A stretch of 64,000 nt of DNA from Zoogloeaceae bacterium G21618-S1 (GTDB lineage: Bacteria; Pseudomonadota; Gammaproteobacteria; Burkholderiales; Rhodocyclaceae), in the NCBI GenBank assembly GCA_027214125.1, contig JAPWHF010000010.1, forward strand, positions 186,001 to 250,000. Direction: 5' to 3'. Position 1 is the first letter of the stretch, and every line of letters begins with the position of its first letter. A program made the translations under genes and the position numbers. The notes beneath the pieces were generated by a model. It did no database searches. It saw nothing but the letters and a program-made list of their open reading frames with translations, and had not been told where the DNA came from. This document shows positions 1-64,000 of this stretch, piece after piece.

Positions 1-930
1 GGCGTCGTCGAAGGGCAGGGCGGGGTCGGCATTGCTGCTCAGGGCGACGAGGCGGAAGCCGCCGTCGAGCTGCTCGCGCAGGCTGAGGCGGATCAGGCGA
101 CGGGCGTAGTCAGCGGCGCGGTCGGGCCGGTTGGCGGCGCGGGCGAGCCCGATGAGAAAGGTGAGCGTGGGGGCGTCGTCGGCGAGCGCGCCGAGTGTCT
201 GGTCGGCGATGGCCAGTGCGGCCGGAAAGTCGCTGATGGCTTGCAGTGTGCGCAGGGCGGCGAGGAAGTATTGGCGTTGCGCGGCGAGCCCTTCGCTGCG
301 GTCGCGGGCGAGCAGGTAGGCGCGGGCGGCCAGGTGCGGGTGGGCGTCGCGTCGCAGCGTGTCGGCGAGTGTCTGTGCGGCGTCGGCATCGATGTCGGCG
401 TTGGCATGCAGGGCGTCGATGGCGTGGGTGGCGATCTCGGTCTGTGTGTGGCGGGCGGCGTAGGTGATCAGGCTGAGCCGGTCGGCGGTGGACAGGGCGG
501 GATCGCCGGCGAGGGTGCGCAGGATGTGGCGTTGCTGGAGGTTGAGCGCGAGCGGCGTGGGCGTGTGCGGGGCGTCGTCGACGGTGAAGCGCCAGTCGAG
601 CCACCGGGCGCGGCGGTCGATGGCCGGGTCGGGGTGGCCGAGTAGCGGTGCGATAGCCTGGCGGGCGGCGGGGTAGTCGCGGCGGGCGTCGTGTTGGGCG
701 GCGAGGGCAAAGCGCATCTGCGCGTTGTCGGTTTCGGTGCGCAGCAGATTGTGCAGGTAGGCGGCGGCCAGCACGTCGCCCTGACGGGCGCCGAGTGAGG
801 CCTTGACCAGGGTCTCATACGGAAACAGCAACACCATGCCGGCGACGGCCAGCGCGCCGAAGATCACCAGCGCGCGCAGCGACACGACACGGGGTCGTTC
901 AGCGGGGGCAGCGGAGGGAGAGTGTGGCAT
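1..930 (-). CDS. pelB: PelB, Pel exopolysaccharide export protein (N-terminal part)
   Basis: In the Pel system PelB is the large TPR-plus-beta-barrel protein that carries the polymer across the periplasm and outer membrane. The frame is open from an ATG at 930 to the window edge, so only the first 310 residues are visible. They show a short polar N-terminus, one membrane segment at about residues 17-37, then alanine-rich helical repeats typical of TPR modules. The start overlaps the end of pelA by 32 bases, which points to translational coupling. The barrel lies outside the window, so the name rests on position behind pelA plus the TM-TPR architecture. A different TPR protein is unlikely in this context. 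Confidence 0.85.
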   Translation of the reverse strand, partial: MPHSPSAAPAERPRVVSLRALVIFGALAVAGMVLLFPYETLVKASLGARQGDVLAAAYLHNLLRTETDNAQMRFALAAQHDARRDYPAARQAIAPLLGHPDPAIDRRARWLDWRFTVDDAPHTPTPLALNLQQRHILRTLAGDPALSTADRLSLITYAARHTQTEIATHAIDALHANADIDADAAQTLADTLRRDAHPHLAARAYLLARDRSEGLAAQRQYFLAALRTLQAISDFPAALAIADQTLGALADDAPTLTFLIGLARAANRPDRAADYARRLIRLSLREQLDGGFRLVALSSNADPALPFDDA

Positions 931-3658
931 CGGTGGTGTCGAGGCGATAGTGGTGTTCCAGCCCGCTGCGCCCGGAGGCGACGACAGGGCCTCGCCCCGT
1001 CTGCAGGCGGCAGTCGCTGGGGTGAGACAGCGTGAAGGACAGGGGGGTATATGCCTTCAAGGCAAAATCAATGCCTTTGGGGTGACCCTGCCAGTGGGTG
1101 AGGCGGCCGTTGGCGGAGACGAAACTGGGGATGTCGGCTGCGGTAGCGCCAGTGCGCAGGCTGGCGCGTGAGCTGGCCAGGGTGGCAAAGCGGCCGTCGG
1201 GCCCGCTGGTTGTGCCGGCCAGGCCGGGGCTGTTGGCCAGATCGATGGCGGCAAAATCGGGCGGCAGGCGCAGGTTGCGCAGCGCATCGGCGTTGCGGAT
1301 GTGCAGAGTGTCGGGGTCGTCGAGTGCGCGGGCGAGGCTCAGGGTATTGAAGTTGTGCGCCATGGCGATGTAGTCGCTCGGAAACACCGGCTGCGTGGGC
1401 TGCGCGAGGGCCCAGTCGTAGACGGTGTGCAAGGCCTTGAGGGCGGCGACCTTGCTGGCGGAATAGGTGTGGTAGTAGATGTTGATCGGTTTGAGGCGGC
1501 GTGGCTCGCCGGTCATGCGGAAGGTGTCGATGACGTCGCGAAAGCCGTAGAAGGGGCCGGTCCAGTCATTGGTGTAGACGTTTTCGTTCATCACCGGGGC
1601 GTAGGGCTGAAAGTACGCACCTTGCTGCACGCCGATGGATGAGACGGCGGCGATGGTGGGCCGACGCAGGCTCATGGTGGTGTTGCCGCCGTTCATGTCG
1701 AGCAGACTGTGCTCGTCGATGAGTTTGAGTGTGTCGGCATCGGGCGCGGCGTTGCCGCTCCACAGCAGCAGGCGTACGGGTTTGCCAGGTGGTGCGAGGC
1801 GCGAGCGGATGTAGTCGATGGAGCCGAGGATTTCGCGCTCGGGGGTGGGCTCGTAGCCGGGGATGTCGAGGTGGTAACTGGCGTCGTTGTCGTCGTCGCT
1901 GAACACCTTGCGCCACTTGAAGGGGTGTGAGTAGGTGTGGCTGGCGATCTCGACATGCGGCAGGGCGAACATCTGCCGTGCGATGCCTTCGAGCTTGGTG
2001 GCCAGCGCCGGATAGAGCCCTTCGGGGCTGACTTCGGCTTCGATCACCGACATGGCATGCGGGATGCGATAGCGCTTGAGCACATCGTCGAGCAGCACCT
2101 GCGCGGCGAACGGCGAGCCGGGGAATTCGCCCAGCGAGGGGAAGCCGTCGCCGTCGATGTGTACCATCAGCAGACGGCGGCCGCTGGCGGTGCTCGGGTC
2201 GGGCGCCGGCCGCGGCGGTAGGCGCAAGGCGCGTTGCAGGAAAGTGAAGGGGTTGGCGCCCCAACGGCTCTGGCCTTCGACGCCGGGCAGCTCGACCACC
2301 GCAAAGGCGTCAAGCAGATAGCCGCCCCAGGGCATGATGGCGGCGGGGTGGTAAGTCTGGCCATTGGTGTCGGTCAGCGTGGCCAGCGGGACGCCGTCGG
2401 GGGCGGTGATGGCGATCGGCAGCAGGGTGCTGGCGCGGGGGCGCGGCGACATTTCAAAGCCGATGAGCGGGTCGCGCTGGCTGAGTGTGAGCGGGGCGGT
2501 CGGTGTTGGTGCGATGCTCAGCCCGAGCCGGGCCGCGGTGCTTTGCCCGAGCTCGAAGCCGAAGTCGTCGAGGATGGCGACCTTGGTGCCGGCGTCGATC
2601 TGCGCTTGCATCCAGCGGTGCAGGCGCTCGCCGTTTTTGATGCCGCCGGTCATCCAGGTGACGATGCCGGCATGGATGCGCGGGTCGAGCCGCTTGGGCA
2701 GTGTCTCGTCGGGTGTCACATAGTCGGCCACGTAACCGAGGTAGTTGAGCGGCATCTCGATGTAGCGGTGGGCGTTGGTGTAGTTGATGGCGCTGGCTTC
2801 GTTCGCGTCATACACCACCAGCACCCGGCGCGGCAGGGCCTCGTTGGCGCCAGTGCCCAGGGTGGTGAGCGAGGGCTCGGCAATCCACGGGATGATCTCC
2901 TCGGCCAGCATGCGCCGCGCCAGTGTGCGCGCTTCGTCGAGCGCGGAGGCGGGCAGGTAGTCGATGCCGATCACTGGCAGGCTGTAGCGCTGGCGGACCT
3001 CATCAAGGCGTGCGAGCAGCCAGCGGCGGTCGGCCTCGGGCACGGCCACATAGCGCGACTGGCCGGCATTCCAGCCGCGATGCACGGACTCGGCCGCCAC
3101 GGCGAACACATCAGAATGCACCGCCGGCAGCAATTCGAAGCCGCGATTGAAGATCAGCCGGATGCCGGGGTAGCGCTTGGCCAGCGTCTGGATGAGCGCT
3201 TCCAGCCCGCGCTGGGCGGCGGCCGGGTCGACGTCATCGAGCAGGCGGTAGGCGTCGAGCGTGTCGAGGAAGAAGCCCCGATACCCACGCTGCCACAGCG
3301 GCCCGACGATGCGCTCTGCCATGAACTCGGCCCAGGCCGGCTGGCTGACATCGATAACCACGCTACCCCAGTCGGTGTTGATCTTGCGCTTGAGCGCGGC
3401 GGGCACCTCCGCCAGGTAGGCGCGCTGCGGATGGACTTCACCGACGCTCACATAGGCGAACAGGTCGGTGTCGGGGCCGAGCGCGCCGGGTTGGTGGCCG
3501 TGGTCGGGCTCGACCACCACGATGTCGTGCGCGCGCAAGCCGTCGGCGGGGAGGGTGCTGCCGTAGTGAAAGGCAATCGAAAACGGCGCGGCCTGCAGCT
3601 CGCCCAGGCCGAGAAGGCAGGGAAACAGGGCAATCAGGAAGGTGAGCGCGCGGGGCAT
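899..3658 (-). CDS. pelA: PelA, Pel polysaccharide deacetylase/hydrolase
   Basis: Periplasmic bifunctional enzyme that trims and de-N-acetylates the Pel polymer. The chosen ATG at 3658 gives 919 residues, close to the P. aeruginosa protein (948), and places a signal peptide at residues 1-23. An in-frame start at 3754 would bury that signal peptide behind 32 residues. The N-terminal third resembles the TIM-barrel glycoside hydrolase part. The C-terminal half carries the deacetylase metal site: HIDGDG with D502 and D504, and SHTYSH with H574 and H578. These match the known Asp-Asp/His-His pattern and spacing of PelA. It is the first gene of the pel cluster here, followed by the overlapping pelB. 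Confidence 0.93.
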   Translation of the reverse strand: MPRALTFLIALFPCLLGLGELQAAPFSIAFHYGSTLPADGLRAHDIVVVEPDHGHQPGALGPDTDLFAYVSVGEVHPQRAYLAEVPAALKRKINTDWGSVVIDVSQPAWAEFMAERIVGPLWQRGYRGFFLDTLDAYRLLDDVDPAAAQRGLEALIQTLAKRYPGIRLIFNRGFELLPAVHSDVFAVAAESVHRGWNAGQSRYVAVPEADRRWLLARLDEVRQRYSLPVIGIDYLPASALDEARTLARRMLAEEIIPWIAEPSLTTLGTGANEALPRRVLVVYDANEASAINYTNAHRYIEMPLNYLGYVADYVTPDETLPKRLDPRIHAGIVTWMTGGIKNGERLHRWMQAQIDAGTKVAILDDFGFELGQSTAARLGLSIAPTPTAPLTLSQRDPLIGFEMSPRPRASTLLPIAITAPDGVPLATLTDTNGQTYHPAAIMPWGGYLLDAFAVVELPGVEGQSRWGANPFTFLQRALRLPPRPAPDPSTASGRRLLMVHIDGDGFPSLGEFPGSPFAAQVLLDDVLKRYRIPHAMSVIEAEVSPEGLYPALATKLEGIARQMFALPHVEIASHTYSHPFKWRKVFSDDDNDASYHLDIPGYEPTPEREILGSIDYIRSRLAPPGKPVRLLLWSGNAAPDADTLKLIDEHSLLDMNGGNTTMSLRRPTIAAVSSIGVQQGAYFQPYAPVMNENVYTNDWTGPFYGFRDVIDTFRMTGEPRRLKPINIYYHTYSASKVAALKALHTVYDWALAQPTQPVFPSDYIAMAHNFNTLSLARALDDPDTLHIRNADALRNLRLPPDFAAIDLANSPGLAGTTSGPDGRFATLASSRASLRTGATAADIPSFVSANGRLTHWQGHPKGIDFALKAYTPLSFTLSHPSDCRLQTGRGPVVASGRSGLEHHYRLDTTDATLSLRCPR

Positions 3659-3687
3659 CGTTTCGCTTTCAGGCAGATGGGCGGCCG

Positions 3688-3693
3688 AGTATA
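3688..3693 (-). promoter_or_regulatory. Candidate -10 element of the pel operon
   Basis: On the minus strand the spacer upstream of pelA contains TATACT, one base from the sigma-70 -10 consensus, about 30 bases before the start codon. No good -35 box lies 16-18 bases further upstream, so if real it may need an activator. Inference from base pattern only. Confidence 0.3.
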
Positions 3694-3780
3694 CGGAGCG
3701 CACTAGGCTTGCCGCATGACCGATCGCACGGCGCGGCAGGAATTGCGAAAACAAGTGTTAATTCTTCCGGTTTGACGTCT

Positions 3781-4203
3781 TCAGGACAGTGCGGCGGCCT
3801 GAATCAACGCATAGCGCAGCAGTTTGCCGAGCGCCATCCACGCCGCGCAGGCGACTGGGGGCAGGCGCAACCAGCCAGCGGCGGCGCACAGGGCGTCGCC
3901 AACAACGGGCGCCCAGGCGAGGATCAACACTGGCGCACCGTGGCGCTCGATCCAGGCCGCGCGCGGCGGTGTGGCGCCGTGCGGAATGGCCCGCGCCATG
4001 GCGTAGGTCGTCATCCCGCCCAGGGTGTTGCCGAGGGTGGCCAGTGCCAGCGCCGGCCAGGCCAGCTCGGGATGCAATTGGAGAAAGCCGGCAAACACCA
4101 GCTCCGATCCGCCGGGCAGCAGGGTGGCCGCCAGAAAGCTGGCGACAAACACCGCACCGAGGCCGGCATCGGGGCCGGGGTCGAGCCAGGTGAGCACTTC
4201 CAT
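3781..4203 (-). CDS. YqaA-family (VTT/DedA-like) small membrane protein
   Basis: A 140-residue integral membrane protein with about four hydrophobic segments. The N-terminal part has the small-residue-rich stretch with GSELVFAGF, and the middle has ALATLGNTLGGMTTYAMAR, the pattern of the YqaA branch of the VTT (SNARE-associated/DedA) superfamily. Members of the wider superfamily act in membrane homeostasis and lipid movement; the role of the short YqaA type is not established. It stands between pelA and the divergent ilvA, 122 bases upstream of pelA on the same strand. It could share transcription with pel, but the spacer holds its own promoter candidate. Confidence 0.75.
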   Translation of the reverse strand: MEVLTWLDPGPDAGLGAVFVASFLAATLLPGGSELVFAGFLQLHPELAWPALALATLGNTLGGMTTYAMARAIPHGATPPRAAWIERHGAPVLILAWAPVVGDALCAAAGWLRLPPVACAAWMALGKLLRYALIQAAALS

Positions 4204-4322
4204 GAGGACTCGCGGATCAAGGAGGAGGAGATTGTCTCCGATCTGGCGGCAGATTGTGTCTTGCCGCGCTGCGGCATGCCCTGCTACCGTGCACGTTTCC
4301 CTTGAAGTTACAGGCTTTTACG

Positions 4323-5843
4323 ATGAGCACCGCGCACCCAGATTATCTTGAACGCATCCTCAACGCGCAGGTGTACGACGTCGCCATTGAAACGCCGCTC
4401 GATTTTGCCCCCAGCCTGTCGGCCCGGACCGGCAATCACATCTACTTCAAGCGCGAAGACCTGCAGCCGGTGTTCAGCTTCAAGCTGCGCGGCGCTTACA
4501 ACAAACTCAGCAAACTGTCGCCCGAAGCCCTGGCGCGCGGGCTGGTGTGCGCCTCGGCCGGCAACCATGCCCAGGGGCTGGCGCTGTCGGCGCAGAAAAA
4601 GGGCGTGCGGGCGGTCATCGTCATGCCGACCACCACGCCGCTGATCAAGGTGGATGCGGTGCGTCGCCGCGGTGGCGAAGTGGTGCTGGCCGGCGAGAGT
4701 TTTTCCGAGGCCTACACGCACGCCAAAGAACTCGAAGCCGCCGAGGGGCTGACCTTTGTGCATCCCTTTGACGACCCCGAAGTGATCGCCGGTCAGGGCA
4801 CGGTCGGCATGGAGATCCTGCGTCAGCACCCCAAGCCGATCGAGGCCATCTTCTGCTGCGTGGGCGGTGGTGGGCTGATCGCCGGCATTGCGGCCTATGT
4901 GAAGCGCGTCCGCCCCGAGATCAAGATCATCGGCGTGGAGGCGATCGACGCCGACGCCATGACCCAGTCGCTGGCGGCCGGTCATCGTGTCGTGCTCGAC
5001 CAGGTCGGCCTGTTCGCCGACGGCGCGGCGGTCAAGGAAGTGGGCGAAGAAACCTTCCGCCTGTGTCAGTTGTATGTCGACGAGATGATCCGGGTCGATA
5101 ACGACGCCATCTGCGCCGCCATCAAGGACGTGTTCGAAGACACCCGCTCCATCCTCGAGCCCGCCGGCGCGCTGGCCGTGGCCGGCGCCAAGGCCTACGC
5201 CGCGCGCGAAGGCCTGCGCGACGCTGCGCTGGTGGCAGTGGCCTCGGGCGCCAACATGAACTTCGACCGCCTGCGCTTTGTGGCCGAACGCGCCGAAGTC
5301 GGCGAGCAGCGCGAAGCCGTGCTGGCGGTGAGCATTCCCGAACAGCCCGGTTCCTTCAAGCGCTTCTGCAGCCTGCTGGGCAACCGCAACATCACCGAAT
5401 TCAACTACCGCTACGCCGACAGCGCCGAGGCACACATCTTTGTCGGCGTGTCGGTGCACAACCGTGAGGAGTCCCGCGCGCTGGTCACCAGCCTGGTCGC
5501 CGAAGGCCTGCCCTGCATGGACCTGACCGACGACGAAATGGCCAAGAGCCATGTGCGCTACATGGTTGGCGGCCACGCCCCGCAGGCCGAGGACGAAGTC
5601 ATCTACCGCTTCATCTTCCCCGAGCGCCCCGGCGCGCTGATGAATTTCCTCACCAACCTGCGCTCGGACTGGAATATTTCGCTCTTCCATTACCGCAACC
5701 ACGGCTCCGACTCCGGTCGCGTGCTGGTCGGCATGCAGGTCCCCGCGGCTGACAAGGCCGCCTTCCAGACCTTTCTCGACCGGCTCGGCTACGAGTACGC
5801 CGACGAAACCGCCAATCCGGCCTACCGCATGTTCCTTGGCTGA
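4323..5843 (+). CDS. ilvA: Threonine ammonia-lyase, biosynthetic
   Basis: PLP enzyme that converts threonine to 2-oxobutanoate, the first committed step to isoleucine. The protein has 506 residues, the length of the long biosynthetic form. The catalytic N-terminal domain shows the PLP lysine context SFKLRGAYNKL, SAGNHAQG and the glycine loop CVGGGGLIAG. The C-terminal third contains two ACT-like regulatory repeats (one starting near SIPEQPGSFKRF, the other near FPERPGALMNF), the site of feedback control by isoleucine in this family. The ATG at 4323 is preferred over an in-frame upstream start because the family begins just before the YLERIL helix. It is followed by a strong terminator and appears monocistronic. 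Confidence 0.96.
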   Translation: MSTAHPDYLERILNAQVYDVAIETPLDFAPSLSARTGNHIYFKREDLQPVFSFKLRGAYNKLSKLSPEALARGLVCASAGNHAQGLALSAQKKGVRAVIVMPTTTPLIKVDAVRRRGGEVVLAGESFSEAYTHAKELEAAEGLTFVHPFDDPEVIAGQGTVGMEILRQHPKPIEAIFCCVGGGGLIAGIAAYVKRVRPEIKIIGVEAIDADAMTQSLAAGHRVVLDQVGLFADGAAVKEVGEETFRLCQLYVDEMIRVDNDAICAAIKDVFEDTRSILEPAGALAVAGAKAYAAREGLRDAALVAVASGANMNFDRLRFVAERAEVGEQREAVLAVSIPEQPGSFKRFCSLLGNRNITEFNYRYADSAEAHIFVGVSVHNREESRALVTSLVAEGLPCMDLTDDEMAKSHVRYMVGGHAPQAEDEVIYRFIFPERPGALMNFLTNLRSDWNISLFHYRNHGSDSGRVLVGMQVPAADKAAFQTFLDRLGYEYADETANPAYRMFLG

Positions 5844-5855
5844 GTGGCGACCATG

Positions 5856-5885
5856 AAAAAGCCCGGCACGACGCCGGGCTTTTTC
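5856..5885 (+). terminator. Intrinsic terminator after ilvA
   Basis: AAAAAGCCCGGC and GCCGGGCTTTTTC form a perfect stem with a short ACGAC loop, flanked by A and T runs. It sits 13 bases after the ilvA stop and, being symmetric, may also end transcription of the convergent M50 protease gene. Confidence 0.88.
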
Positions 5886-5903
5886 GTTGGGGATGCGCGG
5901 CGC

Positions 5904-6623
5904 TCATACGGCGCCGAGCATCTCGTAGACATCGTGTGACATCACGGCCAGAAAGCTGACCAGGCCCAGGTAGATCAGGGCGTATTCGGCGCGGGTGCCG
6001 GCCGGGGTGGCGGCGTAGTAGTCGGCCGGCATCGCGTCCTCGCCCTTGAGGGCTTTCCACAGTTGGGGCGCGGCGAGCAGGGCGATGAGGATCAGTAGCG
6101 GGCTGGGGCGCCAGAAGAACAGGCCGATAAGCAGCGGGGCGCCGACCAGCCACAGCTTGCGCGAGATCACCGCCGTCATCCGGCCGCCGTCGAGCGGCGG
6201 CACCGGGATCAGGTTGAACAGATTGAGAAAGAAACCCGAGTACGCCACCGCCAGGAGTAGCTGGCTGCCTTCGTTGCGCGCCAGGAAATAGCAGGCCAGC
6301 GCCGCCACGGTGCCGGCCAGCGGGCCGGCCATGCCGATGTAGGCCTCGGTCTCGGCGTTCATCGGTTGTTCCTTGAGTTCGATCCAGGCGCCGACAAAGG
6401 GGATGAAGGTCGGTGCGCCGACATCGAGGCCGCGCTGGCGGGCCGCCACGTAGTGCCCCATCTCATGACACAGCAGCAGCGCGATGAAGCCGATGGCGTA
6501 GCGCCAGCCGTAGATGCCGGCATAGACGAACACCGACAGCAGCATGGTGCCGCCGGTGGTCAGCAACTTGCCGAACTTGAGCAGTTTGGCACCCCCCAGC
6601 AGGAGGGCAATCAGCGCCTTCAT
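5904..6623 (-). CDS. M50-family (site-2 protease-like) membrane metalloprotease
   Basis: A 239-residue membrane protein with about six hydrophobic segments. The zinc site HEMGH lies at residues 53-57 inside a membrane helix, and the second conserved site PPLDGGR, with the Asp ligand near residue 145, lies in a later segment. This is the two-motif layout of site-2-protease-like M50 peptidases without a PDZ domain. Such enzymes cut membrane-embedded substrates; the substrate here is unknown. The ATG directly abuts the stop of the upstream DUF2167 gene, so the two are almost certainly co-transcribed and may work together. Confidence 0.85.
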   Translation of the reverse strand: MKALIALLLGGAKLLKFGKLLTTGGTMLLSVFVYAGIYGWRYAIGFIALLLCHEMGHYVAARQRGLDVGAPTFIPFVGAWIELKEQPMNAETEAYIGMAGPLAGTVAALACYFLARNEGSQLLLAVAYSGFFLNLFNLIPVPPLDGGRMTAVISRKLWLVGAPLLIGLFFWRPSPLLILIALLAAPQLWKALKGEDAMPADYYAATPAGTRAEYALIYLGLVSFLAVMSHDVYEMLGAV

Positions 6624-7508
6624 TCAGCTCGCCGATTTTTTGCCGAACAGTTTGCGCAGACTGGCGCCGAAACCAAACACGGCGATTGCGGCGATCTTCC
6701 AGAACTTGGCGAGGAACAAGCCGGCCGTGGCCAGCAGGCCGATTTTCTTGGCGGCAACACCGCCGATCAGCGCCGCCAGACCGTAGGCGGCGACACTGTC
6801 GGTGTCGGCGTTGAAGTCGGCATAGCGCTTGCCCTCGTTAAAGCTCAGGGCGTCGAGCATCTGCCCGGCGATCGGCTTCTGAGCCTCGACGTTGGCCAGG
6901 TCGGTGACCAGGTTCATCGAGATGTAGCCTTCGCGGCCGAGCTGGTAGGTGTTGTAGTTCACCCCCGGGCTTTCCTGTTCGGCCGGCGGTTGCTTGTCGC
7001 GCAGGCGGGCCGACCACACCAGGCGCTGGTGGGCGGCGTCGTAGCGCGGCACCTCGACCCAGCCGTCCACCGTGAATTCCGGAAAGCCTTGCTGGCGACG
7101 CCTCTCGTTGCCGGCCTCAGTGCCGTCCTTGAGGTTCTGCAGCAGGGCCTCGGCATCCCAGTCGCGCGCGTCGTCGTCCTTGATGTAGCCGGCCGCGTCG
7201 TAGCGCACGCTGATGAAGCCTGCCATCCGGTCGCCGATGATCAGGCCCATGAAGCCGTCGTCGGTCTGGTTGCCCATCGCGCGCATCAGGCGGGCGCCTT
7301 CGGCCGCCGGGATGAAGGCAAAGCCCTCGGGCAGCGCCAGCTGCGCTTGCTTGCCGAGCACGACTTGCTGCGGGCCGGCGATCTGCGCCGCCGTGGCGGC
7401 CATGGATGCGGCTTCGAGTTCGTTGGCCGTGTCGGCCTGGGCGAGGCCGGGGGTGACAAAGCCCAGGGCGAGGATCGCCAGCAGGGTGCGGAGGCGGTGG
7501 AGCAGCAT
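6624..7508 (-). CDS. DUF2167-family membrane-anchored protein
   Basis: A 294-residue protein of unknown function. It begins with a signal peptide (about residues 1-25), continues with an exported domain rich in G, D and aromatic residues (LPEGFAFIP, GYIKDDDARDWDAE, WVEVPRYD), and ends with one or two membrane helices near AAYGLAALIGG and KIGLLATAGLFLAKF. This layout is that of DUF2167 proteins. The ATG at 7508 is chosen because it starts the signal peptide; the frame is open further upstream without sense. Zero spacing to the M50 protease gene suggests that the exported domain or its C-terminal anchor could be a substrate or partner of that protease (inference). Confidence 0.85.
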   Translation of the reverse strand: MLLHRLRTLLAILALGFVTPGLAQADTANELEAASMAATAAQIAGPQQVVLGKQAQLALPEGFAFIPAAEGARLMRAMGNQTDDGFMGLIIGDRMAGFISVRYDAAGYIKDDDARDWDAEALLQNLKDGTEAGNERRRQQGFPEFTVDGWVEVPRYDAAHQRLVWSARLRDKQPPAEQESPGVNYNTYQLGREGYISMNLVTDLANVEAQKPIAGQMLDALSFNEGKRYADFNADTDSVAAYGLAALIGGVAAKKIGLLATAGLFLAKFWKIAAIAVFGFGASLRKLFGKKSAS

Positions 7509-7743
7509 GATGGAGCGTCCTGTCAGAGAAAAAAATGATTGGCGGATATTACCCATATTGCGTTGTGGAAATAAGGAAATATTCCTCCGGGGTTGGCGTG
7601 TGATTGGCCGGTGGCAATGGCGTGGTGTGCGCCGGCGAACACGAGCACGTCCGGTCTGGACAAGCTCTACGGATAAAATTATTGTTTTACGAAAATAAAT
7701 GATTGATATACAGTATTTGTTCCGCGAGCCTTGGAGGCCTGTC
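7509..7743. other. AT-rich divergent intergenic region
   Basis: This 235-base spacer separates the divergent DUF2167 and DUF2975 genes. Its right half (about 7670-7735) is much richer in A and T than the surroundings and holds several TAT/ATA runs suitable for promoters in both directions. No clean -35/-10 pair or perfect operator could be assigned by eye. It is a plausible binding region for the small HTH protein encoded two genes downstream. Confidence 0.4.
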
Positions 7744-8307
7744 ATGAACCCGAACCCGTCTTCTGCCCCCACCGATGCCATGCGCCGCATCCGTCGCTAC
7801 AGCCGGGGCCTGGCTGCTGCGTGTGTGGTGCTGATTGTCACTTTGCCGGCGCTCGTGCTGCTGTACTGGGCTCTGGCCGAACCGGCGGAGCTGGCGCGGC
7901 AGGTCAAGCTGTCGGCCGGCACCGTGATGACGCCGCTTGAGCCCTGGCAACGCGTGCTCGGCGGCGTGATTACCCTGTTGCCAGTCGCTTTTCTGGTGTC
8001 GGCGCTGATCCAGGCGCGCCGCTGTTTCGGCCTGTTTGCCGCGGGACGCGTGTTTGTGGTGGAGGCGACCAATTATCTGCGCCGCTTCGCCGGCCGGGTC
8101 GCCGCTTCGGTGGCGGTCGGCATGCTGTGCAGCACCGCCCTGTCGGTGGTGCTGACCCTCGGCAACCCGCCAGGGATGCGTCAGGTGGCGATTGGCGTGG
8201 GCTCCAACGAGGTGTTCATGCTGCTGTTTGCCGGCATGGTGTGGCTGATGGCGGCGGTCATTGGCCAGGGGCAGTCGCTGGCCGAAGAAAACGAATCCTT
8301 CGTCTGA
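7744..8307 (+). CDS. DUF2975-family four-helix membrane protein
   Basis: A 187-residue protein with four predicted membrane helices: about residues 18-39, then near VLGGVITLLPVAFLVS, VAASVAVGMLCSTAL and FMLLFAGMVWLMAAV. Between helices two and three is ARRCFGLFAAGRVF, the conserved small-residue motif of DUF2975 proteins. The ATG at 7744 is chosen over one at 7699 because the family begins shortly before the first helix. It is followed 17 bases later by a short HTH gene. DUF2975 genes paired with a YozG/Cro-type regulator are common in bacteria, and the pair is usually thought to respond to the cell surface state; the function is not known. Confidence 0.8.
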   Translation: MNPNPSSAPTDAMRRIRRYSRGLAAACVVLIVTLPALVLLYWALAEPAELARQVKLSAGTVMTPLEPWQRVLGGVITLLPVAFLVSALIQARRCFGLFAAGRVFVVEATNYLRRFAGRVAASVAVGMLCSTALSVVLTLGNPPGMRQVAIGVGSNEVFMLLFAGMVWLMAAVIGQGQSLAEENESFV

Positions 8308-8324
8308 ACCGGGCGGAGCACGCC

Positions 8325-8546
8325 ATGCCGATCGTGGTTCAACTCGACATCATGCTGGCCCGCCGCAAGGTCAAATCCAAGGATCTGGCCGAGCACGTGG
8401 GCATTACCGAAGCCAACCTCTCCTTGCTCAAGCAGGGCAAGGTGCGCGGGGTACGGTTTGAGACGCTGGGGAAAATCTGCCAGTTCCTGAACTGCCAGCC
8501 GGGCGACCTGCTGGCCTACCAATCCGACGAGGAAAACAGGTCATGA
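8325..8546 (+). CDS. Small HTH transcriptional regulator (YozG/Cro type)
   Basis: A 73-residue protein that is almost only a helix-turn-helix domain. It starts MPIVVQLDIMLARRKVKS, has the recognition segment HVGITEANLSLLKQGKVRG, and ends with FETLGKICQFLNCQPGDLL, the pattern of YozG-like XRE regulators. It is placed directly behind the DUF2975 gene, its usual partner, and overlaps the next gene by ATGA. It probably autoregulates this small operon from the AT-rich spacer upstream of 7744 (inference). Confidence 0.88.
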   Translation: MPIVVQLDIMLARRKVKSKDLAEHVGITEANLSLLKQGKVRGVRFETLGKICQFLNCQPGDLLAYQSDEENRS

Positions 8547-8746
8547 AATGCGTGCTTCCGCTTTGCGCCGTGCTACTGCTCGGCTGCGATACGCTCGATT
8601 TGCGCCATGCCGGTGCGGGCCTGGCCGCTTCGGCCTGCGATGCCTCTTCCGCGTGTCGCCGTCCGTGTCCGCAGGACCCGGCGCCGCCTCTGCCGGAGAA
8701 CGCGCGCTGCCCGCCAGGCTCGACCCTGCAGTCGGCTGCGCGGTGA
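8543..8746 (+). CDS. Small putative lipoprotein
   Basis: A 67-residue frame whose ATG overlaps the stop of the HTH gene (ATGA), which suggests translational coupling. The N-terminus MKCVLPLCAVLLLGC is a compact lipoprotein signal with the lipobox LLGC (Cys15). The rest is rich in Cys, Pro and Ala (SACDASSACRRPCPQDP) and not recognised. It could be a genuine outer-membrane or periplasmic lipoprotein of the DUF2975 operon. The short length and high GC mean it might also be chance coding; the start-stop overlap and lipobox are the arguments for it. Confidence 0.5.
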   Translation: MKCVLPLCAVLLLGCDTLDLRHAGAGLAASACDASSACRRPCPQDPAPPLPENARCPPGSTLQSAAR

Positions 8747-8822
8747 GGCAGGGTGCTTCGCGATTGACGGCATGCCGGCGCCGCTCTACGCTCAGCGTCC
8801 CAACCCCTGAAGAGTTCGCGCC

Positions 8823-9629
8823 ATGAGAGCAAGTCAATTGCCGGCGGTCGCGAGTGCGCTGCGCCATGTATTGGCGTTGGCGGCATTCGTTGTTGCCGCG
8901 CCTGTGTCGGCTGATCCCCTGCACCCGTGGGTCACCGAGTCCCCCCGGCTGGAGAAGAACGCCTTTTTCTCCAACCTCAAGTCTGGTGACGTGGTCGACA
9001 GCCCCTTTGTTGTCAAATTCGGCCTCTCGGGCATCGGCATTGCGGCCGTCAGCAAGCCGGTGTCGCATACCGGCCACCACCACTTGATGATCGATCGCGA
9101 GCTGCCGCTCGACTTCACCCAGCCCTTGCCCTTCAACGATCAGTATGTGCACTTTGGCAAGGGCCAGATGGAGGCCGTGCTTGAACTGCCTGCCGGCAAG
9201 CATGCGCTTCGGTTGGTGTTTGCGGATGACAAGCACATCCCGAATTTTGTGTATAGCGACGTGCTGAACATCGAAGTGCGTGGCCCCAGCGGGCGCGACA
9301 AGGCGTCGTTGGCCGAAAAGTCGGTCGAGGTGCTGACGCCCAAGGATGGCGCGCGTGTCACTGCGCCGTTTCTGTTTGGCATGCACGCCTCCGGCTTCAA
9401 TATCTCGCACACCGATATCAAGGACAACAACACCGGGCATTTCCGCATCAAATTGCAAACACCCGATGGCAAGACCGAGCTGATCGAACTGGATGACGGT
9501 CGGACGCAGATCTGGCTCAATCCGCCAGCCGGCGTGTATTCGGCGGTAGTCGAGCTGGTCAGCAATACCGCACCGTTCCCTGCGCTCGGCAGCTCCACCG
9601 GTCGGCGCTTTACCGTCACGGCGCGGTAA
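8823..9629 (+). CDS. Secreted protein with DUF4399 domain(s)
   Basis: A 268-residue exported protein with a signal peptide (about residues 1-31). The first half carries a typical DUF4399 signature: GHHHLMID, a glycine-containing GKGQMEAVLEL strand, LPAGKHALRLVFAD and a final strand pair NIEV. The second half begins after PKDGARV and looks like a weaker second copy (SHTDIKDNNTGHFRIKL, NPPAGVYSAVVEL) in which the triple-His motif is lost. The function of the domain is unknown. It has its own ATG shortly after the preceding lipoprotein frame, and is followed by an unrelated flavin reductase. Confidence 0.82.
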   Translation: MRASQLPAVASALRHVLALAAFVVAAPVSADPLHPWVTESPRLEKNAFFSNLKSGDVVDSPFVVKFGLSGIGIAAVSKPVSHTGHHHLMIDRELPLDFTQPLPFNDQYVHFGKGQMEAVLELPAGKHALRLVFADDKHIPNFVYSDVLNIEVRGPSGRDKASLAEKSVEVLTPKDGARVTAPFLFGMHASGFNISHTDIKDNNTGHFRIKLQTPDGKTELIELDDGRTQIWLNPPAGVYSAVVELVSNTAPFPALGSSTGRRFTVTAR

Positions 9630-9726
9630 GTCCGCTCCGGCCGGCCGGCAGCAGCCGGTGTTCGCCGTGCGTATGCGCTATAACGCAGTGACCGAACACC
9701 GTTTCGATACCGGGGAGGACATCCGC

Positions 9727-10977
9727 ATGAACGCCGAGCAGCGAGGGCTGTTTTCACCGATCCGCATCGGCACGCTTGAGCTGGCCGGCCGGCTGTTCAA
9801 GACCGCCACGGCCGAAACGCGGGCCACGCCCGAGGGCTTTGTCAGCGACGCGGTGCTCGATTTCTACCGCCCCATCGCCCGCGGCGGCACGCCGCTGATC
9901 ATCACCGGCAACATCTACATCAGCCGTCAGGGCAAGTCCGCGCCCTTTCAGCTCGGCGCCGATGAGGACGACAAGATCCCCGGCCTGGCGCGCATGGTGG
10001 CCGAGGTGCACGCGCAGGGTGGCCGGATGTTTGCCCAGCTCAATCACTGCGGCCGCCAGGTGGTGCCCAACTTTGTGGGTGCGACCGAGGTGGTGTCCGC
10101 CTCCGCCACCAAAGACCTGCTCACCGGCACCCGCCCGCGCGAGATGAGCGTGGCCGAGATCCGCCAGATCGTGGCTGACTTCGCTGCCGCCGCCGAGCGC
10201 TGCCAGAAGGCCGGCTTTGACGGCGTGCAGATGCACTCGGCCAACGGCTACCTGCTCAGCCAGTTTCTGACCCCTTACACCAACCGCCGTCAGGACGAGT
10301 ACGGCGGCAATCTAGAGCGCCGCACCCGCTTCGGCCGCGAGGTGCTGGCCGCCATCCGCGCGCGTGTCGGCGCCGACTACCCGGTCATAATCAAAATGAA
10401 CGGCGCCGACAAGCTGCCGCTGCGCAATGGCCTGAAAACCCACGAGCTGGTGCAGATTGCCAAGATCATGGAGGCGGCGGGCGTGGACGCGGTCGAGATC
10501 TCCGTTGGTCACTACGAGTCGGGCTTTCCCATGGTGTGCGGCACGTTCGGCCGCTGCCTGCGCCACATGGTGCAGGGGAGCATGGCGCATCTGCCATGGC
10601 TGCGGCGCTGGGCCATGCGCGTGTTTCGCCCGCTGGTTGCGCTGGCCTCCAATGTGCTGTGGCCGGCGCGTGAAGGCTTCAACCTCGACTACACGCCCGA
10701 CTTCAAGGCCGCGCTGAGCATTCCGGTGATCTGCGTCGGTGGCTTTCGCACCCGCGCCGCCATGGAAGAGGCGCTCCGGCACGGCCTGTGCGATGCAGTC
10801 TCCGCCGGTCGTCCTTTCATTGCCGACCCCTATTTCTACCGCCACCTGCACGACAACACGCCCGGCCCGCGCTGTGTGGATTGCAACGGCTGCGTCGGCC
10901 ACCTCGGCGCCCAGCCCGCCGACTGCTACCACCCCACGGTGCGGGCAGAAAAGGACGCGATGCTGGCGGGGGAGTGA
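9727..10977 (+). CDS. NADH:flavin oxidoreductase, old yellow enzyme family
   Basis: A 416-residue FMN-dependent TIM-barrel enzyme. Visible family marks are FSPIRIGTLELAGR at the N-terminus, AQLNHCGRQV, the catalytic-loop type MHSANGYLLSQFLTPYTNRRQDEYGG, and late residues CDAVSAGRPFIADPYF. The C-terminal end has CVDCNGCVGH, Cys-rich but without a complete 2,4-dienoyl-CoA reductase extension. It probably reduces alpha,beta-unsaturated carbonyl compounds; the substrate cannot be read from sequence. The ATG at 9727 has a GGAGG-like site (GGGGAGGAC) upstream, and is preferred over an earlier in-frame start at 9658. Confidence 0.9.
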   Translation: MNAEQRGLFSPIRIGTLELAGRLFKTATAETRATPEGFVSDAVLDFYRPIARGGTPLIITGNIYISRQGKSAPFQLGADEDDKIPGLARMVAEVHAQGGRMFAQLNHCGRQVVPNFVGATEVVSASATKDLLTGTRPREMSVAEIRQIVADFAAAAERCQKAGFDGVQMHSANGYLLSQFLTPYTNRRQDEYGGNLERRTRFGREVLAAIRARVGADYPVIIKMNGADKLPLRNGLKTHELVQIAKIMEAAGVDAVEISVGHYESGFPMVCGTFGRCLRHMVQGSMAHLPWLRRWAMRVFRPLVALASNVLWPAREGFNLDYTPDFKAALSIPVICVGGFRTRAAMEEALRHGLCDAVSAGRPFIADPYFYRHLHDNTPGPRCVDCNGCVGHLGAQPADCYHPTVRAEKDAMLAGE

Positions 10978-11025
10978 GGTCGCGGATGGGCGGTGACGGG
11001 CGGGGGCGTGTTTTCTGTCGTCCGA

Positions 11026-11043
11026 GGCCGGATGAATCCGGCC
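11026..11043. repeat. Perfect palindromic hairpin between convergent genes
   Basis: GGCCGGAT-GA-ATCCGGCC forms an 8-pair stem with a two-base loop between the flavin reductase and the convergent restriction gene. It lacks a T run, so a classic intrinsic terminator is doubtful. It resembles short dispersed palindromes of the REP kind. Confidence 0.5.
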
Positions 11044-11102
11044 CGACGGCGTGGTGCGATTTTCAACGTTTGGGGCGCGTGTTCGGGGTGTGCCCGGCGT
11101 GG

Positions 11103-14100
11103 CTACAGCCGAAAGCCCTCGCCCTCGCGCCGCACCATGCCCAGCGCCTCCAGCGCGTCGAGCACCGCCAGCACCGCCGCCTCGGGTTTGCGTTTGAAGC
11201 CGGCCGCGATTGCTGCCACCGACTGCGGCTGGCTACCCAGCGCGGCGCGCACCGCCGCCACCTGGTCGCGCATCGCCTTCGGCCACACTGCCTTGCCGCG
11301 TAGGGCGGGTTTCAACCCGCCATCGGTCTCGGGCATGTCCAGATCGTCCTGGCGGGCGGTTGGGGTGTCAGTGGCCTGCGGGTTCTGATACGCCGGCCGC
11401 AGCCAGCGCACCAGGCCACGCGCCTCCTCAGCCGCGCGCTCGGCATTGAGCGCCACCAGCCGGGTCAGCAGTTCCTCCTCGGCGGCGGCCTGTTCGGCGC
11501 TCTTGTCGGGCAGCGGCGTGGTTGCGCCCGGTTGGCCGACCAGCGCCGGCGCCAGATCGGTCCAGCCGTAGGCATCGAACACCGCCGCATCCAACGCGTC
11601 ATGTAGCTCACGCAGCACCGACACCAGCCCGTGTTCGTGGATGGTCTTCTCTTTGGCCGACAGCGGCGTGCCGACGCGCAGTTTTTCGAGCACGTTGTAC
11701 ATGCCGGTCAGCGTCAGATCGGCATGCGTCGCCTGCTGGCGCTTGCGATGCGCGTCGAGCTGCTCGGCCAGCTCGCCGATGCGGGTTTGCTGCTCGGGTG
11801 TGGCGTCGGGGAAGGGGAAGGTCTCGAAGCAGCGGGTCTTGTTGTAGCGCGGGTCGTTGCCGACGCCGAGGCGACCGCCAGTGCAAAGCGACCAGAGTAC
11901 ATGCGGTCGGCCTGACAGCACTCCAAGCGCGTAGGCGTCATCCATACCAAAAGTGACAAGTGTGCTGTCCGGTGAATCGATGCTGGGCACGAAGCAGAAA
12001 TAGCGATGTTTTGCTGTTTCAATTGTCGCAATGAATCGTGCAAGTCCGCGGGTGAAGTTGCGGAAGACCGGGCGAGGGTGTCCGATTACCCACCAAGTGT
12101 CTCGAAAGATTCGGTTTCTGTTTTGATCTCTTTCCGGTTTAGCTCGATGAAGTAAGTACTGGTATGCAGCAGGGAATCGGGTTCGGATGTCGTGTATGTC
12201 TAGCCCAAAGAAGTCCAGCACGAACAAACCTCTCCGTTCGCCCGCAAGATCTTTACCGTTTAGGTAGGGCCTGATATGGCACTCAAGATCAGGTACGGTG
12301 CCGAGTCCGAGTGTCAGCGCCATTTCTCGTTGAACTTGAAATGCTTTGCCGATTGTCTTAAAGCCAACTGCACAAAGCGAGGTGTTACTGGCTAATGCCG
12401 TCGCTCGCGTAACGTCGGTGCCGACGCTTAGATCTGCATGAATTACGCCGCGTCGAATCCTTGATTTGGAAACGAGATCGTCGTCCGGAGAGGCTCCTCC
12501 GTCGTGTTCGGAGATAACCTCAAATATCTCTCCGTCTGTCGTTCCAGCAACTGCCGTCGCAATGCAAATTCGAACTGATGCTCCGTCTGCTGAATCAATC
12601 CAAGGATGGTCCGGTGTGGCGAACACGAATGATAAAGGGCCACCTTCGCTTCGAAGGAACGGTTCCATGACGCGGCGGTTGTATGTCTGCCGAATCGCGT
12701 TTGAAGCGATGAAACCAAAGGCGTTTGTTCTGCCTTTGGCTGTTTGAGTTGCCGCATGATGCCACCATCGGAGTACCAAATCGGACGCCTGTGGTATTTC
12801 AGGCCACGCGGCTTGGAGGGCATCAACATATCCATCGCCAAGTGCCTGGCGCATTAGCTTTGAGCCAATAAACGGCGGATTGCCGACGATGTAGTCGGCC
12901 TGCGGCCAGGCGGCTTTGGCGGGGTCGACGTAGCGGTATTGCTCGATCTGGGCGGCTTCGTCCGGCACCGGTTCGCCGGTGACGGGGCTGGCTTTGGTGG
13001 TGATGCCGTCCCAGCGCGTCACAGGCCGGCCGGCGGCGTCGGTGACGAGTACGCGGTCGGTGTAGGTGATGAGGGCGTCGCGGTTTTCGATGTTGCGGAA
13101 GTCGCGCAGCACGGGCTGCGGGGGCTGGACGCTGCCGTGGGTGCGGAAGTGCCATTGCAGGTAGCCGATCCACAAGACCATTTCGGCGATCCTGGCGGCG
13201 CGGGGGTTGATCTCGAGGCCGAGAAACTGGTGCGGGTCGACGGTGATGCCTTCGAGCTGGAGCAGGCCTTGCGACTCGCCGAGGTCGTGCAGGAGGTTGA
13301 GCACTTCGCCTTCGAGGCGCTTCATGTGTTCGAGCGTGACGTACAAAAAGTTGCCGCTGCCGCAGGCCGGGTCGAGCACGCGCAGGGCGCACAGGTGGCG
13401 GTGGAAGGCGCGAATCTCGGACACGGCCTCTTTGTGTTTGCCTTGTTGTTCGAAAGTGAGCGCGGCGACCTGCACCTCGCGCCATTCGGCGCGCAGCGGC
13501 TCGATGACGGTGGGCAGCACGAGGCGTTCGACGTAGGCGCGCGGGGTGTAGTGGGCGCCGAGCTTGTGGCGCTCGCGGGCGTCGAGGGCGCGTTCGAGCA
13601 GGGTGCCGAAGATGGCGGGCTCGACGTAGCGCCAGTCGGCGCCGGCGGCTTCGCGCAGCAGGCCGATCTGGTCGCGGTCGAGGGCGATGGCGGCGGGCTC
13701 GGCAAACAGGCCGCCGTTGAAGCGCAGCACGGTGCCACGCACGATGGGCGAGAAGCCGCCGCTGTTCATGGTCTTCCAGAGGTTTTCGACCATGGGGGCG
13801 AAGGTGGCGGGATCGTCGGCGAGGCTGTCGAGCAGTTCGGTGAAGGCGCGCTCGGGCAGCAGGCCGACGTCTTCGGCAAACATGGTGAACAGCGCACGCA
13901 TGAGAAAGCCGGCGACATGCTGGGGGGCGTGGCCGGCGGCTTCGAGCGATTTGGCGAGGCGGGCGAGGCGGTCGGCGATGTCGCGCGTGACGCGGGCGGA
14001 GCGGCGCGCGGGGTCGAGGCTGAGCGGGTCGAGCCAGACGGCGCGCAGGCGTGCACGGACGTCGTCGCGGCGCAGGTCGGTGAGGCGGATGCGGTGGCTG

Positions 14101-14582
14101 CGCGGGTCGGGGTAGGGGGTGTAGGTGGCGCCGGAGCGGCTGAATTCGGCGTAGAGCTCGATGTTGCGGCCGACGTCGGTGACGACGATGAAGGGCGGCC
14201 GGCCTTCGATGGCGGGTAGCGCGCGGGCGTATTGGTCGGCCTGGTTGTGGGCGCGCAGCATGGCTTTGTCCCAGCCGGAGGTGTCGAGCGTTTTGCCGGT
14301 CTGTTTGGCTTCGCACACGAAGGCGCCGCGCCGGTAGAGGTCGATGTAGCCGCTGGTGACGGTGCCGTCGGGCAGGCGGATGTCGACCCGGCGCTCGAAC
14401 ACGTAGCCGTTGTCGCGCGCGTCGTCGCCGGCGGGGTCGGGGCGGGGGAGCTCGAGCACGGCGCACAACTCGGTGAGAAAGAGCTGGTAGTTGGCGCGCT
14501 CGGTGCCGCCGGCGGCGGCCCAGCGGGCGATGAAGGCGTTGATGTCGGCAGGGGTGGAGACGGTGTTGTCGGCAAGGCTCAC
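11103..14582 (-). CDS. Type IIG restriction-modification protein (fused nuclease and adenine methyltransferase)
   Basis: A single 1159-residue chain. The N-terminus holds a PD-(D/E)xK-like nuclease motif: D81 in GYIDLYRRG, then E91-A-K93. A helical connector follows. The gamma-class N6-adenine methyltransferase part has motif I DPACGSGNF (residues 404-412) and motif IV NPPF (568-571). The remaining third is the target-recognition region, then a C-terminal winged-helix-like tail. One polypeptide thus cuts and methylates, as in type IIG enzymes. There is no separate specificity or nuclease gene nearby. The segment from about 12860 down to 11900 has much lower GC than its flanks. A DISARM DrmMI or BREX PglX was considered, but none of their partner genes is present. 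Confidence 0.88.
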   Translation of the reverse strand: MSLADNTVSTPADINAFIARWAAAGGTERANYQLFLTELCAVLELPRPDPAGDDARDNGYVFERRVDIRLPDGTVTSGYIDLYRRGAFVCEAKQTGKTLDTSGWDKAMLRAHNQADQYARALPAIEGRPPFIVVTDVGRNIELYAEFSRSGATYTPYPDPRSHRIRLTDLRRDDVRARLRAVWLDPLSLDPARRSARVTRDIADRLARLAKSLEAAGHAPQHVAGFLMRALFTMFAEDVGLLPERAFTELLDSLADDPATFAPMVENLWKTMNSGGFSPIVRGTVLRFNGGLFAEPAAIALDRDQIGLLREAAGADWRYVEPAIFGTLLERALDARERHKLGAHYTPRAYVERLVLPTVIEPLRAEWREVQVAALTFEQQGKHKEAVSEIRAFHRHLCALRVLDPACGSGNFLYVTLEHMKRLEGEVLNLLHDLGESQGLLQLEGITVDPHQFLGLEINPRAARIAEMVLWIGYLQWHFRTHGSVQPPQPVLRDFRNIENRDALITYTDRVLVTDAAGRPVTRWDGITTKASPVTGEPVPDEAAQIEQYRYVDPAKAAWPQADYIVGNPPFIGSKLMRQALGDGYVDALQAAWPEIPQASDLVLRWWHHAATQTAKGRTNAFGFIASNAIRQTYNRRVMEPFLRSEGGPLSFVFATPDHPWIDSADGASVRICIATAVAGTTDGEIFEVISEHDGGASPDDDLVSKSRIRRGVIHADLSVGTDVTRATALASNTSLCAVGFKTIGKAFQVQREMALTLGLGTVPDLECHIRPYLNGKDLAGERRGLFVLDFFGLDIHDIRTRFPAAYQYLLHRAKPERDQNRNRIFRDTWWVIGHPRPVFRNFTRGLARFIATIETAKHRYFCFVPSIDSPDSTLVTFGMDDAYALGVLSGRPHVLWSLCTGGRLGVGNDPRYNKTRCFETFPFPDATPEQQTRIGELAEQLDAHRKRQQATHADLTLTGMYNVLEKLRVGTPLSAKEKTIHEHGLVSVLRELHDALDAAVFDAYGWTDLAPALVGQPGATTPLPDKSAEQAAAEEELLTRLVALNAERAAEEARGLVRWLRPAYQNPQATDTPTARQDDLDMPETDGGLKPALRGKAVWPKAMRDQVAAVRAALGSQPQSVAAIAAGFKRKPEAAVLAVLDALEALGMVRREGEGFRL
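11300..11321. repeat. GTAGGG palindromic repeat, copy 1 (inside the restriction gene)
   Basis: GTAG followed by GGCGGGTTTCAACCCGCC, an 8-pair perfect stem. It lies in the C-terminal linker region of the type IIG gene. A second copy with a compensatory change is at 53502-53523. Confidence 0.65.
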
Positions 14583-14683
14583 GCGGGCACCCGAAGGAAT
14601 CGCTGGGAAGTCTGGATTCTATCGGGTGAGCGGCGAAAGAAACATGCTTTTTGAATGTGCTCAGGCCGCTTGCGCGCGCAGTG

Positions 14684-15046
14684 TTATGGCTTCGCGGGCG
14701 CTTTGAGTTCGACCATGATGACGTGCGTTGGGGTGTCGCCGACGTTTTTGCCGATATGGGTTTGTGCCGGGGAGTAGATCACGTCGCCGGCCTTGAACTC
14801 GCGCTGGATGACTTTGCCGTCGGGCAGGGTGATGCTGCGCTTGAAGGGGCTGACGGCGTAGAGCACGAAGGCGGGGTGGTGGTGCTGTTGGGTTGAGTCA
14901 CCGGGTTGGTCCTGGTGTTCGAGGACACGGACCTGATCATTTTCGAGGATGACTTTGTATTGGTTGCCGTCGGTGACAACGGGGTCTTGCGCCAGGGCGG
15001 TCAGGGAGGCCAGCGACAGCACGAGGAGTGCGGGACTTCGCAGCAT
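14684..15046 (-). CDS. Exported cupin-domain protein
   Basis: A 120-residue protein with a signal peptide (about residues 1-19, cut after ALAQ) and one small beta-barrel cupin fold. The metal-site motif is HQDQPGDSTQQHHHPAFVLYAV, and the later GDVIYSPAQTHIGKNVGDTPTHVIMVEL contains the second cupin motif with its His. This kind of small periplasmic cupin is usually annotated only by fold. The ATG at 15046 opens the signal peptide. It stands alone between the restriction gene and a divergent hypothetical gene. Confidence 0.78.
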   Translation of the reverse strand: MLRSPALLVLSLASLTALAQDPVVTDGNQYKVILENDQVRVLEHQDQPGDSTQQHHHPAFVLYAVSPFKRSITLPDGKVIQREFKAGDVIYSPAQTHIGKNVGDTPTHVIMVELKAPAKP

Positions 15047-15380
15047 GGGACACCTCAGAATCAGGACGCGGAATATTTCGGAGCCTGCCTGGCCCCGAAG
15101 CGCGCGGGCTGAGCAGGTGTCGCGTCGTGGCGAAGCGATGAGGCGCCTGCGAGACGTAGTTGCAGCATAGACCCGGTGGGTGCGTTGGCAAGCGGTGTTT
15201 TGGGCGGCGCCGGCAGACCGTTTGTCCTGCAAGGTGTTGTGGGCAAGGCTTTTGCCCGGCAAAGCATTACACTCTGCCTCTTCCGAGGGCTTTGCGGCGG
15301 TTTACAACGGTATTTTTTGCCGTGCGCCGGAGCGCTTCGATGTTCAATGCGCCGCGTTCGCGCAAACAAAGGTTTTTCAG
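15047..15380. other. Intergenic region without recognised gene (334 bases)
   Basis: This spacer lies between the divergent cupin gene and the hypothetical gene at 15381. A short hairpin GGGCAA...TTGCCC is present near 15241-15258, and a T-rich patch lies near 15312-15320. Neither a clear promoter pair nor a conserved RNA element is visible. Several short open frames cross it but none has a ribosome site or recognisable protein. Confidence 0.4.
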
Positions 15381-15878
15381 ATGCACATTTTTCGTGATGC
15401 GGATGCCCCGCTTTTACTGGCTACGCTGATGGCGTCCAAGCGCCGCGCGGCCGATCTGGTCGGTGTGATCGCAGCGCTGGATCTGATTCTCGAAGGCGCG
15501 ATTCCGCCCTCGCCCAAGCTGATCGATTCTTTCGGACGCCTGTCCACGCATGGTCTGATCGCTGAGGTCGACGGTGGCTATGCGCTCACCGCCGAGGGCG
15601 AGAAGATGGTGGTCGGCCTGCCCAAGAAGGCCACATCGGACGAACGGGTCGACAGCATCCGCGAAGACCTCGCGGGGTATCCGCAAGCCGATGACCACCC
15701 CGCGGTGGAACTGACCGTCGAGGCCATCCATGCGGCCGTCCTTGCGCACAGGGCATCGAAATCCGGCACCGGCCGCAACATGCTGATGCCCAAAACCAAA
15801 GCCGCCGAAGCCGCCGCCAAACGCGCCGCACAGTGGCGCCACGCCGCCGCCGCGCGCCGGCGCAAGGCGCAGCGCTGA
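15381..15878 (+). CDS. Hypothetical winged-helix-like protein
   Basis: A 165-residue protein not recognised by name. Residues 1-85 look like a compact helical DNA-binding-type domain ending in a turn and strand (STHGLIAEVDGGYALTAEGEKMVVGLPK), the look of a winged-helix wing followed by a helix, as in MarR/PadR-like folds. The tail is very rich in Ala, Lys and Arg (AAEAAAKRAAQWRHAAAARRRKAQR), suggesting nucleic-acid contact. The frame extends upstream to 15180, but ATG 15381 starts the ordered domain. It is followed by a separate dbpA promoter region. A role in DNA binding is inference from shape and charge only. Confidence 0.65.
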   Translation: MHIFRDADAPLLLATLMASKRRAADLVGVIAALDLILEGAIPPSPKLIDSFGRLSTHGLIAEVDGGYALTAEGEKMVVGLPKKATSDERVDSIREDLAGYPQADDHPAVELTVEAIHAAVLAHRASKSGTGRNMLMPKTKAAEAAAKRAAQWRHAAAARRRKAQR

Positions 15879-16043
15879 CAGATTTGCGGAGATGACACAC
15901 GCCGCGCGGTGCCGGGTGTGGACGGTCGGCGGATGTGATTGAGTCGCGGTCGCTTTTTGGCTTGTTCGGCCGTGCGCCCCGCCGTCTGGCGCGGCGCACA
16001 ATTTTTTTTCGGCGTTGCCCCCGCGAGGCAGGATAATTCGGCC

Positions 16044-17489
<1,446 letters not shown>

Positions 17490-17503
17490 GCGGGGGCCGA
17501 AAA

Positions 17504-17518
17504 GCCGCTTGAAGCGGC
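17504..17518 (+). terminator. Hairpin just after dbpA
   Basis: GCCGCTTGAAGCGGC folds into a tight 6-pair stem 14 bases after the dbpA stop. There is no T run, so termination by this site alone is uncertain. Confidence 0.35.
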
Positions 17519-17575
17519 GTGCGGCGGCGTCTAGGCTGGGATCGAAACCCCGGCCGGATGCCGATGGAGCCCGTC

Positions 17576-18073
17576 ATGCGCAAGTCCGCTTTTTTCATGA
17601 TGCTGACACTGCTCACCGGCACGGGCGTGGCCGTCAGCGCACCGACCGGTTTATCGGCGGCCGAGCAAGCCGCCGCCTTCAAGGCCGCCGGCTTCACCCA
17701 GCGCGGTGGTCAGTGGCGCAGCGAGTGTGATGACCCCGGCACGCCCAGCTACAGCCCTGGCAAGATCGATCAGGTGCTCGACCTCAACGGCGACGGTCGG
17801 CCCGAAGCGGTGATCTCCGAGGGCGGCACCTATTGCTACGGCATGACCGGCAGCGGCTTCTGGATCGTCAGCCAGCAAGCGGCTGGTGGCTGGCAGAAGA
17901 TCACGGCGTCGGTGGGCTTGCCGGGCTTTCTGGCCAGCCGGGGCGTGGGCGGCTGGCCCGACATCCAGATTGGCGGGCCGGGCTTCTGCTTTCCGGTCCA
18001 TCGCTGGAATGGCAAGGCCTACGCGCTGCATCGCCACGAGTACGAGGGCAAGCGCTGCAAGCTGCGGCGATAG
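17576..18073 (+). CDS. Exported hypothetical protein
   Basis: A 165-residue protein with a signal peptide (about residues 1-22, MRKSAFFMMLTLLTGTGVAVSA). The mature part contains DLNGDGRPEAVISEGGTYCYG, an FG-GAP-like or calcium-loop-like segment, and four cysteines that could pair (SECDDPG, TYCYG, GFCFP, KRCKL). No specific family recognised. The ATG at 17576 is chosen because it begins the signal peptide and has GGAG eight bases upstream. It stands alone between dbpA and ppk2. Confidence 0.75.
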   Translation: MRKSAFFMMLTLLTGTGVAVSAPTGLSAAEQAAAFKAAGFTQRGGQWRSECDDPGTPSYSPGKIDQVLDLNGDGRPEAVISEGGTYCYGMTGSGFWIVSQQAAGGWQKITASVGLPGFLASRGVGGWPDIQIGGPGFCFPVHRWNGKAYALHRHEYEGKRCKLRR

Positions 18074-18172
18074 TGGCGCCCGGTTCGCCCCGATGGCATA
18101 AAAATCCTGTCATCTTCGGAACTTGTTAATCCGGTTATCATCTCAGTCATCCCCTGACCGGAGATGTGCTCG

Positions 18173-19105
18173 ATGAGTGCCGATAGTTTCACGCGTGATA
18201 TTGCCCGCGACCCCCACCTCCATGACGAGTTGCTCGACAGCTTTGATGAAGAGCTGGAGATGGAACTCGACGACTATCGCATGGAGGCCTTGCTCGATCA
18301 CGACACGCGGGGCGCCGATAGCGCCGAACGCGACATGGATCGCCGGCTGTATTTTCAGGAACTGATCCGGCTACAGGGCGAACTGGTCAAGCTGCAGGAC
18401 TGGGTGGTGCATCACAAGCTCAAGCTGGTGGTGCTGTTCGAGGGGCGCGACGCGGCCGGCAAGGGCGGTGCGATCAAGCGCATTACCCAGCGGCTCAATC
18501 CGCGGGTGTGCCGCGTGGCGGCATTGCCGGCGCCGAGCGAGCGCGAGCAGACGCAGTGGTATTTCCAGCGCTACGTAAACCATCTGCCCGCGGGCGGCGA
18601 GATCGTGCTGTTCGACCGCAGCTGGTACAACCGCGCCGGGGTGGAGCGGGTGATGGGCTTTTGTTCGGACGACGAGTACGAAGCCTTTTTCCGGGACGTG
18701 CCCGAGTTTGAAAAAATGCTCACCCGCTCGGGCATCATCCTCGTCAAGTACTGGTTCTCGGTCACCGACGACGAGCAGAACCGGCGCTTCCAGATGCGCA
18801 TCCACGACCCGCTCAAGCAGTGGAAGCTCAGCCCCATGGACATGGAGTCGCGTCGTCGCTGGGAGCAATACACCATCGCCAAAGAGGTGATGCTCGAGCG
18901 CACGCATATCCCCGAGGCGCCGTGGTGGGTGATCCAGCCCGGCGGCAAGAAGCGCGCGCGGCTCAACTGCATTCACCACTTGCTCAGCCAGATTCCCTAC
19001 CAGGAAATTCCGCATTCAACGGTCGAGCTGCCGGCGCGGGTGTACAACAGTAATTACATCCGGAATCCGGTGCCGGATGAGATGTTCGTGCCGGCGGTGT
19101 ACTGA
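18173..19105 (+). CDS. ppk2: Polyphosphate kinase 2
   Basis: PPK2 enzymes transfer phosphate between polyphosphate and nucleoside diphosphates or monophosphates, mainly to make GTP or ATP from stored polyphosphate. The 310-residue protein has a P-loop variant FEGRDAAGKGGAIK, the lid region with FDRSWYNRAGVERVMGF, and KYWFSVTDDEQNRRFQ. One PPK2 domain is present, so it is the short single-domain form; the preferred nucleotide cannot be read safely. ATG 18173 is chosen over 18164 because the Shine-Dalgarno GGAG at 18159 sits at correct distance from it. It is monocistronic. Confidence 0.94.
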   Translation: MSADSFTRDIARDPHLHDELLDSFDEELEMELDDYRMEALLDHDTRGADSAERDMDRRLYFQELIRLQGELVKLQDWVVHHKLKLVVLFEGRDAAGKGGAIKRITQRLNPRVCRVAALPAPSEREQTQWYFQRYVNHLPAGGEIVLFDRSWYNRAGVERVMGFCSDDEYEAFFRDVPEFEKMLTRSGIILVKYWFSVTDDEQNRRFQMRIHDPLKQWKLSPMDMESRRRWEQYTIAKEVMLERTHIPEAPWWVIQPGGKKRARLNCIHHLLSQIPYQEIPHSTVELPARVYNSNYIRNPVPDEMFVPAVY

Positions 19106-19130
19106 GGGCGGGGTGTTGGCGGGCGGCGAT

Positions 19131-19700
19131 TCAGCCGTTTGCCGCGCCGGCAGCCGACCACAGCGGCGCGCCGCCAGTCGCCAGATAGGCCAGATAGGCG
19201 CGCAGGTCGAACTCCCACTGGTGATAGGCTGGCGCCATATGCCGGCACAGCTGGTAGAAGGCCTTGTCGTGCTCCCGCTCTTTCATGTGCGCCAGCTCGT
19301 GCACCACGATCATTTCCAGAAACGCCGGCGGCATCTCGCGAAACACCGTCGCCACGCGGATCTCCCGCTTGGCCTTGAGCTTGCCGCCTTGCACCCGGGA
19401 GATCGCGGTATGCGTGCCCAGCGCATGGGCGATCACCTGCAGCTTGCTGTCGTAGGCCACCTTGCTCAGCGGCCCGGCATTGCGCAGATGGGTGTTTTTG
19501 ACGTCGAGCACATAGTCGTACAACGCCTTGTCGGTGCGCACCGCATGCGCTTCCGGGTACTTGCGTCGCAGCACCTCGCCCAACTGATCGGCGGCGATCA
19601 GGTCGGTGACTTGGGTGACCAGATGGGCGGGATAGCCGGCGAGGTAGTTGGGCGGGGGCTTCGGACGCATGGCGCGGTGTCGGGTGGGCGGTCGGCTCAT
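19131..19700 (-). CDS. YgjP-like zinc metallopeptidase domain protein
   Basis: The C-terminal part carries HELAHMKEREHDKAFY, the HExxH...H zinc signature of the YgjP/WLM-like family, followed by the conserved W-aromatic region HQWEFDLRAYLAYLA. Proteins of this kind have been called UTP pyrophosphatase or metal-dependent hydrolase, but physiological function is poorly known. The start is uncertain: ATG 19700 gives 189 residues, ATG 19670 gives 179, and neither has a good ribosome site. It faces ppk2 and is divergent from the DUF3079 gene. Confidence 0.8.
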   Translation of the reverse strand: MSRPPTRHRAMRPKPPPNYLAGYPAHLVTQVTDLIAADQLGEVLRRKYPEAHAVRTDKALYDYVLDVKNTHLRNAGPLSKVAYDSKLQVIAHALGTHTAISRVQGGKLKAKREIRVATVFREMPPAFLEMIVVHELAHMKEREHDKAFYQLCRHMAPAYHQWEFDLRAYLAYLATGGAPLWSAAGAANG

Positions 19701-19863
19701 TGTAGCGGCACTGCCGTGACGCGGTCGGCGTGAGCTCCGCGACCGGGTTGGCGTGTTGATAGCGATCAAAGCCTTTTGCGCAATACCAGAGTAAATTCAT
19801 CAACTTTACATCGCGAGACTGATCACGCCGCGCAGCGATCCTGCCGGCGGAGAGGTATGCGAC

Positions 19864-20076
19864 ATGGCCAAGAAATTTCCCCTGCACCCCAAACGCCCCG
19901 AGCGCATCTGCTGGGGCTGTGACAAGTACTGCTCGGCCGACGCGCTGATGTGCGGCAATGGCGCGGGCCGCACGCTGCATCCGGCCGAGATGCTGGGCGA
20001 CGATTGGTACGAGCACGGTGATTGGGGGCTCGATGTGGATACGCCCGTGAAGGACCCGTCGGATACGACCGAGTAG
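19864..20076 (+). CDS. DUF3079-family small Cys-rich protein
   Basis: A 70-residue protein, MAKKFPLHPKRPERICWGCD followed by KYCSADALMCGNG, with a cluster of four cysteines resembling a small metal-binding site. Then comes the conserved HPAEMLGDDWYEHGDWG. These are the marks of DUF3079, a family of unknown function found mainly in beta- and gammaproteobacteria. A GGAGAGG ribosome site lies about eight bases upstream. Probably monocistronic. Confidence 0.87.
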   Translation: MAKKFPLHPKRPERICWGCDKYCSADALMCGNGAGRTLHPAEMLGDDWYEHGDWGLDVDTPVKDPSDTTE

Positions 20077-20222
20077 GGCGTTTTGGCCACTGCGCGCCGG
20101 CGCAATGCTCGGCGCGTGCGCCATGAGGCAGCCGACGTCTGTGCCCCGCAATGTGCCGATTCTCCTGGTCGCGTGGGTGCAAAAGGCTATGATGGTTGTC
20201 TTTACCGCTTCCGGCGCCCGCC

Positions 20223-21239
20223 ATGACCTCCCCCCTGTCTGATCAACTCGCTGCCGCCTTGTCGGCCCGCGCACCGCTTTTCGAACGTCTGGCTGATGAG
20301 GGCACGGAGGCCTACCGGGTGTTCCATGGCAGCGCCGAGGGCGCGCTTGGATTGACGATTGATCGCTACGGAGATGCGTTGCTGGTGCAGACTTTTCACC
20401 AGGCGCTGAGTGCCGACGATCTGGCGGCGATTGAATCGTTCTACGCCAAGGCGCTGCCGGGTCTGCCGGTGATCTGGAATGACCGCAGCGCGGGCAATTC
20501 ACGGGTCTCCAATACGCTTGACGCGGCGCAGTCCGAGGTGGCGACCCAGCCGCGCGAGTTCTCCGAATTGGGCGTCAAATACCGCTTTCAGGGCCGTCAC
20601 GAGGGGCAAGACCCCTGGCTGTTTCTCGATCTGCGCGCGGCGCGTCGGCGCGTCATGGCGGAGGCCGCAGACAAGTCGGTGCTCAACCTGTTTGCCTATA
20701 CCTGTGGCGTGGGTGTCGCGGCAGCCAAGGCCGGTGCCAAGCATGTGGTGAATGTGGATTTTTCCGCGTCCTACCTCGCGGTCGGCAAGGAAAATGCCCG
20801 TCTCAATGATCTGCCGATCCGGGTGCGTTTCGTGAAGAGCGATGTGTTTCCGGCGCTGCGCCAGTTGGCGGGGCAGGGGCAGTCCAAGGTGGTGCGCGGC
20901 AAGCGCATGCCGCCCTTCCCGCCGCTGGAGGGGCGACAGTTTGACCTGGTGTTTCTCGACCCGCCGCGCTACGCCAAGAGCCTGTTCGGCGTGGTGGACC
21001 TGGTCAATGACTATTCGGCGCTGTTCAATCTGGCGCTGCGCACCACGGCCGAGGGTGGCACGCTGATCTGTTGCAACAACGTGGCCCAGGTGGCGCGCGA
21101 GGATTGGCTGGATCAGCTTCAGCGCAGCGCAAAGAAGATTGGTCGTCCGGTGCACTCGCTGGAGTGGATTGAGCCGGAAGCCGACTTCCCGAGCCCGGAT
21201 GGCAATCCGCCCTTGAAGGTCGTGCTGTTGCGGGTGTGA
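20223..21239 (+). CDS. Class I SAM-dependent rRNA methyltransferase (RlmI-like)
   Basis: A 338-residue methyltransferase. The N-terminal ~100 residues have the PUA/EEHEF-like region (EAYRVFHGSAEGALGLTIDRYGD). The catalytic part has motif I VLNLFAYTCGVGVAAAKAGA and the DPPRYAKS motif, as in RlmI-type cytosine-C5 RNA methyltransferases. It probably modifies 23S rRNA; the exact base is not readable. ATG 20223 is preferred over an upstream TTG at 20196 because it is a proper ATG in the right place. It converges on the DUF296 gene. Confidence 0.88.
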   Translation: MTSPLSDQLAAALSARAPLFERLADEGTEAYRVFHGSAEGALGLTIDRYGDALLVQTFHQALSADDLAAIESFYAKALPGLPVIWNDRSAGNSRVSNTLDAAQSEVATQPREFSELGVKYRFQGRHEGQDPWLFLDLRAARRRVMAEAADKSVLNLFAYTCGVGVAAAKAGAKHVVNVDFSASYLAVGKENARLNDLPIRVRFVKSDVFPALRQLAGQGQSKVVRGKRMPPFPPLEGRQFDLVFLDPPRYAKSLFGVVDLVNDYSALFNLALRTTAEGGTLICCNNVAQVAREDWLDQLQRSAKKIGRPVHSLEWIEPEADFPSPDGNPPLKVVLLRV

Positions 21240-21650
21240 TCAGTCGCCGGTGGGCGACTTGTGTTGCACCACCAGCTCCGGATAGCCGGTCGCCGCGTCC
21301 GTCTCTCGCGTGAAATGCCAGTCCGGCAGCAGCCCCAGCAAGACCTCGGCCGTGGTCCGCACGAGGCAGCCATAGGCCAGATGGCCACCGAGAACCGTGC
21401 CATCGTCGGTGGCCAGTGCGCCGTGCAGGTGGGCGCCGGTGGCCGCGATGCTGCCCGACAGGCTGAGCAATTCGAGCTTGCCGGTGAGGACAGTGGTGTT
21501 GGCCGCGCCGGCAAATCGAACCTGTGCTTCGGACAGGCTGCCGATGGCCGAGAGCACAAAGGCGGCACTGTGGCCGTGGGTCTGCACCGTCTCTTCAAGC
21601 GCGCGACGAAGGTCTTGGCCCGGCATCAGGCGCAGCGGGAGCATCAGCAT
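21240..21650 (-). CDS. PPC/DUF296 domain protein
   Basis: A 136-residue single-domain protein of the PPC (plant and prokaryote conserved, DUF296) fold. Visible are RLMPGQDLRRALEE, AAFVLSAIGSLSEAQVRF, LELLSLSGSIA, and the hallmark HLHGALATDDGTVLGGHL, whose His residues match the metal or ligand site of the family. Bacterial members are stand-alone trimers of unknown role, sometimes described as DNA-binding. Its start overlaps the end of the ceramidase-like gene by seven bases, so they share an operon with the 5-FTHF cyclo-ligase gene. Confidence 0.88.
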   Translation of the reverse strand: MLMLPLRLMPGQDLRRALEETVQTHGHSAAFVLSAIGSLSEAQVRFAGAANTTVLTGKLELLSLSGSIAATGAHLHGALATDDGTVLGGHLAYGCLVRTTAEVLLGLLPDWHFTRETDAATGYPELVVQHKSPTGD

Positions 21651-22291
21651 GGCAATCTCCGGATAGGGGCGGTCATCAAGGTGCGCATGGCGCAGTACAG
21701 TACCAAGGCATTGTTCACATGCCAGCCAAAATGCGTGCCGAGTGGAAAGGCATCGCACACCGCCAGATCGATGCTTCGACACAGCATGGACACGCCAAAC
21801 AGCGTGGCCGCGGCGACGAGCCAGCGACGGGCGCGCGGCGTGGGGCAGATCACGGCGAGCGCGATCAGCGCCAGCCAGGGGCCGATGTAGAGTTCCGATC
21901 CGTTGAGCGCCGGGAGCTTTACCGTGAGCGCGATGCCGGCGCTGGCGACGAGCATGCCGAGCACCGCGATATTGGCGCCCATGCTGCGCCAGCCAATGAG
22001 CCGCACCAAGGCGCGTTGCAGAAACACCACCACAAAAATCGCGATGAAGACCACATCGAGCACCGCCGCCCAGGTTTGCGCCACGGTGTGAAAAACCCCG
22101 CTGCCAACGCCAACCGCGCCGATCAGCCACGCCAGCGCGCGCAGGTCGGCAGGCGTGCGGCGATCCATCCGGCGCAACAGCCACACGGCGACAAGGATGA
22201 AGGCGAGATTGGTGAGCGCGTTGGCCGGCTCGGCCCACAGGCCGGCGTCGGTGCGCTCGCAATACACATCCAGCGGCGCGCGCCAGTTCAT
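21644..22291 (-). CDS. Ceramidase-like (CREST superfamily) membrane hydrolase
   Basis: A 215-residue protein with about seven membrane segments. It begins with the family type start DVYCERTDAGLWAEPANALTNLAF. The proposed zinc-site residues are visible: S and H in GSGVFHTVAQTWAAVLDVVFI with the following Asp, and two His in GTHFGWHVNNAL. This matches alkaline-ceramidase-like proteins of the CREST superfamily, zinc-dependent amide or ester hydrolases in the membrane. The bacterial substrate is unknown. It overlaps the 5-FTHF cyclo-ligase stop by four bases and the DUF296 start by seven, which signals tight coupling. Confidence 0.87.
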   Translation of the reverse strand: MNWRAPLDVYCERTDAGLWAEPANALTNLAFILVAVWLLRRMDRRTPADLRALAWLIGAVGVGSGVFHTVAQTWAAVLDVVFIAIFVVVFLQRALVRLIGWRSMGANIAVLGMLVASAGIALTVKLPALNGSELYIGPWLALIALAVICPTPRARRWLVAAATLFGVSMLCRSIDLAVCDAFPLGTHFGWHVNNALVLYCAMRTLMTAPIRRLPC

Positions 22292-22860
22292 GCCGATTCG
22301 ACGCGGTGGATGCCGGCTTCGGTGACCAGCCAGTGCATGGGGTGGTCGTGTGGCTGGGGGTGGATGGTGGCGACCCGCCCGAGCTCGAAGCCGACGCCGA
22401 CGGTCTGCGGCGCCGGCGAGAGGGCGGCCAGGGTGCGGTCGAAGTAGCCGCCGCCGTAGCCCAGGCGATAGCCCGCCGCATCAAAGGCGTTGAGCGGTAT
22501 CAGCAGCAGCTCGGGGTGCAGCGCGGCACCGTCGGCGGGCATGAGAATGCCATGGCGGTCGGGAACCATCTGGCTGGCCGGTGTCCATTGCCGGAAGCGC
22601 ATGGGCTGACCGGGGGCAATGACGATGGGCAGGGCCGCCGAACGGGCCGCGTCGGCCGCCAGCCAGCGCTGCACGATGGGCCGCAGATCGGGCTCGCCGC
22701 GATACGGCCAGCAGAAGGCGAGGGTGGTCGGCGTGAGCTGCGCTAGCAGGGCCTCGACATGCGCTTGCAAGACCGTTTCCAGCGGTGCACGCGCCTCGGC
22801 ACCGAGCGCTTCGCGGGCGCGGATGGCGGTGTCGCGCAGGTGTTTTCGGGCGATCTCCAT
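22288..22860 (-). CDS. 5-formyltetrahydrofolate cyclo-ligase
   Basis: Converts 5-formyl-THF to 5,10-methenyl-THF with ATP, recycling a folate storage form. The 190-residue protein shows the basic N-terminal helix RKHLRDTAIRARE, the middle FCWPYRGEPDLRP, and the family signature LLIPLNAFDAAGYRLGYGGGYFDRTL. The frame is open far upstream, but ATG 22860 matches the family length. It is divergent from slt and heads a three-gene overlapping unit with the ceramidase-like and DUF296 genes. Confidence 0.93.
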   Translation of the reverse strand: MEIARKHLRDTAIRAREALGAEARAPLETVLQAHVEALLAQLTPTTLAFCWPYRGEPDLRPIVQRWLAADAARSAALPIVIAPGQPMRFRQWTPASQMVPDRHGILMPADGAALHPELLLIPLNAFDAAGYRLGYGGGYFDRTLAALSPAPQTVGVGFELGRVATIHPQPHDHPMHWLVTEAGIHRVESA

Positions 22861-22980
22861 AAAGCGATCCAGGGCAGGTTTTTGCGGCGCGGGCCGTGTA
22901 GAGTAAGCAGGTCGGCCCAGCGAGGCCGGGATCACATCAAACAGCCCCGGCAAGACATGGGCGCGAAGGAATAGTAAGCG

Positions 22981-24903
22981 ATGAAGGCAGCAAAAGGCTG
23001 GGTCGTTCTGTGGCTCGGCGTGGTGTGCATGAGTTCGGTGTGGGCGCAAACGCCGACCGGCGATGAACGTATTCTGGCGGCGCGGGAGGCGCTGCGCACC
23101 GGAGACCAGGCAACGCTGGACCAGCTCGCCGCGGGGCGCTCGCCGCATTTGCTGGAGCGTTACGTCAAATACTGGCATCTGCAAAATGTGCTGGCGCGCA
23201 CCGAGCCGCCCGACACCGCGCGCATCGAAGCCTTTCTGGCGCGTTACGCCGGCAGCGTGCTGGCCGACCGCCTGCGCGGCGCCTGGTTGAACCGGCTGGC
23301 CAAGGATGAAAACTGGATCGGCTTTATCGGTGCCTGGGGGGGGCTGGCCTCGCCGAGCGATGGCCAGCGTTGCCAGCACTGGCTGGCACGTGAGCGTATT
23401 GGTGATCGCAGCGCGCTGGATGAGGCGGCGGCGGTGTGGTCGGGGCTGAGCCTGCGCGCCGATGCCTGCGAAGCGCTGCTCGGCCAGTTGGCGGCCTCGG
23501 GCCGTTTGACGGCGGACGCCATCTGGGCGCGTTTTCGCGACGAGATGGAATCGCGCCGACCGAGCGATCTGGAGCTGATCGTCAGCGGTCTGCCGGCCAG
23601 CGAGGCGCCCAGCAGTGCCGAGTTGAAGGCGATGCGCAAGGATCCGGCGCGCTATCTCGACAACCTGCGCCCCGGTTTTGCGCGTCGCCGCGCCGATAGC
23701 GAATTGATGCTCGCCGCGCTGGGCCGGTTGGCCGTGGGCGACCCGAGAGCCGCCTACGCCCGCTTTGCCCGGCTCAACGATGCCTTGTCGGCCGAGGATC
23801 AGGCCTATGGCTACATGCTGCTGGGCTGGCGCGCTGCGCAAGACCACCTGCCCGAAGCGGTGCGCTGGTACCGCGCCGCCGGCAAGCTGCAAATGCCCGA
23901 CGAGCAACGGGCCTGGCAGGTACGCGCGGCGCTGCGGCAGGAAGACTGGAAAGCGGTGCGCCAGGCGATTCTGGCCATGTCGCCCGAGCAACGAGCCGAG
24001 CGCGCCTGGATCTATTGGCTGGCCCGTGCCGAGCAGGCGCTGGGCGAGGCCGAGGGCGCCCGCCTGCTGCTCGAGCGCATCGCAGGCCATCCTGATTTTT
24101 ACGGCATGCTGGCCGATGACCGCCTCGGCCGCAGCTTTACCCCACCGCCACCTGACCGACCGCAAGCCGCGGCGGTTCAGGCGGACGTGGCGACCGACCC
24201 GGACATCCGGCGTGCCCTGGCGCTGTATCGCCTCGAGCTGTATGCCGAAGGCACGCGCGAATGGCTCTGGCGTCTGCGCGATGCTGACGACAGCTTCCGC
24301 CTGGCCGCCGCACGGCTGGCGCTGGATGAAGGCATCTACGATCGCGCCATCAATACCGCCGAGGCCGTCGACCCGCAGGACAACTTCGGCCTGCGTTACC
24401 TCACGCCTTTTCGCGAGCTGATCGAGCCGCAGGCCCTGTCGCTGAATCTGGATCTGGCCTGGGTGTACGGTGTGTTGCGTCAGGAAAGCCGCTTTGTCAC
24501 CCGCGCCGCCTCGCCGGTGGGCGCGCAAGGCCTGATGCAGGTGATGCCGGCGACCGGCAGCTGGGTGGCCAAGAAGATCGGCATGACCGATTACCGCCGC
24601 AGCCGTTTGCAGGAGCCCGACACCAACGTGCTGTTGGGCACCAGCTACATGCGCATCGTGCTCGACGATCTGGACGATCACCCGGTGCTCGCCGCCGCCG
24701 GCTACAACGCCGGGCCGGGCCGCGCCAAACGCTGGCGCGATGAACGCATGCTGGAAGGCGCAATCTATGTGGAAACCATTCCCTTCAATGAAACGCGCGA
24801 CTATGTGAAGAAGGTGATGACCAATGCGGTGATTTACGCCGCCCTGATGGAGCGCAAGCCGCAGTCACTGACGGCGCGCCTGGGGCAGGTGGCACCGCGC
24901 TAA
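22981..24903 (+). CDS. slt: Soluble lytic murein transglycosylase
   Basis: Periplasmic enzyme that cleaves the MurNAc-GlcNAc bond and forms 1,6-anhydromuropeptides. The 640-residue protein has a signal peptide (about 1-22), a long helical superhelix domain (the Slt70 doughnut), then the catalytic GEWL-like domain near residues 485-620. The catalytic Glu is in GVLRQESRFVTRAASPVGAQGLMQVMPATG, and AAGYNAGPGRAKRW is the usual later motif. An AAGGA ribosome site precedes ATG 22981. It is followed six bases from the next ribosome site by the NDUFA9-like gene, likely co-transcribed. Confidence 0.94.
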   Translation: MKAAKGWVVLWLGVVCMSSVWAQTPTGDERILAAREALRTGDQATLDQLAAGRSPHLLERYVKYWHLQNVLARTEPPDTARIEAFLARYAGSVLADRLRGAWLNRLAKDENWIGFIGAWGGLASPSDGQRCQHWLARERIGDRSALDEAAAVWSGLSLRADACEALLGQLAASGRLTADAIWARFRDEMESRRPSDLELIVSGLPASEAPSSAELKAMRKDPARYLDNLRPGFARRRADSELMLAALGRLAVGDPRAAYARFARLNDALSAEDQAYGYMLLGWRAAQDHLPEAVRWYRAAGKLQMPDEQRAWQVRAALRQEDWKAVRQAILAMSPEQRAERAWIYWLARAEQALGEAEGARLLLERIAGHPDFYGMLADDRLGRSFTPPPPDRPQAAAVQADVATDPDIRRALALYRLELYAEGTREWLWRLRDADDSFRLAAARLALDEGIYDRAINTAEAVDPQDNFGLRYLTPFRELIEPQALSLNLDLAWVYGVLRQESRFVTRAASPVGAQGLMQVMPATGSWVAKKIGMTDYRRSRLQEPDTNVLLGTSYMRIVLDDLDDHPVLAAAGYNAGPGRAKRWRDERMLEGAIYVETIPFNETRDYVKKVMTNAVIYAALMERKPQSLTARLGQVAPR

Positions 24904-24924
24904 CGAGGCTTGGGAGGCAGACGC

Positions 24925-25884
24925 ATGGATCGATCGAAAGTCATTCTGGCGGTGGGGGGCAGTGGGTATGTCGGTCACTCCGTCGTCGCGCGGCTGGTGG
25001 CGGCGGGGTATCGGGTGCGTGTGCCGACGCGCCATCGTCACCGGGCGCGGCATTTGTTGTTGCTGCCGACCGTCGAGGTGATCGATGCCGATGTGTTTGA
25101 CGACGGCGTACTCAGCGGCCTGATGGCCAACGTGGACGCGGTGATCAACCTGGTTGGCGTATTGCACTCGCGGCCGGGCACGCCTTACGGTCCGGCTTTT
25201 GAACGGGCGCATGTGCTGCTGCCTGCCCGGCTGGTGGCCGCTTGCCAGCGCCACGGCGTGCGGCGGCTGGTGCATGTCAGTGCGCTGGGCGCCGATGCTC
25301 AGGGGCCGTCGGAATACCAGCGCTCCAAGGCGGCGGGCGAGGCGGTGATCCGCAACGCCCAGCCGTCGCTGGACTGGACGATCCTGCGCCCGTCAGTGAT
25401 CTTCGGGCAGGACGACAGCTTCCTCAACCTGTTTGCCGGACTGCTGCGCGTCGCGCCGGTGATGCCGCTGGGCGGCGCGGCCTGCCGCTTCCAGCCGGTG
25501 TGGGTCGAGGATGTGGCCAAGGTCGTCGTCGCTTGCCTGGAGCGCGCCGATGCGATTGGGCTCACCTGCGACCTGGCCGGGCCGGGCGTCTACACCCTGG
25601 CCGATCTGGTGCGCTACGTGGGTCAGCTGGTCGGGCACCGACCGCCGATCATCCCCATCCCCGAGGGCTTGGCCATGCTGCAGGCGCGCGTGCTGGAATT
25701 GGCGCCGAACCCGATGATGAGCCGCGACAACGTACGCTCGATGCGGGTCGACAACATTACCGCGGGCCCGCCGCTGCCCTTTGATCTGACGCCGACCGCG
25801 CTCGAAGCGGTCGCGCCGGGCTACCTTGGCCCGCATCCCGGCCGTCGGCGCTTTTTTGTCAATCAACGGCGCGCCGTGCGCTGA
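24925..25884 (+). CDS. Complex I NDUFA9-like NAD(P)-binding protein
   Basis: A 319-residue atypical short-chain dehydrogenase. It starts with the Rossmann fingerprint AVGGSGYVGHSVVARLVAAG, has NLVGVLHSRPG, the LVHVSALGADAQGPSEYQRSKAAGE segment with Tyr and Lys in the usual YxxxK spacing, and LRPSVIFGQDD. This matches the NDUFA9 family, related to an accessory subunit of complex I but in bacteria usually encoded alone. The enzymatic role is unknown. ATG 24925 has a GGGAGG ribosome site. It follows slt closely and precedes the dispersed element and cca. Confidence 0.85.
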   Translation: MDRSKVILAVGGSGYVGHSVVARLVAAGYRVRVPTRHRHRARHLLLLPTVEVIDADVFDDGVLSGLMANVDAVINLVGVLHSRPGTPYGPAFERAHVLLPARLVAACQRHGVRRLVHVSALGADAQGPSEYQRSKAAGEAVIRNAQPSLDWTILRPSVIFGQDDSFLNLFAGLLRVAPVMPLGGAACRFQPVWVEDVAKVVVACLERADAIGLTCDLAGPGVYTLADLVRYVGQLVGHRPPIIPIPEGLAMLQARVLELAPNPMMSRDNVRSMRVDNITAGPPLPFDLTPTALEAVAPGYLGPHPGRRRFFVNQRRAVR

Positions 25885-25937
25885 AGGCATCCGAGCGGCG
25901 ATAATGCCGCTTTGCCAACGCTGACCGGGCGCATGAT

Positions 25938-26170
25938 CCTAGAAACCGCAGTTGGCCGCTTGTGCTCATGAGCAAGGTATTGAACATGCGAACCTTTTCG
26001 GCTTCGAGGCCGATCACCCGGTGGGTGATCGCGCTACGCGCCCGATTGCGCGCCTGGCGGGCCGCCTTGCTGCGTTGCTCCTCCTTACAGCGTGCAGGCT
26101 GTGCGTCGTCGCGCCTTGCCAGACAGCCCGCCAGGCGCACACTCGGGCGCGTCCAACTACGGTTTCCAGG
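25938..26170. repeat. Dispersed palindromic element, copy A
   Basis: A 233-base stretch that matches copy B (50577-50811) along its ends and its right half. Its ends are inverted repeats: CCTAGAAACCGCAGTTGG at the left and CCAACTACGGTTTCCAGG at the right. An inner perfect inverted repeat GCGCCTGGCGGGC (26050-26062) pairs with GCCCGCCAGGCGC (26126-26138). A separate 9-pair hairpin sits at 26011-26031 only in this copy. The last base directly precedes the cca start codon. It looks like a MITE-like or structured-RNA repeat; no transposase is present. Not a known family to me. Confidence 0.8.
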
Positions 26171-27274
26171 ATGAAAACATACATCGTAGGCGGTGCCGTG
26201 CGCGATGAACTGCTCGGCCTGCCGGTGCAGGATCGGGACTGGGTGGTCGTCGGCGGCACGGTCGAGGCCATGCTGGCGCGCGGCTTTACGGCTGTCGGCA
26301 AGGACTTTCCGGTCTTTCTCCACCCGCACACCCATGAGGAATACGCTCTCGCGCGCACCGAACGCAAGAGCGGTCATGGCTACACCGGCTTCGTTGTGCA
26401 TGCCGCGCCGGATGTGACGCTCGATGAGGATCTGCTGCGCCGCGACCTCACCATCAATGCCATGGCGCGCGGCGAGGACGGCACGCTGGTCGACCCCTAC
26501 GGCGGGCAGCGCGATCTGGCGGCCAAGTGTTTGCGCCATGTCGGCCCCGCCTTTGCCGAAGACCCGGTGCGCATCCTGCGCGTGGCGCGTTTTGCGGCAC
26601 GTTTCGACGGCTTCGAGCTTGCCGAAGAAACGCTGGCGCTGATGCGCCAGATGGTGGACAGCGGCGAAGCCGACCACCTGGTGCCCGAGCGCGTCTGGCA
26701 GGAAGTTTCACGCGGCCTGATGGCGCCCGCACCGATGCGCATGATCGAGGTGCTCGATGCCTGTGGTGCGCTGGCGCGTTGCCTGCCCGAGGTGGTGGCG
26801 CGTCGGCGGATCGACCCGCTGCTGCCGGGCGTGCTGCGCTGTGCTGTGGTTCGCGATCTGCCGCTGGCCCATCGCTGGGCGCTGCTGGTCGGCCACGAGG
26901 TGGCGGCCGCCGAATCGGCCAGTGCCCGGCTCAAGGTGCCGCTGCCCTGTCGCGATCAGGCGGTGATGCTCGCTCGCGATGGTGAAACCCTGTCCACCGC
27001 CAGTTCGGCCGTCGCCCGGCTCGAATTGCTCAGCCGCTGCGATGCCTTCCGCCGCCCCGAACGCCTCACCACACTGCTCGAAGCCGCCCCTTGCGCCCAC
27101 CCGGTGCCCGCCGCGGCGGTCGCCCGCTGGCAGGCCACGCTGGCCGCCGCGCAGTCGGTCGACGGCGGCGCGGTGGCGCGCCAGTGCGCTGACAAATCGG
27201 CGATTCCTGTCGCCATTCGCGGCGCCCGGTTGGCGGCGATCGAGGCTGCCGACGCGGCCGCCGGCCGTGGCTGA
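26171..27274 (+). CDS. cca: CCA tRNA nucleotidyltransferase
   Basis: Adds or repairs the 3'-terminal CCA of tRNA. The N-terminal head shows [26 protein letters not shown] (G-G and DxD motifs), then [10 protein letters not shown] and the fingers segment [16 protein letters not shown]. With 367 residues it is shorter than E. coli Cca (412), and no HD phosphohydrolase motif is found, so it is the transferase without the extra HD activity. ATG 26171 is the natural start; the frame stays open upstream through the dispersed element but that extension is not part of the family. The usual Shine-Dalgarno is replaced by the element's end TTTCCAGG. Confidence 0.92.
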
Positions 27275-27323
27275 CACCTTTTCTCACACGATGCGGCGGG
27301 TTGGGCATGCCACACTTTCGGAT

Positions 27324-29204
27324 ATGAATCACTGGTGTCGAAACCTGTTGTACGCCTTGGTGTGCTTCGTCGCCGCCAGCGCGCCGGTGCAGGCCGATAC
27401 GCAGTTGGTGCCCGAGTTTGCCGAGGTGCGTGCCGCGCATGTGAGCAGTGTCGCCCGGCTGGTCGACCGTCATGGCGAGCCGCTGGCCGAGCGCCAACTG
27501 CGCTTCGACGACGACCGCCTTGATTGGGTCGGGCTCGAGGCCTTGTCACCGGCCCTGCTCGAAGCCTTGCTCGAAGCCGAAGACCGGCGCTTCTATCAGC
27601 ACGAAGGCGTTGATTGGCGCGCCGTGGCCGCCGCGGCGGTGCAGAACCTGTGGTTCGAGCACGCGCGGGGCGCCTCGACGCTGACCATGCAACTGGCCGG
27701 CTTGCTTGACCCCGCCTTGCAACCGGGCGGCCACGGCCAGCGGCGGCGCAGTTTCGAGCAGAAGTGGGATCAGGCCCTGGCTGCCCAGGCGCTTGAGACA
27801 CGCTGGAGCAAGGCGCAGATTCTTGAGGCCTACCTTAATCTCGCGCCGTTTCGTGGGCGTCTGCGTGGCATCTCGGCGGCTGCCTGGGCCCTGACCGGCA
27901 AAACGGCTGACACGCTGGATCGTCCCGAAGCGGCAATCCTCGCGGCGCTGCTGCGTGGTCCGGGCGCCAGCCCCAAGGTGCTTTCTCGGCGGGCCTGCGC
28001 CCTGGTGGCGCGGATCGGCAGCCCCGCGGCATGCGACCGGGTGCAGGCGCTTGCCGCCGCACTGGACCCGGTGGTGCTCACCCCGCGCTGGACTCTGGCG
28101 CCGCATCTGGCCGCTCGGGTGTTGCGCGAGCCCGGCACGACGGTGAGCACTGTTCTGGACGCGCGCTGGCAGCAGCGCATGCTGGCTTCGCTGCGGGCGG
28201 CGTCGCCGGCGCGGGCGGCGGTGGTGGTGCTCGACAACGCCACCGGCGCGGTGCTGGCCGAAGTCGGCGGCTTGCGTGCCGAGCATGCCGACGCGACGGG
28301 TTTTACCTACCCCGCCGCCGCCATGCTGTGGCCGCTGCGCTGCGCTCGCGCGGTCGATAAGCGGGTGGTGACGGCAGCCAGCCTGCTCAACGCTGGCTCG
28401 GCCGACGCCCCGCGCTGGTTGAGCGTTCGCACCGCGATGGAGGACGGTGACGCGAACGCTTTTGCCGATCTGTCGCGGCGCCTGCCCGAAGGCGATGTGC
28501 CGGCCGCGCCGGTGTCGGCGCAAGCGCTCGACCTGCCTCATCTGGCGGCGTTGACCCGCATGCTGGCGGTCGATGGCCAATGGCGGGCGCCATACTGGCA
28601 AGCCGGCAGCGCCCGGGCTCCCGAGGCGGTAGTGTCGAGCGCGGCAGCTTTTATTGGCAGCGATTTCTTTCCGCCGGTGATGGCCGCCATGGTGACGCCC
28701 GGTCGTGCTGCCTGGGCGACGGGCGCCAATGGCCGCGTGACGATGGCGGTGTGGATGGAGACCGGGCCGACGGCGCTGATCGAAGTGCGCGCGTGGCTGA
28801 CCGACCAGCTCGCCGCCGATGGCGAGTGGCCTGTCGAACGCGTGGTGCCGGCGGGCGTGCTGCGCCGCCCGGTCCGTTTCGATCCGCCGCTCGAGAACGC
28901 GCGGGACGAGTGGTTTCTGGCCGGCACAGCCTTGGCAGCGGTGTCGCCGCCGCAGTCGAGCGCGCAGATTGCGTCGCCGGCGGTGCGCGAGATTATCGAC
29001 CTGCGTGAGCGTCCGCCGGGCCAGGGGGTGTTGCTGCGCGCCACGATCGACGATGCCCGTCTGCGCTGGCGTATGGACGGGCGAGAGGTTGGCACCGGAG
29101 GCACGGTGCTGGTGCACCCGGCGCCGGGCGTGCGGATCATCGAGTTGTTCGATGCGCGGGGAGAGCGTCTGGATCGGCTCAGTGTGGCGGTGCGTGGGCG
29201 CTGA
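27324..29204 (+). CDS. PBP1C-like glycosyltransferase with eroded transpeptidase domain
   Basis: A 626-residue exported protein. The GT51 peptidoglycan glycosyltransferase part is intact: EAEDRRFYQHEG (catalytic Glu86), GASTLTMQLAG (116-126) and KWDQALAAQALETRWSKAQILEAYLN. The following part aligns in layout with the PBP transpeptidase domain but the active-site motifs are missing: instead of SxxK there is TYPAAAMLW, and instead of K-T-G there is ATGANG. The C-terminus (LRWRMDGREVGTGGTVLVHPAPGVRIIELFD) is the BiPBP_C domain of PbpC. It probably still polymerises glycan but cannot cross-link. Start at ATG 27324 opens a signal segment. Confidence 0.83.
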   Translation: MNHWCRNLLYALVCFVAASAPVQADTQLVPEFAEVRAAHVSSVARLVDRHGEPLAERQLRFDDDRLDWVGLEALSPALLEALLEAEDRRFYQHEGVDWRAVAAAAVQNLWFEHARGASTLTMQLAGLLDPALQPGGHGQRRRSFEQKWDQALAAQALETRWSKAQILEAYLNLAPFRGRLRGISAAAWALTGKTADTLDRPEAAILAALLRGPGASPKVLSRRACALVARIGSPAACDRVQALAAALDPVVLTPRWTLAPHLAARVLREPGTTVSTVLDARWQQRMLASLRAASPARAAVVVLDNATGAVLAEVGGLRAEHADATGFTYPAAAMLWPLRCARAVDKRVVTAASLLNAGSADAPRWLSVRTAMEDGDANAFADLSRRLPEGDVPAAPVSAQALDLPHLAALTRMLAVDGQWRAPYWQAGSARAPEAVVSSAAAFIGSDFFPPVMAAMVTPGRAAWATGANGRVTMAVWMETGPTALIEVRAWLTDQLAADGEWPVERVVPAGVLRRPVRFDPPLENARDEWFLAGTALAAVSPPQSSAQIASPAVREIIDLRERPPGQGVLLRATIDDARLRWRMDGREVGTGGTVLVHPAPGVRIIELFDARGERLDRLSVAVRGR

Positions 29205-29219
29205 GCGGGCCGTCGCCGC

Positions 29220-29420
29220 TTACAACCAGCGCAATACCAGCCAGGCCAGCAGCGACATCAGCACGGTGGTGGTGAAGGGCAGATGCCAGGTGCGGCCGTT
29301 GCGTATCATCGTGACATCGCCCGGCAGGCGCCCGAGCGGCAGGTAGCGCGCCAGCAGGGGTTGCACACCGCCGAGCAAGGCCACGACGATCACGATTGAA
29401 ACCAGCCATTTGAGTAGCAT
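29220..29420 (-). CDS. DUF2905-family small membrane protein
   Basis: A 66-residue protein with two membrane helices (about residues 2-20 and 46-64) separated by the conserved loop LPLGRLPGDVTMIRNGRTWHLPFTT. This loop is the signature of DUF2905, a widespread short inner-membrane family of unknown function. The chosen ATG at 29420 is the only one that gives the family length. It converges on the PBP1C-like gene and is divergent from the hydrolase. Confidence 0.85.
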   Translation of the reverse strand: MLLKWLVSIVIVVALLGGVQPLLARYLPLGRLPGDVTMIRNGRTWHLPFTTTVLMSLLAWLVLRWL

Positions 29421-29563
29421 GCCATCGTCCGTCCCATGGGAAGGACCGATTACAACGGATTGCGCACCCCTTGGCAATTACGCATGGTCGCGGCGCAGTG
29501 AATCCGTTACCGTGGTCCGGGTGTGTCGCGGAACGCCGCGATGGCGTAATCAGGAATCAACGT

Positions 29564-30370
29564 ATGAACCGAAGTCGATTTGGCGATCTGGAAGTGTTGG
29601 CGTGTGCCCCCGAGGGCGCAGCGCATCCGGTGCCGCTGCTTTTTGTGCATGGCGCCTATACGGCCGCGTGGTGCTGGGAAGAACATTTCATGCCCTGGTT
29701 TGCCAAGGCCGGGTTTTCGACCTACGCGGTGTCCTTGTCGGGTCACGGCCAGAGCCGTCAGCGTAGCGCGCTCGATACGTACAGCATCAGCGACTACGTC
29801 GATGATGTGGCCGAAGTGGTGGCGGGCTTGTCGGCCGTGCCGGCGCTGATCGGCCATTCGATGGGCGGTATGGTGGTACAGAAATACCTCGAACAGGCTG
29901 ACGCACCCGCCGCGGTGTTGATGGCTTCGGTGCCGCCGCAAGGTTTGTGGAGCTCGGCTGTGGGGCTGATGTTTCGCAAGCCGGCGCTGCTTTCCGACTT
30001 GAACCGCCTGCTCGAAGGCGGCCTGGCCAATGCGTCGACCCTGCACGACGCGCTGTTCCACAAGCCGGTTCCACCCGACGACATGCGGCGCTATCTGCGC
30101 GCGTCGCAGCCCGAGAGCCATCGCGCGATCTGGGACATGACGCTGTTCAACCTGCCAATGCGCTCGCGCATGGCGCCGACGCCGCTGCTGGTGCTTGGCG
30201 CGGAGCATGATCAGCTGATCCCGCCGACCGAGGTTCGCTCGACCGGGGCATCCTATAACGTCGGCGTCGAGATATTCCCGGACATGGGGCATGCGATGAT
30301 GCTGGAGGAAGGCTGGGAGCCGGTTGCTGAGCGGATTCGCGACTGGCTTCAGAATAATTTGACCGACTGA
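29564..30370 (+). CDS. Alpha/beta hydrolase
   Basis: A 268-residue serine hydrolase of the alpha/beta fold. The oxyanion region is LLFVHGAYTAAWCWEEHFMPWF, the nucleophile elbow is IGHSMGG, and the acid and His are near LVLGAEHDQLIPP and MGHAMMLEEGWE. Similar to esterase or lipase-like hydrolases of small substrates; the substrate is unknown. ATG 29564 has an AGGA site eight bases upstream. Confidence 0.88.
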   Translation: MNRSRFGDLEVLACAPEGAAHPVPLLFVHGAYTAAWCWEEHFMPWFAKAGFSTYAVSLSGHGQSRQRSALDTYSISDYVDDVAEVVAGLSAVPALIGHSMGGMVVQKYLEQADAPAAVLMASVPPQGLWSSAVGLMFRKPALLSDLNRLLEGGLANASTLHDALFHKPVPPDDMRRYLRASQPESHRAIWDMTLFNLPMRSRMAPTPLLVLGAEHDQLIPPTEVRSTGASYNVGVEIFPDMGHAMMLEEGWEPVAERIRDWLQNNLTD

Positions 30371-30487
30371 GGCCGGCGAGTGTTCAGCTTGTTGTCGAAT
30401 GTGCGTTATTGCCTCGCATAAGGCGTCGCCGCGCGCCAAGATAAGTTCGTTGTCAATGCGGCAGTACTCGCCCGGACAGGTGATGAA

Positions 30488-30673
30488 ATGGACGTGATTC
30501 CCGCGCCGGGCGTACCCGGCCCCGACTACGAAGACGAAATTCTTGATGCCGGTTGGCTACCTCAGCCCGAGGCCGTCTCGCCCGAGCCCGACAGTCATCC
30601 GCCTGCGTCGCCCTCGGCGGCCCGTGAAGATGCTGACGCGTTCCTGCAAACGGTGTATCGCAACCAAAGTTGA
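30488..30673 (+). CDS. Small acidic hypothetical protein
   Basis: A 61-residue frame, Pro-rich and acidic, with no membrane segment (MDVIPAPGVPGPDYEDEILDAG at the start, FLQTVYRNQS at the end). It is preceded by GGACAGG eight bases before ATG 30488, a fair ribosome site, which is the main reason to call it. No family recognised. It lies between the hydrolase and the convergent MidA-like gene. Confidence 0.5.
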   Translation: MDVIPAPGVPGPDYEDEILDAGWLPQPEAVSPEPDSHPPASPSAAREDADAFLQTVYRNQS

Positions 30674-30684
30674 GGCGGCGCGGC

Positions 30685-31845
30685 CTACAGGCCGTGCAGG
30701 CGATCGCCGCGGCGAAAACCGAGTAGCGGCTCGGCGAGGCCTTTGCCGATGGCGAGCACCTTGAACAATTCGCCCATCTCATGCGGTGCGGTCAGCCGCT
30801 GCACGGCACGCGCGGCGCGGATGTAGTCCGGTTTGCTCTGGTCGCCGCGCTCGGCAAGCAATTCCAATACCCCGCAGTTGTACAGAAAGCTCGCCTGGCT
30901 GGTGTAGCCATAAATGCTCAAGCCCGCCTCGAAAGCCGCTTCGGCCATGGCGGTGAAATCCACAAAAGCGGTGATGTCGTTCAGCCCCGGCCACAGAAAC
31001 GGGTCGCCGTGGGCATGGTGCCGGTAGTAGCACAGCAGCGTGCCGTTGCTGCGGCTGGGCAGGTAGTACTCGGCGCGCGGGTAGCCGTAGTCGATGAGCA
31101 GCAGGGCGCCGGTGTCGAGGCGGGCGCTCCAGTCGGCCACCCATGCCGGCCCGGCCAGATTCAGCTCGCTCACGTATTCGCCTTCGGCCGGCGTGGGTGC
31201 ATCCAAAGCCTCGCTGGCGACCCGCAAGTGTTCGCTGGCGGGCGTGTCCGCCCAGGCGAACCCACCGTCGGTCTTGACGGCCACACCACGCTCGAACATG
31301 GCGCCGTCGCGCCAGACGAGCACGTGCACCGGCATGACGTCGAGGACTTCGTTGGCCACCACCACGCCCGAGAAGTGCTCGGGGAGTGCGTCGATCCAGC
31401 GTACCCGGTCGGCCAGGGCCGGTGCCCGCTCGCGCAGGGTGTCGGCCTGGCGGCCGCGCAGTTCGCCGGAGACTTCGAGAATCGAATACTGCTCGGGCGC
31501 ACAGCCGAGTCGATCGAGGGCCAGGAGCAGGTCGGCCGCAAGGTGCCCGGTGCCCGCGCCCACTTCGAGGACTTGGGGGGCGGACTGCGCGGTGATCTCG
31601 GCCACTTGCTGCGCCAAGGCCTGACCGAACAGTGGGGTGAGTTCCGGGGAGGTAATGAAGTCGCCTGCGGGGCCAAACTTGTGCGCCCCTCCGCTGTAGT
31701 AGCCCAGCCCGGGTGTGTAGAGCGCTTGATGCATGTAGTCGGCAAAACTGATCCATCCGCCCGCCTCGACGATGGACGTGCGCAGATGCGCGACAAGTGC
31801 GTCGCTTTGCGTGAGGGCTTCGTCCGACGGTTGGGGCAGGTTCAT
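30685..31845 (-). CDS. MidA/NDUFAF7-type SAM-dependent methyltransferase
   Basis: A 386-residue protein of the COG1565 family. It shows ISFADYMHQALYTPGLGYYSGG, FGPAGDFITSPELTPLFG, the SAM site VLEVGAGTGHLAADLL, and VVANEVLDVMPV. The human relative NDUFAF7 methylates a complex I subunit arginine; the bacterial target is unknown. ATG 31845 is used, since upstream residues are not conserved. It is divergent from the pteridine-reductase-like gene; the short spacer (31846-31961) holds both promoters. Confidence 0.87.
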   Translation of the reverse strand: MNLPQPSDEALTQSDALVAHLRTSIVEAGGWISFADYMHQALYTPGLGYYSGGAHKFGPAGDFITSPELTPLFGQALAQQVAEITAQSAPQVLEVGAGTGHLAADLLLALDRLGCAPEQYSILEVSGELRGRQADTLRERAPALADRVRWIDALPEHFSGVVVANEVLDVMPVHVLVWRDGAMFERGVAVKTDGGFAWADTPASEHLRVASEALDAPTPAEGEYVSELNLAGPAWVADWSARLDTGALLLIDYGYPRAEYYLPSRSNGTLLCYYRHHAHGDPFLWPGLNDITAFVDFTAMAEAAFEAGLSIYGYTSQASFLYNCGVLELLAERGDQSKPDYIRAARAVQRLTAPHEMGELFKVLAIGKGLAEPLLGFRRGDRLHGL

Positions 31846-31961
31846 GGTGCGTCCGGGCAAAAGTGCAAAGTTTATATGGGCAGCCGGGGCTTGTCGTTAG
31901 CCGACTGGCCGGGTATGGGATACTGCACGCTATCGTCATTCCTTGGCCGTGGGAGTGTTGT

Positions 31962-32711
31962 GTGTCTGTTGCGGATGTAACCCCTGTTGTTCTGATCTCC
32001 GGCGCGGCGCGGCGCGTGGGTGCGCAGATCGCGCGCGCGGTGCATGCGGCCGGCGCGCGGGTGGCTGTGCATTACCGTCGCTCGGCCGAGGCGGCGGGTG
32101 TGCTGGCCGATGAACTCAACGGCCAGCGTCCGGGGTCGGCGGCGGTGTTTGCGGCCAATCTGGCCGACACGGCAAGCTTGCCGGCGCTGGTGTCGTCTGT
32201 GGTGGCGCATTTTGGTCGGCTCGATGGCCTGGTGAACAACGCCTCGAGTTTTTTCCCGACGCCGGTGGGACAGATTGATGAGACGGCCTGGGACGATTTG
32301 ATTGGCTCGAATCTCAAGGCGCCGCTGTTTTTGATGCAGGCCGCGGCGCCCGCGTTGAAGGCCAGCCGGGGCGCCATTGTGAACATCGTGGACATTCACG
32401 CCGACCGCCCGCTGGCTGATTATCCGGTGTATTGCGCGGCAAAAGCCGGCCTGGCCGGGCTGACCCGCGCGATGGCGATCGAGCTGGCGCCAGCGGTTCG
32501 CGTCAATGGGGTCGCGCCCGGTGCGGTGCTGTGGCCTGACGACGGGCAGTTTGATCCCGTCGAGCGCGCCGGCATCGTCGAGCACACCTTGCTCAAGCGG
32601 GAAGGAACGCCTGCCGATATTGCTGCGACGGTCCGCTTTTTGTTATTTGATGCCGGCTATATGACCGGTCAGATTCTGGCAGTCGATGGTGGGCGAAGCG
32701 CGCATCTATAG
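31962..32711 (+). CDS. SDR-family pteridine reductase-like protein
   Basis: A 249-residue short-chain dehydrogenase. The nucleotide-binding start SGAARRVGAQIARAVHAAG with its Arg is typical of pteridine/dihydromonapterin reductases (PTR1/FolM type), and HYRRSAE fits NADPH use. LVNNASSFFPTP and YPVYCAAKAGL supply the catalytic Asn region and the Tyr-x3-Lys. Likely reduces dihydropterins or folate. The start GTG at 31962 has a GGGAG site seven bases before; no ATG fits. It precedes ttcA. Confidence 0.85.
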   Translation: MSVADVTPVVLISGAARRVGAQIARAVHAAGARVAVHYRRSAEAAGVLADELNGQRPGSAAVFAANLADTASLPALVSSVVAHFGRLDGLVNNASSFFPTPVGQIDETAWDDLIGSNLKAPLFLMQAAAPALKASRGAIVNIVDIHADRPLADYPVYCAAKAGLAGLTRAMAIELAPAVRVNGVAPGAVLWPDDGQFDPVERAGIVEHTLLKREGTPADIAATVRFLLFDAGYMTGQILAVDGGRSAHL

Positions 32712-32756
32712 GTATTCAAATAGAATGAACGATCGTTTTAATCGTGCGCTATCGTA

Positions 32757-32786
32757 TTGATATCTCGGGTATCCGCATGCTATGCT
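32757..32786 (+). promoter_or_regulatory. Candidate sigma-70 promoter of ttcA
   Basis: TTGATA (32757-32762) and TATGCT (32781-32786) are separated by 18 bases in an AT-rich spacer, each with good match to the -35 and -10 consensus. Predicted transcription would start near 32793, about 50 bases before ttcA. Confidence 0.42.
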
Positions 32787-32841
32787 GCGTCGCAACATAA
32801 GCATGATTTTACTGATTTTCTGACCAAGGCTCAAAGTGTCC

Positions 32842-33750
32842 ATGTCGACTGCGCCGAGCGAAGCGCCCGAGGGGCGTCACTCCAATACCTTTCTCCGCCT
32901 CAAGAAGAAGCTTGAGCGTGCGGTAGGAGAGGCGATTGCCGACTTCAACATGATTGAGGATGGCGATACGGTCATGGTGTGTCTGTCGGGCGGCAAGGAT
33001 TCCTACACCTTGCTGTCGGTATTGCTGGCCTTGCGTGAGCGCGCGCCGGTCGACTTCCGTCTGATCGCCATGAATCTCGACCAGAAGCAGCCGGGCTTCC
33101 CGGATCATGTGCTGCCCGCGTATTGCGAGTCGATCGGTGTCGACTACCGCATCGTGACCGAAGACACCTACTCCATCGTCAAGGACAAGATCCCGGAGGG
33201 GAAGACCACCTGTTCGCTGTGTTCCCGCCTGCGCCGTGGCATCATTTACCGCACGGCGCGTGAGCTGGGGGCGACCAAGATTGCGCTGGGCCATCATCGT
33301 GACGACATGATCGAAACCTTATTCCTCAACATGTTCTTCGGCGGGCGAATCAAGGCCATGCCGCCGAAGCTGGTGAGCGACGATGGCGAGCACATGGTGA
33401 TCCGCCCGCTGGCCTACTGCGCGGAGTCCGATATTGTCCGCTTCGCGCGTGGCATGGACTACCCGATCATTCCGTGCAATTTGTGCGGTTCGCTCGAAAA
33501 CGCACAACGCAAGCAGATCAAGGGCATGCTGCAAGGCTGGGCGCAGCAACATCCCGGCCGTATCGAGTCGCTGACGACCGCCATGCGCAATGTCGTGCCG
33601 TCGCATCTTTCCGATGCCGATCTGTTCGATTTCAAGGGGCTGACCCGTGACACCCCGGTCAGCGAGGGTGATCTGGCCTTTGATCCGCCCGAGCTTCCGC
33701 GCGCGATGGAAACGGTCGTCCCGCTGATGCCTTTGCCCCGCGAGAATTGA
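32842..33750 (+). CDS. ttcA: tRNA 2-thiocytidine(32) synthetase TtcA
   Basis: Thiolates cytidine 32 in certain tRNAs, using ATP and an iron-sulfur cluster. The 302-residue protein has the PP-loop [12 protein letters not shown], the Cys pair [10 protein letters not shown], a second Cys pair IPCNLCGS, and [21 protein letters not shown]. All match TtcA rather than TilS. ATG 32842 is preferred over GTG 32836. Confidence 0.96.
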
Positions 33751-33826
33751 CGCAATGCGCGCACTTGCACCGGGCATGGCATTGACCGATCATGAAGCTA
33801 TAAGAGGAGCCTGCTGAGGCCTTCCG

Positions 33827-33842
33827 CTGCCGTATGCGGCAG
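33827..33842 (+). other. Hairpin in the leader of the cyclase/FHA gene
   Basis: CTGCCG-TATG-CGGCAG forms a six-pair stem between ttcA and the next start codon. It lacks a T run. It could be a weak terminator for ttcA or an mRNA leader hairpin. Confidence 0.35.
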
Positions 33843-33870
33843 GGGGCTTGAACGGGACGTGGAACGATCC

Positions 33871-34740
33871 ATGGCACAACAACGTAATGCATGCATGATG
33901 TATGCCGAGCTGGTCGGCGGCGAGCGCCTTGCCGCGCTGCTGAGCGAGACCGAAGCCGGGCATGCCATCGAGCGCAGCATGAATCGCATTGAACGCGTCG
34001 TCGAAGGGCAGGGTGGCGAGATCATGCGTCGGGCGACCGACGAGATCTGTGCTGCCTTCGAGCGCTGCGATGGTGCCGTGCTGGCAGCCAGCGAGATGAT
34101 TGACCGGGTGGCCAGTCTGCCACCGGTTCGCGGGGTCCGGCTTGGTATTCGGATTGGCCTGCACCATGGCCCCATTGACATGGAAGGCCCGCCCTCGGGC
34201 GAGGCGCTGTCGGTCGCGATGCGTCTGGCGGGGATGGCGCACGCCGGCCAGGCACTGGTCAGCGGCGCGACGGTATTGCTGCTGTCGCCGGCCTCCCGTC
34301 AGGTGATCCGCGAGCGTGACGAAGCCGGTCTGAAGGTCGAAGGTTTTGAATGGCCGGTGTTTGCGTTGTCGGGCCGCGCTGGTATGGCGACTTCGGTGCC
34401 ACCGGCAACGCGTGTATCTCAGCGCTTGCGCCTGCGTCACCAGCAAGACGTCCATTTGATTGAAGAATTGCGTCCGATTTTGTTACTCGGCCGTGAGATG
34501 GGCAACGACGTGGTGGTGATCGATCCACGCACCTCCCGCCAGCACGCCCGGGTGGAGCGTCGTCGTGAAGGCTTTTTTCTGGTTGATCAGAGCACCAACG
34601 GCACCTTCGTGGCCAATGAGTCGGGCAGCGAGCAATGCATCCGAGGCGGTGAAGCCTTGCTGGCCGGGCAGGGGCGCATCGGCTGCGGCTTCTCGGCGCT
34701 GGAGGTGGAGCGCGATCTGGTGTTTTTCGAGATCGTTTAG
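33871..34740 (+). CDS. Cyclase-like domain fused to an FHA domain
   Basis: A 289-residue cytosolic protein. Residues 1-170 resemble a class III nucleotide cyclase core (GIRIGLHHGPIDMEGPPSGEALSVAMRLAGMAHAGQALVS is the typical late part). The first metal-binding Asp appears as Glu13 (MMYAELVGG); the second is kept as Asp57 in a degenerate R-ATDEICAAF. Residues ~200-289 are an FHA domain with LLLGREMGNDVVV, TSRQHARVE and STNGTFV, which bind phosphothreonine. It probably acts in signalling, with a catalytically weak cyclase. The start is chosen as ATG 33871; GTG 33859 is possible. Confidence 0.8.
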   Translation: MAQQRNACMMYAELVGGERLAALLSETEAGHAIERSMNRIERVVEGQGGEIMRRATDEICAAFERCDGAVLAASEMIDRVASLPPVRGVRLGIRIGLHHGPIDMEGPPSGEALSVAMRLAGMAHAGQALVSGATVLLLSPASRQVIRERDEAGLKVEGFEWPVFALSGRAGMATSVPPATRVSQRLRLRHQQDVHLIEELRPILLLGREMGNDVVVIDPRTSRQHARVERRREGFFLVDQSTNGTFVANESGSEQCIRGGEALLAGQGRIGCGFSALEVERDLVFFEIV

Positions 34741-34767
34741 CGTTTTACCCTCGCATGCCGCGATTCG

Positions 34768-34799
34768 AAAACGCCCCGGTCGGTTCGGGGCGTTTTTTT
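34768..34799. terminator. Bidirectional intrinsic terminator
   Basis: AAAACGCCCCG and CGGGGCGTTTTTTT flank a GTCGGTT loop, a strong stem with T and A runs on both sides. It ends the cyclase/FHA gene and the convergent PsiF-like gene. Confidence 0.88.
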
Positions 34800-34819
34800 G
34801 TGGACACGATGCAATGCAA

Positions 34820-35047
34820 CTACTTCTTGATCGGCTTGGCGGCGGCGAGCGGCGCTGTTGTCGTTGTCTTGCCGGAGAGACAGGTCTTCATGAAGGCCTT
34901 GCGTGGTTCGCCCTTGAGCGCTTTTTCTTTGGCCGTCTTGTTGCAGTTGCGCATCCTGTCGTGCTGGGGATTCGCCTGGCTGGCAAGCGGCTGGAGCAGG
35001 AGAACGGCGAGGCTGGTGACGAGCGCGATGTGTTTGGTGGTGATCAT
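34820..35047 (-). CDS. PsiF-like small exported protein
   Basis: A 75-residue protein with a signal peptide (1-22). The mature part carries MRNCNKTAKEKALKGEPRKAFMKTCLSGK, one PsiF-repeat-like unit with two Cys spaced as in phosphate-starvation-inducible PsiF. The role of PsiF is unknown. ATG 35047 is chosen because GAGGAAG precedes it at a good distance; longer in-frame starts lack this. It is convergent with the FHA gene. Confidence 0.85.
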   Translation of the reverse strand: MITTKHIALVTSLAVLLLQPLASQANPQHDRMRNCNKTAKEKALKGEPRKAFMKTCLSGKTTTTAPLAAAKPIKK

Positions 35048-35147
35048 GTTCTTCCTCATATAGCTGAATGGCATAAATGAAGAATGAATATATCATGCTC
35101 GTGCGAATCCGAACACTATTGAGTGCGCAAGGGTATCTGATGGCGAC

Positions 35148-36086
35148 TCAGTCGGGGTCGTTGGCGCTCAGGAGTTCTCGTTGGCGCGAGATGAATTCGT
35201 GGGTCGAGTCGATGCCGCGCAGCTGGAGGATGGTGTTGCGCACCGCCGCTTCGAGGAGGACGGCGATGTTGCGACCCGCCGCCACCGGCAGGATGATCTT
35301 GCGAATAGGGACGCCGAGAATGTCCTGCGCTTCGTGGGTGACTGGCAGGCGGGTCGGGTCGTCCTCGCCCGGGCGACGACGTTGCAGATAGACGATGAGC
35401 TTCAGCTGCATTTTTCGGCGGCAGGCCGTTTCACCGAAAATGGTTCGGATGTTGAGAATGCCGATGCCACGCACTTCGAGGAAGTTTTCAAGCAGCTCGG
35501 GACACCGTCCCTCCAGCGTATTTGGTGCAATTCGCGCGAAATCGACCATGTCGTCGGCAACCAGACCGTGACCACGCGAGATGAGTTCGAGTGCGAGCTC
35601 AGACTTGCCGGCGCCGGAGTCGCCGGTGATGAACACGCCCAGCCCGAGGACGTCCATGAACACGCCGTGCAAGGCGGTGCGCTCGGCCAGTTCGCGTGAC
35701 AGATAGAGCCGCATCAGATCAATGACGCTGGCCGACGCCATGGCCGAGGTAAACAGCGCGACATCCATCTCTTCGCAACAGCGGCGGATAATGCCCGGCA
35801 CCTCGCAATTGTCGGCCACGATGATGGCCGGTGGGCGGGCCGCGAGAATTTCGCGCACATGGTGCGCGACCTTGTCACCGGATTGCTTACGCGCCCAAGC
35901 CATCTCGGCGGCACCAAGAATCTGAAAGCGGTCGGGGTGAATCAGGTTGAGGTGGCCGACCAGGTCGGCCGGCCAGGTGTGCGCTTCGGTGACAGACAGC
36001 GCACGGTCGAGACGACCGCCAATATGGGTCAGTTGCAGGCGTTTGCCGAGCTTCTCAAAGAGCCGCGCGACGCTGGTCTGCCGCAT
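35148..36086 (-). CDS. hprK: HPr kinase/phosphorylase
   Basis: Phosphorylates and dephosphorylates Ser of the phosphocarrier HPr or its homolog. The 312-residue protein has an N-terminal domain, a P-loop GDSGAGKSELALELI near the middle, VADDMVDFARI, and the C-terminal signature EVRGIGILNIRTIFGE. In this group it works with the nitrogen PTS rather than sugar uptake. It overlaps ptsN by 32 bases and follows it. RapZ, often next in betaproteobacteria, is not present downstream; the PsiF-like gene is. Confidence 0.95.
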   Translation of the reverse strand: MRQTSVARLFEKLGKRLQLTHIGGRLDRALSVTEAHTWPADLVGHLNLIHPDRFQILGAAEMAWARKQSGDKVAHHVREILAARPPAIIVADNCEVPGIIRRCCEEMDVALFTSAMASASVIDLMRLYLSRELAERTALHGVFMDVLGLGVFITGDSGAGKSELALELISRGHGLVADDMVDFARIAPNTLEGRCPELLENFLEVRGIGILNIRTIFGETACRRKMQLKLIVYLQRRRPGEDDPTRLPVTHEAQDILGVPIRKIILPVAAGRNIAVLLEAAVRNTILQLRGIDSTHEFISRQRELLSANDPD

Positions 36087-36543
36087 GGGCAGTACCCCAG
36101 GTAGTAAACAGCGCATGCACAGCGGTGGCGTCGGTGGCTTCGGCAACTCGCTCGCGGAAGGCGCTGTCGCTGAACAGCTGCGCCAGCTCGGAGAGCAGTT
36201 GCAGGTGATGCTCGGTGGCTTGCTCGGGCACCAGCAGTACGAACAGCAGACTGACCGGTTTGCCATCTGGCGCATCGAAGGGAATCGGCGTGCTCAGGCG
36301 GATGACTGCGCCGGTCGCGTCCTTGAGGCCCTTGATACGACCGTGGGGAATGGCGACACCCTGACCGAGGCCAGTCGAGCCCAGGCGCTCGCGCGCAAAC
36401 AGGCTGTCGAATACGACACTGCGTCCGATGCTCTGGTTGTTTTCGAAGATCAGGCCGGCTTGTTCGAAGACGCGCTTCTTGCTGCTGGCGTCGAGATCGA
36501 CGAGCACATTGTCGGGGGAGAGGAGGGGGGCGATAAGATTCAT
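36055..36543 (-). CDS. ptsN: PTS IIA-like nitrogen-regulatory protein PtsN
   Basis: EIIA-Ntr, the end acceptor of the nitrogen phosphotransferase system. The 162-residue single domain starts MNLIAPLLSPDNVLVDLDASSKK; the phosphorylated His lies in GVAIPHGRIKGL. KPVSLLFVLLVPEQATEHHLQLLSELAQLF is the usual C-terminal part. It sits between hpf and hprK as in most proteobacteria, and its C-terminus overlaps hprK by 32 bases. Confidence 0.95.
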   Translation of the reverse strand: MNLIAPLLSPDNVLVDLDASSKKRVFEQAGLIFENNQSIGRSVVFDSLFARERLGSTGLGQGVAIPHGRIKGLKDATGAVIRLSTPIPFDAPDGKPVSLLFVLLVPEQATEHHLQLLSELAQLFSDSAFRERVAEATDATAVHALFTTWGTAHAADQRRAAL

Positions 36544-36666
36544 GGAACGAACTAGGCGCCCTATGAGGTGGGCGAAAGAGACCCGGCGATGGAGGCGGGA
36601 GCGATCAAAGGGGTGAGACGCACCCATTATAAACGCAACCCACCGCCAGTACGCCGAGGGATTCGA

Positions 36667-36990
36667 TCACGCTTCGGTGCTTTGATGCTTGAGTGCGTCG
36701 TGTGCGTGGTCTTGCAGCTTCTGTTTGTGCTTGATCACCTGACGGTCGAGCTTGTCTGCCATGGTGTCGATGGCGGCATACATGTCCTCGTCAGCGCTCT
36801 CGGCGAACAGGTCCTTGCCGCGAACATGCAGCGTAACCTCTGATTTCTGGACAAGCTTTTCCACCGACAGGATGACGTTCACGCTGGTGACATTGTCGAA
36901 ATGCCGGATCACGCGATCCAGTTTGGCATTGACGTATTCACGGATGGCGGGGGTCACTTCTACATGATGTCCGGTGATATTGAGATTCAT
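36667..36990 (-). CDS. hpf: Ribosome hibernation-promoting factor, short form
   Basis: A 107-residue protein that binds the 30S decoding region and helps form inactive ribosomes in stationary phase. It begins MNLNITGHHVEVTPAIREYV and carries the basic KHKQKLQDHAHDALKH tail. Its short length fits the HPF/YhbH type, without the long C-terminal dimer domain. AGGAGC precedes the ATG. It follows rpoN by 14 bases. Confidence 0.94.
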   Translation of the reverse strand: MNLNITGHHVEVTPAIREYVNAKLDRVIRHFDNVTSVNVILSVEKLVQKSEVTLHVRGKDLFAESADEDMYAAIDTMADKLDRQVIKHKQKLQDHAHDALKHQSTEA

Positions 36991-37004
36991 GATCGCTCCT
37001 GTTG

Positions 37005-38417
37005 TCAGATCGTCTTGCGCTTGCTGACCGGCGGGATGTTGAGCGACTCGCGGTATTTGGCAACCGTCCGTCTGGCCACAACCATGCCCTGCTGGCTGAG
37101 TAAATCGGCAATTTTTGCGTCGGAAAGAGGTTTTTTGCTGTCTTCCGCGTCCACCAGTTGACGAATCAACGCGCGGATCGCCGTCGAAGAGGCTGCCCCA
37201 CCGGTGTCGGTGGAGACATGACTGCCGAAGAAATATTTGAACTCCAGTACGCCGCGCGGCGTGGACATGAACTTCTGAGTGGTGACGCGGGAAATGGTGG
37301 ACTCGTGTAACTCCAGCTCTTCCGCGACCTCCCGCAGTGTCAGTGGGCGCATCGCCACCTCTCCATAATCGAAGAACTGACGCTGTTGGTCAACGATTGA
37401 CTGTGCGACGCGCAAAATCGTGTCGAAACGCTGCTGGACGTTTTTGATGAGCCACTTCGCTTCTTGCAGTTGCCCGCCGAGGTCGCCGTTGTTGCCCCGG
37501 TTCTGCTGGAGTATCCGGGCGTACAAGGCATTGACCTTGAGCTTGGGCATGGCGTCGGCGTTGAGTACCGCCGCCCACCGGCCCTTGTGCTTGCGTACCA
37601 CTACGTCGGGGATCACGTAACGGGTTTCGTTGGTGGCGAAGCGGGCGCAGGGGCGCGGGCTGAGGCTGCAGATCAGGTGATGGGCATCGCGCAGGGCATC
37701 TTCTGAGCACTGCAGCGCCCGGCGCAAGCGGTTGAAGTCGCGCTGGGCGAGTGTGTCGAGGTGTTCGGTGACGATGGCCAGTGCCAGTCGGCGGGTGTCG
37801 GTGTCAGGCAGCGCCCGCAATTGCAGCGCCAGACATTCGGCCGGGCCGCGACCGCCGACGCCCGCCGGGTCGAGGTGCTGAAGGTGCTGGAGGGCGATCT
37901 GCAGGTCGTCGAGCTCGATTTCACTGTCTTCGGACAGCAGCGTCAGTAGTTCTTCGAGGGGCTGGCTCAGATACCCGTCGTCGTCCAGCGCCTCGATCAG
38001 GAAACGCACCAGCGCCCGGTCACGATCGGACAAAGGTGTCAGTGCTACCTGCTGGTCGAGATGCTCGCGTAGCGATACTTCTGCGGCCTGGAAGGACTGG
38101 AAGTCGGAGTCGTCTTCGTCGTCGCGATGCGTGGTGCTGGTGGTGCCCACGCTCATCCAGTCGCTCATGTCGTCCAGCGGGGCCTCGGCCGCGGGCTCGT
38201 CGCGCTCGCTCGGACCCTCAGTGGGAGCTTCCGGTTTTGTCTCGTGCGTATCTTCGCCCGGCTCGTCATCGCGTTCGAGCAGGGGGTTGTCCAGCAAGGC
38301 CTGTTCGATTTCCTGATTGAGTTCGATCGTCGATAGTTGCAGCAGCTTGATCGACTGCTGCAACTGAGGCGTGAGCGTCAGGTGTTGCGAGAGTTTGAGC
38401 TGGAGGGTGGGTTTCAT
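37005..38417 (-). CDS. rpoN: RNA polymerase sigma-54 factor
   Basis: Alternative sigma factor for enhancer-dependent promoters. The 470-residue protein has the glutamine-rich N-terminal activator region MKPTLQLKLSQHLTLTPQLQQSIKLLQLS, an acidic middle, the HTH ELELHESTISRVTTQKFMSTPRG, and the C-terminal RpoN box VARRTVAKYRESLNI. It lies between lptB and hpf, the usual arrangement. Confidence 0.97.
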   Translation of the reverse strand: MKPTLQLKLSQHLTLTPQLQQSIKLLQLSTIELNQEIEQALLDNPLLERDDEPGEDTHETKPEAPTEGPSERDEPAAEAPLDDMSDWMSVGTTSTTHRDDEDDSDFQSFQAAEVSLREHLDQQVALTPLSDRDRALVRFLIEALDDDGYLSQPLEELLTLLSEDSEIELDDLQIALQHLQHLDPAGVGGRGPAECLALQLRALPDTDTRRLALAIVTEHLDTLAQRDFNRLRRALQCSEDALRDAHHLICSLSPRPCARFATNETRYVIPDVVVRKHKGRWAAVLNADAMPKLKVNALYARILQQNRGNNGDLGGQLQEAKWLIKNVQQRFDTILRVAQSIVDQQRQFFDYGEVAMRPLTLREVAEELELHESTISRVTTQKFMSTPRGVLEFKYFFGSHVSTDTGGAASSTAIRALIRQLVDAEDSKKPLSDAKIADLLSQQGMVVARRTVAKYRESLNIPPVSKRKTI

Positions 38418-38432
38418 GATCGGCGTGGGCGG

Positions 38433-39155
38433 TCAGAGGCGGAAATGTTCGCCCAGATAGACGCGCCGTACCTGGTCATTAGTCACGATGTCGGTCGGCG
38501 TGCCGCTGGCGAGTACCTCGCCCGCGTTGATGATGAAGGCCCGCTCGCAGATGCCCAGGGTTTCGCGCACATTGTGATCGGTGATCAATACCCCGATGCC
38601 GCGCTCCTTGAGGTAGCGGATGATCTTCTGGATATCGAGCACGGCGATGGGATCGACGCCCGCAAAGGGCTCGTCGAGCAGAATCAGCCGGGGCGAGGTG
38701 GCCAGCGCGCGGGCGATTTCGCAGCGACGACGTTCGCCACCCGAGAGCGAGACAGAGGTGTTGTCGCTTAGGTGGGCGATGCCGAGTTCGTTGAGGAGTT
38801 CGTCGAGACGCTTGGCGACCAGGTCGGCGCTCAGCCCTTGCAGTTCGAGCACGGCCTGGATGTTTTCGGCCACCGTGAGCTTGCGAAACACGCTCATTTC
38901 CTGCGGCAGATAGGACAAACCAAGCCGGGCGCGGGCATGGATCGGCAGATGGGTGAGAACCTGATCGTCGAGCGTGATCTCGCCGCCATCGGCCGCGACC
39001 AGGCCAACGATCATGTAGAAGCAGGTGGTTTTGCCGGCGCCGTTGGGGCCCAGCAAACCGACGACCTCACCGCTGCCGACGTCAAAGGAGACGTCGTGCA
39101 CCACGGTGCGTGCGCGGTACTTCTTCCGGAGGCCGGTGACCTTAAGCAGACTCAT
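38433..39155 (-). CDS. lptB: LPS export ABC transporter ATP-binding protein LptB
   Basis: ATPase that powers LPS extraction from the inner membrane with LptFG. The 240-residue protein has Walker [13 protein letters not shown]-loop [23 protein letters not shown], Walker [14 protein letters not shown] and the H-loop [11 protein letters not shown]. It lies just before rpoN as in most proteobacteria. Its start overlaps recX by 14 bases. LptA and LptC, normally directly upstream, are not in this window. Confidence 0.95.
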
Positions 39156-39588
39156 CGTCGCGGTCTTTCAATATCCTGTGAATCACATCGGCACCAAAGC
39201 CGCGTCCCTGAAGGAAGCGCGCCTGCCTTGCCCACTCGCGGGCATCGACCGGCGGGGTGCCAAACTTTTTTGCCCACACATCCCGAGCACGCACTTGATC
39301 GTCGCCTTCGCTGCCTTCATCCAGCGCGGCGGCGATCAAGTCATCGCTGACGCCACGTTGCTTCAAATCCAGCGCGATGCGCCGGCTGCCGTATCGCGCT
39401 TGCCGGCTGCGCACGTAGCTTTCGGCAAAGCGCGCGTCCGACTGCAAATCTACGTCTTCAAGCCGTTCGAGCAGCGCGGCAATCTCCTCGGGCGTGCCGT
39501 GGGGTGCCAGCTTGCGCGTCAGCTCAGCACGGCTGTGCTCGCGCTGCGACAGCAGCCGCAAGGCACGCGTCTTGAGCGACTCGCTCAT
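39142..39588 (-). CDS. recX: Regulatory protein RecX
   Basis: Small RecA inhibitor, 148 residues, built from repeats of three helices ([62 protein letters not shown]...[21 protein letters not shown]). It is eight bases downstream of recA, the classic order. It overlaps lptB at its other end. Confidence 0.93.
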
Positions 39589-39596
39589 ACGTCAGA

Positions 39597-40634
<1,038 letters not shown>

Positions 40635-40662
40635 GGTGTGGTCCTCTAAAAACGTGCGTTGG

Positions 40663-40668
40663 ATTATG
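40663..40668 (-). promoter_or_regulatory. Candidate recA -10 element
   Basis: On the minus strand CATAAT is preceded by TG one base away, an extended -10 form, about 30 bases before the recA ATG and overlapping the pncC stop. CCGACA lies 18 bases upstream as a weak -35. A CTG-N10-CAA pattern overlapping it is one base from the E. coli LexA box CTG-N10-CAG. Inference only. Confidence 0.33.
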
Positions 40669-41167
40669 GCACAGAGTTTGCTGGTGTGTCGGCCAGAAGC
40701 AGGCCCTCGAGAGCGTGAATCACGGCTTGTCGACGCACCTGCTCCCGGTCGCCAGTGAACTGAAAACGGAAAGTTCTGACCGACTCGTCGGGCCAGGCCC
40801 AGGCGATGCAGACGGTGCCCACCGGTTTGTCCGGGCTGCCGCCGCCCGGCCCGGCGACGCCAGACACCGCGATTGCGACCTGCGCGGCGCTGTGCGCCAG
40901 TGCGCCCTGCACCATGGCGGCGACCACCGGCTCGCTGACCGCACCGACGGTGTCCAGCAATGCGGCCGGGACATCGAGTTGGCGCATTTTGGCGGCGTTG
41001 GAGTAGGTCACCCAGCCGCTGTCGAACCAGTCCGAGCTGCCGGCAATGGCGGTGACGGTTTCGGCGATCCATCCGCCGGTGCACGATTCGGCCGTGGCCA
41101 GTCGCCAGCCGCGCTCGAGCAGCCAATGGCCGGTGCGTCGGGCGAGGGCGTCGAGTTCGGCGTCCAT
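40664..41167 (-). CDS. pncC: Nicotinamide-nucleotide amidohydrolase PncC (CinA C-terminal type)
   Basis: Hydrolyses NMN to nicotinate mononucleotide in NAD salvage. The 167-residue CinA-C domain shows [39 protein letters not shown], and [23 protein letters not shown]. There is no N-terminal molybdopterin-like CinA domain, so it is the stand-alone form. The start ATG 41167 shares one base with the pgpA stop (TGATG). It is upstream of recA, a common arrangement. Confidence 0.93.
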
Positions 41168-41649
41168 CACGGTGCCAGTGCGCGGGCGGCGAGGGCCAGC
41201 ACCAGCAAGGTGTAACCGGCGGCGATGACGTCGTCAAGCATGACGCCGAAGCCGCCCTTGACCTTGCTGTCCGCCCATTTGATGGGCTGCGGCTTGACGA
41301 TGTCGAAGAAGCGAAACAGCACGAAGGCGGCCCCCTGCCAGGCCAGCGTGTCGGGGGTGAAGTACAGCACCAGCCAGAAGGGCACCATCTCGTCCCACAC
41401 GATGGCGCCGTGGTCGGACACGCCCAGTGCGCGCCCGGTGCGATCCGACACGATGACGCCCAGCACGAAGCCGCTGAGCACAAACACCAGAAATTCGGTG
41501 TTGCCAAGCGGCGCCAGCAGGTAGGGGAACAGCACCCACGCGGCCAGTGTGCCTGCGGTGCCGGGGGCTTTGGGCGACAGGCCCGAGCCGAAGCCGAGGG
41601 CGATGAAATGCGCCGGTTTGGCGAACAGGAAGCGGACGGTGGGGCGCAT
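41167..41649 (-). CDS. pgpA: Phosphatidylglycerophosphatase A
   Basis: Removes the phosphate from phosphatidylglycerol phosphate in membrane lipid synthesis. The 160-residue protein has the family start [34 protein letters not shown], and [38 protein letters not shown]. Several membrane helices are visible. It lies between thiL and pncC, the thiL-pgpA order seen in many proteobacteria. Confidence 0.95.
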
Positions 41650-41684
41650 GGGGCGGGGTGGTGTGGAAAGGGCCGAGTATAGGC

Positions 41685-42647
41685 TCAGGCGCTGAAGTGG
41701 TCGAAGCCGCGTCGCGTAAGGGGCGTGCGCGTACCGTCGGCGGCGAGCAGTGTGAGACCGTCGCTGGGTGGTGTGAGCGAGCCAATGTGGTGTAGCGGCA
41801 AGGCGAGCGAGGCGCTCAGGCGGGCGATGGTGTTGCGCTGGGCGGCGGGGGCGGCAAACAGAAGCTCGTAGTCGTCGCCACCGGACAGGCAGGCCTGGCG
41901 GGCGCGTGCGGCGTCGCCGCAGGCGGTGATCAAGGCCGCTTCGGGCAGTTGCGTGGCCGAGATCCGCGCGCCGACGGCGCTGGCGTCGAGGAGGTGGCCG
42001 AGGTCGCCGAGCAGCCCGTCCGACACATCGAGCATCGCGCTGGCCACACCGCGCAGGGCGAGGCCGAGTGCGACGCGTGGTTGAGGACGGAGCAGCGCCG
42101 CGAGGCAGGTGTCACGATGCGCCGGATCGAGCGGCAACTGATCGCGCAGATGCCATAGCGCCAGCGCCGCGCGGCCGGGTTGGCCGGAGATCCACAGATC
42201 GTCGCCCGCGTGTGCGCCGTCGCGGCGAATGGCCGTGCCGGTGGGCACTTCGCCGCAAATCGTCACACTCAGATTGCGCGGGCCGCGGGTGGTGTCGCCG
42301 CCGACCAGGTCAACGTCAAAGGCCTCGGCGCAGGCATAGAAACCGTCGGCAAAGCCGGTCAGCCAGTCGGCGTCGGCGTCGGGCAGGGCCAGCGCCAACA
42401 GCGCCCAGCGGGGGGTGGCGCCCATGGCGGCGATGTCGGACACATTGACGGCAAGGCTCTTCCAGCCCAGGTCGGCCGGATCGGCGTCGGCGAAGAAATG
42501 TCGCCCCTCGACCAGCATGTCGGTGGACACCACCATCTGGTGGCCGGGCGTGGTCTGCCACAGCGCTGCATCGTCGCCACCCGCCAGATCGGTGTGTCGG
42601 GTCGGCCGCGTGAAGTGGCGGCGGATGAGATCGAATTCGGAGGTCAT
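41685..42647 (-). CDS. thiL: Thiamine-monophosphate kinase
   Basis: Makes thiamine diphosphate from the monophosphate. The 320-residue protein has the ATP/Mg site GGDDAALW, VSTDMLVEGRHFF, VNVSDIAAMGATPRW, and LDVSDGLLGDLGHLL. The start ATG 42647 precedes EFDLIRRHF, the common first helix. It is first in the thiL-pgpA-pncC-recA-recX-lptB run, with the NAGGN operon divergent. Confidence 0.95.
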   Translation of the reverse strand: MTSEFDLIRRHFTRPTRHTDLAGGDDAALWQTTPGHQMVVSTDMLVEGRHFFADADPADLGWKSLAVNVSDIAAMGATPRWALLALALPDADADWLTGFADGFYACAEAFDVDLVGGDTTRGPRNLSVTICGEVPTGTAIRRDGAHAGDDLWISGQPGRAALALWHLRDQLPLDPAHRDTCLAALLRPQPRVALGLALRGVASAMLDVSDGLLGDLGHLLDASAVGARISATQLPEAALITACGDAARARQACLSGGDDYELLFAAPAAQRNTIARLSASLALPLHHIGSLTPPSDGLTLLAADGTRTPLTRRGFDHFSA

Positions 42648-43038
42648 GGTCGTGCTAGGGGGTGAGGGCTGCAAGCATAGCGCGGCCAGCGGGCGTCCCC
42701 AAGTGGCAGTGGCTCCGTATTGGCCGATTGATCCATTTGGAATATGCGTTGCGTCTTGAAACCTTTGTGCAAAATAGTTTTGTTACAATGCAACATTCTT
42801 GAATCCTGATGCGCTCTTTGGCCGGCGCGGATCGGGAGGCGCGTGCAAAACGCTCAAGGTCATTTGACCACGGCCACGTGCAGCACGTGTGCGGCTGTCA
42901 TGCGGTGTCGCCTTGCGGCTTTGCTGCGTTGTCCCTGTCGCTTCGCGCGGTATTGGCGGGTGAGTCAGAGCGTTTTGTGTGTCCCGGTGGGGGGTGTTGA
43001 CTCCGCCGGCACGCGCGATGAACTCACGAGGACAAGGC
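42648..43038 (+). other. Long structured leader region of the NAGGN operon
   Basis: A 391-base gap between thiL and the divergent NAGGN genes. An AT-rich block near 42755-42795 holds a -10-like TACAAT (42784-42789) without an evident -35. The region after it folds on the plus strand: a 15-pair closing stem (42841-42855 with 42968-42982, the outer pairs using G-U) encloses three hairpins, GGTC/GACC (42858-42869), CACGTG/CACGTG (42875-42889) and GCGGC/GCTGC (42915-42927). No riboswitch family was recognised. Short open frames across it have no good ribosome site. Confidence 0.55.
42784..42789 (+). promoter_or_regulatory. Candidate -10 element of the NAGGN operon
   Basis: TACAAT, five of six bases of the sigma-70 -10 consensus, in an AT-rich patch about 250 bases before the first gene. 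No clear -35 box exists at 15-18 bases, which would be compatible with a sigma-S-type or activated promoter. Inference. Confidence 0.3.
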
Positions 43039-44811
43039 ATGTGTGGCATAGCAGGTGAAATACGGTTTGATGGGGCGCTGCCAGACGCGGCGGCGCTGGG
43101 GCGAATGGTGGCAGCGCAAGAGCGCCGCGGCCCCGATGGCGCGGGTCTGGAGATGCAGCTGGGGCGGGGCTTTGGGCACCGCCGGCTGAAGATCATGGAT
43201 CTGACCGAAGCGGCGCAACAACCGATGTTCGACCCGGCGCTGGGCATGGGTATCGTCTTCAACGGCGCGGTCTACAACCACCCGGAGCTGCGCGCCGAGC
43301 TCGAAGGGCTGGGCTACGCGTTCTACTCTCACGGCGATACCGAGGTGCTGCTCAAGGCCTACCACGCCTGGGGGCTGGATTTCGTCCAGCGTCTCAATGG
43401 CATGTTCGCCTTCGCGATCTGGGAGCGCGACAGTGGCAAGGTGGTGTTCGGCCGCGATCGCCTCGGTATCAAACCTTTCTACTACAGTGAGGTGAAGGGC
43501 GCGCTGCGCTTCGCTTCGTCCTTGCCGGCGCTGCTCAAGGCGGGCGGGGTGGATACGGCGATCGATCCGGTCGCGCTCAACAGCTATCTGTCTTTTCATG
43601 CCGTGGTGCCGGCGCCCTACACCTTGCTCAAGGGCGTGCGCAAGCTCGCGCCGGGCACGCTGATGGTGGTGCACCCGGACGGCCGCCGTGAAGAGAAAAC
43701 CTTCTGGGCCATGCAGGCGGTGCGTACTGCCGAGGATGAGGCGCGCAGCTTTGAGGAGTGGTGCGAGTTGCTGCTCGAACAGCTGCGGGCGGCGGTCAAG
43801 CGCCGCCTGGTGGCCGATGTGCCGGTCGGCGCGCTGCTCTCCGGCGGGGTGGATTCGAGCCTGATTGTCGGCCTGATGGCCGAAGCCGGCGTGCGCGACC
43901 TGCACACCTACAACGTCGGCTTTGCGGATGTGGGCGGCGAGAAGGGCAACGAGTTCGAATTTGCCCAGATCATCGCCGACCGCTTCGGCACGCGGCACGA
44001 GCGCATCTTCGTGCCCGAGGCGCAGTTGTTGCAGCGCCTGCCCGAGGCCATCGAAGCGATGAGCGAGCCGATGGTCAGCCATGACTGCATCGGCTTCTAC
44101 CTGCTCTCGGAAGCCGTTTCGCGCCACACCAAGGTGGTGCAGAGCGGGCAGGGCGCAGATGAGGTGTTCGGCGGCTACCACTGGTATCCCAAGCTCGATG
44201 GCAGCACCGACGCAGTGGGCGATTACCTCGCCGCCTTCCGCGACCGCGACCACGCTGACTACCGCGATCTGGTGCAACCGCAGTATCACGCCGAGGACTT
44301 CAGCGGCCGTTTCGTCGCCGAGCATTTTGCCCGTGGGGGCGCCGATGACCCGGTCGACAAGGCCTTGCGCCTCGATACCTCGATCATGCTGGTCGATGAC
44401 CCGGTCAAGCGGGTGGACAACATGACCATGGCCTTCGGTCTGGAGGCGCGCGTGCCCTTCCTTGACCACGAGCTGGTCGAGTTTGCCGGCCGCATCCCGG
44501 CGCGGCACAAGCTGGCCCACGGCGGCAAGGGCGTGCTCAAGGAAACGGCCCGGCAGGTCATTCCGTCGGCGGTGATCGATCGCCCCAAGGGCTACTTCCC
44601 GGTGCCCGGCCTCAAGTATCTGCAAGGCTCCACCCTCGACACCGTGCGCGATGCCCTGCACAGCCAGGCGGCCCGCGAGCGCGGCTTGTTCAATGCGGTG
44701 TATGTCGATCGTCTGCTCGCCAATCCGGGCGAGCACATCACGCCACTGCGCGGCTCCAAGCTCTGGCAGCTCGGCCTGCTGGAGTGGTGGCTGCAGACCC
44801 ACCTTGCCTGA
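43039..44811 (+). CDS. N-acetylglutaminylglutamine amidotransferase (asparagine synthase-like)
   Basis: First gene of the three-gene NAGGN set, which makes the dipeptide osmolyte N-acetylglutaminylglutamine amide. The 590-residue protein is an AsnB-type glutamine amidotransferase. The nucleophile Cys2 is in MCGIAGEIRF, glutaminase residues in FNGAVYNHPELR, and the synthetase P-loop is GALLSGGVDSSL. It is expected to amidate the C-terminus of the dipeptide. ATG 43039 is fixed by the Cys2 rule and by GAGG upstream; the frame open from 42979 is not used. Followed 12 bases later by the synthetase gene. Confidence 0.93.
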   Translation: MCGIAGEIRFDGALPDAAALGRMVAAQERRGPDGAGLEMQLGRGFGHRRLKIMDLTEAAQQPMFDPALGMGIVFNGAVYNHPELRAELEGLGYAFYSHGDTEVLLKAYHAWGLDFVQRLNGMFAFAIWERDSGKVVFGRDRLGIKPFYYSEVKGALRFASSLPALLKAGGVDTAIDPVALNSYLSFHAVVPAPYTLLKGVRKLAPGTLMVVHPDGRREEKTFWAMQAVRTAEDEARSFEEWCELLLEQLRAAVKRRLVADVPVGALLSGGVDSSLIVGLMAEAGVRDLHTYNVGFADVGGEKGNEFEFAQIIADRFGTRHERIFVPEAQLLQRLPEAIEAMSEPMVSHDCIGFYLLSEAVSRHTKVVQSGQGADEVFGGYHWYPKLDGSTDAVGDYLAAFRDRDHADYRDLVQPQYHAEDFSGRFVAEHFARGGADDPVDKALRLDTSIMLVDDPVKRVDNMTMAFGLEARVPFLDHELVEFAGRIPARHKLAHGGKGVLKETARQVIPSAVIDRPKGYFPVPGLKYLQGSTLDTVRDALHSQAARERGLFNAVYVDRLLANPGEHITPLRGSKLWQLGLLEWWLQTHLA

Positions 44812-44823
44812 CGGACAACGGTC

Positions 44824-46572
44824 ATGATCCGAAAACACGTCACTCGCGCCCTGCGCCCCGGCAGCCAACCGCTGCATTTGTCCGAAGGTCAGCCCGACAA
44901 GCGCGACATGCCGGCCAATGTGGTGATCGAGTGCGGCTGGGGTCGCTGGCTGCCCGCCCAGACTTATACCGATGCCGGCACGTTGGCCGCCGCGTTGCTC
45001 GATGAGCGCCCCGGCCAGCGGGACATTGCCTACTACGTCGAGCGCCCGCATGTGGTGGTTGCCCAGGCGCCGCAGCAACTCTTTCTCGACCCGTCCGAAG
45101 CCTTTCGATTGGGTCTCGGCGGTTATCGTGCCCAGCGGGCCGGGCGGCGCAGCTTTACGCTGCGGCGCTTGCGCACCCGCAGCGACGTGGCCGCGATCAA
45201 CGCGCTCTACAGCAGTCGCAAGATGGTACCGGTCGGGGCGCCCCAGGTCTGGGCACAGCGGGCCGATCGGCAGATCACCTGGGCGCTGGCCGAGGATCTG
45301 ACGACCGGTGAGATCATCGGCGTGGCGATGGGGCTCGATCATGTCGAGGCTTTTTCCGACCCGCAGCAGGGCAGCAGCCTGTGGTCGCTGGCGGTGGCGC
45401 CGCAGGCCGCCCACCCTGGCGTGGGCGAGGCGCTGGTGCGCTATCTGGCCGAGCATTTCCATGCCCGCGGGCGCGCCTGGATGGATGTGTCGGTGATGCA
45501 TGACAACGAACAGGCCATCGCGCTCTACGAGAAACTGGGTTTCCAGCGCATCGCGGTGTTTGCGGTCAAGCGGCGTAATGCGATCAACGAACCCTTCTAT
45601 ACCCAGCCGATCGACAACGAGGCTGAACTCAACCCTTATGCGCGGCTGATCACCGACGAAGCGCGCAAACGCGGTATCCACACCGAGGTGATCGATGCGG
45701 CCAATGGGTACTTCCGCCTTGAGTTGGGCGGGCGCAGCGTGGTGTGCCGGGAGTCGCTCACCGAGCTGACTTCGGCCATCGCCATGAGCCGCTGTCAGGA
45801 TAAACGCGTGACGCTCAAGCTATTGGGCGAGGCCGGCCTCAAGGTGCCCGACCAGCGTCTGGCAGACGGCTCACATGCCGATCTGGCGTTTCTGGCCAAG
45901 TATGCGGCGGTGGTAGTCAAGCCGGTAGAGGGCGAGCAGGGCAAGGGGATCAGTGTTAATGTGACCCGGGCCGACGAGTTGCTCTCGGCCATTGAGCGTG
46001 CCCGCCAGTTCTGCGACCGGGTGCTGATCGAAACCTTCTGCCCCGGACAGGATTTGCGTGTGGTGGTGATCGACTACCGCGTGGTGGCGGCGGCGGTGCG
46101 TCGTCCGCCGGTCGTGGTGGGCGATGGCGCCAGCCCGATCCGCGCGCTGATCGACAAGCAGAGCCGTCGGCGTCAGGCGGCCACCGATGGTGAATCCCGG
46201 ATTCCGATGGATGACGAAACCCGCCGCTGCGTGGCCCGTCAGGGCTATACGCTGGACGACATCCTGCCGGCGCAGGTGCCGCTGACGGTTCGCAACGCCG
46301 CCAACCTGCACACCGGCGGCACGATTCACGACGTGACCGACACCCTCCATCCGGTATTGCGTCGCGACGCCGAAGCGGCCGCGCGGGCGCTGGACATCCC
46401 GGTCACCGGGCTCGATTTCATGGTGCCCGATCCGGCCGCGCCCGAGTACGTGATCATCGAAGCCAACGAACGGCCCGGTCTGGCCAACCACGAGCCGCAA
46501 CCGACGGCGGAGCGCTTTGTCGATCTGCTGTTTCCGCGCACTCGCGCGCAACCCCACAACGGAGACCGCTGA
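44824..46572 (+). CDS. ngg: N-acetylglutaminylglutamine synthetase (GNAT-ATP-grasp fusion)
   Basis: A 582-residue fusion that acetylates and ligates glutamines. The middle part (about residues 115-260) is a GNAT acetyltransferase with LWSLAVAPQAAHPGVGEALVRYLAEHFHARG. The C-terminal part (about 285-570) is an ATP-grasp ligase with VVKPVEGEQGKGISVNV, VLIETFCPGQDLRVVVID and FMVPDPAAPEYVIIEANERPGL. This architecture is specific for the NAGGN pathway. Its stop overlaps the start of the M42 hydrolase gene (TGATG). Confidence 0.94.
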   Translation: MIRKHVTRALRPGSQPLHLSEGQPDKRDMPANVVIECGWGRWLPAQTYTDAGTLAAALLDERPGQRDIAYYVERPHVVVAQAPQQLFLDPSEAFRLGLGGYRAQRAGRRSFTLRRLRTRSDVAAINALYSSRKMVPVGAPQVWAQRADRQITWALAEDLTTGEIIGVAMGLDHVEAFSDPQQGSSLWSLAVAPQAAHPGVGEALVRYLAEHFHARGRAWMDVSVMHDNEQAIALYEKLGFQRIAVFAVKRRNAINEPFYTQPIDNEAELNPYARLITDEARKRGIHTEVIDAANGYFRLELGGRSVVCRESLTELTSAIAMSRCQDKRVTLKLLGEAGLKVPDQRLADGSHADLAFLAKYAAVVVKPVEGEQGKGISVNVTRADELLSAIERARQFCDRVLIETFCPGQDLRVVVIDYRVVAAAVRRPPVVVGDGASPIRALIDKQSRRRQAATDGESRIPMDDETRRCVARQGYTLDDILPAQVPLTVRNAANLHTGGTIHDVTDTLHPVLRRDAEAAARALDIPVTGLDFMVPDPAAPEYVIIEANERPGLANHEPQPTAERFVDLLFPRTRAQPHNGDR

Positions 46573-47774
46573 TGGCCCAGAAGGACTATCCCCTCGACTA
46601 CGACTACCTCGAAGAAACCCTGCTTCAGCTGCTGGCGATCCCCAGCCCCGTGGGCTACACCGATGCGGTCGCACGCTATACCGCCGGCCAGCTCGAAGCC
46701 ATGGGCATCCCCTACGAGATGACCCGCCGCGGTGCCATCCGGGCCACGCTAAAGGGCGAGCAGCCGCGACCGGCGCGCGCCATCGTCGCGCATCTGGACA
46801 CGCTGGGCGCGATGGTGCGCGAGATCAAATCCAATGGGCGCCTTGGCATCGTGCCGATCGGCCACTGGTCCTCGCGCTTCGCCGAAGGTGGACGGCTCAC
46901 CGTGTTCACCGACAAAGGCCAGGTGCGCGGGACCTGCCTGCCGCTGAAAACCTCGGGCCACGCCTTCGGCCCCGAGATCGACACCCAGCCGAGCAGCTGG
47001 GACCATGTCGAAGTGCGGGTCGACGTGCCTGCCCGCAGCGCGATGGACCTCGAAGCGGCCGGCCTGCGCGTGGGCGACACCATGGCCTTCGATCCGCAAC
47101 CGGAGATCTGCCAGAACGGTTACATCGTGTCGCGCTATCTCGATGACAAAGCCGCCGTCGCTGCCCTGCTCACCGCCTGCAAGGCGGTGCAAGACGGCAA
47201 GCTGGTGCCGCCGGTCGATGTGCACCCGCTGTTCACCATCACCGAAGAAGTTGGCTCCGGCGCCTCCGCCGCGTTGCACGGCGACATCGCCGAAATGCTC
47301 AGCCTCGACATCGCCATTGCCGCACCGGGGCAGAACACCGACGAGCATGCCGTCACCATCTGCATGCAGGACATGAGCGGCCCCTTCGACTACCACCTCA
47401 CCCGCAAGCTGATCGGCATCGCCGAGAAGTACAACATCTCGCACCGCCGCGACGTGTTCCGCTTCTACCGCAGCGACAGCGCCGCCGCGGTCGAGGCCGG
47501 CAACGACATCCGCACCGCGCTGATCGGTTTCGGCGCCGACGCCTCGCATGCCTACGAGCGCACCCACCGCCGTGCGCTGGCGGCCCTCACGCGGCTCACC
47601 ACCTACTACCTGATGAGCAAACCGGTGGCCCGCCGCGACGAACGCATGCTCGGCTCGCTCGACGGCTTCACCGAGCAGCTCAGCCCGGAGGACATGGTGG
47701 TGCCGAGCAACCCGCTGCCGCTACCGGGCGACTTCCTGACGCACGACCCCAAGGCCGGCGGCGAACCGGAGTAA
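46572..47774 (+). CDS. NAGGN-system M42-family metallopeptidase
   Basis: A 400-residue dinuclear-metal aminopeptidase-type protein encoded at the end of the NAGGN trio. Metal and catalytic residues are visible in AIVAHLDTLGAMVREIKSNGR, YLDDKAAVAALL, and ITEEVGSGASAAL, with late GADASHAYERTH. In this context it probably hydrolyses or turns over the dipeptide osmolyte or its precursor, but this has not been shown as far as I know. The start overlaps the previous stop by one base, so coupling is certain. Confidence 0.9.
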   Translation: MAQKDYPLDYDYLEETLLQLLAIPSPVGYTDAVARYTAGQLEAMGIPYEMTRRGAIRATLKGEQPRPARAIVAHLDTLGAMVREIKSNGRLGIVPIGHWSSRFAEGGRLTVFTDKGQVRGTCLPLKTSGHAFGPEIDTQPSSWDHVEVRVDVPARSAMDLEAAGLRVGDTMAFDPQPEICQNGYIVSRYLDDKAAVAALLTACKAVQDGKLVPPVDVHPLFTITEEVGSGASAALHGDIAEMLSLDIAIAAPGQNTDEHAVTICMQDMSGPFDYHLTRKLIGIAEKYNISHRRDVFRFYRSDSAAAVEAGNDIRTALIGFGADASHAYERTHRRALAALTRLTTYYLMSKPVARRDERMLGSLDGFTEQLSPEDMVVPSNPLPLPGDFLTHDPKAGGEPE

Positions 47775-47788
47775 GCGCCGCTCGCGCA

Positions 47789-47823
47789 CAAAAAAAGGCC
47801 GCGACGATCGCGGCCTTTTTTGT
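47789..47823. terminator. Bidirectional intrinsic terminator after the NAGGN operon
   Basis: An A-run, GGCCGCGA, a CGA loop, TCGCGGCC and a T-run form a strong symmetric hairpin 14 bases after the M42 gene. It also ends the convergent nusB-rib unit. Confidence 0.92.
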
Positions 47824-47841
47824 CAGGCACCGGGCGGTGGG

Positions 47842-48294
47842 TCAGCCGCCCTTGCGCTCGGCCTCGCGGGCGGCGACTTCAAGTGGCCGCAGCTTGGCCG
47901 CGACCTTGTCCATCACACCATTCACGAAGCGGTGGCCGTCGGTGCCGCCGTAGGACTTGGCCAGTTCGATGGCCTCGTTGATCACCACTTTGTAGGGCAC
48001 TTCGATGTGGCGCTCCAGCTCGTGCGTGGCCAGCAGCAGCACGGCGCGTTCGATGGGCGACAGCTCGGCCACCGTCCGGCCGATGAAGGGCGCGAACTCG
48101 GCCTCCAGCGCGCCGGTGTCGTTCAGCGTGCCGCGCAGCAAGGCGGTAAACAGATCGCCGTCGGCCTTGTCGAAACCGGGGGCGCTGCGCACCTGATCTT
48201 CAATCATGGCCAGGCTGTTGCCGGAGAGCAGGGCCTGGTAGATGCCTTGCAGGGCGAATTCGCGGGCGCGGCGACGGGCGGACTTGCTGCTCAT
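47842..48294 (-). CDS. nusB: Transcription antitermination factor NusB
   Basis: A 150-residue all-helical protein that binds boxA RNA with S10 in rRNA antitermination. It begins [25 protein letters not shown] and has [54 protein letters not shown], the family's central and C-terminal signature. It overlaps ribH by ATGA, the typical rib-nusB order. Confidence 0.97.
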
Positions 48295-48764
48295 GCCACC
48301 ACCGCGCGCAGCAGATGCACCATCTCGACCGCCGTCTTGGCGCAGTCGCTACCTTTCTCGTGCATGCGGGCCAGGGCCTGGTCGTCGTCTTCGGTGGTGA
48401 GCACGCCGTTGGCGATCGGCATGCCGGTGTCCAGGCCGATGCGGTTGATGCCGGCGGCCATTTCGTTGGAGACGATCTCGAAGTGATAGGTCTCGCCGCG
48501 GATCACCGCGCCGAGGGCGATCAGCGCGTCGAACTGCTCCGAGTCGGCCATGGTCTGCAACACCAGCGGAATCTCCAGCGCGCCGGGCACGGTGGTGATG
48601 AGGATGTCTTCGTCGGCGACGCCGAGGTTCAACAGCTCGTCCACGGCGGCCGAGAGCAGGCCCTCGCACACGTCCTGGTTGAAGCGGCTCATGACAATGC
48701 CGATGCTCAGGCCGATGCCGTCGAGGTTCGGGGTGATTTCGGTGATGTTGTCAAAACGGGGCAT
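48291..48764 (-). CDS. ribH: 6,7-dimethyl-8-ribityllumazine synthase
   Basis: Condenses the ribityl-uracil with dihydroxybutanone phosphate to make lumazine, the step before riboflavin. The 157-residue protein has [55 protein letters not shown]. It lies in the ribE-ribBA-ribH-nusB run and overlaps nusB by four bases. Confidence 0.96.
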
Positions 48765-48767
48765 GGA

Positions 48768-49898
48768 TCAGGCCTCAGAAGAATCGTTGGAATCGGCGGC
48801 ATCGCAGCCCGGGTAGTAGCCAGTCACTTCCAGCCCGAAGCCGGCCATGCTGGGGATCTTGCGTGGGCTGGCGAGCAGGCGCATCTTGCCCACGCCCAGG
48901 TCACGCAGGATCTGGGCGCCAACGCCGAACAGGCGCGGGTCCCACTTGACGGCGGCACGCGGCACGGCCGGGTCGTTGGTGAGCTGGGCGAGCAGGTCGC
49001 GGCCGGTTTGCGGGCGATACAGCATGATCAGCACGCCGCAGCCAGATTCGGCGATGGTTTTGAGCGCCGAGTCGACCGGGAAGCTGTGGCGGTCGCTGCT
49101 GGTGTCGAGAAAGTCGATCACCGAGATCGGCTCGTGCACCCGCACCAGCGCTTCGGTGTCGGCACTGATGGTGCCGCAGGCCATGGCCAGATGGATGTCG
49201 CCTGAGGTTTTGTCTTCGAAGGCGCACAGGCGGAAAGGGCCGTGGGCGGTATCGACGGTTTTTTCGGACACGCGCTCGACCAGGTGTTCGGTGGCGGCGC
49301 GGTATTCGATCAGGTCGCGGATCGCGCCGATCTTGAGCCCGTGTTGTTTGGCGAAGGGGATCAGGTCGGGCAGGCGGGCCATCGAGCCGTCGTCGTTCAT
49401 GATCTCGCAGATCACCGAGGCCGGCTCCAGCCCGGCGATGGCGCCCAGATCGCAACCCGCTTCGGTATGGCCGGCGCGGATCAGCACGCCGCCGGGGCGC
49501 GCCATGATCGGGAAGATATGGCCGGGCTGCACGATGTCGGCCGGCTTGGCGTTGCGCGCCACGGCGCGCTGCACGGTGAGGGCGCGATCGGCAGCCGAGA
49601 TGCCGGTGGTGACGCCCTCGGCCGCTTCGATCGACACCGTAAAGGCGGTGCCGTGCGAGCTCTTGTTGCTGCGTGCCATCTGGCCCAGGCCGAGTTGCGC
49701 ACAGCGCGATTCGGTGAGGGTCAGGCAGATCAGGCCACGACCATACTTGGCCATGAAGTTGATCGCCTCGGGCGTGACATGCTCGGCCGCGATGACCAGG
49801 TCGCCCTCGTTTTCGCGGTCTTCTTCGTCCACCAGCACGACCATGCGGCCGGCGCGGATGTCTTCGATGATCTCGGTGATTGGCGCGAGTGCGCTCAC
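48768..49898 (-). CDS. ribB: 3,4-dihydroxy-2-butanone 4-phosphate synthase with inactive RibA-like domain (RibBX)
   Basis: A 376-residue protein. The N-terminal RibB part is complete: [65 protein letters not shown], and [11 protein letters not shown]. The C-terminal half has the place of GTP cyclohydrolase II but lacks its zinc-binding Cys cluster; the corresponding region reads [15 protein letters not shown]. So it is a RibBX form, and GTP cyclohydrolase II must be elsewhere. The start GTG 49898 is preceded by AGGAG seven bases before. Confidence 0.92.
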
Positions 49899-49941
49899 GG
49901 TGTTCTCCTGTCGGGCCGGTGGCCGCGTTTCGGTGTTGTTT

Positions 49942-50541
49942 TTATTCGCCCTGACGCCAGGCGAGCATGCGCTCGACGTAGCGGGCAATGATGTCGATTT
50001 CGAGATTGACCCGCGCGCCCGGCGCCAGCTGCTTGAGCGTGGTGACCTCGACGGTGTGGGGAATCAGGTTGATCGAAAAATCGGTGCCGGTCACGGCGTT
50101 GACCGTGAGGCTCACGCCATTGACGGTGATCGAGCCCTTGCGCGCGATGTAGCCGGCCAGATCGTGCGGCGCGCGGATCACCAGCGCGTGGCTTTCGCCC
50201 ACCGGCTCAAACGTGAGCACCTCGCCCACGCCGTCGACATGGCCGGTGACGATGTGCCCGCCCAGCCGGTCGTCGGCGCGCAGCGCCTTCTCCAGATTCA
50301 CTTCCTGACCGGCGGTGTCGAGGCCAACGGTACAGTTGAGCGTCTCGCGCGAGACGTCGAATTGCGCGCGGCTGCCCTCCATCCCGACCACGGTCAGGCA
50401 CACGCCATTGTTGGCAATGCTGTCGCCGATGGCTACGTCGTCGAGACCGAGCGCGCCGGTATCGACGCTGAGGCGCACGCCGTCTTCGAGGAGGGTGATC
50501 GACTGGATTCGGCCGGTTGCGGCCACGATGCCGGAGAACAT
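49942..50541 (-). CDS. ribE: Riboflavin synthase alpha chain
   Basis: Dismutates lumazine to riboflavin. The 199-residue protein has the two tandem lumazine-binding repeats: [15 protein letters not shown] with [13 protein letters not shown], and [15 protein letters not shown] with [17 protein letters not shown] 50541 begins the family-typical MFSGIV; the frame extends ten residues upstream without similarity. It is the first gene of a rib run without ribD. The dispersed element (copy B) lies 35 bases upstream of its start codon, in the place where an FMN riboswitch might be expected. Confidence 0.95.
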
Positions 50542-50863
50542 GAGGTTTGCGCTGCGCTTAAAACGTTGCATTTTAACCTAGAAACGGCAGTTGACCGCTT
50601 GTGCTCCGGGGGTAACACCTTGCCTATGCGAGGGACTTACGGTATCGACAGCGATCACGAGGCCGACGAGAACGCTGCGCATCCGATTGCACGTCTGGCG
50701 GGCCGCCTGACTGCGTTGCTTCTCCTTGCAAGGTGCAGCTTGCGCGTCGTCGCGCCTTGCCAGACAACCCGCCAGACGCACACTCAGCTGCGCTCAGCCA
50801 CCGTTTCCAGGTTTGCGATTCTGGCACCGCCGCGCCGGCGGCGTTGCCAAACGGCTGCGCGTG
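50542..50863. other. Intergenic region holding element copy B
   Basis: This 322-base spacer between ribE and the VOC-protein gene (both minus strand) is mostly the dispersed element (50577-50811). The remaining parts, 35 bases on the ribE side and 52 on the other, show no clear promoter or FMN riboswitch structure. Confidence 0.6.
50577..50811. repeat. Dispersed palindromic element, copy B
   Basis: A 235-base relative of copy A (25938-26170). Ends: CCTAGAAACGGCAGTTG at the left and CCACCGTTTCCAGG at the right, again inverted. Inner inverted repeat CGTCTGGCGGG (50692-50702) with CCCGCCAGACG (50768-50778). Compared with copy A, the outer arms changed C-G (25947 with 26161) to G-C (50586 with 50802), and the inner arms changed C-G (26053 with 26135) to T-A (50694 with 50776). 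Pairing is thus maintained. Mismatches in the outer stem mostly become G-U pairs when the minus strand is read as RNA. Confidence 0.8.
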
Positions 50864-51232
50864 TCAGTTGGGCGAATGCAGCCCAACCCGGTTGCCCTCG
50901 CTGTCGATAAACAGCGCCATGTAGCCTATCTCCGGGGTGATCGGCGTCTTGGGCAGCGCGATGCTGCCGCCAGCGGCGCCTACCCGGTCGAGAATGGCGC
51001 TCAGATCGTCGCCGCCGTTCAGGTACACCACCGTGCCCTGTGCGGTCGGGGTCAGGTCGGCGTGCTTGAACAGGCTGCCGCCGACCGCGCCGTCGGCATA
51101 CGGCAGCACGGCCACTTCACCGCCGCACATGGGCGAAGCGTTCAGGGGCGTGTCGAGGATGGCGCCGTAGAATTGGCAGGCGCGGGGCATGTCGGATACC
51201 GGGATTTCGAACCAGTTGATGGCGTTTTTCAT
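50864..51232 (-). CDS. VOC-family (glyoxalase-like) protein
   Basis: A 122-residue single-chain vicinal-oxygen-chelate fold. It starts [30 protein letters not shown], the typical first beta-alpha-beta module, and includes [52 protein letters not shown]. The function is not specified by the fold. It is divergent from a WYL-type regulator, with a palindromic operator candidate between them, so it is likely the regulator's target. Confidence 0.85.
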
Positions 51233-51278
51233 GAGAATTCTCCGTGAGTTGAAAGTGCCCGGCCAGTATCGCGAGGCT

Positions 51279-51302
51279 CTCCTGACAGCCTGGTGTCAGG
51301 AG
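51279..51302. promoter_or_regulatory. Palindromic operator candidate between VOC and WYL genes
   Basis: CTCCTGACA and TGTCAGGAG are perfect inverted half-sites separated by six bases, in the divergent spacer 47 bases from the VOC start and 39 bases from the regulator start. This is the form of a dimeric regulator site. The likely binder is the adjacent WYL regulator (inference). Confidence 0.55.
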
Positions 51303-51340
51303 CCCTCCGGCACGATGGGGCACTTCAAAGGAGTGAGTTG

Positions 51341-52018
51341 ATGCGACGTGCTGACCGACTGTTCCGGATCGTGACCCTGCTCGGCGGGGCGCGGGTGATG
51401 ACTGCCCGCCAACTGGCCGAGCTGCTCGAAGTGTCGGAGCGCACCATCTACCGCGATGTGGCCGACCTGATCGGCTCGGGCACGCCCATTGATGGCGAGG
51501 CTGGCGTGGGCTATCGCCTGCGGCGTGAGTACCGATTGCCGCCGTTGCATTTCTCGGAAGACGAACTGTCGGCGCTGGCGGTCGGCCTGCGCATGGTTGG
51601 CGGCTGGGCCGACCCGGCGCTCGGCCGGGCGGCGGAACTGGCGCTGGCGCGCATCGACGCGGTCATGCCGGCGGCCCGGCGCAGCCTGCGCGATGCGCCG
51701 GTAATCGTGCCCGGCTTCCATGTCTCGCCCGCCATGGTCGCGCCGCTGGCAAGCTTGCGTCAGGCGATGGCCGGCGCGCAAAAAGTGCAGGTCGCCTATG
51801 TGCGCGCCGACGGCGAAGCCTCGCAGCGCGTGCTGTGGCCGCTCGGGCTGATCTTCTGGGGGAGTAGCTGGACGCTGGGTGCCTGGTGCGAGTTGCGCGA
51901 CGACTTTCGCAGCTTCCGGCTCGATCGCATCGGCAGTATCGATATCCTCGCCGAGCGCTTCGATGCCTCGCGCGGGCGGCGCTTGCAAGACTATATTGAC
52001 GCGGTGCGATGTGACTGA
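51341..52018 (+). CDS. YafY-type HTH regulator with WYL domain
   Basis: A 225-residue regulator. The N-terminal winged HTH is MRRADRLFRIVTLLGGARVMTARQLAELLEVSERTIYRDVADLIGSGTPIDGEAGVGYRL, of the DeoR/YafY type. The C-terminal WYL-like part (VQVAYVRADGEASQRVLWPLGLIFWGSSWTLGAWCELRDDFRSFRLDRI) binds an unknown effector. An AAGGAG site precedes ATG 51341. It is divergent from the VOC gene, and the AraC regulator follows ten bases behind its stop. Confidence 0.9.
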   Translation: MRRADRLFRIVTLLGGARVMTARQLAELLEVSERTIYRDVADLIGSGTPIDGEAGVGYRLRREYRLPPLHFSEDELSALAVGLRMVGGWADPALGRAAELALARIDAVMPAARRSLRDAPVIVPGFHVSPAMVAPLASLRQAMAGAQKVQVAYVRADGEASQRVLWPLGLIFWGSSWTLGAWCELRDDFRSFRLDRIGSIDILAERFDASRGRRLQDYIDAVRCD

Positions 52019-52027
52019 GGCATGCCG

Positions 52028-52849
52028 ATGAGTCAAGACAGTGAAGCCGCGCCGCCGCCGGCGTGTGCCGGGCGCGCGGGCTTGGGCGGGACGCTGGAGT
52101 TGCGGGTGCGGCGCGAGCAGTACATTGCCGATGTGCCTTTCCCCGACCCGTGCGTGATCCTGGTCACCCGGGGTCACAAGACCCTGACGGTGGGCGATCA
52201 ACAGCGCGGTGCCGGTCCTGGTGAATTGCTGTTCATCAACGCCGGGGTGACAGCCGAGATGCGCAATACGCCTGACGCCGATGGTATCTATGCGGCCACC
52301 TGTGTGGCCGTGGCGCCGGACCTGGTGCGTGCGCATGCCGCCGCGCGCAAAACATTGCCCGGATCGCCGTGGCAGGCGCTGGTGCATGCCGCTGCCCAAT
52401 CGACGCTGGCCGACGTGGTGCGTCACGCGGCGGCCGGCATGCTGGGTGGGCCGACGGTGTCCGACCGGCTCATCCGCCACCGACTCGAAGAGCTGCTGAT
52501 CGCACTCGATGATCTGGGCTGCTGGTGCCGGATCAGCACCGTGGCGACGGTGGCCGAGCGCGTGCGTGCCTTGCTTACCGGCGATCCGGCCGCCAACTGG
52601 ACCGCCGCCGCGGTGGCGCAACGCCTGCACATGAGCGAGGCCAGCCTGCGACGGGCGTTGCGCAGCGAGGCCAGCGGGTTCCGCGCCATGCTTGACGATG
52701 TGCGCATGTCCACCGGACTGGCACTGATCCAGGGCAGCGCGATGAGTCTGCAACAGATCGCCAGTGAGTGCGGCTATGTCTCACCGTCGCGTTTCGCCGC
52801 GCGCTTTAGGCAGCGTTTCGGCGTGACCCCGTCGAGCCTGCGACGCTGA
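52028..52849 (+). CDS. AraC-family transcriptional regulator
   Basis: A 273-residue regulator with an N-terminal cupin-like sensing domain and a C-terminal double HTH. The HTH region has WTAAAVAQRLHMSEASLRRALRSEASGFRAML, and the family signature ALIQGSAMSLQQIASECGYVSPSRFAARFRQRFGVTPSSLRR. ATG 52028 is chosen because TGAGG at 52016 sits about eight bases before it; ATG 52022 is too close. It is probably co-transcribed with the WYL regulator. The target is not readable; the downstream PEBP gene is a candidate. Confidence 0.9.
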   Translation: MSQDSEAAPPPACAGRAGLGGTLELRVRREQYIADVPFPDPCVILVTRGHKTLTVGDQQRGAGPGELLFINAGVTAEMRNTPDADGIYAATCVAVAPDLVRAHAAARKTLPGSPWQALVHAAAQSTLADVVRHAAAGMLGGPTVSDRLIRHRLEELLIALDDLGCWCRISTVATVAERVRALLTGDPAANWTAAAVAQRLHMSEASLRRALRSEASGFRAMLDDVRMSTGLALIQGSAMSLQQIASECGYVSPSRFAARFRQRFGVTPSSLRR

Positions 52850-52944
52850 TCGGTTCTGCACAGCATCTGGCGGTTTGCGCGCACCGGCGACCGTGGGTGT
52901 GCGCTAATCTGGCGTTGTTATTCACGCAATCCGGGAGACAAAGC

Positions 52945-53505
52945 ATGTTGGCACGACTGTGCAAGACCACGCTCATCGGCGCCTGCGCCCTCGCCGCCGC
53001 TGCGGCCAGTGCGGCCGATGATTTCACCCTTGGCAGCCCTGATGTTGCCGACGGAAAGCGCATCGCCGAGCAGCACGTGTTCAAGGGCTTTGGCTGCGAT
53101 GGCGGCAATGTGTCGCCGGCGCTGGCCTGGCGACATCCGCCGGCCGGGACGCAGAGCTACGCAGTGACGGTGTACGACCCCGACGCGCCCACCGGTAGCG
53201 GCTGGTGGCACTGGGTGGTGGTCAATCTGCCAGCGCAGACGACGGGCCTGGCCGCCGGTGCGGGTAACCCGCAAGGCACCTTGCCGGCGGGTGCGCGACA
53301 GATCGGCACCGATTTCGGCGCGCCGGGGTATGGCGGACCGTGCCCACCGCAAGGGCATGGCGAGCATCGCTACATCTTCACGGTGTATGCGCTGAAAACT
53401 CCGCATCTGGATCTGCCAGCCAATGCCACCGCGGCGCTCGCGGGGTTCATGATGCGCGCCAACAGCCTGGGTTCGGCGAGTCTGACGGCGACGTATTCGC
53501 GGTAG
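52945..53505 (+). CDS. YbhB/YbcL-family (PEBP, Raf kinase inhibitor-like) exported protein
   Basis: A 186-residue protein with a signal peptide (about 1-23). The mature part has the PEBP ligand-site motifs SPALAWRHPPAGTQSYAVTVYDPDAPTGSGWWHWVVVNLP and GYGGPCPPQGHGEHRYIFTVYAL. The physiological ligand is unknown in bacteria. ATG 52945 starts the signal peptide after GGGAGA. Its stop codon lies within the short palindromic repeat at 53502. Convergent with dsbD. Confidence 0.9.
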   Translation: MLARLCKTTLIGACALAAAAASAADDFTLGSPDVADGKRIAEQHVFKGFGCDGGNVSPALAWRHPPAGTQSYAVTVYDPDAPTGSGWWHWVVVNLPAQTTGLAAGAGNPQGTLPAGARQIGTDFGAPGYGGPCPPQGHGEHRYIFTVYALKTPHLDLPANATAALAGFMMRANSLGSASLTATYSR

Positions 53506-53523
53506 GGCCGGTTTCAGCCGGCC
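53502..53523. repeat. GTAGGG palindromic repeat, copy 2 (end of the PEBP gene)
   Basis: GTAG followed by GGCCGGTTTCAGCCGGCC, with the PEBP stop codon TAG as part of it. Compared with 11300-11321, the fourth stem base changed G to C and its partner C to G, so pairing is kept. It lies between two convergent genes and may help end transcription. Confidence 0.65.
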
Positions 53524-53540
53524 GCGGCGCGACGCGAACC

Positions 53541-55382
53541 TTATCGATTCAAGACCGCATCAAGCTGGCCGGTGAAATCGTCCGCCGGCATGAAGCCGAC
53601 CACGCGCTGACCGGCAATCTCGCTGCCGCCGGGGGTGAAGAAGATCATCCCTGGCGGGCCGAACAGGCCGAAGCGCTTGAGCAGGGCCTGGTCGTCGGCG
53701 GTGTTGGCGGTGACGTCGGCCTTGAGCAACAGCATCTGGCTCATGCGTGTCTGCACGGTCGGGTCGCTGAACGTGAAGCGCTCCATCTCCTTGCATGAAA
53801 CACACCAGTCAGCATAGAAGTCGAGCATCACCGGCCGGGTACTGGCGGCGATGCGCGCGTCCAGTTCGGCCACCGAGCGCACTTTTTCGAACTGTGGCGC
53901 GCTCGTGGCGGCGACGGCCTGGCCGCCGCGCAAGGCCGCCAGCGGCTGCAGCGGATCGCGCGAGCCGGCCAGCGCACCGATCAGCATCGCCGCGCCAGCG
54001 AGCAGGGCGATAACACCTACGCCTTTCCAGAAACGGCGCCAGCTGTGGGCGTTGGGCGGCAGCGGATCGAGCGCATGCAGGAAGATGCCGGAGAACACCA
54101 GCAGCGCGCCCCAGCCAAGCATGGGCACCACGGCCGGCACCACCGGCGAGATCATCCACACCGCCAGCGCCAGCAGCATCATGCCGAAGGCTTTCTTGAC
54201 CCCTTCCATCCACGGTCCAGCCTTGGGCAGCACTGAGCGCGCGGCGACGCCGACTACGATCAGCGGCGCGCCCATGCCCAGCGCCATGACGAACAGCGCT
54301 ACGCCGCCGAGCACCGCGTCGCCGGTCTGCGCGATGTAGAGCAGCGCGCCGGCCAGCGGCGCAGCCACGCAGGGGCCGACGATGAGCGCCGAGAGCACAC
54401 CCATGATCACCACGCCACCGAGCGAGCCGCCTTTTTCGTGGCTGGCGGTGTTCGACAACCGGCTTTGCAGGGCGGTGGGCAGTTGCAGCTCGTAAAAGCC
54501 GAACATCGACAGCGACAACACCACGAAGACGAGCGCGAAGCTGCCGAGCACCCAGGCGTTCTGCAGCGCGGCCGAGAGCAGCGTGCCCGAGATGCCGGCA
54601 GCGACACCGGCGGCGGCATAGGTGACGGCCATACCCAGCACGTAGGCCAGCGAAAGCACCAGCGCGCGGGTCTTGGTGATCTTGTGGCCGTGGCCGACGA
54701 TGATCCCCGACAGAATCGGGATCATCGGAAAGGTGCAGGGCGTGAAGGCCAGCAGCAGCCCGAAGCCGAAGAAGGAGACGAGAATCAGCGGCACGCTGGC
54801 GCCAGTGAGCAAACCAGCGATGCGGCCGGATTCGTCGCCACCGGTCGGCGCCGCGGTTTTTGCGGGGGCGGCGGTGGCTGGCGTGTCCATGGCCGGCGCG
54901 GGCGTTTTGCTGCCGATACCAAGTTTTTGCAGCCAACCGCCACTGGCCGTGGGGGCGACGGTTTTGGTGAGATCGACGGTCAGGGTCTGCGGCGTCGGTG
55001 GGTAGCACACGCCGATGTCGGCGCAGCCCTGGCTGATCACCGTGAGTTCGAAGTGGCGCACGTCGGCGGGGGCCTGCACCGGCAGGGTGAAGATCAGTTC
55101 GTCGCGATAGGTTTCCACTTCGCCGAAGAACTCGTCGTTTTTCTTCTTGCCCGGCGGCAGGGCCGGGGTGCCGACCACCACAGACTCGGGCTCGGTGCGG
55201 AACTGGAACTTGTCCTTGTACAGGTAGTAGCCATCGACGATTTCGAAGCGCACTTCGAGCTGGTCGGGTGCGAGCGTGCTGACGCTGGCGCGGTAGGCCT
55301 GTTCGGGGGGGAGGAGTTCTTGCGCCTGGGCGGGGCCGAGCAGACCGAGCAGCAGCAGGAGCGGGGCGAGGATGCGGATCAT
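53541..55382 (-). CDS. dsbD: Thiol:disulfide interchange protein DsbD
   Basis: Inner-membrane protein that passes electrons from cytoplasmic thioredoxin to periplasmic DsbC/DsbE-type proteins. The 613-residue protein has a signal peptide, an N-terminal domain with the Cys pair SQGCADIGVCYPP, eight membrane helices with the Cys pair in LAFTPCTFPMIPI and VGPCVAAPLAG, and a C-terminal thioredoxin domain with CVSC. All three redox pairs are present. It overlaps nothing but follows cutA by seven bases, the common cutA-dsbD order. Confidence 0.96.
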   Translation of the reverse strand: MIRILAPLLLLLGLLGPAQAQELLPPEQAYRASVSTLAPDQLEVRFEIVDGYYLYKDKFQFRTEPESVVVGTPALPPGKKKNDEFFGEVETYRDELIFTLPVQAPADVRHFELTVISQGCADIGVCYPPTPQTLTVDLTKTVAPTASGGWLQKLGIGSKTPAPAMDTPATAAPAKTAAPTGGDESGRIAGLLTGASVPLILVSFFGFGLLLAFTPCTFPMIPILSGIIVGHGHKITKTRALVLSLAYVLGMAVTYAAAGVAAGISGTLLSAALQNAWVLGSFALVFVVLSLSMFGFYELQLPTALQSRLSNTASHEKGGSLGGVVIMGVLSALIVGPCVAAPLAGALLYIAQTGDAVLGGVALFVMALGMGAPLIVVGVAARSVLPKAGPWMEGVKKAFGMMLLALAVWMISPVVPAVVPMLGWGALLVFSGIFLHALDPLPPNAHSWRRFWKGVGVIALLAGAAMLIGALAGSRDPLQPLAALRGGQAVAATSAPQFEKVRSVAELDARIAASTRPVMLDFYADWCVSCKEMERFTFSDPTVQTRMSQMLLLKADVTANTADDQALLKRFGLFGPPGMIFFTPGGSEIAGQRVVGFMPADDFTGQLDAVLNR

Positions 55383-55389
55383 GTGAGGT

Positions 55390-55719
55390 TCAAGCGTCCG
55401 GGGTGGTTTCGGTGCGCACCCAGTCGAGGTAGCCGGGCAGGCCGTGCGTTACAGGGACTGCGACGATTTCAGGAAGTTCATACGGATGCTGCGCGCGGAC
55501 CGCCGCTTCGAGCGCGTCGTAACGCCCGGCGGTGGTTTTGATGAGCAGCGGGACTTCTGTGGCGGTCTCGATGGCGCCGTCCCAGCGGTACACTGATGTC
55601 GCCGGTGCCAGCACGTTCACGCAGGCGGCCAGGCGGGTCTCGACGAGGTGGGCGGCCAGCGCGTGGGCGCTGTCGGCGTCGGGCAGATTGGTGAGCACCA
55701 GCACTACGTGAGCGGTCAT
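55390..55719 (-). CDS. cutA: Divalent-cation tolerance protein CutA
   Basis: A 109-residue trimeric protein linked to copper and other metal tolerance. It has VVLVLTNLPDADSAHALAAHLVETRLAACVNVLAPATSVYRWDGAIETATEVPLLIKT and the C-terminal HPYELPEIVAVPVTHGLPGYLDWV, the typical family positions. It lies between the NodJ-like permease and dsbD with seven bases on each side, so the three are likely co-transcribed. Confidence 0.95.
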   Translation of the reverse strand: MTAHVVLVLTNLPDADSAHALAAHLVETRLAACVNVLAPATSVYRWDGAIETATEVPLLIKTTAGRYDALEAAVRAQHPYELPEIVAVPVTHGLPGYLDWVRTETTPDA

Positions 55720-55726
55720 GGCAGCC

Positions 55727-56518
55727 TCATTTGAGCAACCGGCGACGGGTGAGCGACACCGCTAGCCAGAAGCCGACGGCTGCGTAGGTGAGCATCACCG
55801 CCAGATGCAGAAGGAGGTTGGACGGCAGCTCGCCGAGCATCAGTGGTCGGGCGATGGCGATGGCGTGGGCCAGCGGCAGCAGCCGCGCGCCAATCTGCAG
55901 CGCGGCGGGGAGCTGGTCGAGCGGGAAGAACACGCCCGACAGCAGCGCCATCGGCGTGATGAACAGGGTGAAGTAGTACATGAAGAAGTCGTAGTTCGGT
56001 GCCAGCGCGGTGACCACCAGGCCCATGGCGGCGAAGGTCAGGCCGATCAGGAAGATCAGCGGCACTACGCCGAGCGTCAGCGCGCTGCTGGTGAAGCCGA
56101 ACAGCGTTACCACCAGCAAAATGGCGGTGCCCGACAGCGCCGCCTTGCTGGCTGCCCACACCATTTCGGCCAGCACGATGTCGTCCAGCGCCAGCGGGGT
56201 GTTCATCAGTCCCTCCCAGGTGCGCTGCACATGCATGCGCGAGAAGGCGGAGTAGAGCGTTTCGAAACTGGCGGTGTTCATGCACGAAAAGCACACCATG
56301 CCGGCGGCCAGAAAGTGCACATAGGGCACGCCATCCACGGTTTTGACCAGTGCGCCGAGGCCGTAGCCCAGGCCGAGCAGGTAGATCATCGGGTCGGCCA
56401 GATTGCCCAGCAGCGACGGCAATGCGAGCTTGCGCCACACGCGAAAATTGCGCGACCACACCGACGCAAAGCGCCAGGACAGGCAAGGCAATCGGAAGTG
56501 GGCGGCAGGGGCAGACAT
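55727..56518 (-). CDS. NodJ-type ABC-2 exporter permease
   Basis: A 263-residue membrane protein with six helices in the ABC-2 permease layout. It begins near WSRNFRVWRKLALPSLLGNLADPMIYLLGLGYGLG, has RMHVQRTWEGLMNTPLALDDIVLAEMVWAASKA, and PNYDFFMYYFTLFITPMALLSGVFFPLDQLP. It matches NodJ, the partner of NodI for export of lipid-linked or carbohydrate material, but here it is in a non-nodulating context. Its ATPase gene is 1.6 kb upstream, split off by queF and another gene. Confidence 0.88.
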   Translation of the reverse strand: MSAPAAHFRLPCLSWRFASVWSRNFRVWRKLALPSLLGNLADPMIYLLGLGYGLGALVKTVDGVPYVHFLAAGMVCFSCMNTASFETLYSAFSRMHVQRTWEGLMNTPLALDDIVLAEMVWAASKAALSGTAILLVVTLFGFTSSALTLGVVPLIFLIGLTFAAMGLVVTALAPNYDFFMYYFTLFITPMALLSGVFFPLDQLPAALQIGARLLPLAHAIAIARPLMLGELPSNLLLHLAVMLTYAAVGFWLAVSLTRRRLLK

Positions 56519-56548
56519 GATCCGGCGGTCGGCGGGAGACGGGCTGAT

Positions 56549-56554
56549 TATAAT
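56549..56554 (+). promoter_or_regulatory. Candidate -10 in the permease/queF divergent spacer
   Basis: TATAAT lies within the perfect 10-base palindrome GATTATAATC, about 40 bases before queF. Being palindromic, it could serve both directions. No clear -35 is seen. Confidence 0.3.
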
Positions 56555-56593
56555 CGCCCTGTGTTGATTGCCCTTGAGATGGCTCAGACCTTG

Positions 56594-57436
56594 ATGACTG
56601 ATACGCCCAACTACCATGGCGCCGAAGCCTCCCCGCTCGGCCGCAGCACCGCCTATCGCAACACCTATTCGCCGGAGCTGCTGTTTCCGGTTGACCGCGC
56701 GCCCAAGCGGGCCGAGATCGGGGTGGGCGAGACGCTGCCGTTTTATGGTGAGGATTTGTGGAATGCCTATGAGCTGTCGTGGCTCAACGCGCGCGGCAAG
56801 CCGGTGGTGGCGATGGGCGAGTTCCGCGTGCCGGCGGTGTCGCCGCGCCTGATCGAATCCAAGTCGCTCAAGCTGTATCTGAACTCATTCAACGCCAGCC
56901 GTTTTGACGACATGGCCGAGGTCGAGGCGGTGATCGCGCGCGACCTCTCCGCCGCCGCCGGCGCGCCGGTGAGCGTGCAACTGCAGTCGCTGCATGTGGC
57001 CGCGCGTCACGTGGCCAGTCTGCCCGGTACGCTGATCGACGATCTGGACGTCGATATCGCCGACTACCATCCGGCGCCGGCGCTGCTTGGCGTCGATGCC
57101 GGTGCGGCGATGGTGTCCGAGACGCTGGTCTCGCATCTGCTCAAGTCCAACTGCCTGGTCACTGGTCAGCCGGACTGGGCGACGGTGTATGTGAATTACA
57201 CTGGCGCGCCCATCGACCGCGCCGGCCTGCTGCGCTATATCGTGTCCTTCCGCGAGCACAACGAGTTCCATGAGCAGTGTGTCGAGCGCATCTTCTGCGA
57301 CCTGGTGGCGCGCTGTGCGCCGAGTCGGCTGGAAGTGTGGGCGCGCTACACCCGCCGCGGCGGGCTGGACATCAACCCGTGGCGCAGCAGTGTGGCCGGC
57401 GCGCCGCCGCTGAATCAGGGCGATCCGCGCCAGTGA
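56594..57436 (+). CDS. queF: NADPH-dependent 7-cyano-7-deazaguanine reductase QueF
   Basis: Reduces preQ0 to preQ1 in queuosine synthesis. The 280-residue long form has LGRSTAYRNTYSPELLFPV, ELSWLNARGKPVVAMGEFRV, IESKSLKLYLNSFNASRF (the conserved QueF motif), the catalytic Cys in KSNCLVTGQPDW, and HNEFHEQCVERIFCDL. ATG 56594 gives the family length; ATG 56579 is also possible and neither has a clear ribosome site. No preQ1 riboswitch is seen upstream. It stands between the two genes of the NodI/J exporter. Confidence 0.95.
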   Translation: MTDTPNYHGAEASPLGRSTAYRNTYSPELLFPVDRAPKRAEIGVGETLPFYGEDLWNAYELSWLNARGKPVVAMGEFRVPAVSPRLIESKSLKLYLNSFNASRFDDMAEVEAVIARDLSAAAGAPVSVQLQSLHVAARHVASLPGTLIDDLDVDIADYHPAPALLGVDAGAAMVSETLVSHLLKSNCLVTGQPDWATVYVNYTGAPIDRAGLLRYIVSFREHNEFHEQCVERIFCDLVARCAPSRLEVWARYTRRGGLDINPWRSSVAGAPPLNQGDPRQ

Positions 57437-57513
57437 GGCGTCAACCGGCGCGCATGCCGCCCGTTAAGACATCTGACCCGCCCGGTTTCGGGTAATTGTC
57501 GAGGACGTCGCGC

Positions 57514-58080
57514 ATGATGTACCCAACCTGCCACCGATTGGCCGCCATCATCGGCCTCAGTGCCGCGCTGGCGCTGCCCGCGCCGGTCATGGCCGATCCG
57601 CCCGGCCATGCGCCGGCCCATGGTTGGCGCAAGAAGCACGACCCGAACTATGTCGGCTACACCGGACGCAAGTGGGCGCGCGATTACGGCATTCTCGACG
57701 GCCACTGCAGCACCGAAGCGGTTGGCGCGGTGGTGGGCGGCGTGATCGGTGGCGCCATCGGCTCGACCGTTGGTCAGGGGGACGGGCGCCGCATCGCCGT
57801 CGTGCTGGGTACGGTGATCGGGTCCATTGTTGGCGCTGGCGCGGCGCGCGATCTGGGCGATCTGGATCGTGCCTGTCTTGGGCACGCGCTGGAACTCAGT
57901 GGCGACCGCCACCGGGTGAGTTGGCGCAACCCCGACACTGGCATCGACTATCTGCTCAGCCCGGTGCGCAGCGTCAAGCGTGATGGCTTGGTGTGCCGTG
58001 AATTCGATCTGACCGCGGCGGGCAAAAAACATCGCCGGCTGGCCTGCGCCGAGGGCAATGGGCGCTGGCAGATGCGTTAA
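57514..58080 (+). CDS. Exported glycine-zipper hypothetical protein
   Basis: A 188-residue protein with a signal peptide (about 1-27). Residues ~70-115 form a glycine zipper (AVGAVVGGVIGGAIGSTVGQGD, VLGTVIGSIVGAGAARDLGD), the sort seen in Rickettsia 17-kDa-antigen-like and SmpA/Lpp0805-like surface proteins. The C-terminus has VSWRNPDTGIDYLLSPV and conserved Cys (GLVCREF, RLACAEG). Function unknown; probably an envelope protein. ATG 57514 has GAGGA about nine bases before. It converges on the ABC ATPase gene. Confidence 0.78.
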   Translation: MMYPTCHRLAAIIGLSAALALPAPVMADPPGHAPAHGWRKKHDPNYVGYTGRKWARDYGILDGHCSTEAVGAVVGGVIGGAIGSTVGQGDGRRIAVVLGTVIGSIVGAGAARDLGDLDRACLGHALELSGDRHRVSWRNPDTGIDYLLSPVRSVKRDGLVCREFDLTAAGKKHRRLACAEGNGRWQMR

Positions 58081-58111
58081 CGCCATTCGCCCGGCCCGTC
58101 TTGCCCTCGGC

Positions 58112-59056
58112 CTAGTCGCGCAGGTCGCGACCGGTCAGCTTGAGAAAGACATCTTCCAGATTGGCCGGCCGGTGCAGGTAGCGCAGTGTGCTTTGCTGCG
58201 CGAGCCGGGCGAGCAGCGGGCTGGCGTCATTGACATAGCAAAACGCGGTATCGCCGCTCAGTTCGCAGCGCACTGACAGGTGTTCGCCGTGCGCCTGCGC
58301 CCAGCCGGCCATCCCCTCGGGCCAGTCGCCGTACACCTCCACCACATGCGGTTCGATATGCGCAGCAATGACTTCGCGCGGGCTGCCCATGGCCAGGATG
58401 CGCCCGCCATCCATGATCGCCAGACGGTGCGCCAGGCGTTCGGCCTCGTCCATGAAATGGGTGGTCAGCAGCACACTGGTGCCCTCGGCCACCAGTTGTT
58501 TGAGCCGGCGCCAGATCAGGTGGCGGGCTTGCGGGTCCAGCCCGGTGCTGGGTTCGTCGAGGATCAGCAGGTCCGGGTGATTGACCAGCGCGCGGGCGAG
58601 AGTGAGGCGGCGCTTCATGCCACCGGACAGGTCCTGGATGCGTGCGTCGGCCTTGTTTTCTAGTCCGGCGAGGGTGAGCAGGGCGGGGGTGCGCTCACGC
58701 AGGGTGGTAGCGTCGAGACCGAAGTAGCGGCCAAAGACGCTGAGGTTTTCGGCGCAGGTGAAGTCGGGGTCGAGGTTGTCGAACTGCGGTACCACGCCGA
58801 CGCGCATGCGCGCTTCGCGCGCGCGGGCAGGCACGGGTTCGCCGCACAGGGTGATCTGGCCGGCGTCGGGCGTGGTCAGCCCTAGGGCGCAGCGCAAGGT
58901 GGTGGTTTTGCCGGCGCCGTTGGGGCCGAGCAGGGCGAAGCATTCGCCCGGCGCGACGTTCAGCGATAGATCATCGACCACCGTCTGGTCGCCGTAGCGT
59001 TTGATCAGGCGCCTGATCTGCAGCGGCGAACCGGCGCCAGGGCGTGCTGCCGCCAT
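58112..59056 (-). CDS. NodI-type ABC exporter ATP-binding protein
   Basis: A 314-residue ABC ATPase. Walker A is [12 protein letters not shown]-loop [13 protein letters not shown], signature [15 protein letters not shown], Walker [16 protein letters not shown]-loop [12 protein letters not shown]. The FDNLD and the C-terminal ~90 residues match NodI of the DrrA/NodI group. The partner permease is the NodJ-type gene at 55727-56518. The ATG 59056 is used; the frame is open upstream into the GST spacer without similarity. Confidence 0.9.
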
Positions 59057-59064
59057 GGTCGCGC

Positions 59065-59670
59065 TCAGCCGGGTGGGCGGGTGCTGACGAAGCTGTCGCG
59101 TTCGCTGATTTTTTCGTGGAAGGCCTTCAGGCGGGGGTAGTGTTCGCGCCAGTTGAGGCCGGCGGCGCGCAAGTCGAGATACTCCAGCGCGCAACCGACC
59201 GCCACATCGGCCAGGCTGATGCGGTCGTCATGGAAAAACTCGCCGCTCAACTGCCCCTCGAGTCGGCTCAGCGCACGGCCAATTTTTTCGAACTGGCGAT
59301 CGATGTTGCTTTGCATGCGCGCCTCAACGGGGCGCAGGGTTTCCAGGTAGGCGAGCACGGTCGCGTCGAGAATGCCGTCGGCCAGCGCCTCGGTCTGGCG
59401 GACCCGGACCGCCGGCATGCCGTCCTGGGGGATGAAATGCGGCGGGATGTCGAGGGCTTCGAGGAAGCCGGCAATCACCGGCGAGTCAAAAAAGGCTTCG
59501 CCCTCGTCGGTTTCGAGCACCGGCACCTTGCCCAGCGGATTGAGCGCCGGCACCGAGGTGGCGGTTTCCCAGGGGGAGTCCACCACCAGATCGCAGGGGA
59601 TGTGTTTTTCTGCCAGCAGGATGCGGATCTTGCGGGCGTAGGGGCTGGTGAGCGAGGCGGTCAGTTTCAT
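59065..59670 (-). CDS. Glutathione S-transferase family protein
   Basis: A 201-residue two-domain GST. The thioredoxin-like N-terminus is [36 protein letters not shown], with [29 protein letters not shown] as the glutathione site (cis-Pro, Asp-Ser). The C-terminal helical domain has [22 protein letters not shown]. Substrate unknown. It lies eight bases upstream of the NodI-like ATPase in the same direction. Confidence 0.92.
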
Positions 59671-59682
59671 GGCGGCGTCCGG

Positions 59683-60330
59683 TTACAGGGGAGCCCAGCG
59701 TTGATTGATGAGATCCCGGATGTGATGCAGCTTGCCGTGGAAGAAGTGGTCGGCGCCGGGCACCACGACGATCGGCAGCACCTGCGGCCGCGCCCAGTCA
59801 AGCACATTGGTGAGCGCCACGGTTTCGTCCTGCTCGCCATGGATGACCAGGGTGTCGGCCGGCACGGTTTCGGTAGTGTATTGGCGTGCGCCGGTGACTT
59901 CACCTGTGGCCAGACCGACCAGCACCATGCGCTTGATCGGCGTGACGCCCTCGGCGAGGCGTTTGGCCACGCGCGTCTGCACAAAGCCGCCAAACGAGAA
60001 ACCGCCGAGCGCCAGCGGCAGCATGCCCCAGCGCGAATGCGCCCAGGCAATCACCGAGAGCATGTCTTCGGTTTCGGCCACGCCGTGGTCGTGCGTGCCT
60101 TCGCTCCTGCCAACGCCGCGGAAGTTGGGCCGCAGCGTGGCATAGCCCAGATCGCGCAGTGTGCGGGCCAGCGTGTGCGCCACCTTGTTGGTGTTGGCGC
60201 CGCCAAACAGCGGATGTGGATGCGCCACCAGCGCGATGCCGCGCACGTTGGCGGGGGCGTCGATCAGCACCTCGATGCTGCCGTCCGGCCCGTTGAGCAG
60301 GGCAGATTCCGTGGGTAGGGGTTTGCTCAT
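59683..60330 (-). CDS. Alpha/beta hydrolase (dienelactone hydrolase-like)
   Basis: A 215-residue alpha/beta hydrolase. It begins near IALVAHPHPLFGGANTNKVAHTLARTLRDLGYATLRPNFRGVGRSEG, a typical opening of the YoaN/COG2945 group. The nucleophile region is ALGGFSFGGFVQTRV, and LVIHGEQDETVALTNVLDWA and PGADHFFHGKLHHI supply the acid and His. Probably a general esterase; the substrate is unknown. It lies twelve bases before the GST gene. Confidence 0.9.
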   Translation of the reverse strand: MSKPLPTESALLNGPDGSIEVLIDAPANVRGIALVAHPHPLFGGANTNKVAHTLARTLRDLGYATLRPNFRGVGRSEGTHDHGVAETEDMLSVIAWAHSRWGMLPLALGGFSFGGFVQTRVAKRLAEGVTPIKRMVLVGLATGEVTGARQYTTETVPADTLVIHGEQDETVALTNVLDWARPQVLPIVVVPGADHFFHGKLHHIRDLINQRWAPL

Positions 60331-60339
60331 GGCCTCACC

Positions 60340-60648
60340 TCAGATGCGCAGGCGCTCAACCACGCGCCCGCCGACCAGATGTTCGTTGACGATTTCGTCG
60401 ATGTCTTCCTTGTCGACGTAGGTGTACCAGACCTCTTCGGGGTAGACGACCATCACCGGCCCCTCGTCGCAACGATCGAGACAGCCGGCCTTGTTGATAC
60501 GCACCTTGCCCTTGCCTTTGAGGCCGAGCTTGGCGATGCGGTCTTTGGCGTAGGTTTGCAGCTCGCTGGCGCCATGGGCGTTGCAGCAGGTGTCGCCGGC
60601 TTCGCGCTGGTTGCAGCAGAAGAACACGTGATGTGAAAAATAGCTCAT
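60340..60648 (-). CDS. Thioredoxin-like (2Fe-2S) ferredoxin
   Basis: A 102-residue ferredoxin with thioredoxin fold. Cluster-binding Cys are in HHVFFCCNQREAGDTCCNAHGA (two groups) and NKAGCLDRCDEGPVMVVYPEEVWY, the order and spacing of the NuoE-like shethna-type family. Role unknown, often electron transfer or iron-sulfur-linked protection. It lies nine bases upstream of the hydrolase. Confidence 0.92.
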   Translation of the reverse strand: MSYFSHHVFFCCNQREAGDTCCNAHGASELQTYAKDRIAKLGLKGKGKVRINKAGCLDRCDEGPVMVVYPEEVWYTYVDKEDIDEIVNEHLVGGRVVERLRI

Positions 60649-60701
60649 GGGGCGGGTCTCCGGTCAGTGCCGACCATTATAGCCATGCGTTGCGCCCGGT
60701 T

Positions 60702-61760
60702 TCAGTGGGGGCTACCCCGACGCAGATTGACCGCGCTCAGATAGGCCAGCGCCAGAAACGGCCACAGGCTGGCGACCAGATGCGTGAGTCCGTTGAAGTT
60801 CAGGAAGTGGCCCTGGTTGATCAGCGTCTGGTTGAAGCTCAGATAGGGGTTTTCGGGCGCCAGATTGACCAGCACCGTGCCGGCCAGCAAGGCGATCGCC
60901 GCCAGCATCTGGCGCAGGCCGTGGGGCAGCGCCAGGGTCGTGGCCAGCACCGGCAGGCCGGCGCCGAGGCCGGCAATGGCGCCGGGCGTCAGCCACAGCA
61001 GCGGGCGTGGCGGCAGGTAGAAACTGGTGGCGGCCAGCGTGCGTGCGCCCAGACCGAGGCAGATCAATACCACGATGGTGAGCGAGAAGCGTTGCAGGCT
61101 GGCGCGTGCGACCAGGCCGATCGCCACCAGATGGGTGGCGACGATCGCCGCCTCCAGACGCATGAAGCGCTCCGGGCTGAAGGGCAGCGGCGCGGGCAGG
61201 TCGAACAGCCGGCGCAGGTCGCCGACCGAAAACAGCAGGGTCTCGGGCGAGAGTTGGGCGAGCAGCCACAGCGCCAGCAGCACAACCCCCAGATCGCCGA
61301 GATGACCGTCGAGAATGCGTTTGTCGTGCCATTGGTGCAGCCAGCCTCGGGTGTCGAAAATCCGTTGGCCGAGCGCCATACCGATGAGTGCGCCGAGCAA
61401 GCCGCCGAGAATATTGGCGCCCAGGTCGACGTTGGAGGCGACGCGGGTGGGGAGGAAGTTCTGCGCCGTTTCGAGCGACAGGCTCAAGACGCCGCACACC
61501 AGCACGCTCAGCACCACCGCCCGCAGTCGCGACCAGCGCTCGGGCCAGGCTGCTGTCAGCACGAAGCCGAGCGGAATGAAGCCGAGCACGTTGAGGACGA
61601 TGTCCTCAATCCGGTAGTACTTTGGCCAGGGCGCCTGGAGGAAGTCGAACAGCGGCAGCCCATGCGACTTCCACCCGGTGAAGGGGTGGAGGCAGGCATA
61701 GGCGATGAGCAGCCCGTAGGCCAGCGTCAGATAGCGGGGGAGCTGGGTGGATGCGCGCAC
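60702..61760 (-). CDS. VanZ-family membrane protein
   Basis: A 352-residue membrane protein with about nine helices. The N-terminal part has the VanZ signature: YGLLIAYACLHPFTGWKS, DIVLNVLGFIPLGFVL, SLETAQNFLPTRVASNVDLGANILGGLLGA. The C-terminal half contains further helices. The function of VanZ outside teicoplanin resistance is unknown. The start is GTG 61760; no ATG fits. It follows ubiT in the same direction. Confidence 0.85.
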   Translation of the reverse strand: MRASTQLPRYLTLAYGLLIAYACLHPFTGWKSHGLPLFDFLQAPWPKYYRIEDIVLNVLGFIPLGFVLTAAWPERWSRLRAVVLSVLVCGVLSLSLETAQNFLPTRVASNVDLGANILGGLLGALIGMALGQRIFDTRGWLHQWHDKRILDGHLGDLGVVLLALWLLAQLSPETLLFSVGDLRRLFDLPAPLPFSPERFMRLEAAIVATHLVAIGLVARASLQRFSLTIVVLICLGLGARTLAATSFYLPPRPLLWLTPGAIAGLGAGLPVLATTLALPHGLRQMLAAIALLAGTVLVNLAPENPYLSFNQTLINQGHFLNFNGLTHLVASLWPFLALAYLSAVNLRRGSPH

Positions 61761-61813
61761 TCGTCGGGCGGTCGGCGACCGGACAGCGAAGATGCGCCGA
61801 TTGTACGCGCAGC

Positions 61814-61831
61814 GGCCCGCGGAGGCGGGCC
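61814..61831 (-). terminator. GC-rich hairpin between ubiT and the VanZ gene
   Basis: GGCCCGC-GGAG-GCGGGCC forms a seven-pair stem in the 80-base spacer downstream of ubiT. No T run follows on either strand, so it may be a weak or Rho-assisted stop, or only separate the two genes. Confidence 0.35.
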
Positions 61832-61840
61832 GGCGGTGAT

Positions 61841-62323
61841 TCAGGTGGCCGGCGTGCCGAGGCGGGGAGCCTTGAAACGGGCCAGCACGGTGGCCGGTTT
61901 GGCGGCGGCGATGAGTGCGTCCCAGTCCACCGCGTCGAGCGTGTTCTTGACCAGCAAGCCGATGTCAGTGTCGCCTTCCATGATCAGCCGGCGGCTGAAG
62001 AACAGGGTGTCGGCGTCTTCTTCGCGCAGGGCCAGGGCGAGGTAGTCGCGGGTGGCGGCGCGCAGGGTGAGATCGGCCTTTTGGCGGTCAAAGCGCGGAC
62101 GGAAACCGCGTGCCGACAGGGTAAAGCGCAGGCTCAAGCCGACGTCGGTGACGTCGAGCTGCAGGCGCTTGCCAGTCAGCGGTTCGAGGTCATCCTTGGG
62201 CAGGATGCGGCCGAGCGCGAGATTCAGCGCACCGACCAGCGCCAGCGTGGGCGGCAGTTGCGGCAGGCGGGCGACCACACGGCCGACGGCGGGGGGCACA
62301 CGAAAGGCGGGGATATTGGCCAT
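61841..62323 (-). CDS. ubiT: UbiT, SCP2-domain protein of O2-independent ubiquinone synthesis
   Basis: A 160-residue SCP2 (sterol carrier) domain protein. It has LALVGALNLALGRILPKDDLEPLTGKRLQLDVTDVGLSLRFTLSARGF and LALREEDADTLFFSRRLIMEGDTDIGLLVKNTLDAVDWD, the UbiT-type signature. UbiT binds ubiquinone intermediates and works with UbiU/UbiV to hydroxylate the ring without oxygen. It follows ubiV by 22 bases, confirming the assignment. Confidence 0.93.
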   Translation of the reverse strand: MANIPAFRVPPAVGRVVARLPQLPPTLALVGALNLALGRILPKDDLEPLTGKRLQLDVTDVGLSLRFTLSARGFRPRFDRQKADLTLRAATRDYLALALREEDADTLFFSRRLIMEGDTDIGLLVKNTLDAVDWDALIAAAKPATVLARFKAPRLGTPAT

Positions 62324-62345
62324 GGAAATCTCCGTGAAGCCGCGC

Positions 62346-63248
62346 TCAGGCGGCGGCAACGTATTGTTCGAGGCCTGGCTTGCCATGCCAGAAGCCATTG
62401 CAGGGCGCCTCGGGCATGAGCGCCTGGGACTGCGCGAAGGCCTCGGCGGGCGCAATCTCGCCGTCGATGGCGCGGCGGAACAAGGCCAGCAGCTCGGCCA
62501 TGTGTTCAGACTGCGGCAGCACGCGCAGCACATCGACGCCCGAGGCCTTGAGCGCCGGCAGATCGCCGAGCAGGTTATAGACCTTGGCCGATTGGGTCTG
62601 GATGCCGTTGAGCGTCAGGAAAGCTTCGCCCTCGCGGGTTTTGAGCGGCATGCCTTCGGCGTGCTGCAGGCAGCGGAACTCGCAGGTGTCTTTCTGCAGA
62701 TTGAAGTGCCGGGCGGTAAAGCAGCGCGCCGAATAGGCCAGCGGCAGGCGGCCATAGGCGGTGACTTCGACCTCGGGGCGCACCGCGCAGCCGGCGAGCA
62801 GGCCATCCATGGCCTCGCGCGCCATCTCGGGCGGCACCGCCCAGCGCGTGGCGCCCTGTTCGGCGAATACGTTCATGGTCTCGGGGTTGAACACATTCAG
62901 TGTCGGCCCGGCAACCCAGTGCTTGTGGCCGGCACGCACCAGTGCCTGCACGGCGGCCATGTCATTGGCTTCGACCCGAAAGTCCGGTTGATTGACGAGC
63001 TTGCGCAGCACCTTGAGGTCGGATTCGGATTCGATCAGCACCAGCGAGGAAAACACCACTTCCTTGCCGGCCTCGGCCAGCACATGGGCAACGTCGAACC
63101 AGTCTTCGAGGCGCATCTCGTGGCGGCGTGAGCACACCGATTCGCCAACATAGACGATGTCGACCGGTGACTCGGCCACGTTGCCGTAGAAGTCCATCAT
63201 GGCCTGGCGCGGCCAGTAGTATTGATGCGGTCCGAGGGCGAGTTTCAT
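62346..63248 (-). CDS. ubiV: UbiV, U32-family O2-independent ubiquinone hydroxylation protein
   Basis: A 300-residue U32-peptidase-like protein that forms a complex with UbiU and carries an iron-sulfur cluster. The cluster Cys are in GESVCSRRHEMR and SARCFTARHFNLQKDTCEFRC, the spacing known for UbiV. The start MKLALGPHQYYWP at 63248 aligns with the family start; the ATG three codons upstream (63257) belongs to a repeat-like spacer. It lies between ubiU and ubiT. Confidence 0.94.
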   Translation of the reverse strand: MKLALGPHQYYWPRQAMMDFYGNVAESPVDIVYVGESVCSRRHEMRLEDWFDVAHVLAEAGKEVVFSSLVLIESESDLKVLRKLVNQPDFRVEANDMAAVQALVRAGHKHWVAGPTLNVFNPETMNVFAEQGATRWAVPPEMAREAMDGLLAGCAVRPEVEVTAYGRLPLAYSARCFTARHFNLQKDTCEFRCLQHAEGMPLKTREGEAFLTLNGIQTQSAKVYNLLGDLPALKASGVDVLRVLPQSEHMAELLALFRRAIDGEIAPAEAFAQSQALMPEAPCNGFWHGKPGLEQYVAAA

Positions 63249-63359
63249 TTGGGTCATTGGTGATTTGTCATTGGCGATTGGTGGTGTGTGGCATCAGTGA
63301 CTGACACTGCCAGCGCACGGGCGCGGCGTGTTTCTCAATCACCAATCCCCTGCTCCCAA
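63249..63359. repeat. ATTGGTGATT-type repeat spacer between ubiU and ubiV
   Basis: This 111-base spacer is unlike its surroundings. Near 63255-63280 two direct units ATTGGTGATT and ATTGGCGATT follow each other; near 63336-63347 the inverse CAATCACCAAT occurs. The two sides can pair. No terminator T run is present. Confidence 0.5.
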
Positions 63360-64000
63360 TTACTTCCACGGCCGATAGTAGGCGCCGAGCGTGTGGCTCT
63401 GGCCTTCGGAAACATTGTTGAGCGCGGCCATCCATTCAGGCTGAACGGCAAAGCGCTCGCCGTCGGCCTTGAGCCGGTCGATGGCGGCACGCCACACGCG
63501 AGTGACCTGCTGCACATAGGCGGGGCTGCGCTGGCGACCTTCGATCTTGATGGCGCGCACGCCGGCGCGGGCCAGGTCGGGCAGTAGCTCCAGCGTGTTC
63601 AGGCTGGTTGGCTCTTCGATGGCGTAGTAGGTGTCGTCACCGACCGCAAAGCGGCCCTTGCACAGGGTAGGGTAGCCGGCGCGCTCGTCGTCGGTGAAGC
63701 GGTCGATCAGAATGCCGTTGAGGCGGGTTTCCATGCCCTTGGCGGTCTGCTCCCAGCGCACATGCTTGCCCGGCGAGCAGGCGCCATTGCAGTTGGGCGA
63801 TTCGCCCGTGGCGTAGGCCGACAGTGAGCAACGCCCCTCAACCATCACGCACAGCCCGCCGAAACCGAAGACTTCGATCTCGACCGGGGTCTTCTTGATC
63901 ACATGCTCAACTTGTGGCAGCGACAGCACCCGCGGCAAGACCGCGCGCTGGACGCCGAAGTGCTCATGATAAAAATTGATGGCTTCGTAGCTGGTGGCCG
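63360..64000 (-). CDS. ubiU: UbiU, U32-family protein (C-terminal part)
   Basis: Partner of UbiV in anaerobic ubiquinone ring hydroxylation. The frame is open to the window edge, so the N-terminus is missing; the ATG at 63938 is internal. Visible are YEAINFYHEHFGVQRAVLPRVLSLPQV, the Cys-containing FGFGGLCVMVEGRCSLS, SPNCNGACSPGKHVRW, and YPTLCKGRF, with VKIEGRQRSPAYVQQVTRVWRAAIDRL at the end, all typical of UbiU (YhbU). It heads the ubiU-ubiV-ubiT unit. Confidence 0.94.
   Translation of the reverse strand, partial: ATSYEAINFYHEHFGVQRAVLPRVLSLPQVEHVIKKTPVEIEVFGFGGLCVMVEGRCSLSAYATGESPNCNGACSPGKHVRWEQTAKGMETRLNGILIDRFTDDERAGYPTLCKGRFAVGDDTYYAIEEPTSLNTLELLPDLARAGVRAIKIEGRQRSPAYVQQVTRVWRAAIDRLKADGERFAVQPEWMAALNNVSEGQSHTLGAYYRPWK

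Follow-up and report, generated by a model that had tools for sequence, protein, structure and literature searches.

ERIC is a small intergenic element whose transcript folds. Correia/nemis, BOX and other structured MITEs are likewise small intergenic elements with folding transcripts, as set out in the accessible part of PMC10969869; to the extent covered by that text, ERIC, Correia/nemis and BOX differ from the elements reported here, in which one fold is common to MITEs with unrelated ends. REP, REPIN and TIRtron elements, which go with RAYT enzymes, are imperfect multicopy hairpins in the portion of PMC3733652 that was available, and some of the elements reported here hold two inverted cores; in contrast to this group, DDE-type ends and duplications are present here, and RAYT is absent from three core-bearing genomes. 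attC sites and the attC-like OTH-22-1 (PMC8632094, in part) resemble the present core as structured hairpins in the mobile DNA of several phyla, but the attC boxes (RYYYAAC...GTTRRRY) occur on neither strand in any of the 48 or the 60 core rows. IS1380-like MITEs are similar in their inverted ends, 5-bp duplications, absence of a gene and presumed movement in trans, but differ from the elements studied here by the selected structured core, which is missing from the insertion sequences read.

The nearest described system is MRSC-65-2, which the accessible sections of PMC11109978 present, as we find here, as a mobile or repeat structure from diverse phyla with one long stem, strong covariation and many copies per genome. 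On the minus strand, none of the 48 core rows has its conserved UYCCGG repeat, as given in those sections; on the plus strand, three of 48 have it, none of them twice. The same partial text counts 250 mobile/repeat candidates, and the present core could be among them. The core is not described in the titles and abstract openings of the literature searched (open-licence papers, supplements excluded), and no such core appears in the available portions of PMC10969869, PMC3733652, PMC2267715, PMC6382973, PMC6429828 and PMC8632094. In agreement with the original prediction, which knew of no named family, Rfam gives no match at its gathering score either in the window (the whole 64-kb stretch of DNA analysed) or in 12 loci with other end types; its best sub-threshold hit, which reaches 26.1 of 70 bits, is to a microRNA model. 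The element is a MITE, but one with a selected fold that is common to MITEs of different ends, and we conclude with good confidence that copies A and B combine a MITE with one strand whose fold is under selection.

Copies A and B as non-autonomous transposons

Copy A (25938..26170, plus strand, 233 bp) and copy B (50577..50811, plus strand, 235 bp) have the positions given in the original prediction. They had been predicted to be akin and palindromic, and an end-to-end alignment places them at 76% identity over their full length (E 1.4e-39). The RNA folds reach -146.9 kcal/mol for the minus strand of copy A (z -10.6), -128.3 kcal/mol for its plus strand (z -7.3) and -117.4 kcal/mol for the minus strand of copy B (z -5.1), with 0 of 200 shuffles as good in each case; the folding of both copies far exceeds chance.

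The terminal inverted repeats are 17 bp long, and the copies of the family start with CCTRGAAACSGYAGTTG and finish with its inverse. In copy A they lie at 25938..25954 on the plus strand (CCTAGAAACCGCAGTTG) and at 26154..26170 on the minus strand, where they read CCTGGAAACCGTAGTTG; in copy B they occupy 50577..50593 (plus) and 50795..50811 (minus). The outer arms named in the original prediction, GAAACCG with CGGTTTC in A and GAAACGG with CCGTTTC in B, are present. Copy A is flanked by ATGAT at 25933..25937 and by ATGAA at 26171-26175, an imperfect 5-bp duplication, and copy B by TTTAA on the left and TTTGC on the right, so that its duplication is decayed or absent. The left half of copy A contains a side hairpin without assigned strand, GATCACCC/GGGTGATC at 26012..26030, which varies among copies; mean identity in this region (element positions 71-98) is 0.64. 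A gene at 26171-27274, which matches models of CCA tRNA nucleotidyltransferase below their cut-offs, begins with an ATG that directly abuts the end of copy A, and the sequence preceding this start codon is thus supplied by the element.

The two copies first noticed are real, but the assembly holds five: the three further full copies in the window's own genome (G000) are 84, 80 and 73% identical to A. A search of relatives, as had been proposed, found matches at E <= 0.001 in 17 of 61 genomes (60 relatives and the own genome), including 16, 17 and 19 matching pieces in the sister genomes G003, G004 and G006 of the same genus (Denitromonas). The target duplication is 5 bp long and mostly WTNAW. 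Exact 5-bp direct repeats flank 28 of 42 hand-listed copies and are imperfect or absent in 14, A and B among them; this list leaves out L070 and L084, whose right end is absent, as well as L249, L253, L254 and L255. In the orientation of the element, the central base of the 28 exact duplications is G in 22, C in three and T in three. Among 22 Denitromonas copies, conservation is 0.84-0.86 at the ends, 0.78-0.84 in the right half with the core, and 0.58 in the left spacer. Other genera keep the right half but have different end letters, CCTAAAAACC in G028 and CCTACATTCC in G033, with both ends altered together.

Seven of 34 sites are common to more than one genome. Empty sites in relatives, for which the original prediction had proposed a search, exist: the flanks of a 135-bp copy of G006 join exactly in G004 and G000, with the 5-bp target present once. 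Within the window, the unoccupied site GCCGGTTTCAGCCGGC at 53507..53522 (no strand) matches the target of the G004 copy L060, with its duplication TTTAA; it is less exact as an empty site, since the G004 sequence next to the element is longer by a short stretch. At the site of copy A, before the gene at 26171-27274, the element measures 233 bp in G000 and 134 bp in G004 and G006, and another common site has 233 bp in G004 and 134 bp in G006. These 134-bp forms are without the core and have the appearance of a deletion between GCGCG repeats; similar forms occur in G028, a genome of another genus. The ends, duplications and empty sites identify copies A and B as non-autonomous transposons (MITEs).

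Further size variants were observed. A form of 308-312 bp (L077, L090, L091, L092, L096) stands at different sites, flanked by 5-bp repeats; in it the right part of the stem is replaced by some 78 additional bases that contain further hairpins. Very short derivatives with intact ends measure 72 bp (L250 1015-1086, with exact ATGAT repeats) and 68 bp (L238 268-335), and a 444-bp element of G028 (L240 306-775) has good ends that enclose a partial core together with additional sequence and may represent a nested insertion. Two plasmid records match copy A and four match the element with GGTCTGTTGACG ends described below; phage records contain no match to copy A, and the exact core pattern occurs 0 times in viral_contigs.

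On a Polaromonas plasmid, a 234-bp relative of the MITE adjoins a 1630-bp insertion sequence with the ends CCTAGAAACGGCAGTTA and CCTATTTTCGGCAGTTA and the duplication TTTAA. Its transposase matches Pfam PF13701 at 1.5e-24 and 86.5 bits (cut-off 34.7); the best NCBIfam match is IS1380 at 1.6e-45 and 155.5 bits, which lies under the cut-off of 180, and the enzyme is therefore called IS1380-like. Both the ends of the insertion sequence and an exact duplication of 5 bp were legible at L341, L342, L344 and L346, the last of which is repeated by L348; at the remaining insertion-sequence loci the pattern used found no end pair. The ends of copies A and B, shared with an IS1380-like insertion sequence and accompanied by 5-bp duplications, are hence those of a MITE. 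An insertion-sequence-derived MITE with a transposase, the finding that had been named as speaking against the original prediction, thus explains the ends but not the interior. The 13 insertion-sequence loci examined contain no core.

Relatives of the Polaromonas transposase were found at E <= 1e-40 in five of 150 genomes of the window's family, the own genome not being one of them. In a profile search of ten genomes, PF13701 matched only in G001 (same genus, with an internal stop) and G028, and not in G000, G003, G004 or G006; around the G001 and G028 genes there are no ends of the type found in copies A and B (F1), and a general inverted-repeat search gave nothing convincing. We infer that an enzyme of the IS1380-like kind moved copies A and B, none having been found in their own genome; on the type of the ends, such a DDE enzyme would move the copies in trans and insert them with a 5-bp, mostly WTNAW, duplication. 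Other candidates for a partner enzyme were rejected. Among solitary ends in sister genomes, L250 is the 72-bp derivative, L252 has one end only, and L251 adjoins a gene that reads, by eye, like an IS110-type transposase. Massilia ends, considered as transposase borders in four genomes, gave only short pairs, and a 4-kb end pair in G252 encloses frames that read by eye like flagellar and response-regulator genes, not like a transposase.

A conserved fold of the minus strand

The inner arms of the palindrome are present in both copies as predicted: in copy A, CGCCTGGCGGG at 26051-26061 pairs with CCCGCCAGGCG at 26127-26137, and in copy B, CGTCTGGCGGG at 50692-50702 pairs with CCCGCCAGACG at 50768-50778. 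They belong to a structured core, a hairpin of about 75 nt. Its parts are a main stem of some 13 pairs, which is free in sequence and kept in pairing, a ladder in which Watson-Crick pairs lie between the G-A pairs, and a hairpin at the apex. The covariance model that had been proposed as a check was built (R1) and places the core on the minus strand at 26058..26131 in copy A (74.6 bits) and at 50699..50772 in copy B (73.0 bits). The third-best match of R1 in the window, at 16078-16161 on the minus strand, scores 16.3 bits and is probably due to chance.

A pattern scan of one genome per species, covering 84,980 species, returned at least 115 stretches with at least 116 cores. The search pattern fixed GA, AGCAAC and GGCGCGA, left c1, c2 and d1 free for C or G, and allowed anything at d2; hence, the G-A and other fixed letters of the first alignment are imposed by the pattern, and covariation at c1-d1 and c2-d2 is not built in. 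Among the 80 distinct cores used for these counts (from the matches listed), c1-d1 is C-G in 54, G-C in 24 and C-C in two, and c2-d2 is C-G in 52, G-C in 27 and G-A in one.

The alignment comprises 48 of 60 non-redundant cores; near-identical cores and cores near locus ends had been removed earlier, and A and B are absent from the set of 60 because they are near-identical to sister copies. With the hand-drawn structure, 87.6% of the cells of this alignment are paired, as compared with 63.8% after shuffling and 28-47% when the structure is slid. Two-sided changes occur in all 13 of the 13 main-stem pairs. The apical helix, at 76.9% of cells paired, is poorer than the rest, since two apical classes are mixed in the alignment; RNAalifold, unaided, recovered the stem and the ladder and not the apical helix. 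Ten of the 24 pairs exceed the largest value reached by any column pair in 60 tree-aware simulations, as does one pair outside the structure (32-45). The unpaired columns 15 and 64 of alignment A2 also covary (35.9, rank 15, below the largest simulated value), A standing with C, and G or T with A; they may perhaps form a non-canonical pair. In 34 matches from outside the training set, pairing extends to 93.3% of cells and two-sided change to 22 of the 24 pairs, figures that are favoured by the fitting of this alignment to the model; two of three previously invariant pairs vary on both sides in this set, which represents 27 of 30 census loci (L258, L259 and L261 were left out).

The two-sided changes had been put forward as evidence for RNA pairing in both stems. 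For the inner arms and the core this holds, but the outer arms taken alone give no such evidence, because the enzyme recognises both ends and their concerted drift is expected to produce the same covariation. The remark that mismatches turn into G-U pairs on the minus strand was borne out in the main 13-bp stem, where this strand has 59 G-U as against 9 A-C combinations, marking the minus strand, which in copy A also folds better than the plus strand, as the folded one; its extension to RNA over DNA stands less firmly, as single-stranded DNA remains the main rival. Covariation and G-U over A-C show that the minus-strand fold is under selection, which means that this strand folds in the cell and that its folding matters.

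Two simpler readings can be set against these data. One is that the core is an inert relic within a single MITE lineage, the palindromic nature of the element being by itself enough to keep the arms alike. The fully MITE-like ends and the drift of the copies agree with it, but it leaves unaccounted for the two-sided changes at individual ladder pairs whose neighbouring G-A pairs are conserved, the G-U strand bias, and the retention of the fold in MITEs with unrelated ends, and we regard it as improbable. The other is that the core is the coding sequence of a small conserved peptide, since an open frame spans it in both A and B. To this we assign next to no probability, in keeping with the original prediction: the apical part differs in length between copies by single bases, which shifts the frame from copy to copy, and the changes track the pairing.

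Cores between unrelated ends

The titles of the pattern-scan hits listed include Massilia, Ottowia, Denitromonas, Methyloversatilis and Limnohabitans; metagenome-assembled genomes (MAGs) among them bear the labels, which can be wrong, of Accumulibacter, Thiobacillus, Rhodoferax, Lysobacterales, Myxococcota, Gemmatimonadales, Thermoanaerobaculia, Desulfobulbus and Klebsiella. In a census of one phylum, matches at E <= 1e-5 were obtained in 39 of the 299 genomes sampled; the corresponding figures are 27 of 239 for good genomes and 22 of 154 for genera. Copy numbers are lower bounds because at most 16 candidates per genome were scored.

An end type could be assigned to 73 of 116 cores among the matches listed; 25 of the 43 others lie near a contig or locus edge. 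Among these listed matches, F1 ends (CCT...GTTG) enclose 33 cores, 19 of them with exact 5-bp repeats, and F2 ends (GARCCTATYYCRGYAGG, Massilia) enclose 13, four with TAA or TTA. F5 ends (TGCACCGCCGTCGAAAT, Myxococcota MAGs) account for 10 listed cores, six with CTAG, F4 ends (TGTCCCGTTTGG) for seven, four with CTAG, and seven minor types for one or two cores each. CTAG, which is taken for the duplication in several types, reads as a palindrome and could instead be part of the ends. Another end type, GGTCTGTTGACG, accompanied by CTAG (see L298 and L300), was found in census genomes of another class family; small genomes of another class have a related form of it. The 26 F1-type rows of the alignment and the 22 others have a similar fold, a split based on end typing plus ten loci judged by eye, in which several of the others are without assigned ends. 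One fold is thus common to MITEs with unrelated ends from Proteobacteria and from MAGs labelled as other phyla. The original prediction had offered a MITE or a family of structured RNAs as alternatives; both apply at once, the ends being those of an IS1380-like MITE and the interior a covarying fold of one strand. Missing from the insertion sequences read and present with other ends, the core is a module of its own, and its occurrence in MITEs with unrelated ends makes it a passenger that is not tied to one transposase.

Several elements of the GGTCTGTTGACG and related types hold two inverted cores. In the elements with two inverted cores at L272 1501-1685, L270, L271, L263, L273, L278 and L286, the second core has a similar outer loop (AAGGC/AACG), and in some Watson-Crick pairs replace the G-A ladder. 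In L276, around 1501-1700, core-like hairpins seem to stand in tandem repeat.

Two inverted cores would also fit an origin of the core as a hairpin that RAYT tyrosine transposases mobilised and that afterwards became trapped between DDE ends. A Y1 match was obtained in 17 of 25 genomes searched, and many core genomes have RAYT-type genes. Such an origin is nevertheless highly improbable in our view, given that no RAYT was found in the core-bearing genomes G028, G126 and G194 and that the surroundings of Y1 genes, at 30 loci, gave no credible core. The own genome has a Y1 (RAYT-type) transposase gene at G000:C65:252283-252609, with no core nearby.

Possible roles of the core

The likeliest mechanism, to which we give somewhat less than an even chance, is that the element is transcribed, by read-through or otherwise, that the minus-strand RNA folds, and that the G-A ladder is bound by a putative, widely conserved cellular factor, whereby carriers would be better tolerated or find it easier to spread. 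The core would then be a passenger module of presumed benefit to its carrier. Rod-shaped RNAs with tandem G-A pairs are commonly bound by proteins, and for this reason we favour a role at the RNA level over one as single-stranded DNA.

In the latter alternative, the minus strand would act as a single-stranded DNA hairpin in replication or transposition, recognised by a host protein or the enzyme as attC or REP hairpins are, and the core would aid the movement or survival of palindromic DNA. G-T wobbles fit such a hairpin too, and within the MITE the core forms the tip of a long hairpin whose closing stem is made by the ends. In two genera the core appears to have been deleted between GCGCG repeats, a loss that would be typical of a DNA palindrome, and for MRSC-65-2 the available text of PMC11109978 allows that the structure may matter as DNA. 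Several observations speak against it. In G028, the orientation of the core agrees with the direction of the replication fork in 10 of 16 cases (p 0.45), a count confined to this genome as the skew of G355 is too weak for use. The absence of RAYT genes from the three core-bearing genomes and of attC boxes from the 48 or 60 aligned cores weighs in the same direction, as does the core-less 135-bp copy at a site that is empty in two relatives; from this copy, the core may be dispensable for movement, unless it was lost after insertion. Single-stranded DNA is, in our judgement, a possible explanation, well short of an even chance.

The orientation of neighbouring genes, counted after four duplicates had been dropped, reveals no clear cis role for the core. 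Where both neighbours are known and co-directed, the core is antisense in 47 cases and sense in 28 (p 0.037); without Denitromonas, the count is 35 antisense versus 24 sense (p 0.19). In Denitromonas, the upstream gene is antisense to the core in 21 of 26 cases (p 0.0025), a bias that we attribute to the target WTGAW being itself oriented (22 G versus 3 C).

More broadly, the core might be a transposon-independent RNA module that many unrelated DDE ends have adopted and that has spread across phyla, its putative binding to a universal component favouring the carrier and the MITEs serving as its vehicles; we offer this as a tentative and rather doubtful proposal. The interiors of MITEs are mostly regarded as filler, and here a fold is kept by selection despite different ends and targets. 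This poses the testable question of what a transposon gains from an RNA, and the covariance model can be used to annotate intergenic repeats that are as yet unexplained.
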